NCBI RefSeq assembly: GCF_014205335.1
Contig: NZ_JACHNH010000001.1
Coordinates: forward strand, 1,426,001-1,490,000
DNA length: 64,000 nucleotides
Direction: 5' to 3'
From: Amorphoplanes digitatis
Lineage (GTDB): Bacteria > Actinomycetota > Actinomycetes > Mycobacteriales > Micromonosporaceae
The position numbers and the translations under genes were made by a program. Below the pieces are notes generated by a model. The model saw only the letters and a list, made by a program, of their open reading frames with translations. It was not told the origin of the DNA and did no database searches. This document shows positions 1-64,000 of this stretch, one piece after another. The first letter of the stretch is position 1. Each line of letters opens with the position of its first letter.

Positions 1-130
1 GCGTCGCGGTCTCGTCGCCGGCGATCCAGAGCACCCGGCCGTCGACGCGGACCGCGGACAGGTTGGTGTGCGTGGCCGCCGCCCGGGAGAGCTGTCCGAA
101 GCGCAGCCGGACCGTGTGTACCAAGGTCAT
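1..130 (-). CDS. DUF3616-like protein, N-terminal part only
   Basis: The reading frame starts at an ATG ending at 130 (an in-frame ATG three codons upstream is also possible) and leaves the window at position 1. The 43 visible residues include a block reading THTNLSAVRVDG, then RVLWIAGDETAT. This HxNLSA...LW.AGDE pattern is what I associate with the start of DUF3616 proteins, a family without assigned chemistry. It is divergent from the DUF72 gene. The family assignment is tentative because only the first part is visible. Confidence 0.55.
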   Translation of the reverse strand, partial: MTLVHTVRLRFGQLSRAAATHTNLSAVRVDGRVLWIAGDETAT

Positions 131-234
131 GGCGAACATCGTGGCACCCCGGCGCCGGCATCGGATACCGGCACCGGCGTTTCGCGCGCTCGCGCGTTAC
201 CCTCGCGGTGTTTACGCGGGGTAAAGGGGGATTC

Positions 235-1068
235 GTGGAGCGGCTGCACGTGGGGTGCGCCATGTGGACCCACAAGTCCTGGCCGCAGGCGCCGCAGGAG
301 CGCCTGCGGGCCTACGCCGGCTGGTGCGACGCGGTCGAGGGGAACACCACCTTCTACGCGACGCCGGCCCGGGACACGGTGGCGACGTGGGCGGCGCAGA
401 CCGGCCCGGAATTCCGGTTCGTGATGAAACTGCCCCGGTTGATCACGCACGAGCGCCGGCTCGCCGACGTCGACGAGGCGCTCCGGGCCTTCCTGTACGC
501 GATGGAGCCGCTCGGCCCGCGGCTGCACGCCCTCTGGATCCAGCTACCGGGGTCGTTCGGCCCCGCCGACGTACCCGTGCTGGACCGCTTCCTGAGCCGG
601 CTGCCGGCCGCGTACCCGTATGCCGTCGAGGTCCGTCATCCCGCGTTCTTCGCCGATTCCCGCGCGACGGAGCGGCTGGAGGGCGTGCTCGCCGCCGCGG
701 ACGCCGAGTGGATACCGTTCGACACCACCGCGTTCTTCGCGAGCCCGCCGACAAGCGACGCGGAGCGGGACGCCTGGACCAAGAAGCCGCGCCTGCCGCT
801 GCGCACCCGCGCGCTGACCGACCGGCCGATCGTGCGGTACCTCGGCCGCGACGACGGCGCGCGTACGGTCGAGGGCTGGCGGCGCTGGGTCGACGTGGTC
901 GCCGGCTGGCTCGGCGAGGGCCGCTCGCCGACCGTGTTCATTCACACCCCGGACAACGCCGACGCGCCCGCGCTCGCCCGCCGCTTCCACGCGGAGGTCC
1001 GTGCGCGCGTGCCCGGCCTCGGGCCGCTGCCCGAGCCGGAGCCGGTCGGGCCCGCGACCCTGTTCTGA
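235..1068 (+). CDS. DUF72 family protein
   Basis: This 277-residue protein begins MERLHVGCAMWTHKSW and continues with GNTTFYATPARDTVATWA, the typical opening of DUF72 (YecE-like) TIM-barrel proteins, whose function is not established. Later family blocks are visible: FRFVMKLPRLITHERRL, YAVEVRHPAFF, and FIHTPDNADAP near the C-terminus. The length fits the family. I chose GTG at 235 because an AAAGGGGGA ribosome binding site ends four bases before it; the frame stays open upstream to a GTG at 208 that lacks such a site. It probably acts in the cytosol, since no signal peptide or membrane segment is seen. Confidence 0.85.
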   Translation: MERLHVGCAMWTHKSWPQAPQERLRAYAGWCDAVEGNTTFYATPARDTVATWAAQTGPEFRFVMKLPRLITHERRLADVDEALRAFLYAMEPLGPRLHALWIQLPGSFGPADVPVLDRFLSRLPAAYPYAVEVRHPAFFADSRATERLEGVLAAADAEWIPFDTTAFFASPPTSDAERDAWTKKPRLPLRTRALTDRPIVRYLGRDDGARTVEGWRRWVDVVAGWLGEGRSPTVFIHTPDNADAPALARRFHAEVRARVPGLGPLPEPEPVGPATLF

Positions 1069-1087
1069 CCGCGGCGCGGGCAGTCGC

Positions 1088-3865
1088 TCAGGCGACCGGT
1101 GCGTCGGCGGCCAGCGGCAGCGGGAGCAGGCGGCCGGCCTCGCCCGCCGCGACCGGGCGGGAGAAGTAGAAGCCCTGCGCGAACGTGCAGCCCATCTCGC
1201 GCAGCGCGGCGAGCTGGCCGTACTCCTCGATGCCCTCGGCGACGGTGGTCATGCCGAGGCTCTGCCCGAGCTGGACGATGGTGCTGGCCAGCGCGGTGTC
1301 GTCGGTCTGCTCGCCGAGCCGCTCGATGAACGAGCGGTCGATCTTGAGCATGTCGACCGGGAACCGGCGCAGGTAGGCAAGCGAGGAGTAGCCGGTGCCG
1401 AAGTCGTCGATCGCCAGGGTCACGCCGAGCGCCTTGAGCCGGACCAGCTGGGCCAGGTTCTCCTCGGTGTCGGTCATCAGCACGCTCTCGGTCATCTCGA
1501 GGCAGAGCCGGTCGGCCGGCATGCCGGTCTCGGTCAGCACCTCGCGGACGACGGTCGCCAGGTCGCTGCGGTCGAACTGGCGCACCGAGACGTTCACGGC
1601 CATCTTGATCGGCCGCCGGTTGTCGCGCTCGGCCCACTCGACGGCCTGCCGGCACGCCTCGGTGAGCACCCAGCGGCCCAGCGGGACGATGAGGCCGGTC
1701 GCCTCGGCGATCGGGATGAAGTCGAGCGGGCTGATCATGCCGCGGGTCGGGTGCTGCCAGCGCACCAGCGCCTCGAAGCCGACGATGCTGCTGTCGGTCA
1801 TGTCGATGGTCGGCTGGTAGTGCACCCGCAGCTCGTCGCGCTCCAGGGCCAGGCGCAGGTCGGCCTCGAGCTCGAGGCGCTCGACCAGGCCGGCCAGCAT
1901 CCGCGGGTCGTAGCTGGCGAAGCTGCTGCCCCCGGTCGCCTTGGCCTTGTACATGGCGAGGTCGGCGTTGCGCATGAGCTGCTCGGCGTTGCCGGCGTCC
2001 TCGCCGTCGGCGAGCGTCGTGTACGACGCGAGCCCGATGCTGCCCCGCACGTGCAGGGTGCGCTCGTCGACGAGGAAGGGCTCGTGCAGCCCGTCGACGA
2101 TGCGCTGCGCGACGACCTCGGCCTCGCCCGCGCCGAGCGGCGAGGAGATCAGCACGGCGAACTCGTCGCCGCCGAAGCGTGCCACCACGTCGCCCTGGCG
2201 GACGGAGGTGGTCAGCCGCTCGGCGACCTGCACCAGGAGGCGGTCGCCGGCCAGGTGCCCGAGGCTGTCGTTGACCTCCTTGAAGCCGTCCAGGTCGAGG
2301 AAGAGCACCGTCACATCGTCGTCCGCGCCGCGGTGTTCCAGGGCCGCGGCGACCCGCTCGCGGAACAGGGCGCGGTTGGCGAGCTGGGTGAGCGCGTCGT
2401 GGTACGCCTCGTGCACGAGCTGCTCCTGCAGCTCCTTGCGCTCGCTGATGTCGCGGGTGTTCAGGACCAGGCCGCCGACGTTCGGGTCGTCGAGCAGGTT
2501 GGTGACGGTGATCTCGGCCTCCCGCATCCGGCGGTCGTGGTGCGGCAGGGTCACCTCGATCACCGTTGTCGCGTGCGGTTGATCGCTGACCGAGCGCAGG
2601 GCCTCGGAGAGCCGGCTGGCCGCTGCGGGGTCGAGCAGGCTGATGAGCCGGCGGCCGGTGAGCACGTCCGGCGAGTAGCCGAAGACCCGCTGCACGGACT
2701 CGCTCTGGTAGAGCACCTCGGCGTCGGTGCCGACCACGGTCACCACGTCCGAGCTGTGCTGCACCAGCGAGTGGAAGCGCTGCTCGCTGGCGGACAGCTC
2801 GGCGGTGCGGTCGGCGACCCGGGCCTCGAGGTTGCCGGTGAGGTTGCGGTTCTCCAGCAGGGTGAGCATCTGGCGGCCCACGATCAGCAGGATCAGGGCC
2901 GACCGGGAGTACGCGGTGAACGGCGTGGCCTGCCCGGTGCGCAGGAACCAGACGACGCTGGTCAGCAGCGCGGCGAGCACGGCGATGTACGGCAGCAGCA
3001 CGCCGAACGGCTGGGCGCCCTCGTTGCTGGCGGGCTCGACGACCGGGCCGGCGCCGACCGGCCTGGCGGCGGCGAGCAGGATCAGCATGAGGCCGGCGAA
3101 CCAGCCGACGTCGATGACCCCGCCGGAGTAGTACACGTCGGTGAGGTTCAGGTACGCGTACCCGATGTCGGACACGGCGAAGGCGCTGACGCCGGCGATG
3201 ATCAGCGCGAGCCGGGCGAAGGTGTTCCCGTGCCGGCGCTGGAGGGCCAGCATGTAGACGACGATGGTGACGATGACGATGTCGGCGACCGGGTACCCGA
3301 CGTTGACGAGCAGGCCGCGCCCGTCGGCCACGCCGAGCTTGTGCAGCGGCTCGTAGATGACGTGCGCGGTGATCAGCAGCAGCGACGCCGCGACCATCAG
3401 GCCGTCCAGGACGCTGCGGGCCCGGTTGGCCATTGTCTGCGCGGCGACGGGCAGCACCAGCAGGCCGGCCGCGGTCAGCACGATCATGCCCTGGTAGCCG
3501 AGATCGGCCGAGGACGGCAGCGGGACGGAGCCTGTGACGATCTCCAGCCGGAAGGCGGACACCCGGCCGGCTCCCCAGGACAGGACGCCGAGCGCGATGA
3601 GGGCCCAGCCGGCGCGCATCCGGCCGTGGAACTTCGCGGCGCGGTACACGCAGGCGATGGCCGCGGCGAGCGCGGCGAGGCAGAGCCCGACGTAGGCGAT
3701 GATCGCCGAGGGTCCCGGCCCGAACACACCCGTGCTCAGCACGGCGCCGAAGGCAGCGGCGGCGACGGCGACGGCGATGCAGGCCCACGCCCAGCCGCGC
3801 ACGGCGCGGCGCGGGCTCCGCTCGGTAGCTCCCGGCGGGGCCTGCGATCGGGTGGTCGCTGCCAT
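1088..3865 (-). CDS. Membrane-bound PAS-GGDEF-EAL c-di-GMP signalling protein
   Basis: The product (925 residues) combines about eight hydrophobic segments in the first 320 residues (an MASE-like sensor), a PAS domain at roughly 350-470, a GGDEF domain with an intact FGGDEFAVLI motif near residue 563, and an EAL domain with FEALVRW near 697 and DDFGTGYSSL near 818. GGDEF domains make cyclic di-GMP and EAL domains hydrolyse it; both signature motifs look intact, so either or both activities are possible. The start at 3865 is preceded by GGAGATGAGCTG; an upstream extension to 3952 has no such site. It is divergent from the GH92 gene at 4058 and shares a 190-bp intergenic region containing two perfect palindromes. 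Confidence 0.93.
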   Translation of the reverse strand: MAATTRSQAPPGATERSPRRAVRGWAWACIAVAVAAAAFGAVLSTGVFGPGPSAIIAYVGLCLAALAAAIACVYRAAKFHGRMRAGWALIALGVLSWGAGRVSAFRLEIVTGSVPLPSSADLGYQGMIVLTAAGLLVLPVAAQTMANRARSVLDGLMVAASLLLITAHVIYEPLHKLGVADGRGLLVNVGYPVADIVIVTIVVYMLALQRRHGNTFARLALIIAGVSAFAVSDIGYAYLNLTDVYYSGGVIDVGWFAGLMLILLAAARPVGAGPVVEPASNEGAQPFGVLLPYIAVLAALLTSVVWFLRTGQATPFTAYSRSALILLIVGRQMLTLLENRNLTGNLEARVADRTAELSASEQRFHSLVQHSSDVVTVVGTDAEVLYQSESVQRVFGYSPDVLTGRRLISLLDPAAASRLSEALRSVSDQPHATTVIEVTLPHHDRRMREAEITVTNLLDDPNVGGLVLNTRDISERKELQEQLVHEAYHDALTQLANRALFRERVAAALEHRGADDDVTVLFLDLDGFKEVNDSLGHLAGDRLLVQVAERLTTSVRQGDVVARFGGDEFAVLISSPLGAGEAEVVAQRIVDGLHEPFLVDERTLHVRGSIGLASYTTLADGEDAGNAEQLMRNADLAMYKAKATGGSSFASYDPRMLAGLVERLELEADLRLALERDELRVHYQPTIDMTDSSIVGFEALVRWQHPTRGMISPLDFIPIAEATGLIVPLGRWVLTEACRQAVEWAERDNRRPIKMAVNVSVRQFDRSDLATVVREVLTETGMPADRLCLEMTESVLMTDTEENLAQLVRLKALGVTLAIDDFGTGYSSLAYLRRFPVDMLKIDRSFIERLGEQTDDTALASTIVQLGQSLGMTTVAEGIEEYGQLAALREMGCTFAQGFYFSRPVAAGEAGRLLPLPLAADAPVA

Positions 3866-3946
3866 CAGCTCATCTCCGGTACCTGGAACCACCCGCTGCT
3901 GGACGGTCGTACCAGGTGAGATCGGGCACGGACGGCCCGACCTAAG

Positions 3947-3962
3947 TTGCACCCGGGTGCAA
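3947..3962. promoter_or_regulatory. 16-bp perfect palindrome, unknown regulator
   Basis: TTGCACCCGGGTGCAA is a perfect 16-bp inverted repeat in the intergenic region between the GGDEF-EAL gene and the first GH92 gene, about 82 bp upstream of the former start. It has the size and symmetry of a dimeric repressor operator. I do not recognise the regulator. Confidence 0.45.
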
Positions 3963-4009
3963 TCCGGGTGTCCGGCCCGACGGATTCATTGACAGGCGTC
4001 GCTGGATCG

Positions 4010-4023
4010 TGACAACGTTGTCA
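4010..4023. promoter_or_regulatory. LacI-type operator TGACAACGTTGTCA
   Basis: This perfect 14-bp palindrome with a central CG is typical of LacI-family operators. It lies 35 bp before the GH92 start, about 15 bp after a TTGACA hexamer (3989-3994), so a bound repressor would cover the likely promoter core. It differs at only two symmetric positions from the palindrome in front of the second GH92 gene. Confidence 0.65.
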
Positions 4024-4057
4024 ACGGACGATGACGTCGTTGACCGGAGGTTTCCCG

Positions 4058-7000
4058 ATGACCCGTCGGTTCCTGGTGGCCGTGCTGCTGGCCGCCTCCG
4101 CGTGCTACGCGAGCCCCGCCCGGGCCGGCGCCGTGGCGGACGAACCCATCGACCTCGTGCACCCCTTCGTCGGCACCCAGAACTTCGGCAACACCTTCCC
4201 GGGCGCGAGCGCGCCGTTCGGCATGGTCCAGGTCAGCCCGGACACCGGCGGCCAGGGCGGATACGACTACCAGCAGGGCAGCATCCACGGATTCAGCCAG
4301 ACGCACCTCTCCGGCGTCGGCTGCGGTGTCGCCGGCGAGCTGCCGATGCTGCCGACCACGGGCGCGGTCGGCACGTCCGACCCGAACTCGTACCGGTCGC
4401 CGTACTCCCACGACGACGAGGAGGCCTCGCCCGGCTACTACCGGGTCGGCCTGTCGAGGTACCAGACCCGGGCCGAGCTGACGGCGACGCCGCGCACCGG
4501 CTGGCAGCGCTACACGTTCCCGGCGACCGCCGCCGCGAACGTGTTGTTCAACACCGGCCGGGCCAACCAGTCCGTCTTCGACTCCGAGATCCACGTCGTC
4601 GGCGACCGGACCGTCGAGGGCCGGGTGCACGCCGGCGGCTTCTGCGCCGGCAAGGACGACCACACCGTCTACTTCACCGCGAGCTTCGACCGCCCGTTCG
4701 CCGACACCGGCACGTGGCGCGGCCCGGCGCTGACACCCGGCGGCCGGGACGCGTCCGGCACCGGGAACAACGGCGCGTGGGTCACCTTCGACGCGACGCA
4801 GGACCGCGACGTCGTCGTCAAGGTCGCGCTCTCCTACACCGGGCCGGACGGCGCGCGGCGCAACCTCGCCGCCGAGACCGCCGACTCGTACGACTTCGAC
4901 GCCACCCGGGCGAGGCTGCGCGAGACCTGGGCCCGCGAGCTCGGCCGGATCGAGATCGGCGGCGGGACAGCGGAGCGGCGCGGCGCGTTCTACACCGCGC
5001 TCTACCACTCGCTGCTGCACCCCAACCTGGCCGGCGACGTCGACGGCGGCTACGTCGGCTTCGACCGGAAGGTGCACACCGCGGACGGGTACACGCCTTA
5101 CCAGAACCTCTCGCTCTGGGACACCTACCGGCCGCAGAACCAGCTGCTCGAGCTGCTGGTGCCGGACGTGGCCCGCGACGTCGCGCTGTCGGTGGTCGCG
5201 ATCGGGCGCGACGGCGGCTGGCTGCCGCGCTGGGCGCTGGCCAACAGCGAGACCAACATCATGACCGGTGACCCGGTCACCCCGTTTCTGGTCGAGGCCT
5301 GGTCGAAGGGCCTGCTCGCCGGGCACGAGGATGAGGCGTACGCGCTGCTGCGCGCCAACGCGACCGCACAGCCACCGGCGGACTCGCCCTACAACGGGCG
5401 CACGGGTCAGGACTACTACGCCGACCGCGGCTACATCCCGTCCGGGCTCGACGACGGCGTGGACTGCGCCGACAAGGGCGGCGACAACGACTGCGACCAC
5501 CCGGCCTCCGCGACGCTGGAGTACGCGGCCGCCGACGCGGCGCTGGCGCTGATGGCCGCGGGCCTGGGCCGGACCGCCGACGCCGAGCTGTTCGCCGGGC
5601 GCGGTCAGTGGTACCGCAACCTGTGGGACTCCTCGATCGGGCAGTTCCGCCCCCGCACGGTCGACGGGACCTGGTTGACGCCGTACGACCCGGTCGCGGC
5701 GGGCGAGCAGTTCCACGAGGGCGGGGCGTACCAGTACCAGTGGCTGGTGCCGCAGGACCCGGCCGGGCTGGTCTCGCTGATGGGCGGGCGCCGGGCGACG
5801 GAGCGGCGGCTGGACGACTTCTTCGCCTACGACCGGCTGCTCACCGACCCCGCCGGCACCGCGCGCACCGACTGGATCGCCAGCCCCTACGACTACTACG
5901 CCAAGGCCACGTACAACCCGAACAACGAGCCGGATCTGCTCGCGCCGTACCTGTATCTGTGGGCCGGCGCGCCGGCGAAGACCGCGACCGTGGTCCGGGC
6001 CGCGATGACGCTGTTCACCACCGGGCCCGACGGCATGACCGGCAACGACGACCTCGGCACCATGAGCGCCTGGTACGTCTTCTCCTCGCTCGGCCTCTAC
6101 CCGACGATGAGCGGCGCGAACTTCCTGGCGCTGTCCAGCCCGCAGTTCCCCCAGGCGACGGTCACCATCGGCGACCGCCGGCTGGTGATCACCGCGCCGG
6201 GCGCCTCCGACGCCGACCGCTACATCCAGCGGGTCCGCCTCAACGGCGCGTCCGTCGCCAAGACCTGGCTCGACTGGTCGGACGTCACCGCCGGCGGCAC
6301 GCTCAGCCACACCCTCGGCGCCACCCCGTCGAACTGGGGCACCTCGGCCGCGGCCCAGCCGCCGTCGGTCAACCGGGCGCCGGCGGACGGCCGTACCCAT
6401 GTCGACGCCGCCGTCCGACCGTCCGCCGCGGCCCTGCCCGCCGGCTCGCCCACCGCGCAGCAGGCCGCCTTCGAGGTGGACGTTGTCGCGCAGGCGCCGC
6501 TGACCATCGCGCCCCGGGTCACCGCCGCCGTCCCGGCCGGCTGGCAGGCGACGGTCAGCCCCCGCCAGCCCAGGACCCTGGTCAGCCGGCACCTGCCGGT
6601 CGGCACCACCGCGACCCTCACCGTGCGGGCACCGGCCGGAACGGCCGCCGGGGAGTACCCGGTGGAGGTCTCGGTCTCCGCGCCCGGCGCACCGACCGTG
6701 CGGCGCTCGGCCACGATCACCGTCCGCGAACCGGTCACCTGCGCCTCGACCCAGTCCGGCGCCTGCCTGGTCGACCTCGGCGCCGAACGCAACGCCGACG
6801 GCACGGCGACCGTCGCCGCGCCCGCCGAGGGCGACTTCGACGGCGGCGGCTGGAGCTACGACGCCGACCTGCTGCCCGCCGCCGGCCCGGTCACCTGGGA
6901 CGGCGTCACCTACCAGGCGCCGGACCCGTCCGGCACGGCGAAGAACCTCGTCCGGGCCCGCGGCCAGTCGCTCCTGCTGCCGACCGGCGACCACACGGCG

Positions 7001-7297
7001 GTCAAGCTGGTCGCGACGACACACAACGGCCCGGTCACGGCCGCCCTGACCATCGGGTACGCGGACGGCACGAGCTCGGCGGTCCCGGTGACCGTCGCCG
7101 ACTGGTGCGGCACGGCGTCGACGGGCAGCACCACGGTGCTCGCGATGCCCCACCGCATCAAGTCCGGCAAGGGCGTCGACGGCCCGCCGGTGAACCTGTT
7201 CGGCCTGAGCCTGCCGGTGGCGCCGGCACGCCAGATCCGCTCGATCACCCTGCCGAACGACCCCCGCCTCCACCTGTACGCGATAACGCTGTCCTGA
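4058..7297 (+). CDS. Secreted GH92 alpha-mannosidase with NEW3 and C-terminal binding module
   Basis: The 1079-residue protein starts with a Sec signal peptide (MTRRFLVAVLLAASACYASPARA) and then a glycoside hydrolase family 92 catalytic region from about residue 35 to 770. Family landmarks include DLVHPFVGTQNFGNTFPG, FSQTHLSGVGC, NEPDLLAPYLYLW near 621 and GNDDLGTMSAWYVFSSLG near 661. GH92 enzymes are calcium-dependent inverting exo-alpha-mannosidases. A NEW3-like beta-sandwich follows at about 800-890, then a roughly 170-residue beta-rich module resembling carbohydrate-binding modules. The start at 4058 has GGAGG seven bases upstream. The substrate (yeast mannan, N-glycan or bacterial mannoside) cannot be read from sequence. 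A LacI-type operator lies just upstream. Confidence 0.93.
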   Translation: MTRRFLVAVLLAASACYASPARAGAVADEPIDLVHPFVGTQNFGNTFPGASAPFGMVQVSPDTGGQGGYDYQQGSIHGFSQTHLSGVGCGVAGELPMLPTTGAVGTSDPNSYRSPYSHDDEEASPGYYRVGLSRYQTRAELTATPRTGWQRYTFPATAAANVLFNTGRANQSVFDSEIHVVGDRTVEGRVHAGGFCAGKDDHTVYFTASFDRPFADTGTWRGPALTPGGRDASGTGNNGAWVTFDATQDRDVVVKVALSYTGPDGARRNLAAETADSYDFDATRARLRETWARELGRIEIGGGTAERRGAFYTALYHSLLHPNLAGDVDGGYVGFDRKVHTADGYTPYQNLSLWDTYRPQNQLLELLVPDVARDVALSVVAIGRDGGWLPRWALANSETNIMTGDPVTPFLVEAWSKGLLAGHEDEAYALLRANATAQPPADSPYNGRTGQDYYADRGYIPSGLDDGVDCADKGGDNDCDHPASATLEYAAADAALALMAAGLGRTADAELFAGRGQWYRNLWDSSIGQFRPRTVDGTWLTPYDPVAAGEQFHEGGAYQYQWLVPQDPAGLVSLMGGRRATERRLDDFFAYDRLLTDPAGTARTDWIASPYDYYAKATYNPNNEPDLLAPYLYLWAGAPAKTATVVRAAMTLFTTGPDGMTGNDDLGTMSAWYVFSSLGLYPTMSGANFLALSSPQFPQATVTIGDRRLVITAPGASDADRYIQRVRLNGASVAKTWLDWSDVTAGGTLSHTLGATPSNWGTSAAAQPPSVNRAPADGRTHVDAAVRPSAAALPAGSPTAQQAAFEVDVVAQAPLTIAPRVTAAVPAGWQATVSPRQPRTLVSRHLPVGTTATLTVRAPAGTAAGEYPVEVSVSAPGAPTVRRSATITVREPVTCASTQSGACLVDLGAERNADGTATVAAPAEGDFDGGGWSYDADLLPAAGPVTWDGVTYQAPDPSGTAKNLVRARGQSLLLPTGDHTAVKLVATTHNGPVTAALTIGYADGTSSAVPVTVADWCGTASTGSTTVLAMPHRIKSGKGVDGPPVNLFGLSLPVAPARQIRSITLPNDPRLHLYAITLS

Positions 7298-7317
7298 CGG
7301 CTCGGTAGCCTGCCCCG

Positions 7318-7770
7318 GTGGCTGAGAGCTGGGATGAAGAGCAGCTGATCGCGGAAGGCTTCGAGCGCGCGTACGTCGAGCTCGAGTGGTACGACGGACC
7401 CCGCGCGGGCCTGGCTGACGTCGGCGGCGTGCCCCACTACATCCGGAGCTACGACTTCGACCACGCGGATGAAGCCGACGAGTACCAGGTCTGGCCCGCG
7501 AGCGGGGACGCGGTGGAGATGGAGCGCGAGCAATGGGAGATCTTCGTCAGATGGAATCAGCGCCGTGACGCCGGAGCGGCCGGACCGGACGGCCATCCCG
7601 CGACAGGCGGGGTCGACGCTCGCTACGACGAGCTGAACCGGCTGCTGACGGCGCATCGTGAGATGCCGGCCGACGCTCGTCGTCTCGTAGGTGAGCTGAG
7701 GTTCGACCACGGCGACCGCTACCGGCTCGACGGCCTCGACTACTGGTTCCGGTGGCGCCCGGTCACATGA
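7318..7770 (+). CDS. Hypothetical protein, leaderless start
   Basis: This 150-residue acidic, tryptophan- and aspartate-rich soluble protein (MAESWDEEQLIAEGFERAY...) has a middle linker rich in Gly and Ala around residues 82-97. I do not recognise a family. It is 20 bp downstream of the mannosidase gene but has its own candidate promoter: TAGCCT (7306-7311) lies six bases before the GTG start, which suggests a leaderless mRNA. Its end overlaps the convergent PPOX gene by 8 bp. Confidence 0.65.
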   Translation: MAESWDEEQLIAEGFERAYVELEWYDGPRAGLADVGGVPHYIRSYDFDHADEADEYQVWPASGDAVEMEREQWEIFVRWNQRRDAGAAGPDGHPATGGVDARYDELNRLLTAHREMPADARRLVGELRFDHGDRYRLDGLDYWFRWRPVT

Positions 7771-8185
7771 CCCAGCCGTACAGGCGCTCGACGTGCAGGC
7801 TCAGTACGAGCCGGCCGTCGGCGACCATCGCGCGGCGGTAGTCGTCCCAGTCCGGATGCTCCTTGCCACTGATCAGGCGGTAGACCTCGATCAGTTCCTC
7901 GACCGTCGCGTCGTGTTCGTCGGCCGAGGGCGGCGAGAACGTGGCGTGCACCTCGGCGACGACGTAGCCGGCGCCGCCCGGACCCGCGACCCGCAGGCTG
8001 GCGCGCGGGTCGCGCCGCAGGTTGTGCACCTTGGCAAGTGAGGACCGGGTGGACGCGCGCAGCACCCGGGTCTTGTCGTCTGCCGTGTAGTTCACGTCGG
8101 ACAGTTGCGGCCTGCCGTCGCGCTTGACGGTCGCGAGCGTGCACAGGTTGGCCGCGGCGACCACGGCCCAGAGGTTGTCGGACAT
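7763..8185 (-). CDS. PPOX-class F420-dependent flavin/deazaflavin reductase family protein
   Basis: This 140-residue protein matches the pyridoxamine-phosphate-oxidase-like split-barrel fold used by F420-binding reductases in actinobacteria. It begins MSDNLWAVVAAANLCTLATV, then GRPQLSDVNYTADDKT, STRSSLAKVHNLRRDPRASL, and ends RLVLSLHVERLYGWV. Family members reduce substrates with F420H2 or bind the cofactor; the substrate is unknown. No ribosome binding site is present. Instead TAACGT (8192-8197 on this strand) sits six bases before the ATG, consistent with leaderless transcription. Confidence 0.85.
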   Translation of the reverse strand: MSDNLWAVVAAANLCTLATVKRDGRPQLSDVNYTADDKTRVLRASTRSSLAKVHNLRRDPRASLRVAGPGGAGYVVAEVHATFSPPSADEHDATVEELIEVYRLISGKEHPDWDDYRRAMVADGRLVLSLHVERLYGWVM

Positions 8186-8211
8186 GCCGCAACGTTAGCG
8201 GCGGCTCGCAG

Positions 8212-8345
8212 TTGACGCTCTCGTTGCACCGCGGCCGCGGCGGGGAGGTGGACGCGGTGGAGATCTACCGCCCTGAGCAAGATGTCACCGTGCTCTTCCG
8301 CGACATTCCTCTATTCGATCTCCCGGAGGGACGGCCGGCGACCGG
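8212..8345 (+). pseudogene. Possible remnant of a small conserved protein
   Basis: The stretch reads as a protein-like segment, GGEVDAVEIYRPEQDVTVLF followed by RDIPLFDLPEG, with good codon bias, and then dissolves into the 3' end of the convergent GH92 gene. No start codon with a ribosome binding site fits and no natural C-terminus is present. I interpret it as the tail of a decayed gene. It could also be a chance open frame. Confidence 0.3.
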
Positions 8346-8352
8346 GTTCAGG

Positions 8353-11300
8353 TCAGAGGCCGCTGCACTGGCCGAGCCGAGCGCCGCTGACGGTGTTCGG
8401 GAGGCCGTTGGCGACCGGTGCCGGGTTGTTGCCTGTGCAGGTCAGTGACCCGCCGATGGTGTTGCCCGCGACCACCGTCGGCCCGGTGTTGGTGCGTAGC
8501 GTGACCGCGCGGGTGAACGTGGAGTCCTCCACGCTCACCGGTCCCGAGCCGCTGACCGTCAGCGGGCCGGACACGGTGGAGTGCAGCAGGGCGACCGTGC
8601 CCGCGCCGGTCGCCGTGACCGCCGCACGCAAGTTCGCGCCGGTGGCGTAGAGCGAGGCGCCCCTGGACACCGACACCAGGCCGGTGATCTGCGCGCCCGC
8701 CCGGATGCAGGTGACGCCGGAGCGCACCGACAGCGCGCCGACGACCTTGTCGGAGATCACCGTGGTGCAGGCCGGTTCCGGTACGCCGAGCAGCTCCACC
8801 TCGGCGAGCGTGGTGCTCGCCTCGCCGGTGTTGGCGGTGACCTCGAGGCGGTAGTACGCGTACCGGCCGGGGCTGGCGATTTTGAATGGTCGGGTCTGTA
8901 GGCGCCAGTCGAACGCCTGGTCGGCGCGCTCGTCGACCGTCGTCCACGTGGTGCCGTCGTAGGAACCCCTCAGCCTCCAGGCCTTCGGGTCGCCGGCAGC
9001 CGCGCCCGAGGTGAGGGTGTAGTAGGTGGCGCGTTCGCCGGCGCTCGCGAACCGGTACTGCCAGGACGGCGTCTGCGACGCGAACGTCGTCTGCGTGGTG
9101 GAGGTGTCGTCGACCAGCGCCGGGTCCGACGCGGTGCCGCGGCCCGGGCCGGTCAGGTCCCGCAGCGGGGTCGGCGCCGCGGTGCCCGAGGTGAGCGACG
9201 GCGGTGCCGCGTCCACACCGGTGCCCCAGTTCGACGGCTCGGCGCCCATCGTGAAGTCGAGCGTCGCGCCGTCCGTCAGCAGCGAGTGCGGCAGCGACGT
9301 CGAGTCGTAGGCCTTGCCGTTCACCTTGAGCGACTGCACGTAGACGTTCGAGCGGCTGTTGCCCGGCGCGTTCACGACGATCTTCTTGCCCCCGCCGAGG
9401 TTGACCGTCGCCTTGGTGAACAGCGGCGAGCCGATCGCGTACTCGGGGCTGCCCATCCGCAGCGGGTAGAAGCCGAGCGCGCTGAAGATCTGCCACGCGC
9501 TCATCTCGCCGTTGTCCTCGTCGCCGGGGTAGCCCTGGCCGATCTCGCTGCCCAGGTAGAGCCGGGACGTCGCCTCGCGGACCAGCTTCTGCGTCTTGTA
9601 CGGCTGTCCCGCGTAGTCGTACATGTAGATGATGTGGTGCGACGGCTGGTTGCTGTGGCCGTACTGGCCCATCCGGACGTCGCGGGCCTCGTACATCTCG
9701 TGGATCGGGCCGCCGTAGGAGCCGTAGAAGGTGGCCGTCTCCGGTGTGTCGAAGAACTTGTCCAGCTTCTTCGCCAGGCCGTCCCTGCCGCCGTACAGGT
9801 TGGCCAGGCCCTGGCCGTCCTGGGGTACGTGGAACGCCATGTTCCAGCCGTCGGTCTCGGTGTAGTCGTAGCCCCAGACCCGCGGGTCGTAGGTGTCCGG
9901 CGGGTTGCGCCAGACCCCGGACGTGCTCCTGCCCTGGAAGAAGTCCACCGACGAGTCGAACATGTTGACGTAGTTCTGCGCCCGGTTGCGGAAGTACTCG
10001 GCCTGCTCGGCGTAGTCCGCCGCCTTCGGGCCGCCCTTCTTCGCCAGCGCCTCGGCCATGTTTGCGATGCCGAAGTCGTTGATGTAGCCGTCCATCGCCC
10101 AGGACATGGCCTCGCCGGTCGAGTCGCTCGGCGTGTAGCCCTTGAAGATCGCGCTGGCCATGCCCTTGCGGCCGACGTTGGAGTTCGGCGGCGCCACCGT
10201 CGCGTTCTTGAGGGCTGCCTGGTAGGCGGTCTCGGCGGGAATGCCGGGAACGCCCTTCAGGTACGCGTCCGCGAACGCCACGTCCGAGCTCGTGCCGACC
10301 ATCAGGTTGGCGTATCCCGGCGAGGACCAGCGGGAGATCCACCCGCCGTCGCGGTACTGCTGGACGAAGCCGTCCACCATCTCGCCGGCCTTGTCCGGCG
10401 TGAGCAGCGAGTACGCCGGCCACGTCGTCCGGTACGTGTCCCAGAAGCCGTTGTTGACGTAGACCTTGCCGTCCTTGACCGGTGCGCCGGTCTCGGTCGG
10501 CGTGCTGGCGGGGCTGGTAACCGCGGACTGCACGGTGTGCCGGTACACCGGCTCGGTGGCGCTGCCGGTGTTCTCGTAGCCGGAGTTCGGGTACAGGAAC
10601 AGCCGGTACAGGTTGGAGTAGAGCGTGACCAGCTGGTCCTCGGACGCGCCCTCGACCTCGACGGTGTGCATCTTGGCGTCCCACAGCGCCTGGGCGGCGT
10701 CGCGCACCGACTCGAGGGTGGCGTCGGCCGCGATCTCCAGGTCCAGGTTGTGCCGGGCCTGCTCGACGCTGATCAGCGAGGTGGCGATCCGCATCCGGAC
10801 GGTCCGGTCGCGCGCGGTGTCGAACTTGACGTAGCCCGTCGACGGCCGGTTGCCGGTCGGCAGCATGCCGCTGGACGCGACCGGCGCGTCGAACGTGGCG
10901 TACATGAACATCCGGGTCCAGCCCGCGGAGAGGCCGCCGCTGTTCACGTCCGACCAGCCCGAGACGGTCCCGTTCGCCGCGTCGATGGTGAGCCCGGCGC
11001 CGGTGTTGACGTTGTCCAGGATCAGGTTGGCGTTGTCGTCGGTGAAGGTGAACTGGAACAGCGCCGCGTGGTCGGCCGGCGCGAACTCGGTCTTGAGCCC
11101 GTTGTCGAAGGTGACGCCGTAGTAGTAGGGCTTCGCGACCTCGTTCTCGTGACCGAAGGCCAGCGCCCGGACGGCCCGGTTGGCATCCGGTACGCCGGCG
11201 GCCGCGCTCGGCATCACCTGGAACGTCTGCCGGTCGCCCATCCAAGGGCTTGGCTCGTGGCTGGCGGAGAACGCCTGGAGGGTCGGCCGGTTCGCCGCGT

Positions 11301-12627
11301 TGTTGCGGCGGTGGTACTCGTACAGCCAGCTCGTGGTGCCGGCGTTGGTCACCGGGGTCCAGAAGTTGAAGCCGTGCGGCACCGCCGTGGCGGGGAAGTT
11401 GTTGCCCCGGGAGAAGTCGCCCGACGACTGGGTGCCGCGCCTCGTCTCCGCGTACTCGGAGAGGTGTGCCCGGGGTCGCGGTGCCGGGACCTCGGCGACG
11501 GAGATGTCGTCGAACCAGGCCCGGAAGGCCGTCGGGCCGGACGGCTTGTCGTATCCGATCAGGATGCGGTCGATGGTCTTGCCGGCCGCGACCTCACCGA
11601 TCCGCGCGGTCCGCTTGTTCCACTGCGCGGTGTACAGCGTCTTCGACGCGCCCTGCGCGGCGGGGCTGACCACGATGCCGTTCTGGTCGAGCGCACCGAG
11701 CTGCGACAGCCGGGTGCCGTCGGTGAAGGCCAGGTCGACCGCCGTGTACGTGGCGGGGTCCGACAGGTCCTCGCGGTTGAACTCCGGCAGGACCAGGTAG
11801 GAGAGCTCGGTCTCGCCGGTCACCGCGACATCGACGTCGAAGACCTTGTTGTACGAGTACCCGCGGCCCTCGGCGGTGTGCCGGCCCGAGATCTGGAACG
11901 CCCGGAGCCCGGTGTAGCCCGCGCCCGCCTTGGCGGTGGGTGAGCTGGCCGGCCCGGGGCCGATCCGGCTCTGCATCGGCCCGGCGGGCGGCGCGGTCAC
12001 GTCGGCGCCGGCGAGCTCCAGCTCGGCGAGCTGGGTGAGGTTGCCCGACGGGTGCCCGGTGATGCTGAGCCGGTAGATCGGGAAGGAGGCCGGGTTCGCG
12101 ACCTCGTAGATCCTGGTCTGGAAGCGTTCGGCGAACGTCTGCCCGGTCCGGGTGTCGACCGTGGTCCAGGCGGTGCCGTCGGCGGAGCCTTGCAGCGTCC
12201 AGTCCCGCGGGTCCCGCTCGGGTGCGTCGTTGGCGGAGGTCAGCGCGTACCTGATCGCCTCGGCGGGCGCGGCGAGGGTGTACTGCGCCCAGCTTGTCGG
12301 TGTGTCGACGAGCCACTTGGTTGCCGAGTCGCCGTCGTTGAGGTTGCCGGCGCCCTCGTTGCCGTTCGGCTCCGCGTTGACGGCGATGGCGGTGACGTCG
12401 CCGCGCAGGCTGCCCGGCATGCCGGTGACGATGTTGCCGTCGACGCCGGAGCTGCCGGCGTCCGCGTCGACCGTGTCCGTCCAGTCCGGCTGCGGGTCCT
12501 CGGTCTCGAACGACGAGGCGAACGCGCCGCCCGCCGCCGCCCGGGCGCCGCCGCCCAGCGCGAGTGTCGCGGCCGTCGCGATCAACGTGACGGATAACAG
12601 GGCGACACCCCAACGTGGCCGGTGCAT
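8353..12627 (-). CDS. Large secreted GH92 alpha-mannosidase with two F5/8-type domains
   Basis: This 1424-residue exported protein has a signal peptide in residues 1-30, an F5/8 type C (discoidin-like) domain at about 70-207 (DWTLQGSADGTAWTTVDTRTGQ), a lectin-like linker, and a GH92 catalytic region from about 389 to 1150. Motifs include RGNNFPATAVPHGFNFWTP, SNQPSHHIIYMYDY near 992 and GYPGDEDNGEMSAWQIFSAL near 1030. A second F5/8-like domain (about 1160-1283) and a short-repeat beta-helix-like tail (about 1290-1424) follow. GH92 enzymes release mannose from alpha-mannosides; the paired sugar-binding domains suggest polymeric substrates. GGGAGGT precedes the ATG. A LacI-type operator lies 78 bp upstream. 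Confidence 0.93.
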   Translation of the reverse strand: MHRPRWGVALLSVTLIATAATLALGGGARAAAGGAFASSFETEDPQPDWTDTVDADAGSSGVDGNIVTGMPGSLRGDVTAIAVNAEPNGNEGAGNLNDGDSATKWLVDTPTSWAQYTLAAPAEAIRYALTSANDAPERDPRDWTLQGSADGTAWTTVDTRTGQTFAERFQTRIYEVANPASFPIYRLSITGHPSGNLTQLAELELAGADVTAPPAGPMQSRIGPGPASSPTAKAGAGYTGLRAFQISGRHTAEGRGYSYNKVFDVDVAVTGETELSYLVLPEFNREDLSDPATYTAVDLAFTDGTRLSQLGALDQNGIVVSPAAQGASKTLYTAQWNKRTARIGEVAAGKTIDRILIGYDKPSGPTAFRAWFDDISVAEVPAPRPRAHLSEYAETRRGTQSSGDFSRGNNFPATAVPHGFNFWTPVTNAGTTSWLYEYHRRNNAANRPTLQAFSASHEPSPWMGDRQTFQVMPSAAAGVPDANRAVRALAFGHENEVAKPYYYGVTFDNGLKTEFAPADHAALFQFTFTDDNANLILDNVNTGAGLTIDAANGTVSGWSDVNSGGLSAGWTRMFMYATFDAPVASSGMLPTGNRPSTGYVKFDTARDRTVRMRIATSLISVEQARHNLDLEIAADATLESVRDAAQALWDAKMHTVEVEGASEDQLVTLYSNLYRLFLYPNSGYENTGSATEPVYRHTVQSAVTSPASTPTETGAPVKDGKVYVNNGFWDTYRTTWPAYSLLTPDKAGEMVDGFVQQYRDGGWISRWSSPGYANLMVGTSSDVAFADAYLKGVPGIPAETAYQAALKNATVAPPNSNVGRKGMASAIFKGYTPSDSTGEAMSWAMDGYINDFGIANMAEALAKKGGPKAADYAEQAEYFRNRAQNYVNMFDSSVDFFQGRSTSGVWRNPPDTYDPRVWGYDYTETDGWNMAFHVPQDGQGLANLYGGRDGLAKKLDKFFDTPETATFYGSYGGPIHEMYEARDVRMGQYGHSNQPSHHIIYMYDYAGQPYKTQKLVREATSRLYLGSEIGQGYPGDEDNGEMSAWQIFSALGFYPLRMGSPEYAIGSPLFTKATVNLGGGKKIVVNAPGNSRSNVYVQSLKVNGKAYDSTSLPHSLLTDGATLDFTMGAEPSNWGTGVDAAPPSLTSGTAAPTPLRDLTGPGRGTASDPALVDDTSTTQTTFASQTPSWQYRFASAGERATYYTLTSGAAAGDPKAWRLRGSYDGTTWTTVDERADQAFDWRLQTRPFKIASPGRYAYYRLEVTANTGEASTTLAEVELLGVPEPACTTVISDKVVGALSVRSGVTCIRAGAQITGLVSVSRGASLYATGANLRAAVTATGAGTVALLHSTVSGPLTVSGSGPVSVEDSTFTRAVTLRTNTGPTVVAGNTIGGSLTCTGNNPAPVANGLPNTVSGARLGQCSGL

Positions 12628-12704
12628 GCCGTCTACCTCCCGGGTACGCAGGAAACCTCCGGGACATCGTTACGTCTACATTCATCGATATGCAAGGTTT
12701 CCTT

Positions 12705-12718
12705 TGACATCGATGTCA
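12705..12718. promoter_or_regulatory. LacI-type operator TGACATCGATGTCA
   Basis: This perfect 14-bp palindrome lies between the response-regulator stop and the GH92 start, within the promoter region of the mannosidase gene on the minus strand. Its 12-bp core GACATCGATGTC recurs at 22791-22802, directly upstream of the LacI-family gene. This links enzyme and regulator although they are 10 kb apart. Confidence 0.75.
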
Positions 12719-12730
12719 GTTCGGGCAGGC

Positions 12731-13399
12731 CTACGCCGATCCGCCGCCGACCAGCCCCTCCTCGTACGCCAGGATCACCAGCTGGACCCGGTCCCGGACG
12801 CCGAGCCGGGAGATCGCCCGGGTGATGTGGGTCTTCGCGGTCAGCGGGCTGATCACCAGCTCCCGGGCGATGTCCTCGTTCGACAGCCCGGAGGCGACGA
12901 GCCGCACCACCTCGAGCTCGCGCGCGGTCAGCGCCGCGAGCCGCGTGCCGCCGCCCGGCGCCGGGGCCGGGCGGTGCGCGAACTGCTTGACCACCCGGCG
13001 GGTGACGCTGGGCGAGAGCAGCGCCTCACCGGCCGCCACCACCCGGACGGCGTGCCGCAGGCCGTCCGGGTCGACCTCCTTGGTCAGGAAGCCGCTGGCG
13101 CCGGCCTCCAGCGCCGCGAACACGTACTCGTCGGTCTCGAAGGTGGTCAGAATGATCACCCGGCAGTTCCGCAGGTCCGGGTCCGCCATGATCTGCCGGG
13201 TCGCGGCTATACCGTCCAGCCCGGGCATCCGGATGTCCATCAGCACGATGTCCGGCCGCAGCGCGCGGGCGGTGCGCACCGCCTCGTCCCCGGAGGACGC
13301 CTCGCCCGCGACCGCGATGCCGCGGTCGCGCTTGAGCAGGCTGCGGAACCCGGCCCGGACCAGGTGCTGATCGTCGGCGAGCAGGACGGTGATGGTCAT
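12731..13399 (-). CDS. NarL/FixJ-type response regulator
   Basis: The product (222 residues) has a receiver domain with acidic pocket D9/D10, phospho-acceptor D55 in LMDIRMPG, the TT pair in ILTTFETD and the conserved Lys in FLTKEV. A LuxR-type helix-turn-helix follows (LTARELEVVRLVASGLSNED, then LVISPLTAKTHITRAISRLG). It is the partner of the histidine kinase whose stop lies one base upstream of this ATG, so the two are cotranscribed. Target genes are unknown. The GH92 gene immediately downstream has its own operator and is probably separately controlled. Confidence 0.95.
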   Translation of the reverse strand: MTITVLLADDQHLVRAGFRSLLKRDRGIAVAGEASSGDEAVRTARALRPDIVLMDIRMPGLDGIAATRQIMADPDLRNCRVIILTTFETDEYVFAALEAGASGFLTKEVDPDGLRHAVRVVAAGEALLSPSVTRRVVKQFAHRPAPAPGGGTRLAALTARELEVVRLVASGLSNEDIARELVISPLTAKTHITRAISRLGVRDRVQLVILAYEEGLVGGGSA

Positions 13400-13400
13400 G

Positions 13401-14513
13401 TCAGGCCGCGATCGGGATCATCGCCCGGACGGTGAACCCGCCGCGGGGGTCCGGCCCGGTGGCCAGCTCCCCGCCCAGCGCGGCGACCCGTTCCCGCATG
13501 CCCATGATTCCGTGCCCCGGCGCGCCCGCGCCGTCCCCGCCGCCGTTGTCGGCGATCTCCACCACCACGTTCGCGGCGGTGTACCGCAGCGCAACGGTCA
13601 CCCGGGTGGCGCCGGCGTGCCGGACGGTGTTGGTGAGCGACTCCTGCACCACGCGGTAGACCGCGGTGGCGACCGGCGCCGGCACCTCGGAGCGTTCGCC
13701 CAGCTCGGTGACGGCCACCTCGACGCCGGCGGCGCGAACCTGCTCGGCCAGCCCGGTCAGCCCCTCCAGGCCGGCCGCCGGCGGCTCGATCCGGTTGCCC
13801 TCGCGCAGCACGTCGACCAGGGACTTCAGGTCGGTCATCGCCCGGCCCCGGACGTCCTGCGCCAGCCGAAGGGCGCCGCGGGCCTCCTCGGGCTCGTCGT
13901 CGAACGAGTCAAGGGCGACGTTCAGATGCACGCCCACCACGGCCAGGGTGTGCGAGACGACGTCGTGCAGGTCCCGGGCGATGCCGACGCGCTCCTCGGC
14001 GCGCCGCCGCAGTGCGTCCAGCTCCTGCTCGTGCAGCGACTGCTGGAGCCGGGCCGCGACCTCCTCCTGCCAGCGCCGGGTGTTGCGGTAGGCGACGGTG
14101 GCGGCGAGCACCGCGGCCAGCCACAGCGCCTCCCCGCCGATGTGCCCCAGCACCCAGTCGGACGACTTCTGCTCGACGACGCCGTCCCACACCAGGCCGT
14201 ACGTGAGGGTGAGCGCGCCGGCCACCACGGCGGTACGCAGCCGGCCGGCGAGGGCGAGCGCGGCGAAGGCGGCGGTGGCCGGCCAGGCCCAGCCGCTGCC
14301 GATCAGGCCCGACGTGCGCCAGGCGATGACGGTCAGCACGGAGACGATCAGGACGCTCAGCGGCCACCGGCCGACCAGCAGCATCAGCATCGCCAGCCAG
14401 AACGCCAGAGTGGCGGTCATGACCCCTTGCACGTTGCCGCCGGTGAGTGCGAGCCCGGCGGGTACGCCGATCAGGGTGAGGGCGGCGGCCATCCAGGGCA
14501 GCGTGCGTGGCAT
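13401..14513 (-). CDS. Sensor histidine kinase, HisKA_3 type
   Basis: The protein (370 residues) has about five membrane segments in the first 165 residues. A HisKA_3 dimerisation domain follows with the phospho-acceptor His in RDLHDVVSHTLAVVG (near residue 186), then a HATPase_c domain with IADNGGGDG and HGIMGMRERVAALGG. It autophosphorylates and passes phosphate to the response regulator encoded next. The start at 14513 is supported by GGAGAGGTGAGG just upstream. With a short periplasmic surface, the signal is more likely membrane-associated than a soluble ligand; that is an inference. Confidence 0.93.
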   Translation of the reverse strand: MPRTLPWMAAALTLIGVPAGLALTGGNVQGVMTATLAFWLAMLMLLVGRWPLSVLIVSVLTVIAWRTSGLIGSGWAWPATAAFAALALAGRLRTAVVAGALTLTYGLVWDGVVEQKSSDWVLGHIGGEALWLAAVLAATVAYRNTRRWQEEVAARLQQSLHEQELDALRRRAEERVGIARDLHDVVSHTLAVVGVHLNVALDSFDDEPEEARGALRLAQDVRGRAMTDLKSLVDVLREGNRIEPPAAGLEGLTGLAEQVRAAGVEVAVTELGERSEVPAPVATAVYRVVQESLTNTVRHAGATRVTVALRYTAANVVVEIADNGGGDGAGAPGHGIMGMRERVAALGGELATGPDPRGGFTVRAMIPIAA

Positions 14514-14518
14514 GGTCC

Positions 14519-14749
14519 TCACCTCTCCGCCCTCGCGGCCGGTCGCAGCGGGCGGGCCGCCGCGAACGCCAGGCTTCCCGTCACCGCCCACAGCGCGGCT
14601 CGCCCGGTCAACGACACGAGCGTCTCATGGTCGGCGATCCCCAGTCTCGGATCCGTGGCAACGCCGAGTGCGGCGACGGCCGGAGCCGCGGCGCACCCGG
14701 CCAGCGCGGCCGCTATCAGCCGTGCGTCAGGTATCTCGGTGAATGTCAT
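14519..14749 (-). CDS. Small membrane protein upstream of the histidine kinase
   Basis: This 76-residue alanine-rich protein (MTFTEIPDARLIAAALAGCA...) has two hydrophobic stretches that could form a hairpin in the membrane. Its stop lies five bases before the histidine-kinase start, so it is the first gene of the kinase-regulator operon. No family is recognised. It may be an accessory of the sensor. Confidence 0.6.
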   Translation of the reverse strand: MTFTEIPDARLIAAALAGCAAAPAVAALGVATDPRLGIADHETLVSLTGRAALWAVTGSLAFAAARPLRPAARAER

Positions 14750-14831
14750 GGGCGGAAAGTTACGGTCGCGCGGTGCCCGGCCGCGTCGTCCGCGCGGCGT
14801 CTCTGCCGGTGACTCCCGGGGAGTACGGGTC

Positions 14832-14847
14832 TACACCGATCGGTGTA
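14832..14847. promoter_or_regulatory. 16-bp perfect palindrome, TetR-type operator
   Basis: TACACCGATCGGTGTA is perfectly symmetric and resembles operators of TetR-family repressors. It lies 21 bp before the GTG start at 14868, at the expected -35 position relative to the TAGGCT hexamer at 14856-14861, so binding would block transcription of that gene. It could also affect the divergent kinase operon. No TetR gene is in the window. Confidence 0.6.
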
Positions 14848-14867
14848 TGTCGCTCTAGGCTGATGCC

Positions 14868-15413
14868 GTGATCGACCAGGGTGCCGCCGCCGCTGAACTG
14901 CTCGCCTCGTACGGCCGTTTCACGCTCCGGCCGGGGCTCTCCGACTCCGAGATCGCCGGGGTCGAGAAGGAGTTCGGTTTCTCGTTCGCCGACGACCACC
15001 GCGCGTTCCTCGCCGCCGCCCTGCCGGTCGGCCGCGGCTGGCCCGACTGGCGCGACGGCGACCGCGGCCAGCTGCGCGAGCGTCTCGCCCTGCCGGTCGA
15101 GGGCGTGCTCTTCGACGTGGCCGAGAACGGCTTCTGGTACGAGGGCTGGGGCCCGTGCCCCGAGTCGGCGGCGGACGCGGTGGTGGCCGCCCGCCGGCTG
15201 CTGGTGATCGTGCCGCGGCTGATCCCGGTCTATTCGCACCGCTACCTGCCGGCCGGCCACGGCACCTGCGGCCATCCGGTGCTGTCGGTGATGCAGACCG
15301 ACATCATCAGCTACGGCGCGAACCTCACCGCCTACCTGGGCGCCGAGTTCGGCGGCGTGCCGGCCGAGCCCGGCCGGGCCAGCGTCGCGTTCTGGCGCGA
15401 CCTGGTCGGCTGA
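14868..15413 (+). CDS. SMI1/KNR4 (SUKH)-like protein
   Basis: The 181-residue soluble protein shows the SUKH-like opening LRPGLSDSEIAGVEKEFGFS followed by FADDHRAFLAAALPVG. Later, FYxxWGPCPES and MQTDIISYGANLTAYLGAEF fit the SMI1/KNR4 superfamily, some members of which are immunity proteins of polymorphic toxins. No toxin gene is adjacent, so a housekeeping role is equally possible. TAGGCT six bases before GTG suggests a leaderless transcript, overlapped by the palindrome at 14832. It ends immediately next to the convergent XRE-NB-ARC gene. Confidence 0.7.
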   Translation: MIDQGAAAAELLASYGRFTLRPGLSDSEIAGVEKEFGFSFADDHRAFLAAALPVGRGWPDWRDGDRGQLRERLALPVEGVLFDVAENGFWYEGWGPCPESAADAVVAARRLLVIVPRLIPVYSHRYLPAGHGTCGHPVLSVMQTDIISYGANLTAYLGAEFGGVPAEPGRASVAFWRDLVG

Positions 15414-17924
15414 CTAACAGCGTCGAATCTCTCGGGCTGCCTCGGCGGCCAGTTGGCGGTAGCCGCAGCTTTCGGCCAGGGCGAGCGCCTGCCCCGCGCT
15501 GGACTGGGCCTTCTCCGGCTCCCGCCGAGCCCGCAGGATGCGCGCCAGACCGACCAGGGCCCGGGTTTCCACGAACCGGTGGCCCGCCTCGTGGGCCAGC
15601 CTCACGGCCTCTTCCGCCGCCTCCAACGCCGCATCGCTGTCGCCGGCGGCCTGGAGAACCGTGGCGGTCACGTGCAGGCAGTGCGCCAGCACCCGGTGGT
15701 CGTCGCTCTCGCCCGCCAGCTCGGTAGCCGCCCGGGCGGTCGTCAGGGCCGCCGGAAGATCGCCGCGGAGTAGCTCGAGGACGGCCCCGCTGCGGATCGT
15801 CGACGCCGTGCCGGCCTTGTCGCCGAGCTCGCGGTGCAGCGCCAGGGCCTGCTCCTGGCGGGCCTGCGCCAGATCGGCGTCGCCGAGGTGGATGGCCGTC
15901 TCCACGAGGTTGCTCAGCGAGACCGCCTGGCCGCTGCGCGAACCGACCTGCTCGCAGATGGCGTACGTGCGGACCAGGTAGTCCTCGGAGCGCTGCCACT
16001 CACCCAGCTCGCCGTACGCGACGCCAAGGTTGCCAAGGTTGACCAGCTGCCCCTCGGCGCGCCCGATCTCCGTGTTGAGCCGCAGGCTCTCCTCAAGTAG
16101 CGCGACCGCGTCGGTCAGCCGGCCCTGCATCCGGCGTAGCCCGCCGAGGTTGCCCACCGCCGTCGCCTGCCCGGCAGGCCAGCCACCGGCCGAAGCGTCC
16201 GCGGCCGCCGCCGCGAACGCTGTCTCGGCCGGCTCGATCGCGCCCTGGCGCCAGTGCAGGTCAGCCAGGTTCAGGTGGGCGGCGGCCCGCGCTCGCTTGT
16301 CGCCGGCGGCTTCGGCCGCCCGCAGGGCCGCATGCGCCACCGCATCCCACTGCACCAGGAACATCCGGATGAAGAAGTACCCGCGCAGATCGTTGGCGAT
16401 CGTCCAGGCCAGCCACCGCGGGCCCTGTTCGCAACCGTAGGTAGCCGCCGCGACCAGGTTGAGCCGCTCCGCGTCCAACCAGCCGACGGCCGCGGCGTCG
16501 CTCTCGAAGGTGTACGACGGCAGCGGTCCGGACGGCGGTAGACGCAGAACCTGTGGATACAGCCGACGCGCGGCCGCGTCGACCCGGCTCGCGTAGTGGG
16601 TGTATAGGCGCTCCAGCGCGGCATCGCGCGCCGCCGGACCTTCAGCGGCCGGTGCCTGCTGGGCGGCGAACAGTCGCAGCAGATCATGAGAGCCGAACCG
16701 GCCCGGCGCCCGCTCCTCGACGAGGTGCACCGCCACCAGCTCGAGCAGCAGGGTGCGCGCTGTGGCGGCGGGCAACCCGGCCAGGTCACCTGCCGTCTCG
16801 GAGGTGACGTCCGGACCGGGCACCAAGCCGAGCAACCGAAACAGCCGGCGGGTGTCGTGGTCGAGCAGGGCGTACGAGTAGGCGAAGGTCGTCGCGATCG
16901 CGGTGTGGTCGTCGCCGTCGAGCTGGAGCGCGGCGAGCCGGTCGCTCGTGCGCATCCGGTCCAGGTAGCCGGTGACGCCGGCCGGCCGGGCGAGGATCGA
17001 GGCCGCCGCGATCCGCAGCGCCAGCGGCACGTAGGCGCACATCCGGGCCAACTCGTCGAGTTGGTCGCGGTCGTCGGCGCCGAGCAGGGCGGTGAGCAGC
17101 ACGTTGGCCTCGGTTGGAGACATCACGTCGAGGTCGAGCGGTACGGCGCCCTCCCGCGCTACCAGGCCCGACAGGCGGGTGCGGCTGGTCACCAGCGTGC
17201 CGCAGCCGGATCCCGCCGCCAGCAGCGGCCGGACCTGGTGGCTGTCGCGGGCGTTGTCGATCACGATCAGTATCCGCCGGCCTGCGATCGACGTGCGGAA
17301 CAGGTCTACGGCGTGTGCTTCCTGGGCGGGGATTCGGGCCGGCGCGACGCCGAGCTGGTGCAGCAACCGCGACAGCGCCTCCGTCGGCGACAGCGGCCGG
17401 CGGTTGGAGAAGCCCTCGAGGTCCACATAGAGCAGACCGTCCGGATAGCGCGCCGAGATACCTTGAGCCCAGTGCAGCACGAGGGCCGTCTTGCCGATGC
17501 CGCCGGCCCCCGTGACCGTGATGAGCGGGGCAGTGCCCTCGGGGATCAATGCGTCCAAGGCGCGCAGCTCACGTTCCCGGCCGGTGAAGGCGGCCGCGCT
17601 CAGCGGCAGCGCGTTCACCGAGGGCGTCACCGGCTGTGCGACTTCAGCCGGCGGGTCGAGCTGCGGATCGCCGCGCAGCCGGCTCGGCGCCGGCTGGGTG
17701 GAGGTATCCACGGTGCTGGCCGCAGCCTGGAAGAACGCCTCCCGTTCGGCCCCGACGAGGCCCAGCGCTTCCGCGAGTAGGCGCGCCGTCGACTGCCGCG
17801 AACTGCTGATCTGACCCGCTTCGATCTTGCCGATGGTCCGCGTGTGCACCCCGGCCCGCGCCGCGAGATCCTCCTGGGTCAGCCCGAGGCGCTTCCGGTG
17901 CGAACGAATCAGGTCACCGATCAT
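15414..17924 (-). CDS. XRE-NB-ARC-TPR STAND-type transcriptional regulator
   Basis: The 836-residue protein has an N-terminal XRE helix-turn-helix (LGLTQEDLAARAGVHTRTIG, residues 13-32). A P-loop NTPase of the NB-ARC/STAND class follows, with Walker A GAGGIGKT near 138-145 and Walker B ILIVIDNA near 220. An arm containing GLPAATARTLLLELVAVHLV comes next, then about eight TPR-like helical repeats from 550 to 830. This architecture is common in actinomycetes as regulators of secondary metabolism or stress. The start at 17924 is supported by a GGGGAGGGCGGCGGG stretch. It is divergent from the secreted C39-like protein at 18070, a possible target. Confidence 0.9.
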   Translation of the reverse strand: MIGDLIRSHRKRLGLTQEDLAARAGVHTRTIGKIEAGQISSSRQSTARLLAEALGLVGAEREAFFQAAASTVDTSTQPAPSRLRGDPQLDPPAEVAQPVTPSVNALPLSAAAFTGRERELRALDALIPEGTAPLITVTGAGGIGKTALVLHWAQGISARYPDGLLYVDLEGFSNRRPLSPTEALSRLLHQLGVAPARIPAQEAHAVDLFRTSIAGRRILIVIDNARDSHQVRPLLAAGSGCGTLVTSRTRLSGLVAREGAVPLDLDVMSPTEANVLLTALLGADDRDQLDELARMCAYVPLALRIAAASILARPAGVTGYLDRMRTSDRLAALQLDGDDHTAIATTFAYSYALLDHDTRRLFRLLGLVPGPDVTSETAGDLAGLPAATARTLLLELVAVHLVEERAPGRFGSHDLLRLFAAQQAPAAEGPAARDAALERLYTHYASRVDAAARRLYPQVLRLPPSGPLPSYTFESDAAAVGWLDAERLNLVAAATYGCEQGPRWLAWTIANDLRGYFFIRMFLVQWDAVAHAALRAAEAAGDKRARAAAHLNLADLHWRQGAIEPAETAFAAAAADASAGGWPAGQATAVGNLGGLRRMQGRLTDAVALLEESLRLNTEIGRAEGQLVNLGNLGVAYGELGEWQRSEDYLVRTYAICEQVGSRSGQAVSLSNLVETAIHLGDADLAQARQEQALALHRELGDKAGTASTIRSGAVLELLRGDLPAALTTARAATELAGESDDHRVLAHCLHVTATVLQAAGDSDAALEAAEEAVRLAHEAGHRFVETRALVGLARILRARREPEKAQSSAGQALALAESCGYRQLAAEAAREIRRC

Positions 17925-18069
17925 CCCGCCGCCCTCCCCCCGGCCAGCACTTCCCACAGCGTAAAGGTGCCGACCAATGCCGGGTCAACGCCGTGGTGTC
18001 GTCCGGGCCGGATCCCCAATATTGGCACTGCCCGGATCGATCGCACTCTCGTGAGGAGCACTGAATCGC

Positions 18070-18675
18070 ATGAGAAGAATCAGTCGCCTGCTAACCGCCG
18101 TGGCGGTCGTCCTCTGTGGACTCGTCGCCACGACCGCGGTGACCCAGTCCGCCGCCTTCGCGGCGTCATCGGCCGATGTCAGCTACAGCTTCCAGTGGCA
18201 GCAGAACTACTACTACTGCGGACCCGCCGCCACCCGGATCGCGCTGACCGCGCGCGGTTACACCTACAGTCAGAGCTACATCGCCGGCCAGCTCGGCACC
18301 ACCACCAACGGCACCAACTCGGCGGCGGACACCACCCGGGTGATGAACAGCCTGGCACACACCGGGTTCTACGAGACCAAGTGGATCCCGGGCAACTCTG
18401 CCACGCAGGCCGAGATCAACCGGCTGCAATACGACATCGTGTACGACATTCCCCGTGGCTATGCCATCGTCGCCAACGTCGTAGGCACGGCAGTCGACAC
18501 CGACGGTGACGCACACAGCTATTCGGGCGGTCACTACCTGACCATCGTCGGCTACAGCAACAACGGCTGGACGGCCCACCTCGCCGACCCCGCCGACGCC
18601 AACGGCTACGGCTGGTACTGGATGGACACCACCCGGCTCGCGCACTGGATCGCCGCTCGGGGCTACACGGCCTGA
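18070..18675 (+). CDS. Secreted C39-like cysteine peptidase
   Basis: This 201-residue protein has a Sec signal peptide (cleavage near AFA-AS at 31-33). The mature part matches the peptidase C39-like fold: YYYCGPAATRIAL places the nucleophile at C50, the His in SGGHYLTIVGY is at 155, and an Asp in LADPADANG follows. C39-like enzymes cleave peptides, often after Gly-Gly; secreted stand-alone forms have unknown substrates. GAGGAG lies about 10 bp before the ATG. A GC-rich hairpin follows the stop. Confidence 0.85.
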   Translation: MRRISRLLTAVAVVLCGLVATTAVTQSAAFAASSADVSYSFQWQQNYYYCGPAATRIALTARGYTYSQSYIAGQLGTTTNGTNSAADTTRVMNSLAHTGFYETKWIPGNSATQAEINRLQYDIVYDIPRGYAIVANVVGTAVDTDGDAHSYSGGHYLTIVGYSNNGWTAHLADPADANGYGWYWMDTTRLAHWIAARGYTA

Positions 18676-18690
18676 CACCCGCAAGACGTT

Positions 18691-18716
18691 GCCCGGTCGG
18701 GTCTACTCGGCCGGGC
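18691..18716 (+). terminator. Hairpin after the C39-like gene
   Basis: GCCCGGTCG and CGGCCGGGC form a nine-pair stem (one G-T wobble) around an eight-base loop, 15 bp after the stop. There is no T-tract, which is usual for actinomycete terminators. Confidence 0.45.
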
Positions 18717-18754
18717 GCCGTCGCCTGCCCACTCACCATCGGGATGGTGTTATT

Positions 18755-20311
18755 TTGCATGTCTTCTCTCATCGAGTACGGCGTATCGCCGTAGTCGTCG
18801 CGATCCTGCTCGCTCCGCTGGCGCCTGGGTTTCCGGGGCCGGCGGCGCAAGCCTCGTTCGGCATCAGCCAGCGCCTCGGCTTCGACGCCTGCATGCCGAC
18901 CGTCAGCCAGATGCAGGCGTTCTGGAGCAACACGCCGTTCTCGAACTTCGGCCTCTACATCGGGGGCGCGGACCTCGGCTGTCCCTCGACACCCGACGCC
19001 TCCTGGCTGAGCCGGGTCCAGGCGATGGGCTGGCAGTTCATGCCGATCTGGGTCGGGCCGCAGGCACCGTGCTCCAGCGAGCCGGTGCGGATGAGCTGGG
19101 ACACCGGCACGGCACGCCAGCAGGGCCGCAACGAGGCGCTCGCCGCGTATCGGCGCATGGTGGCTCTCGGCATGAACACCACAAGTGCCCCTGTCGTCTT
19201 CGACCTGGAGAACTACAACACCGCGGACAGCGCCTGCGTCAACGCGGTCAAGTCCTTCGTCCAGGGCTGGGTCGAGCAGATGCACGTGGCGCCCGCGCAG
19301 AAGGCCGGCGTGTACGGGTCGACGTGTGCGTCGGGCCTGTCACGGCTCGCCGAGATCAGTACGCCGCCCGACTTTGTCACCGGCGCGGCCTGGGACGGCA
19401 ACCGGAACACCGGGGTGATGCCCTGCGTCGACTCGGGTCTATGGACCAACCACCAGCGGCACAAGCAATACGCGGGTGACCACAATGAGACCTGGAACGG
19501 CGTGACACTCAACATCGACAGCGATTGCTCGAACGCTCCCGTGTACCCAGGACCCGATCAGTTGAACACCGGCCAGGGCTGCGTCGGCGCCGCGCTGCAG
19601 TCGGCACCCCGGGACGCCGCGCTGGTGACGCCCCGCTTCGGCTGGCTGCTGACCGGCGACGAGCTGTTGCTCTCCCACGACGGCGGCGACACGTTCGCAC
19701 CGGCCAAGTTGCACCTGCCGGGCGGGGGCGCACAGGCGGCGCTCTTCCGTGACGAACGGCGGGGTTGGGTGGCCTCGGCGGGGCCTGGCGGCATCACGGT
19801 CGCGCGGACCAGCACCGGTGCCGCGACCTGGAGCACCACCACCATCCCGACGAACTCCGGGATCGGTGCGCTACGTCTCGCCTTCCGCGACGCGAACCAC
19901 GGCGCGCTGCTGGCGCAGATCGCCACCAGCAAGGCCTTCTCGCGCGCCGAACTCTTCACCACGGCCGACGGTGGCGCCACCTGGACCGCACGCACGGCAC
20001 CCGTGGCCGGCGACATCGCCGTCGATCCGGACGGTCGCCTCCGGCTCACCGGAGGTGTAGGGCACGACGAGGTGTACACCTCGACCGACGACGGGCGAGG
20101 TTGGCGCCGCGGCGCATCGACGCGGGCCTTCGCCACCACAGGCGCCGCGCGGACGACCTACGCCGACCAACGGACCGGCTGGACACTCGCATCCACCGGT
20201 TCCTGCGCAAACGGCAAACGCGACTGCTCCATCGGATATGACCTCGAAGCGACCACCGACGGAGGCTCGACGTGGCGGCCCATCCGGCAATGGCAACAGA
20301 GGGTCAACTGA
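18755..20311 (+). CDS. Secreted DUF1906 glycoside-hydrolase-like protein fused to BNR/propeller repeats
   Basis: With a TTG start at 18755 (GGATGG upstream) the protein has 518 residues and a signal peptide (VAILLAPLAPGFPGPAAQA). Residues ~35-265 match DUF1906, a TIM-barrel lysozyme-like domain: LGFDACMPTVSQMQAFW, YIGGADLGC, MPIWVGPQ, VVFDLENYN and AGVYGS. The C-terminal half carries repeats of the BNR/photosynthesis-assembly propeller type (LLSHDGGDTFAPA, FTTADGGATWTAR, YTSTDDGRGWRRG, ATTDGGSTWRPI). DUF1906 is proposed to act on cell-wall glycans, with activity unproven. It lies downstream of the C39-like gene, in the same direction. The start codon is uncertain. Confidence 0.8.
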   Translation: MHVFSHRVRRIAVVVAILLAPLAPGFPGPAAQASFGISQRLGFDACMPTVSQMQAFWSNTPFSNFGLYIGGADLGCPSTPDASWLSRVQAMGWQFMPIWVGPQAPCSSEPVRMSWDTGTARQQGRNEALAAYRRMVALGMNTTSAPVVFDLENYNTADSACVNAVKSFVQGWVEQMHVAPAQKAGVYGSTCASGLSRLAEISTPPDFVTGAAWDGNRNTGVMPCVDSGLWTNHQRHKQYAGDHNETWNGVTLNIDSDCSNAPVYPGPDQLNTGQGCVGAALQSAPRDAALVTPRFGWLLTGDELLLSHDGGDTFAPAKLHLPGGGAQAALFRDERRGWVASAGPGGITVARTSTGAATWSTTTIPTNSGIGALRLAFRDANHGALLAQIATSKAFSRAELFTTADGGATWTARTAPVAGDIAVDPDGRLRLTGGVGHDEVYTSTDDGRGWRRGASTRAFATTGAARTTYADQRTGWTLASTGSCANGKRDCSIGYDLEATTDGGSTWRPIRQWQQRVN

Positions 20312-20324
20312 CCGGAAATCGGCG

Positions 20325-21281
20325 CTAACCCTCGGCGCGCTTGGCGCGGGCGCGGCGCTTGCCCTCGTGCATCGCCGCGACCCGGGCCACCGGGATGGTG
20401 TGGCCCTCCTCGACCAGGCCCGGGTCGAGCGGCTGCGGCCCCGGCATCGCGTCGGCCCACAGATCGCGCTCCTTCAGCAGGCCGGGCGCGGTGTGCAGGG
20501 TGAAGTCGGCCGGCGTCACGTCGCCGAGGTCGTCCCACCCGACGGGGAACGACACCGGAACCCCCGGCCGGATCCGCGGGCTGTACGCGGCCACCACGGT
20601 GGCGCCGCCGGCCCGGGTGGCGTCCAGGAAGACCTTGCCGTGCCGGTCCTCGCGGATGAAGGCGGTGGTGGCGAGCTCCGGGTCGATCCGCTCGGCGCGG
20701 GCCGCGAGCGCCCGGGTCGCGGCGGCCACGTCGACGGTGGCGGCGTGTCCGTCGAGCGGCACGAAGATGTGCACGCCCTTCGACCCGCTGGTCTTCACGG
20801 CGCCGGACATGCCCGCGTCGGCGAGCGCCTGCCGGACCAGACCGGCCGCCCGCACGACCACGTCGAACGCGCCGCCCTCCGGCGGATCCAGGTCCATGAT
20901 CAGGTGGGTGGGGCGGTCGCGCTCGTGGATGGTCATCAGCGTCGGGTGGTACTCGACCGCGCGCTGGTTGGCGAACCACAGCAGCGTGCGGCGGTCGTTG
21001 CAGAGGGCGTACTGCACCTCGCGGTGTGACGCCTCGGCCCACACCGCGGTGCGCGGTACCCACTCCGGCGTGTACTTCGGCAGGTTCTTCTGCATGAAGC
21101 GGTCCTGGCCGCGCAGCACCCGGACCACCGACAGCGGCCGGTCGGCCAGGACACCGATGATCCGGTCGCGGACCGCGTCCAGGTAGTCCACCAGGTCGCG
21201 CTTGGTCGCGCCGGCGCCGGGGAAGAGCTCCTGGTCCAGGTTCGTCAGCGGTACGCCGTCACGCTCTTCCTTCTCGGCCAT
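20325..21281 (-). CDS. Stand-alone LigD polymerase domain (archaeo-eukaryotic primase type)
   Basis: The protein (318 residues) corresponds only to the polymerase domain of LigD. Motifs include LTNLDQELFPGAGATKRDLV, FMQKNLPKYTPEWV, the catalytic DLD at 130-132 in HLIMDLDPPEG, SGSKGVHIFVPLDG and the third metal-site Asp in GKVFLDATRA. Such enzymes add ribonucleotides during non-homologous end joining. No ligase, nuclease or Ku gene is adjacent; actinomycetes often encode these elsewhere. The C-terminus is a basic tail (KRRARAKRAEG). It is followed by a small membrane protein gene upstream on the same strand. Confidence 0.92.
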   Translation of the reverse strand: MAEKEERDGVPLTNLDQELFPGAGATKRDLVDYLDAVRDRIIGVLADRPLSVVRVLRGQDRFMQKNLPKYTPEWVPRTAVWAEASHREVQYALCNDRRTLLWFANQRAVEYHPTLMTIHERDRPTHLIMDLDPPEGGAFDVVVRAAGLVRQALADAGMSGAVKTSGSKGVHIFVPLDGHAATVDVAAATRALAARAERIDPELATTAFIREDRHGKVFLDATRAGGATVVAAYSPRIRPGVPVSFPVGWDDLGDVTPADFTLHTAPGLLKERDLWADAMPGPQPLDPGLVEEGHTIPVARVAAMHEGKRRARAKRAEG

Positions 21282-21285
21282 GGCC

Positions 21286-21639
21286 TCATCCTGCCCGCAC
21301 CATGCTCAGCGCGGGAAGCACCATGATGAGCGTGAGCACCACGTAGAACCCGCCGAGCCGGAACTGGCCGTGCCGGGTCGCGATGACCGCGCCGACGAAC
21401 GGGCCGACGACGGCGACCAGCGCCGCCAGCAGGATGACGCCCGGCTGCCGCTGCTGGCCGGTGAGTCCCCAGCCGAGCAGCAGCGACGTGGAGACCAGCC
21501 AGGCGAGGGTGACCAGGGTGACCTTGAGGGCGACCTCGGTGCGCAGCGCGGCGGCGCGGCGCTCGTCGCGGATCTCCTGCTCGGATTTCACCGTGACGTC
21601 GATGCGCGACAGCGGCGCACGTCCGATCTCCAGCGTCAC
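21286..21639 (-). CDS. Small membrane protein, three predicted segments
   Basis: This 117-residue protein has a charged N-terminal 35 residues (KSEQEIRDERRAAALRTEVA) and then three hydrophobic segments (about 39-57, 67-86 and 94-113). Its stop is four bases from the LigD-polymerase start, so the two form an operon. No family is recognised. Confidence 0.65.
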   Translation of the reverse strand: MTLEIGRAPLSRIDVTVKSEQEIRDERRAAALRTEVALKVTLVTLAWLVSTSLLLGWGLTGQQRQPGVILLAALVAVVGPFVGAVIATRHGQFRLGGFYVVLTLIMVLPALSMVRAG

Positions 21640-21678
21640 CCTTCGAACTCTAGGGGAGGCGGCGCGGGTTCGCCCGGT

Positions 21679-22728
21679 TCAGTCACCGATCCGTGGCGCC
21701 CGCTCCCCGCTGCCCCGGGCTATGACGGAGGTGGAGATGACGATCGAGCGGGCCGGGCCCGAGTGGCCGCTGATCCGCTCGAACGCGAGCCGGGCCGCCT
21801 CGCGGCCCATCGCGACCGCGTCGTGTGCCACCACCGTCGTGCCGATCACCTCGGCCAGGTCGAAGTCGTCGAAGCCGATCAGCGCCGGCGGGTCGGGGTG
21901 CTCCTTCAGCGCCCGCAGCGCACCGGTGGTCAGCCGGTTGTTCGTGGTGAACAGCGCCGTCGGGGCCGGATCCAGCGCCAGCAGCTCGCGCACGGTCCGC
22001 TCGGCGCTGCTGACGTCGTGCACGTCGGTGCGCAGGAACGGCGCCCATTCGTCGTTGCCCGAGGCGCGCATCGCCTGCTGGAAGCCCTCGATCCGGCCGC
22101 GCTGCGGCACCATCCGGGCCAGGTCGGCGACCAGCGCGATCCGGCGGTGCCCGCGGGTCAGCAGGTGCTCCGCGGCGGCACGCGCCCCGCCCGCGTTGTC
22201 GATGACGACCACGTCGGCGTCGAGGCCGACCGGCGGCCGGTCCAGGAAGACGAACGGCACGCCGCGGCTGCCCTCGATCGCGAGGTACGCGTGCCGGTCC
22301 GCGCTCGGCACCACCAGCAGGGCGCGTACCCGCCGCTCGAGGAACGCGTCGATCAGCGCGTGCTCCAGCTCTGCGTCCTCGTCGTTGTTCGCCGTCACCA
22401 GTTGCAGGCCGTGCTGGCGCAGCTCGCGCTCGATGCCGCTGGCCACGGCCGAGTAGAACGGGTTGGTCAGGTCGCCGCTGATCAGGCCGACGAGCGCGGA
22501 GGTGGCGCCGCGGCGCAGCTCCCGGGCGATGCCGTTGAGCCGGTAGCCGAGGTGGTCCGCCGCGTCGCGGACCCGGCGCCCGGTGGCCTCGGCCACGTTC
22601 GGCTCGCTGTTCAGCGCCCGCGAGGCCGTCTTGAGGCTCACCCCGGCCAGGGCGGCCACCTGGGTGAGCGTCGGCCGGCGCTCGGCCGGGGCATCGACGG
22701 TCCCGTCGGGGGACCGGGCTGCTGACAT
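21679..22728 (-). CDS. LacI-family transcriptional regulator, probable regulator of the GH92 mannosidase
   Basis: The 349-residue protein has a LacI helix-turn-helix at about residues 19-43 (LTQVAALAGVSLKTASRALN), a hinge ending in ARELRRG near 70, and a periplasmic-binding-protein-like sensor domain (ALVGLISGDLTNPFYSAVAS, FLDRPPVG, GHRRIALVAD, IGFDDFDLAEVIGTTVV). It presumably binds a sugar and represses. A GACATCGATGTC palindrome lies 63 bp upstream, and the same sequence occurs before the GH92 gene at 12627, so self-regulation plus control of that enzyme is likely. GGAG precedes the ATG. Confidence 0.93.
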   Translation of the reverse strand: MSAARSPDGTVDAPAERRPTLTQVAALAGVSLKTASRALNSEPNVAEATGRRVRDAADHLGYRLNGIARELRRGATSALVGLISGDLTNPFYSAVASGIERELRQHGLQLVTANNDEDAELEHALIDAFLERRVRALLVVPSADRHAYLAIEGSRGVPFVFLDRPPVGLDADVVVIDNAGGARAAAEHLLTRGHRRIALVADLARMVPQRGRIEGFQQAMRASGNDEWAPFLRTDVHDVSSAERTVRELLALDPAPTALFTTNNRLTTGALRALKEHPDPPALIGFDDFDLAEVIGTTVVAHDAVAMGREAARLAFERISGHSGPARSIVISTSVIARGSGERAPRIGD

Positions 22729-22789
22729 GCTGCTCCGAACTCTTCGGCGGTGGTGCGCGGGCGGGCGAATCCGGCGCAGGCCGCAATTA

Positions 22790-22803
22790 TGACATCGATG
22801 TCG
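22790..22803. promoter_or_regulatory. LacI-type operator, GACATCGATGTC core
   Basis: TGACATCGATGTCG has a perfect 12-bp palindromic core at 22791-22802. It lies between the lacI-type gene and the divergent acyltransferase gene and matches 13 of 14 bases of the site at 12705-12718. Autoregulation of the repressor is the simplest reading. Confidence 0.75.
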
Positions 22804-22962
22804 ACCTCCGTAACCGCTCGGCTGCGGTCTGTCCGGCCGGGGTGTCCGAGCCGGACCGGTGATCGGGACGGTCCGTTCGGCCCGCTGCGTTGATCATGTT
22901 GACCGCTACTGTCTGTGGTTGCCGCTGCCGTGCGGTTTGCTGTTGTGGCTGTTGGGAGCGTT

Positions 22963-24063
22963 GTGACCGAGGGAACTCCGTCCGGACGAGATCGTTATTT
23001 CGACACTCTGCGTACACTCGCGATCGTTCGGGTCGTGGTGTTCCACGCCTTCCCGATCGCCGCGCTCGAGCTCGTCTTCCCCTCGATGGCCGTGATGTTC
23101 GCGCTCGGCGGCTCGCTGATGGTGAAGTCGCTGGACCGGGCCGAGGTCCAGGCGGTCAGGAACCGCCTCCGGCGGCTGCTGCCCGCGCTGTGGGTGATGG
23201 CGCTGATCGTGGTGCCGCTGATGATCCGGGATGGCTGGCCGGACCGGCCGTCCTGGCCGCACATGCTGCTCTGGGTGTTCCCGATCGCCGACCCGCCGTC
23301 GAGCGAGTACGGCTCTCCGGCGGCCGGGGTGCTCTGGTACCTGGTCACCTACCTCTGGCTGGTGCTGCTCTCGCCGCTGCTGCTGCGCCTCTACCGGCGG
23401 TGGAACCTGCCGACCGTGCTGTTGCCGCTGGTCGGGCTGATGCTGCTGATGGCGTACCGGGACATGTTCGGCGACACCGTCGCCTGGGTCGCGCACAACG
23501 TCCTGATGTTCGGCGCCTGCTGGGTGCTCGGCTTCGCGCACCGCGAGGGCGACCTCGCCAAGCTTCGCCCCGCGACGGTCCTCGGCGTCGCCGCCGCCTG
23601 CGTCGGCGGCGGCCTCGGCTGGGCCTACCTGCACCCGGGCGAGGAGGGCTTCGACCTGACCGGCCGCCCGGTCGCGTACGCGATCTTCAGTGTCGGTTTC
23701 GTGCTCGCCCTGCTGCGCTGGACGCCGCGGATGGACTGGCTGGCCCGGATCCGCCCGCTGGACGGCCTGGTGTCGATGGTGAACAACCGGGCCGTGACGA
23801 TCTACCTGTGGCACAACGTGGCCATCACCGTCGCGATCGCCCTCTACGACCCGCTCGAACTCTGGAAGCTGCCCACCCAGGGCTTCCAGACCGCCGTCGA
23901 CTTCTCGATCGCGATCGCGCTCATCGGGGTCGCCGTCCTGGTCCTCGGCTGGGTCGAGGACCTCGCCGCCCGGCGGCGGCCGCGGCTCTCGCCGTTCGTC
24001 CGGCGGCGCGAGCCCGCGCGGCCCGCGGTCGCGGCGCCCGAACCCGTGCCGGCCGCGCACTGA
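22963..24063 (+). CDS. Acyltransferase family 3 membrane protein
   Basis: From GTG 22963 the protein has 366 residues with about ten hydrophobic segments. The start RDRYFDTLRTLAIVRVVVFH shows the Arg and active-site His arrangement of acyltransferase-3 proteins, and NNRAVTIYLWHN near the C-terminus is also typical. Family members transfer acyl groups to sugars or lipids at the membrane. GGGAG lies four bases before this GTG; an in-frame start at 22915 is possible. It is divergent from the LacI gene and may share its operator region. Confidence 0.85.
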   Translation: MTEGTPSGRDRYFDTLRTLAIVRVVVFHAFPIAALELVFPSMAVMFALGGSLMVKSLDRAEVQAVRNRLRRLLPALWVMALIVVPLMIRDGWPDRPSWPHMLLWVFPIADPPSSEYGSPAAGVLWYLVTYLWLVLLSPLLLRLYRRWNLPTVLLPLVGLMLLMAYRDMFGDTVAWVAHNVLMFGACWVLGFAHREGDLAKLRPATVLGVAAACVGGGLGWAYLHPGEEGFDLTGRPVAYAIFSVGFVLALLRWTPRMDWLARIRPLDGLVSMVNNRAVTIYLWHNVAITVAIALYDPLELWKLPTQGFQTAVDFSIAIALIGVAVLVLGWVEDLAARRRPRLSPFVRRREPARPAVAAPEPVPAAH

Positions 24064-24075
24064 GCGAACGGCGGC

Positions 24076-25353
24076 TCAGCCCGCGAGGGCGACGTCGGCC
24101 ACCGGCAGGTCGCGACGGCCGCGCAGCGGGCCCAGCAGGAGGATCAGGCCGCTCAGGGCGTACCCGATTGCCATGATCCACATGGCGCCCCGGGTGCCCA
24201 GCAGGCCGGCGGCCGCGCCGCCCAGGACGGCGCCGACCGGGATCGCGCCGTAGTTCACGAACTGCATGCCGGTCAGCACCCGGCCGAGCAGTCCGGCCGG
24301 GACGTACGCCTGGCGGAAGCTCGCGGTCACCACGTTGCCCGCGATGGCGCCGGCCGCGATGCCGAGCATGCCGGCGACGAAGACGCACAGGCCCGGCCCC
24401 GGCCGGGTGAGGGGCACGAGCAGCGACGCCACCCCGCCGAAGACCTTGCAGGCGACCAGCGCCCGGGCGCCGCCGAGGCCGCTCACCAGCCGCGGGGTGA
24501 CCGCGGCCGCGCCGACGCCGCCCAGGGCGACCGCGGCAAGCAGCATGCCGACCCCGGCGGTGCTGACGCCGACCTCGCGGACCAGGAAGACGACCGTGAT
24601 GGCGTTCATGCCGGTGAGCCAGAGGTTCGCCGCCGCGCCGTACGCGGTCAGGTTGCGCAGGAAGCGGTCGCGGAGCAGCCAGCGGACACCCGCCGCGATC
24701 TCGCGCCAGATGCTCCCGCCGCCGGCGACCGCCGGCCGGCGCTCGGCGCGGCGGATGCGCCACAGCATGAACGCCGAGAACAGGAAGCTGAGCGCGTCCA
24801 CCACCAGGCCCGCGACCGCGCTGACGGCCGCGATCAGCAGGCCGCCAGCCGCCGGGCCGGCGACCTGGGCCGCCGACTCGGTGCCTTGCAGGGCCGAGTT
24901 CGCCTCGACCAGGTCGTCGGCGTCGAACATCGCCGGCAGGTAGGCCGTCCAGGCCACGGTGAAGAAGACCGTGGCCACGCCGAGCAGCAGCGCCACCGCC
25001 AGCAGGTGCGCCATGGTCAGGCGGCCGAGCCAGGCCGCGACCGGCACGCTGATCACCAGCGCCGCGGCGATCAGGTCGCTGATCAGCATCACCGGCCTGC
25101 GGGCGACCCGGTCGATCCAGGCGCCGGCGGGCAGCCCGATCAGCAGCCATGGCAGCCAGGCCGCGGCGGTGAGCAGGCTGACGCCGAACGCGCCCGCGTC
25201 GAGCACCTGCACGGCGATCAGCGGCGTGGTGACGGCCGCGACCGAGCTGCCGAGCCGGCTGACCGTCATGCCGGCCCACAACCTGCGGAAATCGGCGTCG
25301 CGCAGCACGCTCCGGCGCAGGCCGCGGCGGCCGGCCGGCGCGGCGGCGGTCAC
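24076..25353 (-). CDS. Major facilitator superfamily exporter
   Basis: The protein (425 residues) has about twelve hydrophobic segments with MFS features: LWAGMTVSRLGSSVAAVTTP in the first segment and the loop GAWIDRVARRPVML as motif A. DHA-type drug exporters have this form. The GTG start overlaps the stop of the ArsR-family gene (GTGA), so translation is coupled and the regulator likely controls the pump. The substrate is unknown. An acidic cytoplasmic loop follows segment six. Confidence 0.92.
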   Translation of the reverse strand: MTAAAPAGRRGLRRSVLRDADFRRLWAGMTVSRLGSSVAAVTTPLIAVQVLDAGAFGVSLLTAAAWLPWLLIGLPAGAWIDRVARRPVMLISDLIAAALVISVPVAAWLGRLTMAHLLAVALLLGVATVFFTVAWTAYLPAMFDADDLVEANSALQGTESAAQVAGPAAGGLLIAAVSAVAGLVVDALSFLFSAFMLWRIRRAERRPAVAGGGSIWREIAAGVRWLLRDRFLRNLTAYGAAANLWLTGMNAITVVFLVREVGVSTAGVGMLLAAVALGGVGAAAVTPRLVSGLGGARALVACKVFGGVASLLVPLTRPGPGLCVFVAGMLGIAAGAIAGNVVTASFRQAYVPAGLLGRVLTGMQFVNYGAIPVGAVLGGAAAGLLGTRGAMWIMAIGYALSGLILLLGPLRGRRDLPVADVALAG

Positions 25354-25901
25354 GGGCGGGCCGGGAAGCCCCGGCCGATCACGAAGACCGGCTCCCGGTC
25401 GGGCGCCTCGGGCCGGCCCGCGTAGCGGTCGATGACCTGCTGGATCTCGGCACCGAGCGCCGCGAGCTCGGCCGGGCTCAGCCGCAGGAAGCCGTCGGTG
25501 GAGAACGCGGCGCCGGTCCACGGCTCCTCCCGCGACGCCGGGCTGCCGAGCCAGGTGGAGACCAGCTCGACCTGGCGCTGGAGGTCGAGCGCCAGCGCGG
25601 CGTCGGCCGCGGCCAGGCCGGCCGCGTCGTCGCCGAAGTCCGCGACGCTCCAGCTGATGCTGCGGTCCGGCATGCGCCACCAGTGCTCCTTGCGGTTGCG
25701 GGCCAGGTCCGGCGCCTCCTCGATGAGGCCGGCCTCGGCGAGAACCCGCAGGTGATGACTGACGTTGGCGACCGCCTGCCCGGTGCAGCGGGCGAGCACG
25801 CTCGGCATCGACGGTCCGTCGACCCGCAGCACGTCCAGCAGGCGGCGGCGGACCGGATGCGCCACCGCCTTGAGCACGGCCGCGTCCCTGATCTGAGGCA
25901 T
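25350..25901 (-). CDS. ArsR-like winged-helix regulator of the MFS exporter
   Basis: The product (183 residues) has a winged helix at about 8-75: VLKAVAHPVRRRLLDVLRVD, NVSHHLRVLAEAGLIEEA and RNRKEHWWRM. No metal-binding Cys cluster of classical ArsR is present, so this is the general HTH_20 type, with a helical C-terminal half. It is the first gene of a two-gene operon with the MFS pump. A TTGCGCAA palindrome lies at 25930-25937 upstream and may be its operator, though that link is weak. Confidence 0.9.
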   Translation of the reverse strand: MPQIRDAAVLKAVAHPVRRRLLDVLRVDGPSMPSVLARCTGQAVANVSHHLRVLAEAGLIEEAPDLARNRKEHWWRMPDRSISWSVADFGDDAAGLAAADAALALDLQRQVELVSTWLGSPASREEPWTGAAFSTDGFLRLSPAELAALGAEIQQVIDRYAGRPEAPDREPVFVIGRGFPARP

Positions 25902-26052
25902 GCGCCCACCATGGCATGGTTAAGAGCTGTTGCGCAATAACCGTTTACCAAGGCTCGGGGGATTGAAGGGCCTGGCATAGGAAAGGCACAGGTCACGCAC
26001 AGCCCCGCTGGGTTTGCTTGCCGCACACGTTTTCCGAGGGAAGGCCACCGCC

Positions 26053-27000
26053 GTGCAGGAGCAAGAGGACCGGGACAACGCCGCGTACGTGCGCAGGGTG
26101 CACGACAGGGGGCTGCAGTTCGACATGCGCACGATGTCGCGGCGCCGGCTGCTCGCGGCGTTCGGCGGGGCGGGCGCCCTGGCACTTGTCGGCGGGGCCG
26201 CGGCGTGCGACAGCACCGCCGACGGCGAGGCGACGGCGGCCGCGGGCGGGCCGGCCACCGGCGAGGTCGCCTCGGAGACCGCCGGCCCGTACCCGGCGGA
26301 CGGGTCGAACGGGCCCGACGTGCGGACCGAGCAGGGCGTCGTGCGTAAGGACATCCGGTCGTCGTTCGGGTCCGCGACCGGCACCGCCGAGGGCGTGCCG
26401 CTGGAGTTCTCGCTGCGGGTCACCGACCTGAACGGCGCGGCCGTCGCAGGGGCGGCGGTCTACGCGTGGCACTGCGACCGGGACGGCAACTACTCGCTGT
26501 ACTCCACCGGGATCACCGACCAGAACTATCTGCGCGGCGTCCAGGCGGCCGACGACACCGGCACCGTGACGTTCACCAGCATCTTCCCCGGCTGCTACTC
26601 CGGCCGCTGGCCGCACATCCACTTCGAGGTGTACCGGTCGCTGGAGAACGCCACAAGCGGCGACGGGCCGATCGTCAAGACCTCGCAGATCGCCCTACCG
26701 CAGGACGTCTCCGCCGCGGTCTACGCGACCGACGGGTACCGCTCGAGCGTCGCCAACCTGAGCCAGGTCACGCTCGCCACCGACAACGTCTTCGGCGACG
26801 ACTCGGCCGTGACGGAGCTCGCCACCGTCAGCGGCGGCGTCGCCGACGGCTACACCGCCACGCTGACGATCGCGATCGACCCCACCGGCACCGAGACCGG
26901 AGGCGGCGGCGAACCGCCGGCGGGCGGCGGCCCTGGTGGCCCCGGCGGTCCCGGCGGGCCTCCCAGTGGCGCGCCCGGCCCCCGGCCGTCCTCCTCGTGA
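26053..27000 (+). CDS. Tat-exported intradiol dioxygenase-like lipoprotein
   Basis: From GTG 26053 (GAGGGAAGG upstream) the protein has 315 residues. Residues ~30-55 hold a twin-arginine motif SRRRLLAAFGGAGAL ending in a lipobox-like GGAAAC. The core matches secreted intradiol ring-cleavage dioxygenases: SETAGPYP, YAWHCDRDGNYSLY, TGTVTFTSIFPGCYSGRW and PHIHFEVY. These carry the Tyr and His residues that bind the non-haem Fe(III) in catechol dioxygenases. The last ~35 residues are a Gly-Pro-rich tail. Exported forms are widespread in actinomycetes and their substrates are mostly unknown. Confidence 0.88.
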   Translation: MQEQEDRDNAAYVRRVHDRGLQFDMRTMSRRRLLAAFGGAGALALVGGAAACDSTADGEATAAAGGPATGEVASETAGPYPADGSNGPDVRTEQGVVRKDIRSSFGSATGTAEGVPLEFSLRVTDLNGAAVAGAAVYAWHCDRDGNYSLYSTGITDQNYLRGVQAADDTGTVTFTSIFPGCYSGRWPHIHFEVYRSLENATSGDGPIVKTSQIALPQDVSAAVYATDGYRSSVANLSQVTLATDNVFGDDSAVTELATVSGGVADGYTATLTIAIDPTGTETGGGGEPPAGGGPGGPGGPGGPPSGAPGPRPSSS

Positions 27001-27005
27001 GCGCC

Positions 27006-27040
27006 GGTTCCGCCCGGGCGGCGCACGCCCGGGCGGAACC
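27006..27040. terminator. Bidirectional terminator hairpin
   Basis: A perfect 15-bp stem (GGTTCCGCCCGGGCG paired with its complement) around a five-base loop sits between the convergent dioxygenase-like and SCO4226-like genes. It can serve both directions. No T-tract is present. Confidence 0.8.
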
Positions 27041-27044
27041 CGGC

Positions 27045-27293
27045 TCAGACCTCGACGGTCAGCTCGTAGATCTCCGCCGCCGGGTGCCCGGCCCGCTCGT
27101 GTACCCGCATGACCGCCTCCTTGCTGGGCCCGCTCGACAGGCAGAACACCTTGCCGAGCTCCGGGTCGAGCCAGGCCCGCTCGAAGTGCACGCCCTCCTC
27201 GGCCTCGATCCGCAGGTCGGCGCGGTGCGCCGCGTCGAGCTCCTCGTGAGTCGTGCCGAAGAACCCGGTGTGCACGTCCATGAACATCGCCAT
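27045..27293 (-). CDS. SCO4226-family (DUF4242-like) small protein
   Basis: The 82-residue protein (MAMFMDVHTGFFGTTHEELD...) has the small ferredoxin-like pattern of actinobacterial SCO4226 proteins: MDVH, then AHRADLRIEAEEGVHFERAW, GKVFCLSSGPSKEAVMRVHE and HPAAEIYEL. SCO4226 is described as nickel-binding. The start is ambiguous: ATG at 27293 or 27287 (AGGGATGG before the latter) both fit. Confidence 0.75.
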   Translation of the reverse strand: MAMFMDVHTGFFGTTHEELDAAHRADLRIEAEEGVHFERAWLDPELGKVFCLSSGPSKEAVMRVHERAGHPAAEIYELTVEV

Positions 27294-27416
27294 CCCTACA
27301 GCATCGGACGGCACGGCCCCGGTCGCTGGACTTCGGCCGATACACCGCCGTCGACCGATCGTGGTACGTCAAACGGGCTATAGCTAACGGTCGATGCGAC
27401 TGGCGAGAATCGCACT

Positions 27417-27944
27417 ATGACCGCCCCCGCTGACGACACCGTCCTGATCGCGCTGGTCGCCGTGTTCACGGCCGCCACCGGCTACGCCGCCGGCCGCCTG
27501 CACCAGTGGTACCGCACCGGGCTGGACCGTGACGAGGCATACCGCGACGGATACGACACCGCGACGCGGAGCGTGTTCAGCATGGCGGCCCGGCTGATCG
27601 GCCCGCGGCGCGCGGCCCGGGGGACGGCGGTGGTCGCGTCGGCGTCCGCCCGCTCCGTACCCTCCATCACCTCGCTGCGGGACGCGTCGGTCACGCCGCC
27701 GCCACCCGTCCTCAGGCCGGCCATACTCCCGGCGGCGGATCCCGTCGACGTCCTGCCGGACCCGGGCGTGCCGGGGTCCGTCGGGGACGAGGGCATCGGG
27801 CGGCACCTGGTGCCGGACGAGCTGGTGCAGGCGCCGACGTACCGGCTCGCGCCGGACCGGGTCGCCCGGGCCAAGGTCCGCGGCGCGGTCCCGGCCGAGG
27901 AAGAAGCCCGCCCGCCGTTCGTGCCGCGGCCACGCTCGTCCTGA
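27417..27944 (+). CDS. Hypothetical protein with an N-terminal membrane anchor
   Basis: This 175-residue protein has one hydrophobic segment at about 8-27 (TVLIALVAVFTAATGYAAGR), a basic tryptophan/tyrosine stretch, and a long proline- and alanine-rich, probably disordered C-terminal region. It looks like a membrane-anchored protein with a cytoplasmic tail. No family is recognised. Confidence 0.6.
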   Translation: MTAPADDTVLIALVAVFTAATGYAAGRLHQWYRTGLDRDEAYRDGYDTATRSVFSMAARLIGPRRAARGTAVVASASARSVPSITSLRDASVTPPPPVLRPAILPAADPVDVLPDPGVPGSVGDEGIGRHLVPDELVQAPTYRLAPDRVARAKVRGAVPAEEEARPPFVPRPRSS

Positions 27945-27981
27945 CCCCGGAAGTGTCGTACGCCGGCGATAGCCTGCCGGC

Positions 27982-28335
27982 ATGGTCACTGTGGAGGACG
28001 TGCGGGAGGTCGCGCTGAGGCTGCCCCGCACGAGCGAGCACCTCATCCACGACCGCGTGAAGTTCCGGGTGGGGCAGATCGTCTATGTGGCGTTCTCCCG
28101 TGACGAGACGGTCATGGGGTTCGGCTTTCCCCGGGAGGAGCGCGCGGCCCTTGTCGCGTCCCAGCCGGAGGTCTTCCACCTGCCGAACGCGACGAACATG
28201 CGCTTCCAGTGGGTGCAGGCCTGGATGTCGGCGCTGGACCACCGCCAGATGGAGGAGCTGGTGATCGACGCCTGGCGCATGGTGGTCCCCAAACGTGTGG
28301 CCGCGGCCTATGTCGCCGGCCTCCCGGACGCCTGA
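27982..28335 (+). CDS. MmcQ/YjbR family protein
   Basis: The 117-residue product matches the MmcQ/YjbR fold: VEDVREVALRLPRTSEH at the start, KFRVGQIVYVAFSRDE in the middle, and a C-terminal MEELVIDAWRMVVPKRVA. The family is structurally similar to DNA-binding CyaY-like domains but its role is not defined. TAGCCT (27970-27975) lies six bases before the ATG and no ribosome binding site exists, so the mRNA is probably leaderless. Confidence 0.85.
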   Translation: MVTVEDVREVALRLPRTSEHLIHDRVKFRVGQIVYVAFSRDETVMGFGFPREERAALVASQPEVFHLPNATNMRFQWVQAWMSALDHRQMEELVIDAWRMVVPKRVAAAYVAGLPDA

Positions 28336-28386
28336 CGGCGGCGATATGGGTCGCCGTCACCCCGTGCCCTCCGCCATGCTGCTGGC

Positions 28387-28857
28387 ATGCTCCTGCGCGG
28401 CGCCACCGAGGCGGATCTTCCGGGGCTACTCGACGTGCAGGAGGCGGGTGCGCGACTCGGGCTGGCTCACATCTTTCCCCAGGACGTCTACCCGTTCCCG
28501 CGCTCCGAGGTGCGGGCGCGGTGGGTGCGTGAGATGGCGAGCCCGGACGTGGACGTCTACGTCGTGGTGCGCCAGGAAGGCAGGGTGGAGGGTTTCGCGG
28601 CGGTTCGCGGCAACCAGCTCCTTCACTTCGGCACGGCGGTGGAGACCTGGGGGACCGGGCTGGCCGCCGCCGTCCACGGTGAACTCATCGACCGCCTGGC
28701 GCGGGCCGGTGATCCGGCGGCGTGGCTTCGCGTCTTCGACCAGAATCACCGGGCCCGCCGGTTCTACGAGCGGATGGGCTGGACCTCGGCGCGGCGGCTG
28801 ACGCGAAGCTCGTTCCCGCCACATCCGGTCCTGATGGACTACGAGATCAACCTGTAG
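28387..28857 (+). CDS. GNAT-family N-acetyltransferase
   Basis: The 156-residue protein starts LLRGATEADLPGLLDVQEAG and ends with WLRVFDQNHRARRFYERMGW, the C-terminal alpha-4/beta-7 signature of GNAT acetyltransferases. The central acetyl-CoA-binding Q/RxxGxG/A motif is weak, since the GTGLAAAVHGELID stretch takes its place. The acceptor substrate is unknown. It overlaps the convergent MmyB-like regulator gene by 11 bp. Confidence 0.85.
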   Translation: MLLRGATEADLPGLLDVQEAGARLGLAHIFPQDVYPFPRSEVRARWVREMASPDVDVYVVVRQEGRVEGFAAVRGNQLLHFGTAVETWGTGLAAAVHGELIDRLARAGDPAAWLRVFDQNHRARRFYERMGWTSARRLTRSSFPPHPVLMDYEINL

Positions 28858-29731
28858 CAGCCGGGCCGCCGCGCGGCGTTGCGGGAGCCGCGTCGGCCGG
28901 GAACCGCTCGTGCCCCAGCACGGCGAGCAGCTGAAGCTTCTCGTGGCCGGCGCTGCGCGGTGGTGCGGTGAGCACGAGCAGGAGCTGTGACTGGTCCTCC
29001 GTGAACAGCGCCTGGCAGTCCAGCTCGATCGGACCGAGTTCGGGGTGGATGAGCGTCTTGTGGTCCGCGAAGCGCTGGGCGACCTCGTGGCGTTCCCACA
29101 GCTCGGCGAACTCGGGACTCGCCCTTTGCAGCGCGCGCACGATCTCGCCCGCGCGGGACCGCGGGCCCATCGACCCGTACGCGGCGCGCAGATTGGCAAC
29201 CTGGGCCCGGCTCTGCCGGTCGTGGTCCGACTCGGGGTAGTGCCGCCGATGCGTGGGATCGGTGAACCACCGGTAGAAGTCGCTGCGGGCGAGCCCCGTA
29301 TGGCCCGACTGGTCGCCGAACAGGGCCTCGGCCATCCGGTTCTGCACGAGTGTTTCGCCAAGGTTGGACAGGATCAGCGCGGGGGTGTCCGCAAGCCGGT
29401 CCAGAACGCGCAGCAGCGCCGGTGCGACGTGCGTCGCCGTGGACACGAAGGCCGGGGGGTTCTGCCCCGCCACCCGGAACAGGTAGTCGCGTTCGTCGGT
29501 GGTGAGCCGCAGCGCCCGCGCGAGCGACGCGAGCATCTGCGGGCTCGGCTGCGGGCCGCGCCGCTGTTCGAGCCGGGTGTAGTAGTCGGTCGACATCGCG
29601 GCGAGAGCGGCCACCTCCTCCCGCCGCAGGCCCGGTGTGCGACGGCGCACACCCGCCGTGAGCCCGACATCCCCGGGCTGGAGCGCCTCCCGGCGGCGGC
29701 GCAGGAAGTCGGCGAGCGCGGCACGATCCAT
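28847..29731 (-). CDS. XRE-family regulator with MmyB-like ligand domain
   Basis: The product (294 residues) has an N-terminal XRE domain, typically opening with ALADFLRRRREALQPGDVGL and RRRTPGLRREEVAALAAMST, then DYYTRLEQRRGPQPSPQMLA. A MmyB-like ligand-binding domain from about residue 110 contains NRMAEALFGD, FYRWFTDP and FAELWERHEV. These regulators commonly control a divergently transcribed SDR gene, and that is the arrangement here (29831). The ligand is unknown. Confidence 0.92.
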   Translation of the reverse strand: MDRAALADFLRRRREALQPGDVGLTAGVRRRTPGLRREEVAALAAMSTDYYTRLEQRRGPQPSPQMLASLARALRLTTDERDYLFRVAGQNPPAFVSTATHVAPALLRVLDRLADTPALILSNLGETLVQNRMAEALFGDQSGHTGLARSDFYRWFTDPTHRRHYPESDHDRQSRAQVANLRAAYGSMGPRSRAGEIVRALQRASPEFAELWERHEVAQRFADHKTLIHPELGPIELDCQALFTEDQSQLLLVLTAPPRSAGHEKLQLLAVLGHERFPADAAPATPRGGPAATG

Positions 29732-29830
29732 GATCCCAGTATCCGCCGCCGGCGAGGGCGAGCCAGGTATCGTGGATCCCCCGATAACTGGTCTCTTCAT
29801 CCGCCTGGGAAGACCGTCGAGGCTCGTCGC

Positions 29831-30595
29831 ATGAACATCTCCGGAAACACCATCTTCATCCCCGGCTCCACGAGCGGCATCGGCCTGGCCCTCGCGCTCG
29901 CACTGCGGGCCAGGGGCAACAAGGTCATCGTCGGCGGCCGGCGTGCCGAGTTGCTCGGGCAGATCGCCGCCGAGCATCCCGACGTCGACACCGTCCAGAT
30001 CGACACCGCGGATCCCGCGAGTATCGACGCCGCCGCCAAGGAGGTGCTGGCGAGGCACCCGGACCTCAACGTCCTTGTCGCCATGGCCGGCATCATGCGC
30101 GTCGAGGACTGGCACACACCCGGGTCGTTTCTGGCGTCGGCCGAGGCGATCATCACGACAAACGTGCTGGGCCCGATCCGCCTCATCGCCGCGTTCATCG
30201 AGCACCTGCGGGCGCGGCCGGACGCCACCATCGTGACCGTGTCCTCGGGCCTCGCGTTCGCGCCGCTGAAAGCCACCCCGAGCTACAACGCGTCGAAGGC
30301 CGCGATCCACATGCTCAGCGAGTCGATCCGGCTGCAGCTTGCGGACACGACCGTGAAGGTGGTGGAGCTGGAGCCGCCCTCCGTGCGCACCTCGCTGCTG
30401 CCCGGGCAGGAGAGCAGCGAGTTCGCGATGCCGCTCGACGAGTTCGTGGCCGAGGTGGTCGGGCTGCTCGAATCGCAGCCCACCGCGAAGGAGATCCAGG
30501 TCGAGCGGGTGAAGTTCCTCCGCTACGCTGAGGCGCGCGGCGACTACGACCAGGTCGTCACCACCCTCAACGCGGCCGACCCGCACGGAACGTAG
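29831..30595 (+). CDS. Short-chain dehydrogenase/reductase (DltE-like)
   Basis: The 254-residue protein has the Rossmann motif TSGIGLAL (residues 14-21), the NAG-like MAGIM, the catalytic Ser in VSSGLAF, and the YxxxK pair in SYNASKAAIHML. The C-terminal half contains VKVVELEPPSVRTSLL. It reduces or oxidises a small carbonyl or alcohol substrate with NAD(P)H. It is divergent from the MmyB-like regulator, which probably controls it. Confidence 0.92.
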   Translation: MNISGNTIFIPGSTSGIGLALALALRARGNKVIVGGRRAELLGQIAAEHPDVDTVQIDTADPASIDAAAKEVLARHPDLNVLVAMAGIMRVEDWHTPGSFLASAEAIITTNVLGPIRLIAAFIEHLRARPDATIVTVSSGLAFAPLKATPSYNASKAAIHMLSESIRLQLADTTVKVVELEPPSVRTSLLPGQESSEFAMPLDEFVAEVVGLLESQPTAKEIQVERVKFLRYAEARGDYDQVVTTLNAADPHGT

Positions 30596-30639
30596 CCCGC
30601 CCCGGCATCGTCGAGGAGCAGGGGCTCCTACCTCCACCG

Positions 30640-30710
30640 GGGAGGTGGGCCCTTTCCCTGCACGGCCGGGAGGTGGGCCCTTTCCCTGCACGGCCGGGAG
30701 GTCGGCCCTT
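30640..30710 (+). repeat. 28-bp tandem repeat, 2.5 copies
   Basis: Two identical 28-bp units (30640-30667 and 30668-30695, each starting GGGAGGTGGGCCC) are followed by a 15-bp partial third copy with one change. They fill the space between the stop of the SDR gene and the stop of the convergent acetyltransferase gene. The GC-rich content could act in transcription termination, but the tandem arrangement is more typical of slippage. Confidence 0.85.
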
Positions 30711-30713
30711 GTT

Positions 30714-31208
30714 CTATTCGGCTAGGACGTAGATGTACTCCTCGATTCCGTCGGCGGGCGCGGGTGTTCGGGCCTCCTGGGCGTGGTCGCGGTGGAAGCC
30801 ACATTTCTCCAGCACGCGGATCGAACCGGTGTTGCGGGTGGCGACGTGTGCGTGCAGCGGCCGGAGCGGGACCTCGTCGACGAATTGGCGGAGTGCCTGG
30901 GTCGCTACGGCCCGGCCCCAGTGTTCGCGGCCGATCCAGTAGCCGACCAGTCGTAGGTCGCCGTCCGGCCAGCTACAGATGTTGCCGGCGACGACGCCGT
31001 CGGCCTCGATCGTCCGCAGGATCACCGTGTCGTCGTGGCGGATCCTTGCCCAGTGCGCGTCGAACCGGGCCCGGTCGCGTGGGGGGAACGCGGCCATCTC
31101 GGCGGCCTCCGGATCCGCCTGGTGTGCGAAGAGCACGTCGAGGTCGTCATCCTCGACGGCCCTGAGACGCACCCCGGGTGGGCCGGACCGGTGTGGGAGG
31201 TCAGCCAC
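30714..31208 (-). CDS. GNAT-family N-acetyltransferase
   Basis: This 164-residue protein matches the RimJ/RimL-type GNAT subfamily: VRLRAVEDDDLDVLFAHQAD, VVAGNICSWPDGDLRLVGYW, the acetyl-CoA-binding segment GREHWGRAVATQALRQFVDE, and the ending TRNTGSIRVLEKCGFHRD. The GTG start overlaps the stop of the PCD-VOC gene by 8 bp, so the two are translationally coupled. The substrate could be a protein N-terminus or a small amine. Confidence 0.9.
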   Translation of the reverse strand: MADLPHRSGPPGVRLRAVEDDDLDVLFAHQADPEAAEMAAFPPRDRARFDAHWARIRHDDTVILRTIEADGVVAGNICSWPDGDLRLVGYWIGREHWGRAVATQALRQFVDEVPLRPLHAHVATRNTGSIRVLEKCGFHRDHAQEARTPAPADGIEEYIYVLAE

Positions 31209-31854
31209 GCTCCTGCCAGGTGCACAGGCAGACCATGTTGCCCTCCGGGTCGGCGAGGACCCAGAAGCTCGGTGCCTCCGCGTCGCTGACCAGGGTGCCG
31301 CCCGCCGCGAGGGCGGCGTCGATGCGGGGCGCGACCTCGGCGGGATCCAGCCAGAGGTCGGGGTGCCAGCGCTGGCGGGGCTCGTCGCCGCCGGACTCCT
31401 GGAACCACAGGGTGGGCAGGACGCCGGTCGGGTCGCGCAGCTCGTCGGTGGGCTCCGTTCCCGGTGGGCGCTCCATTCCCAGCACCGCGCCCCAGAACGG
31501 CAGGACCTTCGAGTAGGCCGGGGAGTCGAGGGCGAGCTCGAGCTTGGAGAGGCCCTCGGCGCTGGTTCGGGTGCCGGCGGCGGTGGCGAGCGTGGAGACG
31601 GTGCGGGCCAGCCGGAGGTCCCGTTCGGTGACGCCGCGGGCATCGTGGCTGGTGAGTCTGACGTCGACGTGGTCGTAACGCAGGTCGAGGTCGGGGTGGT
31701 GGTTCTGCTCGTCGGCCGCGGCGCCGATGGCGCCGGCGAGTGCGAGGCCGGCCGCGAAGTCGGCGGTCCCGATCCGGGTTTGCAGGCCGCCGAGCAGGTA
31801 GACCCACCCGTCCAGCGCCGCGTCGGCGATCTGTTGTCCAGTCAGCTTGGTCAT
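31201..31854 (-). CDS. Pterin-4a-carbinolamine dehydratase-like domain fused to a VOC (glyoxalase) domain
   Basis: The 217-residue product has an N-terminal half like PCD/DCoH: LTGQQIADAALDGW, then EQNHHPDLDLRYDHVDVRLT and THDARGVTE-type residues (here SHDARGVTERD). The C-terminal half (about 105-217) is a VOC domain with LELALDSPAYSKVLPFWGAV, RWHPDLWLDPAE and FWVLADPEGNMVCLCTW. VOC enzymes use a divalent metal for varied isomerase or dioxygenase chemistry. The first His pair of the PCD active site (NHHPD) is conserved. It is the upstream gene of a pair with the GNAT. The start MTKLTG was chosen over an upstream ATG at 31872. Confidence 0.85.
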   Translation of the reverse strand: MTKLTGQQIADAALDGWVYLLGGLQTRIGTADFAAGLALAGAIGAAADEQNHHPDLDLRYDHVDVRLTSHDARGVTERDLRLARTVSTLATAAGTRTSAEGLSKLELALDSPAYSKVLPFWGAVLGMERPPGTEPTDELRDPTGVLPTLWFQESGGDEPRQRWHPDLWLDPAEVAPRIDAALAAGGTLVSDAEAPSFWVLADPEGNMVCLCTWQERG

Positions 31855-31870
31855 CGGGTCATCCTGATCC

Positions 31871-31898
31871 ACCGGCGGCGTTTCGGCGCGCCGCCGGT
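31871..31898. terminator. Hairpin between the LLM gene and the PCD-VOC gene
   Basis: ACCGGCGGCG and its exact complement form a 10-bp stem around an eight-base loop. It sits between the LLM oxidoreductase stop (31912) and the PCD-VOC start (31854), so it likely ends transcription of the former. Confidence 0.6.
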
Positions 31899-31911
31899 TG
31901 CGGGGGTGTGG

Positions 31912-32718
31912 TCACGCCGGGACCCTGGGCGGGCCGGCGGCGATCCGTTCGCGGATCTCGTGCATGCGGGCGGCGCTGTCGTGCGGCATCTGCCAGCGGG
32001 TCTCCATCCACCACGTGCAGCCGGCCTCGACCCACGGCGACACCTGCGCCCATGCCGCCGCGGGGTCGTGGCCGGGTGTCTCGCCCTCGGCGAGGATGTC
32101 GACGGTCTCCGGCGCGCCGCGCTCGATGAGCCAGGCGCGCAGCTTGCGGATCTCGTCGGGGGTGTCCGCGTTGTTGGGGATCACCCCGTCGCACTTGAGC
32201 ACGCGGCGCAGCGACTTCGGCCTGGGCCAGACGGCCACCACCCAGATCGGGATGCGCTGCTGCACCGGGCGGCCGGCCTGGTCGCCGCCCTCCACCTGGT
32301 AGTCGTAGTGCGGGCCGTGGTGGCTGGTCCCGCCCGCCCAGAGCGTGCGGATGAGGTCGATGCCCTCGTCCATCATGGCCGCCCGCTCGCGCAGGTCGGT
32401 GACCTCGCCGGTCTGCGGCAGGCCGGCGTCGAGCGCGCCGACGCCGATGCCGAGGACGGCCCGGCCGGCGGAGAGCTGGTCGACCGTCGCGACCTGGCTC
32501 GCCACCTTCCACGGGCGGCGCCAGGGCAGCGGGGTCAGCATGGTGCCGAGCCGGATCCGGGTCGTCGCGGCGGCGATCGCCGCGAGCAGGCTCCAGGCGT
32601 CGACGCCCGAAGCGGACTCCCAGACGAAGACGCCGTCCCAGCCGGACTGTTCGGCCAGGACCGCCTGCTGTAGCTGCTCGGGTGCGGTGCCGCCGGGCAG
32701 GATGACGCCGTAGTTCAT
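31912..32718 (-). CDS. LLM-class F420/flavin-dependent oxidoreductase
   Basis: The 268-residue TIM-barrel protein shows luciferase-like monooxygenase motifs: MNYGVILPGG, AVLAEQSGWDGVFVWES, IRLGTMLTPLPWRRPWKVAS, TVDQLSAGRAVLGIGVGAL and the IPIWVVAVWPR segment. Many such actinobacterial enzymes use F420 rather than flavin. TAGCGT lies seven bases before the ATG with no ribosome binding site, so the mRNA is probably leaderless. The left end of the Rhs island (32728) falls inside this promoter. Confidence 0.9.
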   Translation of the reverse strand: MNYGVILPGGTAPEQLQQAVLAEQSGWDGVFVWESASGVDAWSLLAAIAAATTRIRLGTMLTPLPWRRPWKVASQVATVDQLSAGRAVLGIGVGALDAGLPQTGEVTDLRERAAMMDEGIDLIRTLWAGGTSHHGPHYDYQVEGGDQAGRPVQQRIPIWVVAVWPRPKSLRRVLKCDGVIPNNADTPDEIRKLRAWLIERGAPETVDILAEGETPGHDPAAAWAQVSPWVEAGCTWWMETRWQMPHDSAARMHEIRERIAAGPPRVPA

Positions 32719-32727
32719 GGTGTGGAC

Positions 32728-32842
32728 GCTAGTGTGCTGCGCCGGAAATTCGCCTACAAATTCGGGCGAGTGATTCGATGATCTCTTCGGCGGTTTGGTC
32801 CAGATGAACGGGCGTGGATTCTACTTCCAGTCGGTGATCCAG
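32728..32842 (+). repeat. Left member of an imperfect inverted repeat bounding the Rhs1 locus
   Basis: Starting at GCTAGTGTG this segment matches the reverse complement of 40276-40390 at roughly 80 percent by eye over 115 bp, with one 3-bp and one 1-bp gap. Homology ends abruptly at the outer edge GCTAG in both copies. Both copies encode the last part of the same protein, so the repeat is a pair of gene remnants rather than a classical transposon end. Confidence 0.7.
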
Positions 32843-32915
32843 GATGTCCCGGCCGGGGTGAAATGCATGTGGAAGCGCGAGTATTTCGCGAGCCAGGCCC
32901 GCACGGCAGGGGTTT
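32729..32915 (-). pseudogene. C-terminal remnant of a P-loop-kinase-like gene (copy A)
   Basis: Read on the minus strand, this piece ends REILALPHAFHPGRD, ILDHRLEVESTPV, LDQTAEEIIESLARICRRIS, GAAH and then TAG. The HxFHPGRD followed by a TAEEI helix resembles the C-terminal part of small P-loop kinases, but that is only a resemblance. No N-terminal part or Walker motif is present. The opposite-end copy B (40263-40389) has lost one base but keeps the same ending ISGAAH. Confidence 0.5.
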
Positions 32916-32944
32916 TTCGGTGCCGTAGTTGTCGAATACCGGAG

Positions 32945-33240
32945 CACGTCGAGGTCGGCCGGCAGCCGGTCGTCCTCGACCACCACCTCCGCGACCCGGC
33001 CGGGCAGCACCGCGATACCGCGGGCCGCGAACTGCTCGCCCTGCTCGGCGTCCGGCTCCGGTGCCTCGTGCACGAACAGCGTCACGTCGTCGCTCCACTG
33101 GCGCCACATCAGCGCCTGGTGCAGCGACATCGGGCCGGAGCCGAGGACGCCGATTGCCCGCCCGCGCACCTCGTGGCCGTGGCAGTACGGGCAGTGCGGC
33201 ACCTCGCGGCCCCACCGTTCGCGCAGGCCCGGCAATTGCC
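32945..33240 (-). pseudogene. Internal fragment of a thioredoxin-reductase-like flavoprotein
   Basis: The fragment reads LPGLRERWGREVPHCPYCHG, EVRGRAIGVLGSGP, MSLHQALMWRQWSDDVTLFV and AARGIAVLPGRVAEVVVEDD. This is the central part of an NAD(P)/FAD-dependent thioredoxin-reductase-like protein, including CPYCHG where the family has its redox-active pair. The N-terminal FAD-binding GxGxxG part and the C-terminal part are missing. It runs in frame into the kinase-like remnant, so a chimeric reading frame spans 32729-33319, but it has no plausible start. Confidence 0.65.
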
Positions 33241-33281
33241 CCAAAGTCCACGATGGACAACACGGCGGATGCGCAACGGGA

Positions 33282-33310
33282 TTGACCATCCTCACTGCTT
33301 CGCTTAACGT
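33282..33310 (+). promoter_or_regulatory. Promoter of the Rhs1 gene
   Basis: TTGACC (33282-33287) and TAACGT (33305-33310) are separated by exactly 17 bp, close to the actinobacterial housekeeping sigma consensus. The expected transcription start is near 33317, giving a short leader with GGGGGAG before the ATG at 33343. Confidence 0.65.
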
Positions 33311-33342
33311 TCCGTCCAAATACGAGCTCTACGGGGGAGCCA

Positions 33343-36300
33343 ATGAGTCGTACACGTAGACGATCCATGCCATCGTGGTTCAGGGTCAGAGTCATGGGGT
33401 CCAGGCGACGGCGGACCCTGGCCGTAGGTTTGATCACCGCATTGCTGACCGGGACGTTCGCTGCGGTCGCCCGGCCGGCCGCAGGAGCCCTGCCGCAGCG
33501 GGCCAAGGCCCAGACATCCCAGGCGCAGGTGGTGGAGCGAGCTGACGAGGCCGCGGCGCTGATCACCGCGCGGATGACTGGGCAGAAGGTTCGGATCGCC
33601 GGGTTGACGACGGAGACCTCGGAGTTCTTTGCCCAGCCCGACGGGCAGATCACGGTCAACGTTGCCGCCGGTCCGGTCCGCACGAAGCGGGACGGTCGGT
33701 GGGTGCCGATCGACCTGACCCTGCGGCTCGCTGGGGACGGTTCAGTTCAGTCGGTCGCCGATTCGCTGAACCTGCGGATCTCCGGTGCCCGTGCCGCCGG
33801 CGGCGAACTCGCTTCGACCGGCAAGGCTGGCCGGCGCCTCGCGCTCGGCTGGCAGGGAAAGCTGCCGGCGCCTACGCTCGCCGGCACCCGGGCGACGTAC
33901 CCGGATGTCGTGCCCGGGGTCGACCTCGTCGTGCAGGCGACCCGCGCCGGTTTCGAGCAGTTCTTCATCGTGAAGAGCCGGGACGCGGTGGACCGCCTGC
34001 CCGACCTCTCCCTGCCTTTGACAGGCGACAAGGTCGCCTCGTTCGTGCCCGACTCCTCCGGTGGTCTGAGCCTGCGGGACAGCAAGGGTCACACCGTCGC
34101 GGCGGTTCCCGCGCCGGAGATGTGGGACGCCCGGCGGGTCCCCGGCACGGAAGCGCCGGTGCGCCGCACGATTGTCCCCGTCAAGCGGAAGCAGGGTACG
34201 AAGTCCGCCGCACGGGCAGCCACCGGGCAGGACAAGGGCATCACCCTTACGCTCAAGCCCGACGTCACGTGGTTGAAGGACCCGGCGACGCAGTTCCCGG
34301 TCACCATCGACCCGCAGCTCAACGCGCTGTCGACGTCGTTCGACACCTACGTCCGGCAGGATGTCACCGCCGATCGCAGTGGTGCCGCCGACCTGCAGCT
34401 CGGCCTGTTCACCGGCACGCCGAACGCCAATGCGCACGCCTTCGTGCACTGGCCGGTCGCCGCTCTGGCGGGCAAGCAGATCACTGCGGCCACGGCCAAC
34501 TTCTGGAGCTGGTGGTCGAACACCTGCACCCCGAGCTCGTGGGAGATTTGGACCACCGGTGCCGCGTCGTCGGCCACGCGGTGGGACAGCCAGCCGGAGT
34601 GGCTGAACTTCGAAGCGGCCTCCACCCAGTCCAAGGGCTACTCCACGGCATGCGATGACGGCTGGGTCTCCGTCGACGGTACGAGCTTCTTCCAGCGTGC
34701 CGCCACCGCCGGTCAGTCGACGGCCTACATGGGTCTGCGTGCGACGAACGAGACCACGACGGCCGGATCCAAGCTGTTCCGGTCCCGCAACGCCGATGAC
34801 ACCGCTCAGGTGCCGTTCGCCTCGGTCACCTACAACTCGTACCCGACGGTCGGCACCCGGTCCACGACACCGGCCACCGCCTGTGTGACCGGCGAGAACC
34901 GGCCGAAGATCAACAAGCTGACGCCGCAACTCGCCGCCGGCATCACCGACGCCGAGGGCTCAGCGGTCAAGGCCGAGTTCGAGTGGTGGGCGGTGACCGG
35001 CACCAGCAAGCTGGGCAGCACGGTGACCGGCCTGGACGCCTCCGGCACCACCTTCACCGCGGCGCCGCCCGCCGGTGCGCTGGTCAACAACAGCAGCTAC
35101 AAGTGGCGGGTACGGGGCAACGACGGCATCGTCAACGGTGTGTGGTCGACGTTCTGCGAGTTCACCGTCGACACCACGGCCGTCACCACGCCGAGCGTCT
35201 CCTCGCCGCAATACGCCCAGGACGCCTGGAGCGGCGACGCCAACGTGCCGGGTCAGTTCACCTTCGACCCGAACGGCGAAGTCGACGCGGTAGCGTACGA
35301 GTACAGCCTTGACGTGCCGATCAACAAGACGATCAACGCCCCGAGCCCCGGTGCGCCGGTGACGGTCACGTTGACGCCGTTGACGCCGGGCTGGCACAAC
35401 GTGCAGGTCCGCACCCGTGACGCGGCGGGCAAGGTCTCCGATATCAAGGCCTACCCGTTCAAGGTCGGATCCGCGGCCATCACGTCGCCGGAGACCGGCG
35501 ACATGAGCGGCGCCAAGACGTCGATCACCGCGATTACGGCGGCCTCCATCACCAAGGCGAACTACCAGTGGCGGCGGGCCGGTTCGGATCTGTGGGTGGA
35601 CATCCCCACCTCGCACGTGACCTATGCGGACGGCTCGGCGGTGGCGGCCTGGCCGATCACCGTGACGAACGGCGTCGTACCTAAGATCAACTGGGACATC
35701 GCCGCCACGCTCGCCTCGGTGGACGCCGAGTCGATCCCGCGTGACGGACCGGTGCAGCTCCGCGGAATGTTCGACGGCGGCAACGTCGACCCGATCAAGC
35801 TGAGGTTCGACCGCAACCGGGCCAGCGCGGCCACCGACGAGGTGGGCCCAGGTTCGGTGAACCTCGTCACGGGCAACTACCAGACTGGTCAGAGCGACGT
35901 CTCGATCGCCGGGCTGTCGGTGCCCCGTGTCTTCAACAGCCGCCAGACCGGTGGCGTGGACCCCCTCTTCGGTCCGGGCTGGGTGTCGAGCACGAGCGTG
36001 TCGCCGGTCGACCCGGGTTACACGAAACTGACCGTGTTCGGCAGCCTTGTTCAGGTCGGCCTGCCGGACGCCACGTCACTCGGCTTCACGAAGAAGGGTA
36101 CGGCAGGCACCGACTTCGAGCCTCCGCTCGGCGCGGAGAACTACACGCTGAAGTACAGCTCCGGGACGAACGCCTACACCTTGAGCAGCGTCAGCGGTGA
36201 CCGGGTGATCTTTACCCGCACCACCAACGACCCGGCCGGCGTCTATGTGCCGACGGCGTACACCCCGCCCGGCTCCGGCTCCACCACCTCGGTCGCGTGG

Positions 36301-39300
36301 GAGAAGGTGACGGTCAACGGGCAGACGATCATGCGGCCCACTAGGGTGCTCGCCTCGATTGCTGACGGCGTCACCTGCACCACGCTGGTCCGGGGCTGCA
36401 AGGCGCTGGAGTTCCGCTACTCCACCACCACGACCGCCACGGGAACGGCGGACGGCACCTGGGGTGCGTACGCCGGCCGGATCGCGGAGATCGCCTACAC
36501 CGCGTGGGATCCCGACCTGTCCACCCCGGCGATGCGCACCATCGTGGTGTCGCGGTACGCCTTCGACAACACCGGATGGCTGCGCGCCGCCTGGGACCCG
36601 CGTCTGGACTATACGCAGAACAGCGTCGTCCGGTCCTTGCGCAGCATCTACACCTACGGCGCCAACGGGGTGCTGACCGCCATCGCACCGCCGGCCCAGG
36701 AACCGTGGCAGTTCAGCTACACGACCGTGCCGAACGACCCGGGTTCGGGCCGGCTGTCGAAGGTGACCCGATCGGCGCTGTCGGCCGGCACCTCCGTCGA
36801 GACCGTGGTTTATCAGGTACCCGTGTCCGGTGCGGGCGCGCCGTACGACCTGTCCGCGGCCCAGACCAGCCGGTGGGGTCAAACCGAGCCGCCGACCGAT
36901 GCGACGGCCGTGTTCCCGCCCACCCAGGTGCCGACCGGTGATCCGGTCACCGGCACCCTGCCCAGCTCCTACGAGCGGGCAACCGTCACCTACCTGGACG
37001 CCAACGCCCGTACGGTCAACGGTGTCCAGCCCGGCGGTTACCTGAGCACCACCTGGTACGACGGTTTCGGCAACATCGTGCAGGAACTCGGTGCCGGAAA
37101 CCGCCAGGCGGCCCTCAACGCCTCGACCTCGGACACCCCCGCGGTGGAGGCAGAACTGGCCCGTGCGCTGTCGGAGGCCGTCGTCTACTCGGCTGACGGA
37201 CAGCGGCAGCTGGAACGGTTCGGACCGGAGCACGATGTCGTGCTGCCGAACTCCGGCACCACGGTCAAGGGAAGGGCGCACATCCGCCTGACCTACGACG
37301 AGGGCGCCCCGGAAACGGGTGGACCCTTCGACCTGGTCACCACCGAACGCACCTCGGTGAGCTACGTCAACGCCGGTCAGACCGTCGACGATGACGTGCG
37401 CACCACCACCAAGAAGTACGACTGGACGTTGCGAGCGCCGACCGTCTCGACGGTCGACCCGGGTGGCATGGAAATGATCAGCCGGACCGCATACGACACG
37501 GTCGGACGGGTGACAGCCACCACGGCGCCCGCCGGCGGAAGCGTTGACACAACGCCGTCGACCCGGCGCATCGTCTACTACACCGACGCCGCGAACACCA
37601 CCCATCCCGAGTGTGGTGGCCGTCTGGAGTGGGCAGGGCTGGTCTGCCTGACCCGATCCGGCGGCGCCGCGGACACCGGTCCGGAACTGCTCACCAAGGT
37701 CGTTACGTATGACGTATACGGCCAGCTCCGGACGACCGTCGAGAAGAACAGCGGCGGCACCCGGCGCACGTCCACCGTGACGTACGACGCGGCGGGACGA
37801 CCCGTGGAGCAGAGCATCTCCGCCCCCGGTCTGGGCAAGGCGCTGGAAAAGACCCGCACGGTTTACGACGCGGCCAGCGGTCAGAGCGTGCGCACCCAAA
37901 CGGTCAACGCGTCCAACGTGGTGACGGCAGAGGTGATCCGGGGTTACGACACGCTGGGCCGGCCGACGTCCTACACCGACGCCGACAACAACACGTCGAC
38001 GACCACCTACACCCTGCTCGGACAGCAGGCGACGAGCAACGACGGCAAGGCGACCCGTACCTACACCTACGACGGAGGTACCGAGCGGCGAGGCCTGGTG
38101 ACGTCGGTGAACGACAGTCAGGCCGGCGTCTTCACCACCACGTACGACGCCAATGGTGCCTCGGTGGCCGAGGCGTGGCCCAACGGGCTCGCGATCACGC
38201 GCACCTACGACCCGGCCGGCACGCCGACCAAGGTGGCGTACGGCCGGCCCGGCTGTGGCCAGCCCACCTGTGGTCTCTACTTCGACGCGGCCGGCTACGG
38301 CATCCACGGCCAGAAGCGGTGGTCCAGCAACACCTTCGCCTACCAGGTCCTCGACTACGACCGCTCCGGCCGGCTGGAGATGGTCAAGGAGACCAAGGGC
38401 GGCAGCTGCGCCGTCCGCAAGTACGGTTTCGACGAGGCCACCAACCGCACCTCGCTGACGAGCTATGCGCCAGCGGCCAACGGCACGTGCCAGACGACGA
38501 CCGTGGCGGCGACGAGGACATCGACCTACGACAACGCCGACCGGGCCACCACCGCCGGTTACAGCTACGACGCACTGGGCCGGACCACCACGACACCGGC
38601 CGCGGAGACCGCCAACCCCACCGGCGGGAATGTGACCGTTGCTTACCACGCCAACGACATGGTGAGCACGATCACTCAGAGTGGTCGTACCACCGACTAC
38701 ACGTTGGACGTCACAGGCTCGCGGGTGCGGTCCTGGACGGACAACATCACGGGCACCGCCGTACGGGCCACCCATCACTACACCGACGACGGTGACAACC
38801 CGGCGTGGACGCAGGAAACGGCTACCCGCTTCAGCCGGGTGGTGGCGGGACTGGGCGGCATGGCGGCCCTGTTCAACAGCACCGGTTCGGTGCTGGACTG
38901 GCAGCTCAGCAACCTCAACGGCGACATCGTGGCGGGCATCAACGGCAGCAGTGCCGGCCTCACCACCACCCGCGATTTCGACGAGTACGGGACCCCGCGC
39001 AACACCGCCGAGACCGGGAAGCTGCGCTACGGCTGGCTCGGCCAGGCTCAACGGGCATCCGATGCGCCGGCCGGCATGACGCTGATGGGCGCCCGGGTGT
39101 ACAACCCGTCCAGCGGTCGGTTCCTGTCGACCGATTCCGTGCACGGCGGTAACGCGAACGCCTACGACTACGCCAGCGGTGACCCGATCAACAAGCACGA
39201 CGTCTCGGGTCAGATGGGTTGCTGGCGCACGACCGGTTGGTCCACCAGAAAGTGGAACTACTGGTGGGGCGGTTGGGGCGGCTATCGCGCCAGCACGAAC

Positions 39301-39576
39301 TACCGCTGCTCGTTCTCGAACAGCGACATGAAGTGGATCGCCAGATTCGGCTTCATCTGGGCGATTGTCGGCATCGTCGTCGGTCTCTTCTTCATACCCG
39401 CAGGCGCGGCCTTCGAGGTCGCGGCCATAGCGCTGGCCTGGGCGTGGTGGGAGTACGAGCAAGCGTGCCCCCGCAAGCGCGGCGGATACTACGGCGGCCA
39501 AGTCCGTATCTACTACAACAAGAATTGGCGCTTCCAGTGGGCGGCCAACAAAAACAGATACCTCACGTGTAAGTGA
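33343..39576 (+). CDS. Secreted YD-repeat (Rhs) polymorphic toxin with a membrane-type C-terminal tip
   Basis: The product has 2077 residues. An N-terminal export signal (basic start, [20 protein letters not shown], to about residue 50) is followed by the actinobacterial Rhs N-region, a DNRLRE-like beta domain (about 330-500), fibronectin-like segments, then RHS/YD repeats from about 1000 to 1880 (for example [16 protein letters not shown]). The core ends with [18 protein letters not shown] near 1920 and [12 protein letters not shown] near 1950. The last ~125 residues are a different kind of sequence: Trp/Tyr/Gly-rich, one or two hydrophobic segments ([20 protein letters not shown]), and a basic aromatic tail. 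In such proteins the tip is the toxin; here it suggests a membrane-acting one. Its stop overlaps the next gene. Confidence 0.93.
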
Positions 39577-40091
39577 CGGGACGTAGACAGATGGGCTCTA
39601 AGGTGGATGTGTGGTTGGCTGGCTCAACGGTGGCGCAACTGACGCCGCCGCCCGAATCAATCATCGACGGTGACCCGGCAGCGACCGTGGTGCGCATCTG
39701 CTGCCTGCGTCGAGAGGGAATGAGCGGGTTGGAGGTGAGCGTCGCGGTCGACGAGGCCACCGCCGGCCGGTTCACCCGGGCATGTCTACTCGAAACCATC
39801 TGGAAGCAGAGGGTGCTGCCGGCGATCCTGCTGGTATTGGCATTGACCGTCGTAGGATTCGTTATCGACGCGGTAATAAACGACTCGGAGTTGCTGGGGG
39901 TGTTTCTCCTGCTGGCATTCGTCCTGGCAGGCGTCACCTTCGGCGGCAGGTTCGCGCTGATCCTGCTGCGCTCACGGCACCATCCGAAATTGCTGAACAA
40001 CAGCGATGTTCTCATTCGCGACGTCGACCCGAGCACCGCCCGAAGGTGGGCGGATCTCAATCCAGCGGGCGCCATCACGATAAGGAACTAG
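39573..40091 (+). CDS. Candidate membrane immunity protein for the Rhs1 toxin
   Basis: The 172-residue protein begins at a GTG that overlaps the Rhs1 stop (GTGA); an ATG at 39591 is an alternative start. After a soluble part of about 85 residues it has two hydrophobic segments ([18 protein letters not shown] and [17 protein letters not shown]) and a basic C-terminal region. The GC content is visibly lower than in neighbouring genes. Position right after the toxin tip and coupled translation fit an immunity protein, and its membrane location fits the membrane-type tip. No family is recognised. Confidence 0.7.
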
Positions 40092-40106
40092 CGAAGCAGC
40101 ACAGGC

Positions 40107-40138
40107 GGGCGTCGTCGGTCGAGAGACCGGCGGCGCCC
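40107..40138 (+). terminator. Strong terminator of the Rhs1 operon
   Basis: A 14-pair stem with two G-T wobbles around a GAGA tetraloop lies 16 bp after the immunity-gene stop. The tetraloop and stem length make a stable hairpin. There is no T-tract. Confidence 0.75.
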
Positions 40139-40191
40139 GTCGCGCTGTGCCGTCGGCGGCGATGTCCTCGGCAGTGGCGGGCCGGTAAGCC

Positions 40192-40269
40192 GCAGCTGAC
40201 CGGTTCACCTCACCGGCCGACTTCAACTCCCAACTGCAGGACTGGCTGGTGCTGGCGAACAACTGGGCC
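40192..40269 (+). pseudogene. Transposase-like fragment
   Basis: The frame reads ADRFTSPADFNSQLQDWLV followed by LANNW. The pattern F-SPADFN-QL-DWL-AN is one I associate with DDE transposases of IS21 or IS481 type in actinomycetes. Only about 25 codons are present, without catalytic residues, and a stop follows shortly. The assignment is by resemblance only. Confidence 0.4.
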
Positions 40270-40389
40270 GGATCCGGTCCTGGATAGCCGACTGGAACAG
40301 CGATCCACGACCGTTAATCTGCACCGAACCGCTGAAGAGATCCTCAATCACTCGCCCGACAGCGGCGAATTTCCGGCGCGGCACACTAG
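40263..40389 (+). pseudogene. C-terminal remnant of the same P-loop-kinase-like gene (copy B)
   Basis: The piece reads LDSRLEQRSTTVNLHRTAEE and then, after a one-base loss within ATC-CTC-AAT-CA, continues LARQRRISGAAH and TAG. It pairs with copy A at 32729-32915 in opposite orientation. The TAG overlaps the stop of the TIGR03086 gene, so the island edge coincides with the end of that gene. Confidence 0.5.
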
Positions 40390-40390
40390 C
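40276..40390 (-). repeat. Right member of the imperfect inverted repeat bounding the Rhs1 locus
   Basis: This segment is the inverted partner of 32728-32842; see that entry. Together they enclose 7.4 kb containing the Rhs gene, its putative immunity gene, and the fragments of other genes. Confidence 0.7.
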
Positions 40391-40970
40391 GGCGGGGTAC
40401 GACATCGCGGCCGAGGAGCGTGAGAATCCGATCCAGCGGGGAGCCGCCGGGGTCCGGCAGGCGGGGCGCGAAGGCAGCGCCCGGCCCCAGCCGGCTCGGG
40501 CCGTCCGGCACCGCCTCGGCGATCGGCAGGGCGGCGGCGAGCACGTCGTCCGGCAGCGCGTAGCCGACGCCGAGCGCGCTCGCCACGTCCCAGCCGTGCA
40601 CCACGTTGTCGACCAGGTGGAAGCCGATGGCGAGCCGCCGGGGTATCGGCGTCGCCGCGATCTCGGGCAGCAGGAGGTCGAGGTCGTTCGCGGCGAAGGC
40701 GTCGATGGCCGCCTCGGCCGCCTCCGCGTACGCGCGTGCGTGGTCGTCGGCGAGCGGCCGGGGTTCCCAGACGCCCGGGTCGTCGCCGTGCCCCGCCGCG
40801 GCGGCGGCGAAGCCGCGGTGCTGGGCCGTCATGTGTGCCAGGAGCGCGGCGAGGTCCCATTCCGCGCACGGCGTCGGGCGGGACAGGTCCGAGCGGGAGA
40901 TCCGGCCGACGACGGTCACGCTCGCGCGCACCGCCCGCTCGTCGCAGGACAACAGGTCAATGGTATGCAT
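40386..40970 (-). CDS. TIGR03086-type metal-binding protein (mycothiol-dependent maleylpyruvate isomerase-like)
   Basis: The 194-residue protein has the DinB-like helical fold of TIGR03086 proteins: VGRISRSDLSRPTPCAEWDL, LLAHMTAQHRGFAAAA and IGFHLVDNVVHGWDVASALG. The conserved His residues (LAHM, FHLVDNVVHGWD) form a metal site; relatives use mycothiol. The substrate is unknown. It is divergent from the MarR gene and probably controlled by it. The stop codon lies inside the right edge of the Rhs1 repeat, so the C-terminus may be slightly altered from the ancestral one. Confidence 0.88.
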   Translation of the reverse strand: MHTIDLLSCDERAVRASVTVVGRISRSDLSRPTPCAEWDLAALLAHMTAQHRGFAAAAAGHGDDPGVWEPRPLADDHARAYAEAAEAAIDAFAANDLDLLLPEIAATPIPRRLAIGFHLVDNVVHGWDVASALGVGYALPDDVLAAALPIAEAVPDGPSRLGPGAAFAPRLPDPGGSPLDRILTLLGRDVVPRR

Positions 40971-41021
40971 GTGCTTACCATCTGCGTCCGTACACGATAT
41001 GTCAAGGTGTATGTTCCGGCC

Positions 41022-41453
41022 GTGACCGGACCGGAGAGCGATCGCCCCGACCTCGCCGCCATGGCCGCGCGGCTGGCCCGGTCGCTGGTCGCGGCCGAGC
41101 GGCCGGTGCTCGCCGCGCACGACGTGTCGATGTGGGGCTACGTCGTGCTCGGCGCGCTGGCCGACGAGCCGATGCGCACCCAGGCCGCGCTCGCGCGGGC
41201 CATCGGCGCGGACAAGACCCGGATCATCGGGACCCTCGACGAGTTGCAGGAGCGCGCCCTTATCGAGCGCGAGCCCGACCCCGACGACCGGCGGGTGCGG
41301 CTGCTGCGGCTGACGCCGGCCGGGCGGCACCTGTACGCCGCGGTGCGCGCGGACATCCGGGCCGGCGAGGAGCGTCTCCTGGCCGGCCTGGCCGAGGCGG
41401 ACCGGCGCACGTTCCTGCGCGTGCTGCGCCGCCTCGACCCCGCCGACGGCTGA
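41022..41453 (+). CDS. MarR-family regulator
   Basis: The 143-residue product has a winged helix with MRTQAALARAIGADKTRIIG, LDELQERALIEREPDPDDRR, and VRLLRLTPAGRHLYAAV, the usual MarR wing and its D-x-R motif. The GTG at 41022 is the first start after the stop in the other frame; AAGGTG lies 13 bases before it. It is divergent from the TIGR03086 gene; TACAC-N11-GTGTA at 40991-41011 could be an operator. Its ligand may be a phenolic compound, as for many MarR proteins, but nothing here shows this. Confidence 0.9.
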   Translation: MTGPESDRPDLAAMAARLARSLVAAERPVLAAHDVSMWGYVVLGALADEPMRTQAALARAIGADKTRIIGTLDELQERALIEREPDPDDRRVRLLRLTPAGRHLYAAVRADIRAGEERLLAGLAEADRRTFLRVLRRLDPADG

Positions 41454-42977
41454 TCAGACGACGTCGAAGTTCGCCATCATCGCCATGTCCTCGTGCTCGA
41501 GGTTGTGGCAGTGCAGCATGTAGCGGCCGCGGTGCCCGGCGAACCGCACAAGCACCTCGACCGCCTCGTACGGCCGGACGTCCACGGTGTCCTTCCACCC
41601 GCCCTCCCACGGCTCCGGGCTCCGTCCGCTGCGCGACAGCACCTGGAAGTGTCCGAGGTGCACGTGCACCGGGTGGTGGAAGTCGCTGGTGAAGCGCCAC
41701 AGCTCGACCGTGCCGAGCCGCGGCGCGGCGAGCGAGCCGGCCGGGTCGTACGGCCGATTGTTGATCTGCCACCGGCCGCCGCCGAAGCGGAAGTCGAACT
41801 GGCGCACCCGTGCCGCGTCCGCGCGGGTCAGCACCGGCACCCGCGAGAGCCGGGCGGGAACCCGGCTGTCGTCCTTCGCCTTCCGGGTGACGACGAAGCG
41901 CATGATCTCGCCGGCCGGTCCCGCCCCGAAGCCGTTGCGCAGCGTCACCTCGGTGCCGATCGGGTACGCGGAGAAGTCGACGAGCACGTCGCAGCGTTCG
42001 CCCGGCGACAGGACGACCTCAGGGAGCGTGACCGGCGCCGCCAGCAGGCCGTCGTCGGTGCCGATCTGGACCAGCTCCGCGCCGGAGGAGAGCCCGAGCC
42101 GGTAGCGGCGGGCGTTCGAGGCGTTGACCAGCCGCAGCCGGTACCGGACGTTCGCCACCTCGTGGCGCGGCCAGGCGACCCCGTTGACCAGGATGACGTC
42201 GCCGAAGAGCCCGGAGAGGAACTCGCCGCCGGCGCCGGGTGACGCCATCGACATGTCCCGCATCGGGTAGCGCAGCGAGCCGTCGGCCTCGAACGCGCGG
42301 TCGCAGATCAGCAGCGGCAGGTCCCGGTCGCCGCGCGGCAGCGGCAGCGCGTCCTCCTCGTCGTCCGAGATGATCATCATGCCGGCGAGGCCGCGCCACA
42401 CCTGCGGCGCGGTGAAGTCCATCCGGTGGTCGTGGTACCAGAGCGTCGCCGCCCGCTGCCCGATCGGGTAGCGGTAGTCGCGGCTCACCTCGTGCACCCG
42501 CGCACCCGCGCCGTGCTGGTGCGGCGGGGCGGGGGAGTAGCCGGCCGGGGTGGTCAGGTCCATCGGGAAGCCGTCGGAGTCCGCCGGGGTGACGCCGCCG
42601 TGCAGGTGGGTCGAGGTCGGCACGGGCAGCTCGTTGCGCATGGTCACGGTGAGCGGGCGGCCGCGGCGGGCGCGGATGGTCGGGCCGGGGAAGATGCCGT
42701 CGTAGCCCCAGATCGTCGTGGTGCGGTCCGGCAGCAGGCGGGCCTCGGCGACGCGCTGCGTGATGACGATGTGCTCGCCGGCCGAGTTGCTCAGCGCCGG
42801 CCGGGCGACGGGCGGGATCGCCAGCGGCGTGCGGAAGCGTTCCGGCAGGGGCACCGCGCTGGTCAGCAGCGATCCGGTGCCGGGGCCGTCCGCGGGCCGC
42901 CCGCAGCCGGCGAGCGCGGCCACCCCGGCGGCGCCGGCCAGGCCGAGCAGGCCGCGCCGCGACACACCAGCGGTCAC
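41454..42977 (-). CDS. Tat-exported multicopper oxidase lipoprotein
   Basis: The 507-residue protein has a twin-arginine lipoprotein signal (VSRRGLLGLAGAAG, lipobox Cys near 25). Three cupredoxin domains carry the copper ligands HLHGG, WYHDH, HHPVHVHLGHF and HCHNLEHEDMAM, placing one type 1 and a trinuclear centre. Multicopper oxidases of this type oxidise phenols, Cu(I) or Fe(II) with O2. The GTG start overlaps the stop of the upstream membrane-protein gene, so the pair is coupled. No Met-rich copper-binding insert of CueO type is visible. Confidence 0.93.
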   Translation of the reverse strand: MTAGVSRRGLLGLAGAAGVAALAGCGRPADGPGTGSLLTSAVPLPERFRTPLAIPPVARPALSNSAGEHIVITQRVAEARLLPDRTTTIWGYDGIFPGPTIRARRGRPLTVTMRNELPVPTSTHLHGGVTPADSDGFPMDLTTPAGYSPAPPHQHGAGARVHEVSRDYRYPIGQRAATLWYHDHRMDFTAPQVWRGLAGMMIISDDEEDALPLPRGDRDLPLLICDRAFEADGSLRYPMRDMSMASPGAGGEFLSGLFGDVILVNGVAWPRHEVANVRYRLRLVNASNARRYRLGLSSGAELVQIGTDDGLLAAPVTLPEVVLSPGERCDVLVDFSAYPIGTEVTLRNGFGAGPAGEIMRFVVTRKAKDDSRVPARLSRVPVLTRADAARVRQFDFRFGGGRWQINNRPYDPAGSLAAPRLGTVELWRFTSDFHHPVHVHLGHFQVLSRSGRSPEPWEGGWKDTVDVRPYEAVEVLVRFAGHRGRYMLHCHNLEHEDMAMMANFDVV

Positions 42978-43387
42978 GAGGAGTTGCCGGCGGCGAGGGC
43001 GGGCGCGGGGCGGTATGCGAAGGCCCACCAGGTCAGCGCCGAGGTCAGGGCCATGACGGTCATGCCGAGCGGGATGTGCAGCCCGACCTGCCGGGCGAAG
43101 CCGAGGCCGACCTGCATCACGATCGCCCACCACAGCGCGACGCTGAACGCGATCGGCCACCACGGTCCGCGGCCCGGGCGGACCAGCAGGATCGTCGCGG
43201 GCAGCAGGGCCGCCGAGGTGAGCACGAGCAGGATCGCGTTCGCGCTGTGCAGGCCCAGCAGCTTCACGTTGCCGGTGACGAAGCCGCCGGCCAGGGCCGC
43301 CTGGGTGAGCACCTGGAGCAGCAGGACGACGGTGAGCGTACGGATGACGGCGATGGGCCATCGGCGGGCGGGTCTGATCTCTGGCAC
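42974..43387 (-). CDS. Four-segment membrane protein cotranscribed with the multicopper oxidase
   Basis: The 137-residue protein has four hydrophobic segments (about 12-32, 46-64, 73-94 and 103-123). It reads MPEIRPARRWPIAVIRTLTV at the start and LLGLHSANAILLVLTSAALL in the second segment, where HSANA may be a haem- or metal-binding position. The GTG start is supported by GATGGG upstream. No family is recognised; its coupling to the multicopper oxidase suggests an electron-transfer or assembly role. Confidence 0.75.
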   Translation of the reverse strand: MPEIRPARRWPIAVIRTLTVVLLLQVLTQAALAGGFVTGNVKLLGLHSANAILLVLTSAALLPATILLVRPGRGPWWPIAFSVALWWAIVMQVGLGFARQVGLHIPLGMTVMALTSALTWWAFAYRPAPALAAGNSS

Positions 43388-43452
43388 GAGCCCATCGTGG
43401 GGTTGCGGCCGGTTTTCCGGATCCGGGTCCGTACGTAGGGGTGCCCCGGGTT

Positions 43453-43914
43453 TCAGCCGGTGGCGAGCGCCTCCTGGAGGCCCCGGGCGGCGAGCCGGTC
43501 GGCGCGCTCGTTCTCCGGGTGACCCGCGTGGCCCTTTACCCAGTGCCACTGCACGTCGTGCCGGCGCACCGCGGCGTCGAGGCGCTGCCACAGGTCGACG
43601 TTCTTGACCGGCTGCCGGGCCGAGGTCTGCCAGCCGTTCGTCTTCCACCGGGGCATCCACTTGGTGATGCCGTCGCGCACGTAGATGCTGTCGGTGTAGA
43701 GCAGGACGGTCAGCGGCGCGCGGGTCAGGCTCTCGAGGGCGCTGATCGGCGCCATGAGCTCCATCCGGTTGTTCGTCGTCGTCCCGGCCTCGCCGCCGCA
43801 GAGTTCCTTCTCGGTGGTGCCCCAGCGCAGGACGGCGCCCCAGCCGCCGGGTCCCGGATTGGGGATGCACGCACCATCGGTGTAGATCTCCACCGGAGTG
43901 GCCAGCGCTGTCAT
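43453..43914 (-). CDS. rnhA: Ribonuclease HI
   Basis: The 153-residue enzyme cleaves RNA in RNA-DNA hybrids. Active-site residues are intact: D13 in [18 protein letters not shown]52 in [10 protein letters not shown]75 in [11 protein letters not shown]129 in [15 protein letters not shown] and D139 in that last block. The start at 43914 has no ribosome binding site, but TAGGGT lies seven bases upstream, suggesting leaderless mRNA; an in-frame ATG at 43932 is less likely. Confidence 0.96.
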
Positions 43915-43940
43915 GGCCAGAACCCTACCCACCCGTTGGG

Positions 43941-44096
43941 TGTCAGGCCGCCGGTGCAGGCTCCTCCGGAGTGACCAGGGCTGTTGTCCGAAGCCCTGCC
44001 GAGGACGGGGTGTCAGGCCGCCGGTGCAGGCCCCTCCGGAGTGACCAGGGCTGTTGTCCGAAGCCCTGCCGAGAACGGGTGTCAGGCCGCCGGGCC
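43941..44096 (+). repeat. 70-bp tandem repeat, 2.2 copies
   Basis: Two near-identical units of 70 and 69 bp (43941-44010 and 44011-44079; they start TGTCAGGCCGCCGGTGCAGG) and a 17-bp partial third copy fill the region between RNase HI and the ABC operon. The units differ at only a few positions. No protein-like sequence is conserved in them. Confidence 0.9.
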
Positions 44097-44176
44097 GGGG
44101 CCTGCGTGACGCCGCAGGCGCATCCGGGGGGAACCGGTACCGGACCGGCGGCCTGCCCCCGCAATACCGGGAGCCT

Positions 44177-44192
44177 CTGGGAGCGCTCCCAG
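44177..44192. promoter_or_regulatory. CebR/CelR-type operator CTGGGAGCGCTCCCAG
   Basis: This perfect 16-bp palindrome contains TGGGAGCGCTCCCA, the box bound by the LacI-family cellulase and cellobiose regulators CelR and CebR of actinomycetes. It lies about 100 bp upstream of the first ABC gene and after the tandem repeats. No cellulase or cellobiose transporter is nearby. A simple hairpin is an alternative. Confidence 0.55.
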
Positions 44193-44295
44193 CCTCAGCC
44201 TAGCGAACTCCGGCGAGTGCGCAAGGCATGGGTGCAAAGCCACACCGTTCGGAGCCGTCCGAGCGGTGTCCGCCCCAGTCGGTACAGTTTCGGCC

Positions 44296-45210
44296 ATGCG
44301 CGAAGCAGCCGTCGAGGTGCAGGACGTCGTCGTCAGATACGGCGGCGTCGTCGCCGTCGACGGCGTGTCGCTCACCGTGCCGCGCGGGTCGATCCTCGCC
44401 CTGCTCGGCAACAACGGCGCCGGCAAGACCAGCCTGCTCCAGGTCTGCGAGGGCTTCCGCGGCCCCGACGCCGGCTCGGCCCGGGTGCTCGGCCTCGACC
44501 CCGTCGCCGACCACGACGAGCTCATGCCGCGGCTCGGCATCATGCTCCAGTCCGGCGGCGTCTACCCGTGGGCGACGGCCGGCGAGATCCTGCGCCTCTT
44601 CGCCTCCTTCGCCGCGAACCCGCTCGACACCGACATGCTGCTGGACCGCCTCGGCCTGCGGAAGTTCGCCAAGACGACGTTCCGCCGGCTCTCCGGCGGC
44701 GAGCAGCAGCGGCTGTCGCTGGCCCTCGCGCTGGTCGGCCGGCCCGAGCTGGTCTTCCTCGACGAGCCGACCGCGGGCATGGACGTCGGCGCCCGCCAGA
44801 CCACCTGGGAACTGGTGGAGAACCTGCGCGCGGACGGCGTCTCGGTGCTGCTCACCACCCACCTGCTCGACGAGGCCGAGAGCCTCGCCGACCACGTGGT
44901 CATCATGGACGGCGGCGTGGTCGCGGCCACCGGCACGCCGGCCGAGCTCACGGCCGCGGCCGGCATCGACCTCCTCCGGGTACGCGCGGACGCCGGCCTC
45001 GCGGTCGCCGACCTCGCCGCGCGCGTCTGCGCGAAGGTCACCGAGAGCTCACCGGGTGAGTACGAGATCGCCGGCGCCCTGGACACGGCCGCGATCGCGG
45101 CGGCGCTCGGCTGGTTCGCCGCCGAGGGCGCCCAGGTCACCGCCGTGGACACCCGCCGCCGCACCCTCGAAGACGTCTATCTGGCCCTGACCGCGGGAGC
45201 AGCGCGATGA
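44296..45210 (+). CDS. ABC transporter ATP-binding protein (drug-export type)
   Basis: The 304-residue protein has an ABC ATPase domain with Walker A GNNGAGKTS (near 43), the signature LSGGEQQRLSLALAL, Walker B LVFLDEPTAGMD and the H-loop TTHLLDEAE. A C-terminal extension of about 90 residues follows, as in DrrA-like exporters. TACAGT seven bases before the ATG and the lack of a ribosome binding site suggest a leaderless message. Its stop overlaps the permease start (ATGA). Confidence 0.94.
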   Translation: MREAAVEVQDVVVRYGGVVAVDGVSLTVPRGSILALLGNNGAGKTSLLQVCEGFRGPDAGSARVLGLDPVADHDELMPRLGIMLQSGGVYPWATAGEILRLFASFAANPLDTDMLLDRLGLRKFAKTTFRRLSGGEQQRLSLALALVGRPELVFLDEPTAGMDVGARQTTWELVENLRADGVSVLLTTHLLDEAESLADHVVIMDGGVVAATGTPAELTAAAGIDLLRVRADAGLAVADLAARVCAKVTESSPGEYEIAGALDTAAIAAALGWFAAEGAQVTAVDTRRRTLEDVYLALTAGAAR

Positions 45211-45974
45211 ACCCGAGCGCCGGAACCTTCACCCCCGCCCCCGGCCGGGCGCCCCTGCGCACCGTCCTGCTGCGGCAGATCCGCATGGAGCTGGTGCTCA
45301 CCGCGCGCCGGGGCGAGGCCCTGGTGCTCGCCATGGGCGTACCCCTGCTGGTCCTGCTCGGCGCGGGCCTGACCCGCGCGACGAACCTGCCGACCGACGA
45401 CCGCCTGGGCTACGTCGTGCCCGGCGTCCTCGCCCTGACGGTGATGTCGACGGCCTTCACCGGCCAGGCGATCACCACCGGCTACGAGCGCGGCTACGGC
45501 GTCCTCAAGCGCCTCGGCGCGTCCCCGCTCACCCGCCCCGGCCTGCTGCTGGCCAAGACCGTGGCGATCCTGTGCCTGGTCGGCCTCCAGCTGATCGCCC
45601 TCGCGGCGGTCGGCGTCATCGCCGGCTGGCGCCCGGAGCTCGCGCAGCTGCCGGCCGCGCTCGCCGTGACCGTGCTGGCCACGGCCGCCTACTGCGGCCT
45701 GGCGCTGCTGATCGCCAGCGTGCTGCGGCCGGAGACGACCACGGCGGCCGCCACCCTGATCTACGTGCTCATGCTGGCGGCCGGCGGCATCATGTTCGCC
45801 GCGCCCGACCTCGGCACCGCCGGCCACTTCCTGCTCCCGCTCGCCGCGCACGCCGAGGCCCTGCGCGCCACCCTGACCGAAGGCGCCTCCGTGCCGGCGA
45901 GCATCTGGCTCAGCCTCACCGTCTGGGCCGCGGCCGCGCTCACCGCGGCCGCACGCTGGTTCCGCTGGGAGTGA
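45207..45974 (+). CDS. ABC-2 type permease
   Basis: The product (255 residues) has six hydrophobic segments and the ABC-2 layout: a polar N-terminus, RQIRMELVLTARRGEALVLA, then GYVVPGVLALTVMSTAFTGQ and VLKRLGASPLTRPGLLLAKT, the typical coupling segment. It pairs with the ATPase encoded just before. Together they probably export a hydrophobic compound; the substrate is unknown. Confidence 0.92.
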   Translation: MNPSAGTFTPAPGRAPLRTVLLRQIRMELVLTARRGEALVLAMGVPLLVLLGAGLTRATNLPTDDRLGYVVPGVLALTVMSTAFTGQAITTGYERGYGVLKRLGASPLTRPGLLLAKTVAILCLVGLQLIALAAVGVIAGWRPELAQLPAALAVTVLATAAYCGLALLIASVLRPETTTAAATLIYVLMLAAGGIMFAAPDLGTAGHFLLPLAAHAEALRATLTEGASVPASIWLSLTVWAAAALTAAARWFRWE

Positions 45975-45986
45975 CGTCACGGGGCG

Positions 45987-46012
45987 GGTGTCCGTCGAAC
46001 GGTGGACACCCG
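45987..46012 (+). terminator. Hairpin between the two ABC operons
   Basis: GGGTGTCC and its exact complement form an eight-pair stem around a 10-base loop, 12 bp after the permease stop. It separates the two exporters transcriptionally, at least in part. Confidence 0.55.
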
Positions 46013-46067
46013 GTGACCACCGCGCGGTCGTCCCGGCGGGACCCCGCCGGACGCGATGCTCTTCCGC

Positions 46068-46904
46068 ATGACAGCCATCGAGGCGCGCGGCCTCCGCAAG
46101 GCGTACGGCGGGCATGAGGCCGTAGCCGGCATCGACCTCGCCATCCCGAACGGCGAGGTGTTCGCCCTGCTCGGGCCGAACGGCGCCGGGAAGACCACCA
46201 CCGTCGAGATTCTCGAGGGGCACCGCCGGCGCGACGCCGGCGAGATCCGGGTGCTCGGCACCGATCCCGCCGGGGCGGGGCGGGCCTGGCGCGCCCGGAT
46301 CGGCATCGTGGCGCAGTCGGCGACCGACGTCGCCGACCTCACCGTCGGCGAGACCGTCCGGCACATCGCCGGGTGCTATCCCCGGCCCCGGCGCGCCGCC
46401 GAGGTCATCGACCTGGTCGGCCTCGCGGACAAGACCCGGGCCAGGGTACGGACGCTGTCGGGCGGTCAGCGGCGCCGCCTCGACGTCGCGCTCGGCATCG
46501 TCGGGCGTCCCGAGGTCCTCTTCCTCGACGAGCCGACCACCGGCTTCGACCCGCAGGCCCGCCGGCAGTTCTGGGAGCTGGTCCGGGTGCTGGCCGCCGA
46601 GGGCACCACGATCCTGCTCACCACCCACTATCTCGACGAGGCGGAGGCGCTCGCCGACCGGCTGGCGGTCATCGCCGGCGGGGTCGTCGTGGCCGAGGGC
46701 ACCCCGGCAACGCTCGGCGGCCGGTCCGCTGCGGGCGTCGTCGTCTCGTGGGCCGGCGCGGACGGCCCGCGGATGGAGCACACCGACGACCCGACCGCGC
46801 TGATCGGCCGGCTCGCGGCCGCGGGCACCGACCTCAGCGCGCTCTCCGTCACCCGGCCGAGCCTCGAGGACACCTACCTGACCCTGATCGGAGAGGCGCG
46901 ATGA
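46068..46904 (+). CDS. ABC transporter ATP-binding protein
   Basis: The 278-residue protein has Walker A GPNGAGKTTT, signature LSGGQRRRLDVAL, Walker B VLFLDEPTTGFD and H-loop TTHYLDEAEALA. It starts MTAIEARGLRKAYGGHEAV. It belongs with the following permease, whose start overlaps its stop (ATGA). It and the following genes through 49460 appear to be one operon with a two-component system at the end. An upstream in-frame ATG at 46056 is possible. Confidence 0.94.
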   Translation: MTAIEARGLRKAYGGHEAVAGIDLAIPNGEVFALLGPNGAGKTTTVEILEGHRRRDAGEIRVLGTDPAGAGRAWRARIGIVAQSATDVADLTVGETVRHIAGCYPRPRRAAEVIDLVGLADKTRARVRTLSGGQRRRLDVALGIVGRPEVLFLDEPTTGFDPQARRQFWELVRVLAAEGTTILLTTHYLDEAEALADRLAVIAGGVVVAEGTPATLGGRSAAGVVVSWAGADGPRMEHTDDPTALIGRLAAAGTDLSALSVTRPSLEDTYLTLIGEAR

Positions 46905-47716
46905 CCGCCGCGACGCTGCCGTCCACCGCCCGGACCGGGCTGCGCCGGGGTGGGATCGAGCTCCTGCAGTTCGTCCGGGACCGGACCGCGATGATCTTCA
47001 GCTTCTTCTTCCCGGCGCTCCTCCTGCTGCTGTTCGGGACGATCTTCTCCGGCGAGTACGACCACCCCGGCCTCGGCGCGGCGCGGGTCTTCTCGGCCAG
47101 CATGATCGCGTACGGGATCGTGTCCACGTCGTTCATCACCATGGGCGTCGGCATCGCCAGTGACCGCGAGGACGGCACGCTCAAGCGGCTGCGCGGCACG
47201 CCGGTCACCGCCACCGCGTACTTCATCGGCAAGCTCGTCCTGGTCGCGGCCCTGACCGCCGCCGAGGTGGTCGCGCTGCTGGCCGTCGGGGTGTTCGTCT
47301 TCGACGTGCCGCTGCCGACGGATGCCGGCCGGTGGCTCACGTTCGGCTGGCTCTTCGCGCTGTCGGTCGTCGCCTGTGGACTGCTCGGCATCGCCGCCAG
47401 CGCGCTGGTGCGCTCGGCCCGGACGGCCGGTGCCGTGCTCAACGCACCGGTGGTCGCGCTGCAGTTCCTCTCCGGCGTCTTCATCCACCCGATCACGCAG
47501 CTGCCGGACTGGATGATCACGGTGGCGTCGATCTTCCCGGTGAAGTGGATGGCGCAGGGCTTCCGCTCGGTGTTCCTGCCGGACACCGCGGTCGGCCTCG
47601 AGGCCGGTGGCGCCTGGGAGCTGGGCCGGGTCGCGTTGGTCCTGTCCTGCTGGTGTGTGGTCGGATTGGTGCTATGCCTGCTGAGCTTCCGCTGGAGGGA
47701 ACGGCGCGGGGCATGA
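46901..47716 (+). CDS. ABC-2 type permease
   Basis: The 271-residue membrane protein has six hydrophobic segments: FIFSFFFPALLLLLFG-like first segment, GIASDREDGTLKRLRGTPVT as the ABC-2 signature, AGAVLNAPVVALQFLSGVFI, and a late WMAQGFRSVFLPD. It pairs with the preceding ATPase. Its stop overlaps the histidine-kinase start, so exporter and kinase are translationally linked. Confidence 0.92.
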   Translation: MTAATLPSTARTGLRRGGIELLQFVRDRTAMIFSFFFPALLLLLFGTIFSGEYDHPGLGAARVFSASMIAYGIVSTSFITMGVGIASDREDGTLKRLRGTPVTATAYFIGKLVLVAALTAAEVVALLAVGVFVFDVPLPTDAGRWLTFGWLFALSVVACGLLGIAASALVRSARTAGAVLNAPVVALQFLSGVFIHPITQLPDWMITVASIFPVKWMAQGFRSVFLPDTAVGLEAGGAWELGRVALVLSCWCVVGLVLCLLSFRWRERRGA

Positions 47717-48846
47717 CGCCGCCGGACCGCCAGGAGGCCGTCGAGCGCTGGTCGTACCTCTGGTACCTCTGCTATGCCGTCGTCACTCTCGCGGTGGCGG
47801 CGGCGGTGCTCGCCCAGTCCGAGACCCCGGCCGCCTACCGGGCCGTCGCGGTCGCCGCGATCGCGGCGACCGCCATCCTGTACGCGTTCTGGGGTCGCCG
47901 TCCGGACGCCGGCGCGGCGTTCGTCGTCGCGATCCTGGTGGCCTTCGCGGTCGGCACGTTCGCGGTGCCGACGGTCAGCTACCTGCTCTTCGCGCTCTCC
48001 CCGCTGATCTTCATGGTCCTCGGCATCCGTCCCGCCATTGTGGCGGTCGTCTGCGCGAACCTGCTGCCGCTCGCCGCCGGCTGGCTGCACTTCGGCGCCG
48101 GCTTCCTCACCCATCTCGGGCCGATCTTCGTGATGTCGGCCGCCGTCGCGGTCTGGCTCGGCGTCTGGATCAACCGGATGTCCGAGCAGAGCGCCGAGCG
48201 GGCCGCCCTGATCGCGGAGCTGGAGAGCAGCCGCGCCGAGGTCGCGCGGCTGTCGCACGAGGCCGGCGTCGCCGCCGAGCGGACCCGGCTGGCCGGCGAG
48301 ATCCACGACACCCTCGCGCAGGGCTTCACCAGCATCATCACGCTGTTGCAGGCCGCCGACCCCGGGCTCGCCGACGAGCGGCTCGCGCTGGCCGTGCGTA
48401 CCGCCCGGGAGAACCTGGCCGAGTCGCGGTCCCTGGTCGCGGCCCTGGCACCGTCCGCGCTGGCCGCCGGCTCGCTGCCCGATGCCGTACGCCGGCAGAC
48501 GGCCCGCTTCACGGAGGAGACCGGGACGGCGGCGACGTGCCGGATCACCGGTACGGCCCGGGCACTGCCGACCGCGGTCGAGGTCGTGCTGCTGCGCGCC
48601 GCGCAGGAGGCCCTGGCCAACGCCCGCCGGCACGCGGACGCGGAGAACGTGGCGGTGCTGCTGGCGTTTGGCGCGGACCGGGTCCGGCTGGTGGTCCGCG
48701 ACGACGGCCGCGGGTTCGAGCCCGCGACGGCGCACGGCTTCGGGGTGGCCGGCATGCGGGCCCGGGCCGAGCAGGTGAACGGCACGGTGACGGTGCACAG
48801 TGACCCGGGCACCGGCACCGTCGTCGAGGTCGAGGTGCCGGCGTGA
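47713..48846 (+). CDS. Sensor histidine kinase, HisKA_3 type
   Basis: The 377-residue kinase has five or six hydrophobic segments in the first 160 residues, a coiled-coil linker, a HisKA_3 domain with RLAGEIHDTLAQGFTSIITL (His near 198), and a HATPase_c domain with AQEALANARRHADAENVAVL, VVRDDGRGFEP and GFGVAGMRARAEQVNG. The overlap with the permease gene upstream and the regulator downstream indicates a sensor of the exported compound or of cell-envelope stress. Confidence 0.94.
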   Translation: MTPPDRQEAVERWSYLWYLCYAVVTLAVAAAVLAQSETPAAYRAVAVAAIAATAILYAFWGRRPDAGAAFVVAILVAFAVGTFAVPTVSYLLFALSPLIFMVLGIRPAIVAVVCANLLPLAAGWLHFGAGFLTHLGPIFVMSAAVAVWLGVWINRMSEQSAERAALIAELESSRAEVARLSHEAGVAAERTRLAGEIHDTLAQGFTSIITLLQAADPGLADERLALAVRTARENLAESRSLVAALAPSALAAGSLPDAVRRQTARFTEETGTAATCRITGTARALPTAVEVVLLRAAQEALANARRHADAENVAVLLAFGADRVRLVVRDDGRGFEPATAHGFGVAGMRARAEQVNGTVTVHSDPGTGTVVEVEVPA

Positions 48847-49460
48847 TCCGGCTGATCCTGGTCGACGACCATCCGGTGGTCCGGCACGGGCTGCGCGGCA
48901 TGCTGGAGGCGGAGCCGGATCTGACCGTGGTCGGCGAGGCGGCGTCCGGTCCGGACGGTGTCGCGCTCGCGGCCGAGCTGCGGCCGGACATCGTGCTGAT
49001 GGACCTCCGGATGCCCGGCGGCGACGGGGTGGAGGCCACCGCGCGGATTCTCGCGACCGTGCCCGGCGTACGCGTGCTGGTGCTGACCACCTACGAGTCG
49101 GATCGCGACATCCTGCGCGCGATCGAGGCCGGGGCCGGCGGATATCTGCTGAAGGACGCCTCGCCGGGCGAGCTGGCCGCCGCCGTCCGGGCCGCCGCCC
49201 GCGGCGAGACCGTGCTCGCGCCCAGCGTCGCCTCCACCCTGGTCCGTCAGGTACGCGGCCCGGCGCCGCCGGCGCTGTCCGCCCGGGAGGCGCAGGTGCT
49301 GGGCCTGGTGGCGCAGGGACTTACCAACGCGGACATCGGCCGCGCGCTGTTCATCACGGAGGCCACGGTGAAGACGCACCTGCTGCGCGCCTTCGCCAAG
49401 CTGGAGGTCACCGACCGCACCGCCGCCGTGACGCGGGCGATGGGCCTCGGCCTGATCTGA
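48843..49460 (+). CDS. NarL/LuxR-type response regulator
   Basis: The 205-residue protein has a receiver domain with D8/D9, phospho-acceptor D54 in LMDLRMPGGDG, TT in LTTYESD and K in YLLKDASPGE. A LuxR helix-turn-helix follows (LSAREAQVLGLVAQGLTNAD, then TEATVKTHLLRAFAKLEV). The GTG start overlaps the kinase stop. It likely activates the exporter operon that contains it. Confidence 0.95.
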   Translation: MIRLILVDDHPVVRHGLRGMLEAEPDLTVVGEAASGPDGVALAAELRPDIVLMDLRMPGGDGVEATARILATVPGVRVLVLTTYESDRDILRAIEAGAGGYLLKDASPGELAAAVRAAARGETVLAPSVASTLVRQVRGPAPPALSAREAQVLGLVAQGLTNADIGRALFITEATVKTHLLRAFAKLEVTDRTAAVTRAMGLGLI

Positions 49461-49969
49461 CCTTGACGCACCGCTCCACTGTCAAGTGGGCCGATCGATG
49501 GGCGTGTCTCACAGGCGACTAGTTTCCTCCAACCTGGAGGACGACGCGGCCGGCCCGGACATCGATGATCCTGGCTGCCCCGCGGACGCGCTCCGAATCG
49601 GCTGTGTTACGGTGCGACGCCACAGGTTCATCTACCGGACAAATCATAGGCGCCAATGCGTGAGGAATCGGACAATGGTTCGCGTGCGCCGCAGACTTCC
49701 GCCACCATCGGCACGCCTGCTATTTTGTCCGCTGTAGACCTGAGTTAACCTGCAATGCACGTTGATGCCGTCCGATCCGGCATCAGAAAACTACGTTGAG
49801 CTTCGTTAAACATTTCTCGCCGGGGGTCGGTATTCTCCTGAACCTCGTCTAGCCTTCACCGCCTGAGTGTCCTTGCGCTTTGCAGTTCAGGGCCAAGGGT
49901 TGGGGGCGTGGCAACAGTGTGCGTGAAATTGCCGAGTGGGCGTGGGGTCTCACTGGAGGCAGGGGCGTC
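49461..49969 (+). other. Long intergenic leader upstream of the exopolysaccharide operon
   Basis: This 509-bp region has no convincing gene. Its 3' half, 49720-49860, is clearly richer in A and T than its surroundings and probably holds the operon promoter; TAGCCT at 49850-49855 would give a leader of about 110 bases. CCTCCA-ACC-TGGAGG near 49525-49545 could form a short hairpin. The leader is long enough for a regulatory RNA structure, but I do not recognise a riboswitch class. Confidence 0.5.
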
Positions 49970-51484
49970 GTGACAACGACGGAAACGGCGGCGGACAGCG
50001 CCGCGACCGGACCGATTCCAACTACCGAGTATTCCGGATTCACCGAGCGGGACCTCGGTGTCTCCGGCGAACGGGCGCACGCCGACCGCTGGGTGTGGGA
50101 GGCCCGCTACGTCAAGCTGCTCCTGGTCATCGACTTCGGGGCGACGCTGATCGCCACGCTCGCCGCGTTCGTGCTGCGCTTCCAGGGCGCGCCGTACGCG
50201 GACTGGTACCTGGTGCTCTCGGCGCTGATTCCGCCGGTGTGGGTCGGGCTGCTGGCGATCACGCACGCCTACGAGCGACGGGTGCTCTTCATGGGCGGCG
50301 AGGAGTACCAACTGGTGCTCCGCGCCGGAGTACGCCTCACGCTCGGTATCGCCCTAGCGTCCTATGTGGCCAACGCGGACCTCGCGCGCGGCTACCTGTC
50401 CATCGCCCTCGTGCTGACCACCGTGCTCTCGCTGGCCGGCCGCTTCGTGCTGCGCAAGGTGCTGCACCGGGCTCGCCGGCGCGGCGCCTGCATGCACCGG
50501 GTGCTGGTGCTCGGCCACGCCTCGGCCGTCGCGCAGATGACCGGCCAGCTGCACCGCCGTTCGCATCACGGCCTCCAGGTCGTCGGCGCCTGCCTGCCCG
50601 ACGATCAGCTCGGCGACCCGGCGCGGATCGTCGACGTGCCGGTCTTCGGCGCCCTGACCGCGGCCGCCAACTCGGCGGCGGCGGCCGGCGCGGACACCGT
50701 CATGGTGCTGTCCTGCCCGGAGCTCGACGGCCCGATGCTGCGCCGCCTCGCCTGGGAGCTCGAGCGCGACGACATCGACCTGATGGTCTCGTCGTCGCTG
50801 GTGGACACCGCCGGCGACCGCATCACCGTCCGCCCGGTCGACGGGCTGCCGATGATGCACATCGAGCACCCCCGGCTCTCCGGTGGGCGGCGGCTCATCA
50901 AGTCGGTGTTCGACATCTCGGGCGCCGCGCTGCTGCTTCTGCTGCTCATGCCGCTGTTCCTGCTGGTCGCGCTCGTCGTCCGGCTGGACAGCGGCGGACC
51001 GGTGTTCTTCCGCCAGGTCCGGGTCGGCCGCGGCGGTGAGTCGTTCCGGATGTACAAGTTCCGGACGATGCACGCCGACGCCGAGGCCCGCCTCGAGGCG
51101 ATGCGCCGGCAGAACGAGGCCGCCGGGGTGCTGTTCAAACTGCGTGACGACCCGCGGGTCACCCGGTCCGGGCGCATCCTGCGCCGGTACTCGATCGACG
51201 AGTTGCCCCAGCTGATCAACGTGCTGCTGGGTGAGATGTCGCTGGTCGGGCCGCGCCCGCCGCTGCCGAGCGAGGTCGAGCGGTATCCGCAGGACATGCG
51301 GCGGCGGCTGGTGGTCAAGCCCGGCATGACCGGGCTCTGGCAGGTGAGCGGGCGCTCGGACCTGTCCTGGGAGGACTCGATCCGGCTCGACCTGCGGTAC
51401 GTGGAGAACTGGTCGCTCACGGTCGACCTGGTGATCCTCATGCGGACCGCCACGGTGGTCATGCGGGGCGCGGGCGCCTACTGA
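49970..51484 (+). CDS. Polyprenyl-phosphate sugar-1-phosphate transferase starting exopolysaccharide synthesis
   Basis: From GTG 49970 (504 residues) the protein has four N-terminal membrane segments, a CoA-binding-like nucleotide-binding middle domain (HRVLVLGHASAVAQMTGQLH, VFGALTAAANSAAAAGADTV), a fifth membrane segment, and a bacterial sugar transferase domain. The latter has KSVFDISGAALLLLLLMPLF, PVFFRQVRVGRGGESFRMYK, KFRTMHADAEARL, RYSIDELPQLINVLLGEMSL and VGPRPPLPSEV. It transfers a sugar-1-phosphate onto undecaprenyl phosphate, the first step of Wzx/Wzy-dependent polysaccharide synthesis. GGAGG at 49955-49959 may serve as ribosome binding site. It opens the polysaccharide operon. Confidence 0.93.
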   Translation: MTTTETAADSAATGPIPTTEYSGFTERDLGVSGERAHADRWVWEARYVKLLLVIDFGATLIATLAAFVLRFQGAPYADWYLVLSALIPPVWVGLLAITHAYERRVLFMGGEEYQLVLRAGVRLTLGIALASYVANADLARGYLSIALVLTTVLSLAGRFVLRKVLHRARRRGACMHRVLVLGHASAVAQMTGQLHRRSHHGLQVVGACLPDDQLGDPARIVDVPVFGALTAAANSAAAAGADTVMVLSCPELDGPMLRRLAWELERDDIDLMVSSSLVDTAGDRITVRPVDGLPMMHIEHPRLSGGRRLIKSVFDISGAALLLLLLMPLFLLVALVVRLDSGGPVFFRQVRVGRGGESFRMYKFRTMHADAEARLEAMRRQNEAAGVLFKLRDDPRVTRSGRILRRYSIDELPQLINVLLGEMSLVGPRPPLPSEVERYPQDMRRRLVVKPGMTGLWQVSGRSDLSWEDSIRLDLRYVENWSLTVDLVILMRTATVVMRGAGAY

Positions 51485-51556
51485 CCGGCGCGTGGGGCGC
51501 CGTTGCAAGGTTGTCGGTTTCATGCGGTCGGGACGCCGCGGGATGGGGATTGTTCG

Positions 51557-51603
51557 GTGGTACTGCTCTACTTCGTCGCCGCGTTCGTGCGAACCGCGCC
51601 GTG
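51557..51603 (+). CDS. Possible 15-residue hydrophobic leader peptide coupled to the next gene
   Basis: GTG at 51557 opens a short frame (MVLLYFVAAFVRTAP, stop TGA at 51601-51603) whose stop overlaps the GTG start of the glycosyltransferase gene. GGGGAT lies just upstream. The glycosyltransferase GTG has no ribosome binding site of its own, so translation of this mini-frame could provide it. It could be coincidence. Confidence 0.35.
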
Positions 51604-52557
51604 ACGACGCTGCTCGTCGCCTCCACCGGTGGCCACCTGGCCGAGCTGCACGATCTCCGGCCGCGGCTCGGCGTCGAGGACCGCCGATGGGTCACCTTCG
51701 ACAGCCCGCAGAGCCGCTCGCTGCTCGACGGCGAGGACGTGGTCTACGTCCCGCCGGCGACCAGCCGGGACCTGGTCGGCGCGGTCCGCGACCTGCTCGT
51801 CGCCCGGAGGATGTTCCGGTCCGAGCGCTACGAGCAGGTGATCAGCACCGGAGCCAGCGTCGCGATGGCGTTCTTCGTGCCGGCGACCTCGGCCGGGGTG
51901 CCGTGCTCCTATATCGAGAGTGCGACCCGTACCCGGGGGCCGTCGCTGACCGGCCGGCTCGCCGCCCGGGTGCCGCGCGCCCGCCTCTACACGCAGTACC
52001 CGGGGTGGGCCGATGCCACCTGGCGCTACGGCGGGTCCATCTTCGACGCGTTCGACGCCGAGCCGATCGCGGCGCCCCGCCAGGTCCGCAAGGTCGTGGT
52101 GACCCTCGGTACGCACGAGCGCTACACCTTCCCGCGCCTGCTCAATCATCTCGTTACCCTCCTGCCGCCGGATTGGGACGTCCTGTGGCAGGTTGGTTCG
52201 ACCGTTATCGATAGAATGCCCGCCGAAGCCCGAAAGCAGGTGCCCCTCGCCGAGATGCGGCAGGCGCTCGCCGAGGCCGACGTCGTCATCTCGCACGCCG
52301 GCGTCGGCTCCGCACTGGCGGCGATGCAGGCCGGCAAGCGGGCGCTGTACGTGCCGCGCCGCAGGGCGTTCGGCGAGCACGTCGACGACCACCAGGTCGA
52401 GATGGCACGGGAGTTGGAAGGCAGGAGGCTGGTCGTGGCTCGGGAGGCGGAGGAGGTCGGTCTCGCGGATCTCGAGGAGGCGGCCGCCTGGTCGGTACGG
52501 GCCAGCCCGGCCGTGGCGCCGTTCCGGCTGGCCCCGTTCCGGCTGGCTCCGTCGTGA
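51601..52557 (+). CDS. Alg13/Alg14-like fused glycosyltransferase (GT28 fold)
   Basis: The 318-residue protein starts VTTLLVASTGGHLAELHDLR, the Alg14/PssD-like opening, and has a C-terminal GT28-like half with VVTLGTHERYTFPRLLNHL and VVISHAGVGSALAAMQAGKR, as in Alg13/PssE. Such fused enzymes add the second sugar to the lipid-linked polysaccharide intermediate. The start is uncertain: GTG at 51601 fits the family length, whereas the frame is open upstream to a TTG at 51511. The last residues contain an imperfect repeat (APFRLAPFRLAPS). Confidence 0.85.
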   Translation: MTTLLVASTGGHLAELHDLRPRLGVEDRRWVTFDSPQSRSLLDGEDVVYVPPATSRDLVGAVRDLLVARRMFRSERYEQVISTGASVAMAFFVPATSAGVPCSYIESATRTRGPSLTGRLAARVPRARLYTQYPGWADATWRYGGSIFDAFDAEPIAAPRQVRKVVVTLGTHERYTFPRLLNHLVTLLPPDWDVLWQVGSTVIDRMPAEARKQVPLAEMRQALAEADVVISHAGVGSALAAMQAGKRALYVPRRRAFGEHVDDHQVEMARELEGRRLVVAREAEEVGLADLEEAAAWSVRASPAVAPFRLAPFRLAPS

Positions 52558-52690
52558 ATGCACGATTCGGCCGCGTCCTTGTGCATACATGTCTGTCCGA
52601 TAGACAAGGTCATCGTCCGGAAGGTCGATAGCGCGACCGGCGGGGCCGCACCAGGCTTCGTCAATCTTTAAGTTCTGATTAGGAGGGCAC

Positions 52691-54670
52691 GTGTCCCTGA
52701 AGCGTCGACTCCGGCCACGGCGGGCCGCCAGGTTCCTGGTGCCGGCCGCGGTGATGAGTTTGACGGTCGCTCTGACCGCCGTCCCGGCGAGCGCCGTATA
52801 CGTACCACCGAACGACCCGGCGACCCTGGTCTCGGCCAATCCGGCGGACAACACGCCACACCTGCAGAACGGAAGCATGCGGGCCTTCGCGCAGATCGGT
52901 AACACGGTCTACGCGGGCGGCTCGTTCGCCGGGGTCAAGCCCGCCGGCGCCACCACCTGGACGCCGGTGGAGAACCTGATCGCCTACGACGCCGGCACCG
53001 GCGCGCTGAAGACCGGCTTCGCCCCGGTCCTCGACGGCGCGGTGCAGACGCTCGCGGTCAGCCCCGACGGCAAGCTCATCGTCGGCGGCAGCTTCGGCAC
53101 CGTCAACGGCGTCGCGCGCAAGAACCTGGTCGAGCTCGACCCGGCCACCGGCGCCACGGTCGCCGGCTGGGTCGGCCGGGCCGACGGCGGCGTCGTGCGC
53201 CGCGCGATCGTGCACGGCAACTACCTCTACATCGCCGGCGCCTTCCACTGGGTCAACGGCACCGAGCACTCGCTGCTCGCCCGGCTCAACGCCACCACCG
53301 GCGCCATCGACGCCGGCTTCCAGATCGATGCGAGCGGCCCCCGCCCGTACGCGAACAGCACCGAGCTGGTCTGGGGCCTCGCGGTCGCGCCCGACGGCGG
53401 CACCGTAGTGGCGGTCGGCAACTTCACCGACGTGAACGGCAACGCCCGCAACCAGGTCGTCATGATCGAGACCAGCGGCACGCCGACGGTCGCGGACTGG
53501 AACACCGACCGGTACGTCGCCGCCTGCTACAGCGGCTCGTTCCCGTTTTACGCGCGCGATGTGGACTTCGGCGACGACGGCAAGTACTTCGTCATCATCG
53601 GTGACGGCGGCCGCGGCGACGCGTACTGCGACGCCACCGCCCGGTGGGAGACCGCGGACCGCGGGTCCAACGTCCAGGCCACCTGGGTCAACTTCACCGG
53701 CACCGACTCGGTCACCTCGCTCGAGGTCGCCGACGGCGTCGTCTACGTCGGCGGCCACTTCCGCTGGCAGAACAACGCCAACGGCAACGACGCGCAGGGC
53801 GCCGGCGGCGTCAGCCGCTACGGCATCGCCGCGCTGGACCAGCAGAACGGCGTGCCGCTGAACTGGAACCCGACCCGCTCGCCCGGCAGCCAGCTGCCGG
53901 CCGGCGGCACCGAGTGGGGCCCGATCATGTGGGAGCTCTGGAAGGGCCCGGACGGCCTCTTCGCCGGCTTCGACGCGGACGGCCTCGGCAACGAGTACCA
54001 CGGGCGGATGGGCTACTTCCCGGAGTCCGGCGGCCGCAACCTTCCCGTTCAGGACGCGCCGCAGGCCGCCTCCGGCTACCTCTACCTCGGCGCCGGCAAC
54101 GGCCAGCTGACCAAGGTGCCGTACGGCCCGACCGGGGTCGGCACGCCGGCCACGGTCAGCCAGCCGCAGCTCACCTCGGCGCGGTCGGCGTTCATGGTGT
54201 CCAACAAGCTCTACTGGGCCAAGATCGACAGCTCCGCGCCCAGCGGCAGCGTGCTGAACATCTCGATCGTCAGTGGCGCCGGCGCGATCGGTGCACCGTG
54301 GGTGGGCAGCGGCTACAACTCCTGGTTCACGGCCGCCAGCATGACCGGCGCGTTCTACCTGCAGGGCCGCATGTACTACACGACGTCGACCAGCAACTCG
54401 CTGTTCTACCGGTACCTGACGCCGGACGGCTACGTCATCGGCTGCACCGCGTTCACGCTGCCCACCTCGGGCATCGACTGGCGCACCGTGCGGGGCATGA
54501 CCTGGGTCGCCGGCAAGGTCGTCTACGGCTCAACGGACGGCTCGCTGCGCACGGTGGCCTTCGATCCGGCCGCCACGACCGCGGTTACCGGATCGACCGC
54601 CACCGTTGTCGCCGCCCCGAATGCGGCGGCAACGTGGTCCAATCAGACACTGTTCTTCGCAACCTCGTAA
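52691..54670 (+). CDS. Secreted delta-60/DUF5122 beta-propeller protein
   Basis: The 659-residue protein has a signal peptide (VMSLTVALTAVPASA) and repeated DUF5122 (delta-60)-like blades, such as VYAGGSFAGVKPAG, LIVGGSFGTVNGVARKNL, LYIAGAFHWVNGTEHSLL and VYVGGHFRWQNN. Its role is unknown; secreted propellers in polysaccharide clusters may bind the polymer or assist its export. AGGAGGG precedes the GTG start by a few bases. It sits between glycosyltransferase and Wzz-like genes. A hairpin follows the stop. Confidence 0.85.
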   Translation: MSLKRRLRPRRAARFLVPAAVMSLTVALTAVPASAVYVPPNDPATLVSANPADNTPHLQNGSMRAFAQIGNTVYAGGSFAGVKPAGATTWTPVENLIAYDAGTGALKTGFAPVLDGAVQTLAVSPDGKLIVGGSFGTVNGVARKNLVELDPATGATVAGWVGRADGGVVRRAIVHGNYLYIAGAFHWVNGTEHSLLARLNATTGAIDAGFQIDASGPRPYANSTELVWGLAVAPDGGTVVAVGNFTDVNGNARNQVVMIETSGTPTVADWNTDRYVAACYSGSFPFYARDVDFGDDGKYFVIIGDGGRGDAYCDATARWETADRGSNVQATWVNFTGTDSVTSLEVADGVVYVGGHFRWQNNANGNDAQGAGGVSRYGIAALDQQNGVPLNWNPTRSPGSQLPAGGTEWGPIMWELWKGPDGLFAGFDADGLGNEYHGRMGYFPESGGRNLPVQDAPQAASGYLYLGAGNGQLTKVPYGPTGVGTPATVSQPQLTSARSAFMVSNKLYWAKIDSSAPSGSVLNISIVSGAGAIGAPWVGSGYNSWFTAASMTGAFYLQGRMYYTTSTSNSLFYRYLTPDGYVIGCTAFTLPTSGIDWRTVRGMTWVAGKVVYGSTDGSLRTVAFDPAATTAVTGSTATVVAAPNAAATWSNQTLFFATS

Positions 54671-54709
54671 ATAAATACGTCTATGTAGCGAAGAGGCTCC
54701 GTTGAGTCA

Positions 54710-54745
54710 CCTTCCCGGCCGCGCAATGGCGCGCGGCCGGGAAGG
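54710..54745 (+). terminator. Strong hairpin inside the exopolysaccharide operon
   Basis: A perfect 15-bp stem (CCTTCCCGGCCGCGC with its complement) around a six-base loop lies 40 bp after the propeller gene and 36 bp before the Wzz-like gene. As there is no T-tract it may attenuate rather than end transcription, reducing expression of the downstream genes. Confidence 0.7.
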
Positions 54746-54780
54746 CAACAACTGCAGAGTCTGTCGGGGAGGGACGACTC

Positions 54781-56406
54781 ATGGATGTGACTGATTCCGT
54801 CGCCGCGAGCCGGCAGCGGGTCATCGGCTTCGCGGATGTCATCCGGATTCCGCTGCGCCGCTGGCGGATCGTGCTGGCCGTCGTGGGCACTGTCACGCTC
54901 GTCGTGCTCGGATATCTCCTCTTCTTCCCGGCGACCTACCGGGCGACGACGGTCGTCGTTCTGCGCCCCGTGGTCACCGACCCGTTCACCCTGCCGTCCA
55001 GCGGCGCCGACCGGGCCATCAACATGACCGCCGAGAACGGCATCGCGCTCAGTAACGGCGTCATCGACACGACCGCCCAGATCCTTCAGCAGGACTCGGA
55101 GGAGATCCGCAAGGCGCTCTCCATCGAGGTGCCCACCGGCGGCCAGGTGCTCCGCTTCCAGTTCGCGAGCGACACCGAAAACAGCGCGATCACCGGCGCG
55201 AACACCGCGGCGGAGACCTACCTGCGCGTCCGCGAGGACATCTACAAGCAGCAGCGGGCCGCGCTGATCCTGTCGTACGACAACACGATCAAGTCGGTGA
55301 CCGCGCAGCGGCTCTCCGCGCAGAAGGACCTGCCCACGCAGCACAACAGCACGGATACCGCGTCTCCGCGTACGCAGGCGACGCTGGACCAGGTCAGCGC
55401 GCTCAACGACCAGATCGCCCAGCTCGCGAACGCGCGTGCCAAGGTGGCCTCGGCCGACCTGAGCCCCGGCTCGATCACCGCCGCGGCCCGCTCGCCGATC
55501 CCGTCAAGCCACGACGCCGCCGCGGTCTACCTGCTCGGCGCGGTGCTGGGCGGCCTGGTGCTCGGCGTGGTCGCCGCGCACGCCCGCGAGGCGCTGGACC
55601 GCCGGGTCCGCTCCATCGAGCAGGCCGCCGAAATGGTAGGCATGCCCGCGCTCGGCCTGGTCCGGGCCGGGCGGCACCACGAAGACGCGGCGGCCGCCGA
55701 CGCCCGCTATGTGTCGCTCGCGCTGCTCAAGTGGATCGACCCCCACTCGGAACGGCCGCTGGTCGTGCTCTCCAGTCGCAACGACGAAGGCCGTACGGTC
55801 GTGACCGGGAATCTTGCGGTCGCGCTCGCCGAGGCCGGCCAGGACGTCATGCTGGCCGGCCCGCCGGAGAGCCAGGAGGAGCTCAAGCGGGTGCTGTTCG
55901 CGGCGCAGAAGCGCACCCCGCCGCGGCCCCGCACTTCGCCGAAGGGCGGTTCCGCAGGGTTGAATGGCTCGCCTTCGGCGGACCGGCTCGGCCGGAGCCC
56001 CGGCGGGGCCCGGCAATCGGGGCTGTCGGCGCGCGTGGCGCCTGCGCAGGTGCGGATGCCGTCCAACGATCCCGAGGCCACGCTGGTCATGCAGGCGCCG
56101 GTGCCGGCCCCGGCGGCCCTGGGGAAAGCCGCGGCCGACCGCGACAGCCGCCAGATTGTTGTGCTGATCGGTGGCGGCGTGGTGCGGCTACGCACGCTCG
56201 GCGAGGAGCTCGAAGGTGGTGTGGTCGTGATCGACGCCCCACCATCTGACAGCGATGAGCGAGGCGTCCGCGCTGCGCAGTCCGGTGTCGCGGTGCTGGT
56301 AGTCGCCCAAGATCGGACACGCAACGCTGAACTGACCCGTCTCGTCGATCGCGTGCGCTCGGCCGGTGCGCAGACCGTCGGCTTCGTTCTCACCGGGGGA
56401 CGCTAG
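54781..56406 (+). CDS. Wzz-like polysaccharide co-polymerase with degenerate BY-kinase-like domain
   Basis: The 541-residue protein has a Wzz-type N-terminus (cytoplasmic start, membrane segment at about 36-56), a periplasmic coiled-coil part to about 240, and a second membrane segment near 255. The C-terminal cytoplasmic part resembles BY-kinases, but the Walker A region reads SSRNDEGRTVVTGNLA instead of a GxxxxGK[ST] P-loop; the Walker-B-like VVVIDAPPSD remains. It may therefore lack kinase activity and act as a scaffold. A Pro/Ser/Arg-rich insert (about 380-460) lies in this domain and its DNA holds a short inverted repeat. It likely controls chain length. Confidence 0.85.
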   Translation: MDVTDSVAASRQRVIGFADVIRIPLRRWRIVLAVVGTVTLVVLGYLLFFPATYRATTVVVLRPVVTDPFTLPSSGADRAINMTAENGIALSNGVIDTTAQILQQDSEEIRKALSIEVPTGGQVLRFQFASDTENSAITGANTAAETYLRVREDIYKQQRAALILSYDNTIKSVTAQRLSAQKDLPTQHNSTDTASPRTQATLDQVSALNDQIAQLANARAKVASADLSPGSITAAARSPIPSSHDAAAVYLLGAVLGGLVLGVVAAHAREALDRRVRSIEQAAEMVGMPALGLVRAGRHHEDAAAADARYVSLALLKWIDPHSERPLVVLSSRNDEGRTVVTGNLAVALAEAGQDVMLAGPPESQEELKRVLFAAQKRTPPRPRTSPKGGSAGLNGSPSADRLGRSPGGARQSGLSARVAPAQVRMPSNDPEATLVMQAPVPAPAALGKAAADRDSRQIVVLIGGGVVRLRTLGEELEGGVVVIDAPPSDSDERGVRAAQSGVAVLVVAQDRTRNAELTRLVDRVRSAGAQTVGFVLTGGR

Positions 56407-57320
56407 TGCCAGAGGCCTATCCCGACGTCAGTGTCATCGTCGCCACCTGTGACCGCCCCGGTCTGCTTGAGCGGGCCGTGGCCAGCATCCTCAGCCAGGA
56501 CTATCCCGGTCGCGTCGAGTGCATCGTGGTCTACGACCACGTCGACGTGCGCGACCTGAATTTGTCGGTCGGACCGGACCGGGCTCTAAAGCTGATCAAC
56601 AACGGCCGCTGGCAGGGCCTGCCCGGCGGCCGCAACAGCGGCGTCGACGCGGCGACCGGCGAGCTGCTGGCGTTCTGCGACGACGACGACATCTGGCTGC
56701 CCGCCAAGCTCAGCCGGCAGGTGGAGCTGCTCGCCGACCCGGCGATCGGCGCGGTGAGCTGCGGGCTGCGGCTGCGCGGCCCCGGCATCGACAAGGAGCG
56801 CGTGCTCGACCGCGACCGCGTCGTCCTCGACGAGTTGCTTGCCGACCGGGTCATGGAGGTGCACTCCAGCACCATGCTGGTGCGGCGCTCGACCTGGGCC
56901 GCCGCCGGCGACGTCGACGAGGGCATCCCGGGCGGCTACAGCGAGGACTACGAGTGGCTGCTGCGGGTCACCGCGCACACGCCGATCGCGGTGGTCCGGC
57001 AGGCGCTGGTCATCGTCGACTGGCACGGCGGCTCGTTCTACTTCGGCCGCTGGGCGACGATCGTGCAGGCGCAGCGCTACCTCATCGACAAGCATCCGGA
57101 ACTGGCTGGCAGCCGCCGCGGCATGGCCCGGCTGCGCGGGCAGATCGCGTTCGCACTCGCCTCGGGCAACCGGCGGATGGAGGCGCTGCGCGAGCTCGCC
57201 GCCGTCGTGCGGCTCAACCCCACCGAGAAGCGGGTGCTGGTCATCGTTCCGGTGATCCTGGGCCTGGCGACCGGCGAGCGGTTGCTGCGGATGGCGCAGA
57301 AGCGCGGCAAGGGGATCTGA
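56406..57320 (+). CDS. Family 2 glycosyltransferase
   Basis: The 304-residue enzyme has a GT-A fold: PDVSVIVATCDRPGLLERAV, LPGGRNSGVDAATGELLAFC, the DXD-type motif CDDDDIWLPAK (near residue 93), and GGYSEDYEWLLRV. It transfers a sugar from a nucleotide donor during repeat-unit assembly. GTG start overlaps the stop of the Wzz-like gene (TAGTG). A 99-bp piece of a close relative of this gene lies at 59943-60041. Confidence 0.93.
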   Translation: MPEAYPDVSVIVATCDRPGLLERAVASILSQDYPGRVECIVVYDHVDVRDLNLSVGPDRALKLINNGRWQGLPGGRNSGVDAATGELLAFCDDDDIWLPAKLSRQVELLADPAIGAVSCGLRLRGPGIDKERVLDRDRVVLDELLADRVMEVHSSTMLVRRSTWAAAGDVDEGIPGGYSEDYEWLLRVTAHTPIAVVRQALVIVDWHGGSFYFGRWATIVQAQRYLIDKHPELAGSRRGMARLRGQIAFALASGNRRMEALRELAAVVRLNPTEKRVLVIVPVILGLATGERLLRMAQKRGKGI

Positions 57321-57322
57321 GG

Positions 57323-57529
57323 TTGGCCCGGCCTGGACTGCGCCTCCGGCGGGTGCGGGCGACCGCGCCCGCCCAGGCCCGCGCGGTCGCGCCGGTCGCG
57401 CCCGGGGTTCTCGAGCCCGGCGCCTGGCCGATCCGTACGCCGAAGCTGCCGGCCGTCAGCCCCACCGGCCTCTGGCCCAGCGCGCTGGACGGACCGGTCA
57501 ACCGGCAGGTCACGGAGCCGATCACATGA
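57323..57529 (+). CDS. Small hypothetical protein in the polysaccharide operon
   Basis: This 68-residue frame starts at TTG (AAGGGG eight bases upstream), right after the glycosyltransferase, and its TGA overlaps the ATG of the flippase gene (ATGA). Codons are almost all G/C-ending, as in real genes here. The product is Pro/Ala/Arg-rich, with TPKLPAVSPTGLWPSALDGP near the C-terminus, and has no membrane segment. No family is recognised. The tight coupling on both sides is the main reason to accept it. Confidence 0.55.
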   Translation: MARPGLRLRRVRATAPAQARAVAPVAPGVLEPGAWPIRTPKLPAVSPTGLWPSALDGPVNRQVTEPIT

Positions 57530-59043
57530 GCACCATCGCGAGGCCCGCGGACACCGAGTCGCGGCGCAGCGCGCGCAGCGGCGCGATCGGCCTGCTCGGC
57601 GCCGCGGTGAACGGGGCCTGCGGATTCGTGCTCACCGCCGTGATCGTGCGCGTCTTCGGCCCGGCCGAGTCGGGCGCGTTCTTCACCGCCGTCGGAATCG
57701 TCAGCATCGTCGGCCCGCTGTGCTGCCTCGGCGCCGACACCGGCCTCGTGTGGGCGCTGCCCCGGCGCACCCTGGGCCCGGCCGGTGACGCGGCCCGGCT
57801 GCTGCCCCTCGCGCTGGTCCCGACGGCCGTCGTGGCCGTCGCCGTCGCGGTGGCCGGCTGGATCGGTGCTCCGGCGCTCGCCGCGGCACTGCTCGACGGC
57901 GGACGGGACGGCACGACCCTGGTCCGGCTCGCCTGCGTGGGCATACCGGTGTTCGTCATCGCCACCGTGCTGATCAGCGGGGTCCGCGCGACCCGCGCGG
58001 TCGGTGCCTACGTCGGTCTGCAACTGGTCGCCGTGCCGATCTCCCGGCCGCTGCTCATCGGCGCGGTCGCCGCCGGCGCCGGGTCCGCCGTCCTGGGCTT
58101 CGCGGGCTGGCTGCTGCCCCTCGCGGTCGCGGCCGTGGCGGCCGCCCTGCTCCTGGTCGGCCCGCTCGGCCTGCGCCGGGGTGCCGGCCTGCGGCCGTCC
58201 GCCGCGGACCGCCGCCTGTTCTGGTCGTTCGCCCTGCCGCGCGCCCTGTCGACGGCGATCGACGCAAGCAGCATGTGGGTCGGCGTTCTGCTCACCTCCG
58301 CGCTGGCCGGTCAGGCGGAGGCGGGGGTCTTCGGTGCCGTGGGCCGCTACGCGCTCGCCGGACTGCTGATCATGCAGGGCCTGCGGGTCGCCGTCGCACC
58401 GCAGCTGTCGCGGCTGCTCGGCACGCAACGACGGCGGGAGGCGGCGCAGATCTACCGGCGGACGACGTTGTGGATCGTGCTGCTGTCCTGGCCCGCCTAT
58501 CTGCTGCTGGCGGCCTTCGCCCCCGCCTTCCTCACCCTGTTCGGCGCCGGGTTCGCCGGTGGATCCGCGCCGATGGTGGTACTGGCCGCCGCGATGCTCG
58601 TCAACGTCGGTGTCGGACTCGTGCAGACCGTGCTGCTGATGAGCGGCAACAGCCGGGGTCACCTGCTCGCCACGATGTCCGGCCTCGCGTTGAACGTGGT
58701 CCTCTGCTTCGTGCTCATCCCGGGTCACGGCGCGCTGGGTGCGGCGATCGCCTGGTCCCTCGGGATCGTCTGCGAGAACGTGATCGCCGCCAGCCTCGCC
58801 CGGAGCGCGCTCGGCGAGCCGCTCTTCGGCCGCGCCCTGATGGGCACCGCGCTCGCCGTGGCGGCCGTGACCTGCCTTGCTGTCGGCGCCGGCGTTCTCG
58901 CGGGCGGACGCGGGCTGGCCGGCCTGGGTGTCGCGCTCGCGGTCCTCGCGCTCGGCGCGATCGCCTCGCTCGGCAGCGGACGGGTCCGCCTCGCGCTCAA
59001 GAACATCCGGGCCCAGCTCGGGCCCGGCCCGGAGCGCCGCTAG
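57526..59043 (+). CDS. Wzx/MATE-like polysaccharide flippase
   Basis: The 505-residue protein has about 12-14 hydrophobic segments and the Wzx/MurJ layout: GAIGLLGAAVNGACGFVLTA at the start, VFGPAESGAFFTAVGIV, LALPRALSTAI-like middle and GHGALGAAIAWSLGIVCENV toward the end. It translocates lipid-linked repeat units across the membrane. No Wzy polymerase is seen in the window, so it must be encoded elsewhere or lost with the operon's end. Confidence 0.9.
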   Translation: MSTIARPADTESRRSARSGAIGLLGAAVNGACGFVLTAVIVRVFGPAESGAFFTAVGIVSIVGPLCCLGADTGLVWALPRRTLGPAGDAARLLPLALVPTAVVAVAVAVAGWIGAPALAAALLDGGRDGTTLVRLACVGIPVFVIATVLISGVRATRAVGAYVGLQLVAVPISRPLLIGAVAAGAGSAVLGFAGWLLPLAVAAVAAALLLVGPLGLRRGAGLRPSAADRRLFWSFALPRALSTAIDASSMWVGVLLTSALAGQAEAGVFGAVGRYALAGLLIMQGLRVAVAPQLSRLLGTQRRREAAQIYRRTTLWIVLLSWPAYLLLAAFAPAFLTLFGAGFAGGSAPMVVLAAAMLVNVGVGLVQTVLLMSGNSRGHLLATMSGLALNVVLCFVLIPGHGALGAAIAWSLGIVCENVIAASLARSALGEPLFGRALMGTALAVAAVTCLAVGAGVLAGGRGLAGLGVALAVLALGAIASLGSGRVRLALKNIRAQLGPGPERR

Positions 59044-59058
59044 TAGTACCCTGCCGCG

Positions 59059-59715
59059 ATGGACCTTCATTCCCTGCGTTGGCGCTTGGTCGATCGGCCC
59101 GATTCCTGGGGCGCGAAACGCCGGGAAGCGCGGTCGCGGTGGCTGGCGGAGACCTTTCCAAATCTGTCCGACATGTCCGTTGTGGATCTGGGCGGCCGGG
59201 TCGGCTTCTGGCGCCGGCTTCCGGTGCGGCCCAAGCACGTGCACGTCGTGAACCTCGAACCGGCCCCGGCGGACCTGCCGGAGTGGGTCGAGGTGGACCA
59301 CGGCGACGCCTGCGCCCTGCCGGCCGAGATCGCCGACCGGCGCTACGATCTGGTCTTCAGCAACTCGGTCATCGAGCACGTCGGCGGTCACGAGCGCCGG
59401 CTGCGCTTCGCCGAGGCGGTGCACGCGCTGGCGCCGGCGTACTGGGTGCAGACGCCGTACCGCTACTTCCCGATCGAGCCGCACTGGATAGCGCCCGGAA
59501 TGCAGTTCCTGCCGGTGGTCGTGCGCCGAGAGGTGGCCCGCAAATGGCCACTGGCCTACACCCCCGGCCGCACCCGCGAGGAGGCGCTGTCCCGCGTGCT
59601 GTGGACGGAACTGGTGGACAAGACACAGATGCGCGCCTACTTCCCGGACGCCACTCTGCGCTCGGAGAAGGTCATGGGGCTCACGAAGTCCCTCATCGCC
59701 TACAAGACGGCTTGA
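59059..59715 (+). CDS. SAM-dependent methyltransferase of the polysaccharide operon
   Basis: The 218-residue class I methyltransferase has SAM-binding motif I as VVDLGGRVGFWRRL, an acidic loop (NLEPAPADLPEWVEVDHGDA), and FSNSVIEHVGGHERRLRFAE as the catalytic-side motif. It may methylate a sugar or lipid carrier in polysaccharide synthesis. TACCCT six bases before ATG suggests a leaderless transcript independent of the upstream genes. Confidence 0.9.
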   Translation: MDLHSLRWRLVDRPDSWGAKRREARSRWLAETFPNLSDMSVVDLGGRVGFWRRLPVRPKHVHVVNLEPAPADLPEWVEVDHGDACALPAEIADRRYDLVFSNSVIEHVGGHERRLRFAEAVHALAPAYWVQTPYRYFPIEPHWIAPGMQFLPVVVRREVARKWPLAYTPGRTREEALSRVLWTELVDKTQMRAYFPDATLRSEKVMGLTKSLIAYKTA

Positions 59716-59722
59716 GGCCGTC

Positions 59723-59947
59723 GTGACCGTGAAGGACCGGGTCAAGAGCGTCGCACCGCGGGCCGCCACGGAACAGGTCCGGGAGCTGATGGTCCGCTAC
59801 GGCGAGCGGACCAGCGACCGGCGGCCGCTGCCCGACTTCCTGGTGATCGGCACGAAGCGCGGCGGCACGACCTCGCTGTGGCGCTACCTGATCCAGCACC
59901 CGCTGGTGCCGCGGCTCTTCCCCGTGTGGAACACGAAGACCTCTTGA
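59723..59947 (+). pseudogene. Truncated sulfotransferase (first ~74 codons)
   Basis: The 74 codons encode the start of a PAPS-dependent sulfotransferase: PLPDFLVIGTKRGGTTSLWR with the 5'-phosphosulfate-binding P-loop-like KRGGTTSL, then YLIQHPLVPRLFPVWNTKT. The frame then meets a stop at a sharp junction (about 59940) with a glycosyltransferase fragment. The rest, including the 3'-phosphate-binding and catalytic regions, is missing. Complete relatives have around 280-300 residues, so this is not functional. It would have sulfated the polysaccharide. Confidence 0.8.
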
Positions 59948-60041
59948 GCGGGCCGTGGCCGGCATCCTCAGCCAGGAATATCCCGGTCGCGTCGAGTGCA
60001 TTGTGGTCTACGAACACGTCGACGTGCGCGACCTGAACTTG
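59943..60041 (+). pseudogene. Fragment of a second GT2 glycosyltransferase gene
   Basis: The 99 bp match 56466-56564 of the GT2 gene at 94 of 99 positions. The encoded peptide LERAVAGILSQEYPGRVECI then VVYEHVDVRDLNL differs from the intact gene by conservative changes (S to G, D to E twice), so it seems to be from a diverged homologue rather than a recent copy. It lacks a start and an end. It directly follows the cut sulfotransferase. Confidence 0.85.
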
Positions 60042-60124
60042 GGCCTGACTTGCCTGACGCATCGACACCGTGCCTCGGTCCAACGCCCTCACCTGGCGTG
60101 TATGGATTCCCTCCGTTAAGAAAA

Positions 60125-60153
60125 TTGACATGCTTCTTTCGAATCCTTAGGGT
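60125..60153 (+). promoter_or_regulatory. Promoter of the Rhs2 gene
   Basis: TTGACA (60125-60130) and TAGGGT (60148-60153) are separated by 17 bp, near the housekeeping sigma consensus. Transcription would start near 60160 and give a 30-base leader before GTG at 60190. The region 60042-60189 is AT-rich and has no gene. Confidence 0.75.
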
Positions 60154-60189
60154 CTTACGAAAGTTGATCATGGACACGGGGATACGCGA

Positions 60190-63100
60190 GTGAAGCGAAG
60201 TCATGGCGGCACATTTGTCCGCATTGGACGCCAGATTCGAACGAAGCAAGGCCGCGGCCTAACAGGCCTACTGACCCTGGTGGTGGCGGCCGGCTCCGCT
60301 ACTGTCGTGATGCCGTCGCTGGCATCGGCGAAACCACCATCACCATCACCATCCACTCTGCCGAAGATCGTCGAACGCCCCGATGATGCGGCGGCCCTCG
60401 TCACCGCACGCTCGACCGGGCTGGACGTCCGTATCACCGGACGGACGACAGAGACCTCGGAGTTCATCGCTCACCCGGACGGCCGGATCACCGCCAAGGT
60501 GTCCGCCGCTGCCGTGCGAACCAAGCGCGACGGCAAATGGACGCCGATCGACCTGAACCTGCGCCTCGCGGCCGACGGATCGGTTCAGCCCGTCGCCGAC
60601 TCGCTGCACCTCCGGATCTCCGGTGCGCGCGCCAACTCCGGCGAACTCGCCTCGATCGGCTCAGGGGACCAGCGCCTGGCACTCGGCTGGCCGGGCAGGC
60701 TGCCGACACCCGTGTTGGCAGGGAACCGGGCAACCTATCCAGACGTGGTTGCCGGCATCGACCTGGTGGTGACGGCGACCCGGTCCGGTTTCGAGCAGTT
60801 TGTAGTGGTCAAGTCTCGCGACGCGGTCGACCGGCTGCCGAAGCTGGACCTGCCGCTGACGGGCGCCGGCCTGGCCTCGTCCACCGCGGACCGATCCGGC
60901 GGCCTGGTGCTACACGACACCAAGGGACGACGGCTGGGCACGATGCCGGTCGCGGAGATGTGGGATGCCCAGCGCGCGCCAGGCACTGGCGAGCCCACCC
61001 GCCGTAGCATCATCGCCACCGAGCGCGCATCCGGATCGAAGTCGGTCGGCCGACGGATCAAGTCCGACACGCCAGGACGCATTACCCTGCAGGTGCGGCC
61101 CAACGCCGCCTGGCTCAAGAACCCGGCGACGCGGTTCCCGGTCACCATCGACCCCCAGATCAACGCGCTAACCACATCCTTCGACACGTACGTGCGTCAG
61201 GATGTCACGGCGGACCGTAGTGGTGCCGCAGACCTACAACTGGGCCTGTTTGCTGGATCCCCGGCCGCCAACGCACACGCCTTCGTGAACTGGCCGGTCG
61301 CGCAACTGGCCGGAAAGCAGATCACTGCAGCCTCGGTGTACTTCTGGAGCTGGTGGTCGAACACCTGTACCCCGAGTTCTTGGGAGATCTGGACCACCGG
61401 CGCGGCATCATCGGCCACCCGGTGGGACAGCCAGCCGACGTGGCTGAACTACGAGGCGTCGTCGACTCAGACCAAGGGATATTCCGCCGCCTGTGACGAC
61501 GGCTGGGTAAGTATCGACGGCACGAGCTTCTTCCAGCGTGCCGCCACGGCTGGGCAGTCGACGGCCTACATGGGCCTGCGGGCCACAGAAGAGACCACGA
61601 CTCTCGGCTCGAAGCTGTTCCGGTCGCGCAACGCGGACGATACCGATCAAGTGCCTTATGCCGACATCACCTACAACTCCTATCCGACGGTGGGTGTCCG
61701 ATCGACGACGCCCAGCTCGGCATGCGTGACGGGCACGGACCGGCCGAAGATCAACAAGACGACGCCGCAACTGGCGGCTGCCGTCACCGACCCCGAGGGT
61801 TCGCCGGTCAAGGCGGAGTTCGAGTGGTGGGCAGTGACGGGGACGAACAAGCTGGGCAGCGCGATGAGCGACGCTGCGGCGTCTGGATCGACGCTCGGCG
61901 TGACCGTTGCAGCCGGTGCGCTGACCGACGGTGGCAATTTCAAGTGGCGTGTCCGAGGTGACGACGGCCTCACCCGCGGGAGCTGGTCGTCGTTCTGCGA
62001 ATTCACTGTGGATACGTCTATCGTCAACGCCCCGACAATCAGCTCACCCCAGTACCCGCAGGACGCCTGGGGCGGCGACGCCAACACTGCCGGCGACTTC
62101 ACCTTCTCACCCAACGGCAGTTCTGATGTGACCGCGTACGACTACAGCCTTGACGTGCAGACTCTCGGCAAGGTGGTCAACCTGACCACTGCTGGAGAGC
62201 CGGCTACTGTCAAGATCACGCCGATGACGGCGGGTTGGCACGCCCTTTACGCGCGCAGCCGTAACGCTGCTGGAACGGTCTCCACCACCCGGGTATACCC
62301 ATTCAGAGTAGGCAACGGTGCCGTTACTTCGCCGAGGCCCGGTGACGTCAGCGGGGCGAAGGTCGTTCTCGGTTCGGCCGCGACGCCGTCCTTCGCCGAT
62401 GTCACCTACCAGTGGCGGCGCGCGAGTTCGGACACGTGGACGACGATTCCGGCCGCCCATGTCACTCATGCCACCGGCGGGACGGCGGTCACTTGGCCGG
62501 TCGCCCTGTCTGCTGGCGCGGCGCCCAAGCTGAACTGGGATGTAGCGGCCACGCTGGCATCGGTCGACGCGGCCGGCATACCCCGCGACGGCCCGTTGCA
62601 GGTACGCGCGTTCTTCAACCTCGACAACTATGGGGCAAACGCCGAACATGTGAAGTTCCTCTTCGATCGCAATCTCGCCTCGGCCGAGACCGCTGATGTC
62701 GAGCCTGGATCGGTCAACCTGATCACGGGTAATCTCCAGCTCGCGCAGACGGACGTCTCGGTGGCGGATCTGACACTCTCCCGCACCCTGAACACGCGCC
62801 AGCCTGGTGGACTGGATCCGCTCTTCGGTCCGGGATGGGTCTCGGGGGTACTTCCAGGTGCCGAGGCGCCGTACACCCGCCTGACGGTGTACGGCAGCCT
62901 GGTGCAGATCGGCCTGCCGGACCAGTCGTCGGTCGGCTTCACCAGGACGGGCTCGGGAACGACGTTCGAACCACAGGTGGGCGCCGAGTCCTACCGGCTG
63001 GCCTTCAGCTCGACGAGCAACACCTACACGCTGACCGACGAATCCGGGAACGTGGTCACCTTCGGCCGCTCCTCCACCGACCCCGCCGGGGTCTACGTCC

Positions 63101-64000
63101 CGACCAATGTGGTCACCCCTGGCTCGGGGACGGCCATGACCTACTCATGGCAGAAGGTCACGGTCGACGGGCAGGACATCATGCGCCCCACCCGTCTGCT
63201 TGCGCCGGTGGCCGACGGCGTCACCTGTACCACCCTGGTACGCGGCTGCAAGGCGCTTGAGTTCCGATACTCCACCACCACGAGCGCCACTGGGACGGCC
63301 GACGGCACGTGGGGTGCGTATGCCGGCCGGATCGCGGAGGTTGCCTACACTGCGTGGGATCCGGATCTCAGCACGCCCGCGATGCGCTCCGTAGTGATGG
63401 CCCGCTACGCGTTCGACAGCACTGGGCGGTTGCGCGCGTTCTGGGACCCACGCCTCGACTACACCCAGGATGGCGCTGCCAAGTCGATGCGCCTGACGTT
63501 CGAGTACGACGGCAATGGGGTGCTGACCTCCGCTACCCCGGCGGGGCAGCCGCCGTGGCTGTTCACCTACACCACCTTGTCAGACGACCCGGCCATCGGC
63601 CGCTTGTACAAGGTGACCCGGTCGGCGCTGAGCGCCGGCACGTCGGTGCAGACCGTCGTGTACCGCGTTCCCGTGTCCGGGACCGGCGCACCGTATGACC
63701 AATCCGCCGCCCAGACCAGCAGATGGAGTCAGACCGAGCCGCCGGTCGATGCTACCGCCGTCTTCCCAGCGACCCAGGTCCCGACCGGCAACCCCTCAGC
63801 GGGCACGCTGCCGAGTAACTATGACCGGGCAACGGTGACCTACCTGGACGCCAACGCCAGGATGGTCAACGAGGCTGAGCCTGGCGGTTACCTGTCCACG
63901 ACCTGGTACGACGGCAATGGCAACATCGTGCAGGAGTTGTCCGGAGGTAACCGACAGAGGGCTCTTGGCGCCTCCGCCACAGATACACCCTCCGCGGAGG
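60190..64000 (+). CDS. Second YD-repeat (Rhs) protein, truncated by the window end
   Basis: From GTG 60190 one frame runs open to position 64000 (1270 codons) without a stop. It begins MKRSHGGTFVRIGRQIRTKQ, with a signal-like LLTLVVAAGSATVVMPSLAS. The following AALVTARSTGLDVRITGRTT and TETSEFIAHPDGRITAKVSA are clearly homologous to the N-terminal region of the Rhs1 protein, and so are the DNRLRE-like part, SPQYPQDAWGGDANTAGDFT and the VEPGSVNLITGN block. YD repeats begin near 63250. The toxin tip and immunity gene lie beyond the window. The tract after the signal, KPPSPSPSPS, is specific to this copy. Confidence 0.92.
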   Translation, partial: MKRSHGGTFVRIGRQIRTKQGRGLTGLLTLVVAAGSATVVMPSLASAKPPSPSPSTLPKIVERPDDAAALVTARSTGLDVRITGRTTETSEFIAHPDGRITAKVSAAAVRTKRDGKWTPIDLNLRLAADGSVQPVADSLHLRISGARANSGELASIGSGDQRLALGWPGRLPTPVLAGNRATYPDVVAGIDLVVTATRSGFEQFVVVKSRDAVDRLPKLDLPLTGAGLASSTADRSGGLVLHDTKGRRLGTMPVAEMWDAQRAPGTGEPTRRSIIATERASGSKSVGRRIKSDTPGRITLQVRPNAAWLKNPATRFPVTIDPQINALTTSFDTYVRQDVTADRSGAADLQLGLFAGSPAANAHAFVNWPVAQLAGKQITAASVYFWSWWSNTCTPSSWEIWTTGAASSATRWDSQPTWLNYEASSTQTKGYSAACDDGWVSIDGTSFFQRAATAGQSTAYMGLRATEETTTLGSKLFRSRNADDTDQVPYADITYNSYPTVGVRSTTPSSACVTGTDRPKINKTTPQLAAAVTDPEGSPVKAEFEWWAVTGTNKLGSAMSDAAASGSTLGVTVAAGALTDGGNFKWRVRGDDGLTRGSWSSFCEFTVDTSIVNAPTISSPQYPQDAWGGDANTAGDFTFSPNGSSDVTAYDYSLDVQTLGKVVNLTTAGEPATVKITPMTAGWHALYARSRNAAGTVSTTRVYPFRVGNGAVTSPRPGDVSGAKVVLGSAATPSFADVTYQWRRASSDTWTTIPAAHVTHATGGTAVTWPVALSAGAAPKLNWDVAATLASVDAAGIPRDGPLQVRAFFNLDNYGANAEHVKFLFDRNLASAETADVEPGSVNLITGNLQLAQTDVSVADLTLSRTLNTRQPGGLDPLFGPGWVSGVLPGAEAPYTRLTVYGSLVQIGLPDQSSVGFTRTGSGTTFEPQVGAESYRLAFSSTSNTYTLTDESGNVVTFGRSSTDPAGVYVPTNVVTPGSGTAMTYSWQKVTVDGQDIMRPTRLLAPVADGVTCTTLVRGCKALEFRYSTTTSATGTADGTWGAYAGRIAEVAYTAWDPDLSTPAMRSVVMARYAFDSTGRLRAFWDPRLDYTQDGAAKSMRLTFEYDGNGVLTSATPAGQPPWLFTYTTLSDDPAIGRLYKVTRSALSAGTSVQTVVYRVPVSGTGAPYDQSAAQTSRWSQTEPPVDATAVFPATQVPTGNPSAGTLPSNYDRATVTYLDANARMVNEAEPGGYLSTTWYDGNGNIVQELSGGNRQRALGASATDTPSAE

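Follow-up and report, generated by a model that had tools for sequence, protein, structure and literature searches.

What became of an exopolysaccharide operon in Amorphoplanes digitatis in which a sulfotransferase (ST) frame stops early, runs into a piece of a glycosyltransferase gene and is followed by an Rhs gene? We analyzed a window of 64,000 nucleotides (G000:C1:1426001-1490000; the genome is a single contig of 9,128,557 bases). The window ends at 64000, inside the locus, and the remainder lies at window-equivalent 64001-69540, where a window-equivalent position is the C1 position minus 1426000.

The end of a sulfotransferase fragment is joined to a glycosyltransferase fragment

The open reading frame at 59723-59947 (+ strand) codes for 74 aa, which correspond to the start of an ST, cut short. 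The ST fragment itself covers 59723-59943 (+; codons 1 to 73 plus two bases) and is identical at 217 of 221 bases to window-equivalent 68653-68873, the start of an intact ST gene. At 59943, a novel joint leads into a GT2 fragment (59943-60041, +; codons 21 to 53), 94 of whose 99 bases are identical to 56466-56564 in the upstream GT2 gene, on the same strand and with a spacing of 3477. The initial annotation, which placed an abrupt transition to a 99-bp GT2 piece at the end of a 74-codon ST frame, is thereby confirmed. The stop of the 74-codon frame, at 59947, consists of GT2 bases read in another frame directly past the joint. When the 40 kb surrounding the locus were compared with themselves by blastn, two repeats were found at E ≤ 1e-8: the GT2 repeat (E = 1.5e-38), which is thus far beyond chance, and the ST-start repeat of 232 bases (E = 1.3e-108).

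The joint passes from ST codon 73 to GT2 codon 21, both on the + strand, and fuses the 3' part of a block to its 5' part. The intact GT2 gene is unbroken at 56466 and the intact ST gene is unbroken at window-equivalent 68873, that is, at both break points. An ST fragment followed by a GT2 fragment, together with intact genes that run through both break points, is what would be expected of a tandem duplication. Only one base is common to both sides of the joint, which therefore resembles end joining rather than recombination between repeats. Among 67 genus genomes (10 candidates scored per genome), the joint was present in one, that of A. digitatis itself; in the 17 other genus genomes with matches, the ST and GT2 parts matched apart or only one part matched.

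We then compared the two copies of each gene. They differ at nine sites (2.8% divergence), five in the 99 GT2 bases and four in the ST part. Judged against 18 GT2 relatives and 20 ST relatives, the minority base is in the fragment at seven of the nine sites and in the intact gene at two; one of these seven is ST codon 67, where the fragment's base is also that of the near relatives G025, G030, and G031. The GT2 fragment carries the minority base at 4/5 differences and alters, at codon 44, an Asp that is invariant in 18/18 relatives, and a change in ST hits Ala68, invariant in 20/20 relatives. Both fragments, one per copy, look like decaying sequence. Third codon positions account for six of the nine differences (and for 4/5 of the GT2-fragment changes), a pattern which may mean that some of the divergence predates the loss of coding and which would fit a donor allele; nine sites are too few to make either reading firm. 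The proposal that the GT2 piece came from a related functional cluster, made initially because its amino acid changes looked conservative, is weakened by the minority bases and the altered Asp44; given the third-position changes, the piece may still be a diverged donor allele.

The locus continues beyond the window with intact polymerase and sulfotransferase genes

The order of the locus is GT2, a gutted native wzy, flippase, methyltransferase, and ST fragment, followed after the joint by the GT2 fragment, Rhs, a small gene, a second wzy (wzy2), a methyltransferase scrap, and an intact ST gene. The upstream part (copy A) contains an intact GT2 glycosyltransferase gene (56406-57320, +; 304 aa; PF00535, E = 5.5e-18) and an intact Wzx-type flippase gene (57526-59043, +; 505 aa), the product of which matched MatE (PF01554) with an E value of 7e-5 and 22.9 bits, below the cut-off of 24.9, and has homologs at the same place in relatives. 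The methyltransferase gene lies between the flippase and ST (59059-59715, +; 218 aa; Methyltransf_23, E = 1.3e-6). Past the GT2 fragment comes a spacer 5' of Rhs (60042-60189, +), for which no match was found in the other 66 genus genomes (10 candidates scored per genome) or in the loci of 10 relatives (E ≤ 0.1). The Rhs gene (60190-66450, +, in the window to 64000; 2086 aa; TIGR03696 Rhs core, E = 8.3e-12) is followed by the small gene (window-equivalent 66484-66975, +; 163 aa), for which Pfam and NCBIfam gave no hit, and by a second spacer (66976-67229), likewise unmatched in the loci of 10 relatives. As neither spacer has a match, we assign no exact ends to the new segment.

The last part of the locus comprises wzy2, an intact second-type polymerase gene (window-equivalent 67230-68525, +; 431 aa; Wzy_C, PF04932, O-antigen ligase/polymerase, E = 3.5e-11), the methyltransferase scrap (68554-68580, +), and the intact ST gene (68653-69540, +; 295 aa; Sulfotransfer_1, PF00685, E = 9.5e-15). 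The scrap aligns with the methyltransferase gene at 26/27 bases, with a score of 49 versus a maximum of 31 in 300 mononucleotide shuffles. The second ST start lies 8.9 kb downstream of the first and opens the intact gene, which is 92% identical to its G025 ortholog. Against G025, pairwise dN/dS came to 0.14 (ST), 0.18 (GT2), and 0.38 (flippase), and wzy2 gave 0.20 when paired with the second-type copy of G025; across ST, GT2, and wzy2, values ranged from 0.13 to 0.24. Such low ratios suit working genes, although they span both lineages of each pair and not the A. digitatis branch by itself. GC3 is 0.79 in Rhs and wzy2 and 0.83 in the small gene, compared with 0.88 to 0.95 in GT2, the flippase, the methyltransferase, and ST.

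Judging from gene content, the locus has kept a Wzx/Wzy pathway that includes a sulfotransferase, its predicted products being a Wzc-like protein, GT2, flippase, methyltransferase, polymerase, and ST. The loss of sulfation suggested by the initial annotation is thus contradicted by a predicted intact ST gene that lies past the window end; a gene truncated near the edge of a window may be intact a few kilobases on.

We also scanned for transcription signals. A promoter-like match was found just before wzy2 (window-equivalent 67203-67231; 0.2 expected in the scan around wzy2), together with four terminator-like matches around wzy2 (1.2 expected), one of them a stem at 66954-66969, at the end of the small gene. 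The promoter-like match and the stem in the small gene argue against a need of wzy2 for transcription from Rhs. Before Rhs, the scanning rule returned no promoter; a TTGACA-17-TAGGGT pattern was seen there by eye and was left out of the promoter count.

Relatives share a canonical gene order

Among 35 other genus genomes, 10 contained a close GT2 (75 to 89% identity). Their loci include, in this order, a beta-propeller gene, Wzc, GT2, wzy (in 7/10), flippase, and ST. The order GT2-wzy-flippase-ST was found in 10/17 genus loci, namely, in the seven just mentioned and in three of seven others (G063, G069, and G076), and also in three Micromonospora genomes. Five genus loci (G006, G008, G017, G064, and G071) had no wzy match between GT2 and the flippase, and in two genomes (G001 and G073) the locus is more distant and its polymerase shares about 49 to 50% identity with both types. 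The second GT2 gene that had been expected after ST was not there: none of 15 close genus loci had a separate one.

None of the 17 genus loci had a methyltransferase match between the flippase and ST. The methyltransferase has one match in the A. digitatis genome, and matches at E ≤ 1e-40 (54 to 92% identity) occur in 15 of the 66 other genus genomes. The place of this gene varies among G012, G063, G008, G017, G024, and G031: it lies near the locus end in some and megabases off in G024 and G031, and in G012 and G063 it is downstream of a GH16 gene.

The native polymerase gene is a remnant and a polymerase of a second type is present

The 205 bases from GT2 to the flippase correspond to both ends of the wzy gene of relatives; the left end was matched by blastn at 78 to 83% over about 155 bp in G030, G025, and G031, and the right end more weakly. 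This remnant, wzy1 (57323-57529, +), consists of 68 codons in frame, with a stop that overlaps the flippase start (ATGA), and a protein alignment to G025 and G030 assigned it to residues 1 to 44, 398 to 409, and 442 to 454 of a 454-aa Wzy. Two internal deletions thus eliminated the native gene. The loss of Wzy that had been suspected thus holds for the native gene, destroyed down to these 68 codons, and does not hold for the polymerase as such, given the intact wzy2.

Wzy2 is 54 to 57% identical to the Wzy1 of 10 genus loci and 66 to 75% identical to a second set of polymerases found in seven genus genomes. In a FastTree phylogeny of 26 sequences, it grouped with the second set (clade support, 0.997), and the copies of A. 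digitatis, G018, and G025 formed a group with a support of 0.957. In 7/7 other genus genomes that have a second-type polymerase, it sits outside this locus, and no other gene of the locus was found in the 13 to 20 kb read around each. The neighborhoods of the second-type polymerases in G025, G018, G006, G017, G008, G064, and G071 are of several different kinds.

We then looked into the distribution of the two polymerase types. DNA matching ST or GT2 was present in 18/67 genus genomes (A. digitatis included); two of these, G001 and G073, in which the locus is arranged differently and the polymerase is of a third type, were set apart and counted with the genomes lacking the locus, which left 16 genomes with it and 51 others. 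A second-type polymerase (≥60% identity) was present in 8/16 genomes with the locus versus 0/51 others (Fisher P = 2e-6, uncorrected for relatedness). It was present in 6/6 genomes without an intact wzy1 versus 2/10 with wzy1 (P = 0.007; a post hoc comparison that includes A. digitatis and is uncorrected for relatedness), and no genome among the 16 with the locus lacked both types. In the simplest interpretation, either polymerase can do the work of the other. A polymerase that is usually unlinked, and seen in these 67 genomes only where the locus is present, would be missed if such clusters are annotated alone.

The Rhs gene lies beside the rearrangement

The Rhs gene announced after the joint by the initial annotation is indeed there. 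Its product has the Rhs core at residues 1879 to 1955 of 2086, a YD repeat (TIGR01643) at residues 1535 to 1574, and a tip of about 130 aa past the core. The closest Rhs genes found were a second copy in the A. digitatis genome (window 33406-39588), 65% identical to the first, and a copy in G017, 59% identical across the portion of its last 849 residues that matched. DNA 3' of the copy at 33406-39588 matches the start of the small gene (66484) at 65.6%; in the genome search, the match to this copy contained one TGA. The G017 copy is in the same polysaccharide locus, directly after ST and before a conserved 417-aa gene, on the other strand. It adjoins a small gene that by eye seems unrelated to that of A. 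digitatis (L041, 9419-15634 of the reverse complement).

Rhs matches at E ≤ 1e-100 occur in 18 genomes, and they were seen inside this locus in two, A. digitatis and G017. We considered whether Rhs carries wzy2 elsewhere and rejected this: neither Rhs nor the small gene had a match at E ≤ 1e-6 in 37 polymerase-bearing loci (5 of the second type) or in the seven second-type loci. There is likewise no evidence for Rhs as the cause of the rearrangement.

A proposed tandem duplication with complementary loss would account for the gene order

We propose that the locus is a segment of an exopolysaccharide operon that was duplicated in tandem, pruned in a complementary manner, and given another polymerase, a reading to which we assign a probability of about 0.72. 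A block that begins at GT2 codon 21 and ends at ST codon 73 would have been copied in tandem by illegitimate recombination, which would have created one novel joint. In copy two, the stretch from GT2 codon 53 to the end of the methyltransferase gene would then have been swapped for Rhs, the small gene, and wzy2. The gutting of wzy1 in the upstream copy by in-frame deletions is evident from its remnant. The final genes would thereby have come to stand behind Rhs and no longer behind the flippase. We infer the order of these steps, since no predating or intermediate strain was found.

The distribution of intact genes is complementary: GT2, flippase, and methyltransferase are intact only upstream, and wzy and ST are intact only downstream. 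The parts present in copy two stand in the canonical order of GT2 piece, wzy (of the other type), methyltransferase scrap, and ST. Apart from ST, all that is left there of the old block is 99 bases of GT2 and about 27 of the methyltransferase. No convincing trace of the flippase or wzy1 was found in copy two; the flippase matched 33 bases in Rhs (82%, E = 0.002) and 79 residues in the small-gene region (33%, E = 0.036), and both matches were taken as chance. A sulfated polymer is probably still produced, with a different polymerase doing the joining. The readable joint, fragments, and remnant would thus record an operon reordering and a polymerase exchange, apparently without net loss of gene function.

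The third-position changes (6/9) count against a duplication in place and hint that both copies were still coding while some of the divergence arose, as they would have been had copy two come from a donor strain. The segment from the GT2 piece to ST, with Rhs, the small gene, wzy2, and the methyltransferase scrap, could have arrived from a sister strain and been connected to the resident cluster by one illegitimate crossover, the copies then being alleles. We hold this to be unlikely, though it is the strongest of the alternatives: it would bring in the new wzy and all else in one step, and both the 2.8% divergence between the copies and the lower GC3 of Rhs and wzy2 would suit it, but the incoming segment has no intact GT2 and no flippase, so its donor would already have carried a broken or duplicated cluster. 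Minority bases, moreover, lie mainly in the fragments of both copies and not throughout one copy, and no such donor was found among the 67 genus genomes. We are doubtful, to a somewhat greater degree, of a view centered on the polymerase, according to which this locus can draw, throughout the genus, on wzy2 as an exchangeable polymerase that is mostly unlinked to it, and Rhs, the small gene, and wzy2 form a linked cassette that fixes the polymerase swap. Lying inside a duplicated operon, with the GT2 piece on one side and the new wzy on the other, a self-protecting Rhs pair would put a cost on losing the segment and would thereby keep the new polymerase and the only intact ST of the locus where they are.

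An insertion of Rhs, the small gene, and wzy2 as an island between the methyltransferase and ST genes by end joining, with the first 221 bp of ST repeated and the GT2 piece as filler, seems improbable to us. G017 also has an Rhs gene in this locus, directly after ST and on the other strand, and copy two keeps very little of the old block, both of which would agree with an island; yet three separate coincidences would be needed (the ST repeat, a GT2 filler in the right order and strand, and a methyltransferase scrap before the second ST), all of which one tandem duplication explains. The view put forward initially, that the operon end was lost upon acquisition of Rhs and that sulfation and Wzy went with it, draws on the gutted wzy1 and the truncated first ST copy. 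It was right in placing a rearranged cluster beside Rhs; as to gene content, it is refuted by the intact wzy2 and ST genes 7 to 9 kb downstream on the same strand, with their low pairwise dN/dS, and a second, diverged cluster with ST, Wzy, and flippase homologs at C1:7.90 Mb also speaks against it, so that we give it very little credence. Hardly any weight falls, either, on an assembly error at 59943: the genome is one 9.13-Mb contig, and the repeats are short (99 and 221 bp) and nonidentical (95% and 98%), unlike a single sequence that the assembler has entered twice.

Comparison with known systems

Under the SNAP hypothesis, a new gene order reportedly arises when a segment is duplicated and each copy then loses different genes, as we propose here. 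That hypothesis, in the excerpted text of its source, ascribes changes of gene order to selection during niche adaptation (PMC7055797). The present case differs in being operon sized (about 3.5 kb now and about 4.6 kb with a whole wzy1) and in the gain of foreign-looking genes. Tandem-duplication merodiploids of about 100 to 900 kb form via repeats during transformation of Streptococcus pneumoniae, according to extracts of the report (PMC3784515); as proposed here, a tandem duplication is tied to DNA exchange, but the joint of A. digitatis has one common base in place of repeats.

In Salmonella groups B1 and D1, as outlined in parts of a report on their O antigens, a functional wzy lies elsewhere and a wzy remnant is left in the O-antigen cluster (PMC3715488). 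The likeness to B1 lies in the gain of a new polymerase and the reduction of the original one, by deletions, to a remnant at its old place, and the B1 form of LT2 and the A. digitatis locus each have one large and one small wzy deletion, as far as those parts describe (PMC3715488). The new wzy here differs in lying inside the rearranged cluster, downstream of Rhs and before the duplicated ST, in an actinomycete exopolysaccharide locus that is not an O-antigen cluster. The same parts describe the D2 cluster as a recombinant of D1 and E, with an H-repeat remnant at the junction and a new wzy (PMC3715488), and so as another mosaic polysaccharide cluster with a new wzy and a marker element at a junction. 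There, transposition of the H-repeat was proposed to drive the event; we make no such claim for Rhs. As far as these sources go, polymerase replacement is thus of a known kind (Salmonella B1), and a general proposal ascribes changes of gene order to selection (PMC7055797). In the open-licence full-text literature, no account of this locus, or of Rhs with a duplication in such clusters, was among the matches listed.

We also compared the proteins of the locus with 20 kb of a further genus genome, G075, and found 27 to 42% identity. We take this genome to be Actinoplanes missouriensis and the matched stretch to be its wps-1 cluster. An identification of our locus with wps-1 was rejected, as such identities indicate a diverged relative. 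The second A. digitatis cluster, at C1:7.90 Mb, contains the polymerase, ST, and flippase homologs at 30 to 39% identity, and wps-1 looks like a cluster of that kind. Normal sporangia of A. missouriensis require the wps-1 exopolysaccharide cluster, and among its genes wpsJ (Wzy) and wpsH (sulfotransferase), according to the available portion of its description (PMC13390465), and the same kinds of genes (GT2, Wzx, Wzy, Wzz, sulfotransferase, and methyltransferase) appear there. By analogy, the A. digitatis locus may help build a sporangium or cell coat.

The DNA 3' of the intact sulfotransferase gene

A kinase-like label for the conserved 417-aa gene that follows ST was dropped after Pfam gave no hit. 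This gene lies within about 0.75 kb of ST in 8/10 relatives. In A. digitatis, five genes stand between the two (window-equivalent 69738-73937): a PPDK_N/PEP-utiliser gene, a 212-aa gene without a hit, a histidine phosphatase gene, a sigma factor gene, and a 430-aa gene without a hit. Directly 3' of the stop of the intact ST, at window-equivalent 69542-69730, 63 codons resemble the last part of a ricin-type lectin domain (PF00652; E = 3.7e-6; 27.6 bits, slightly below the cut-off of 29) and represent a further truncated gene.
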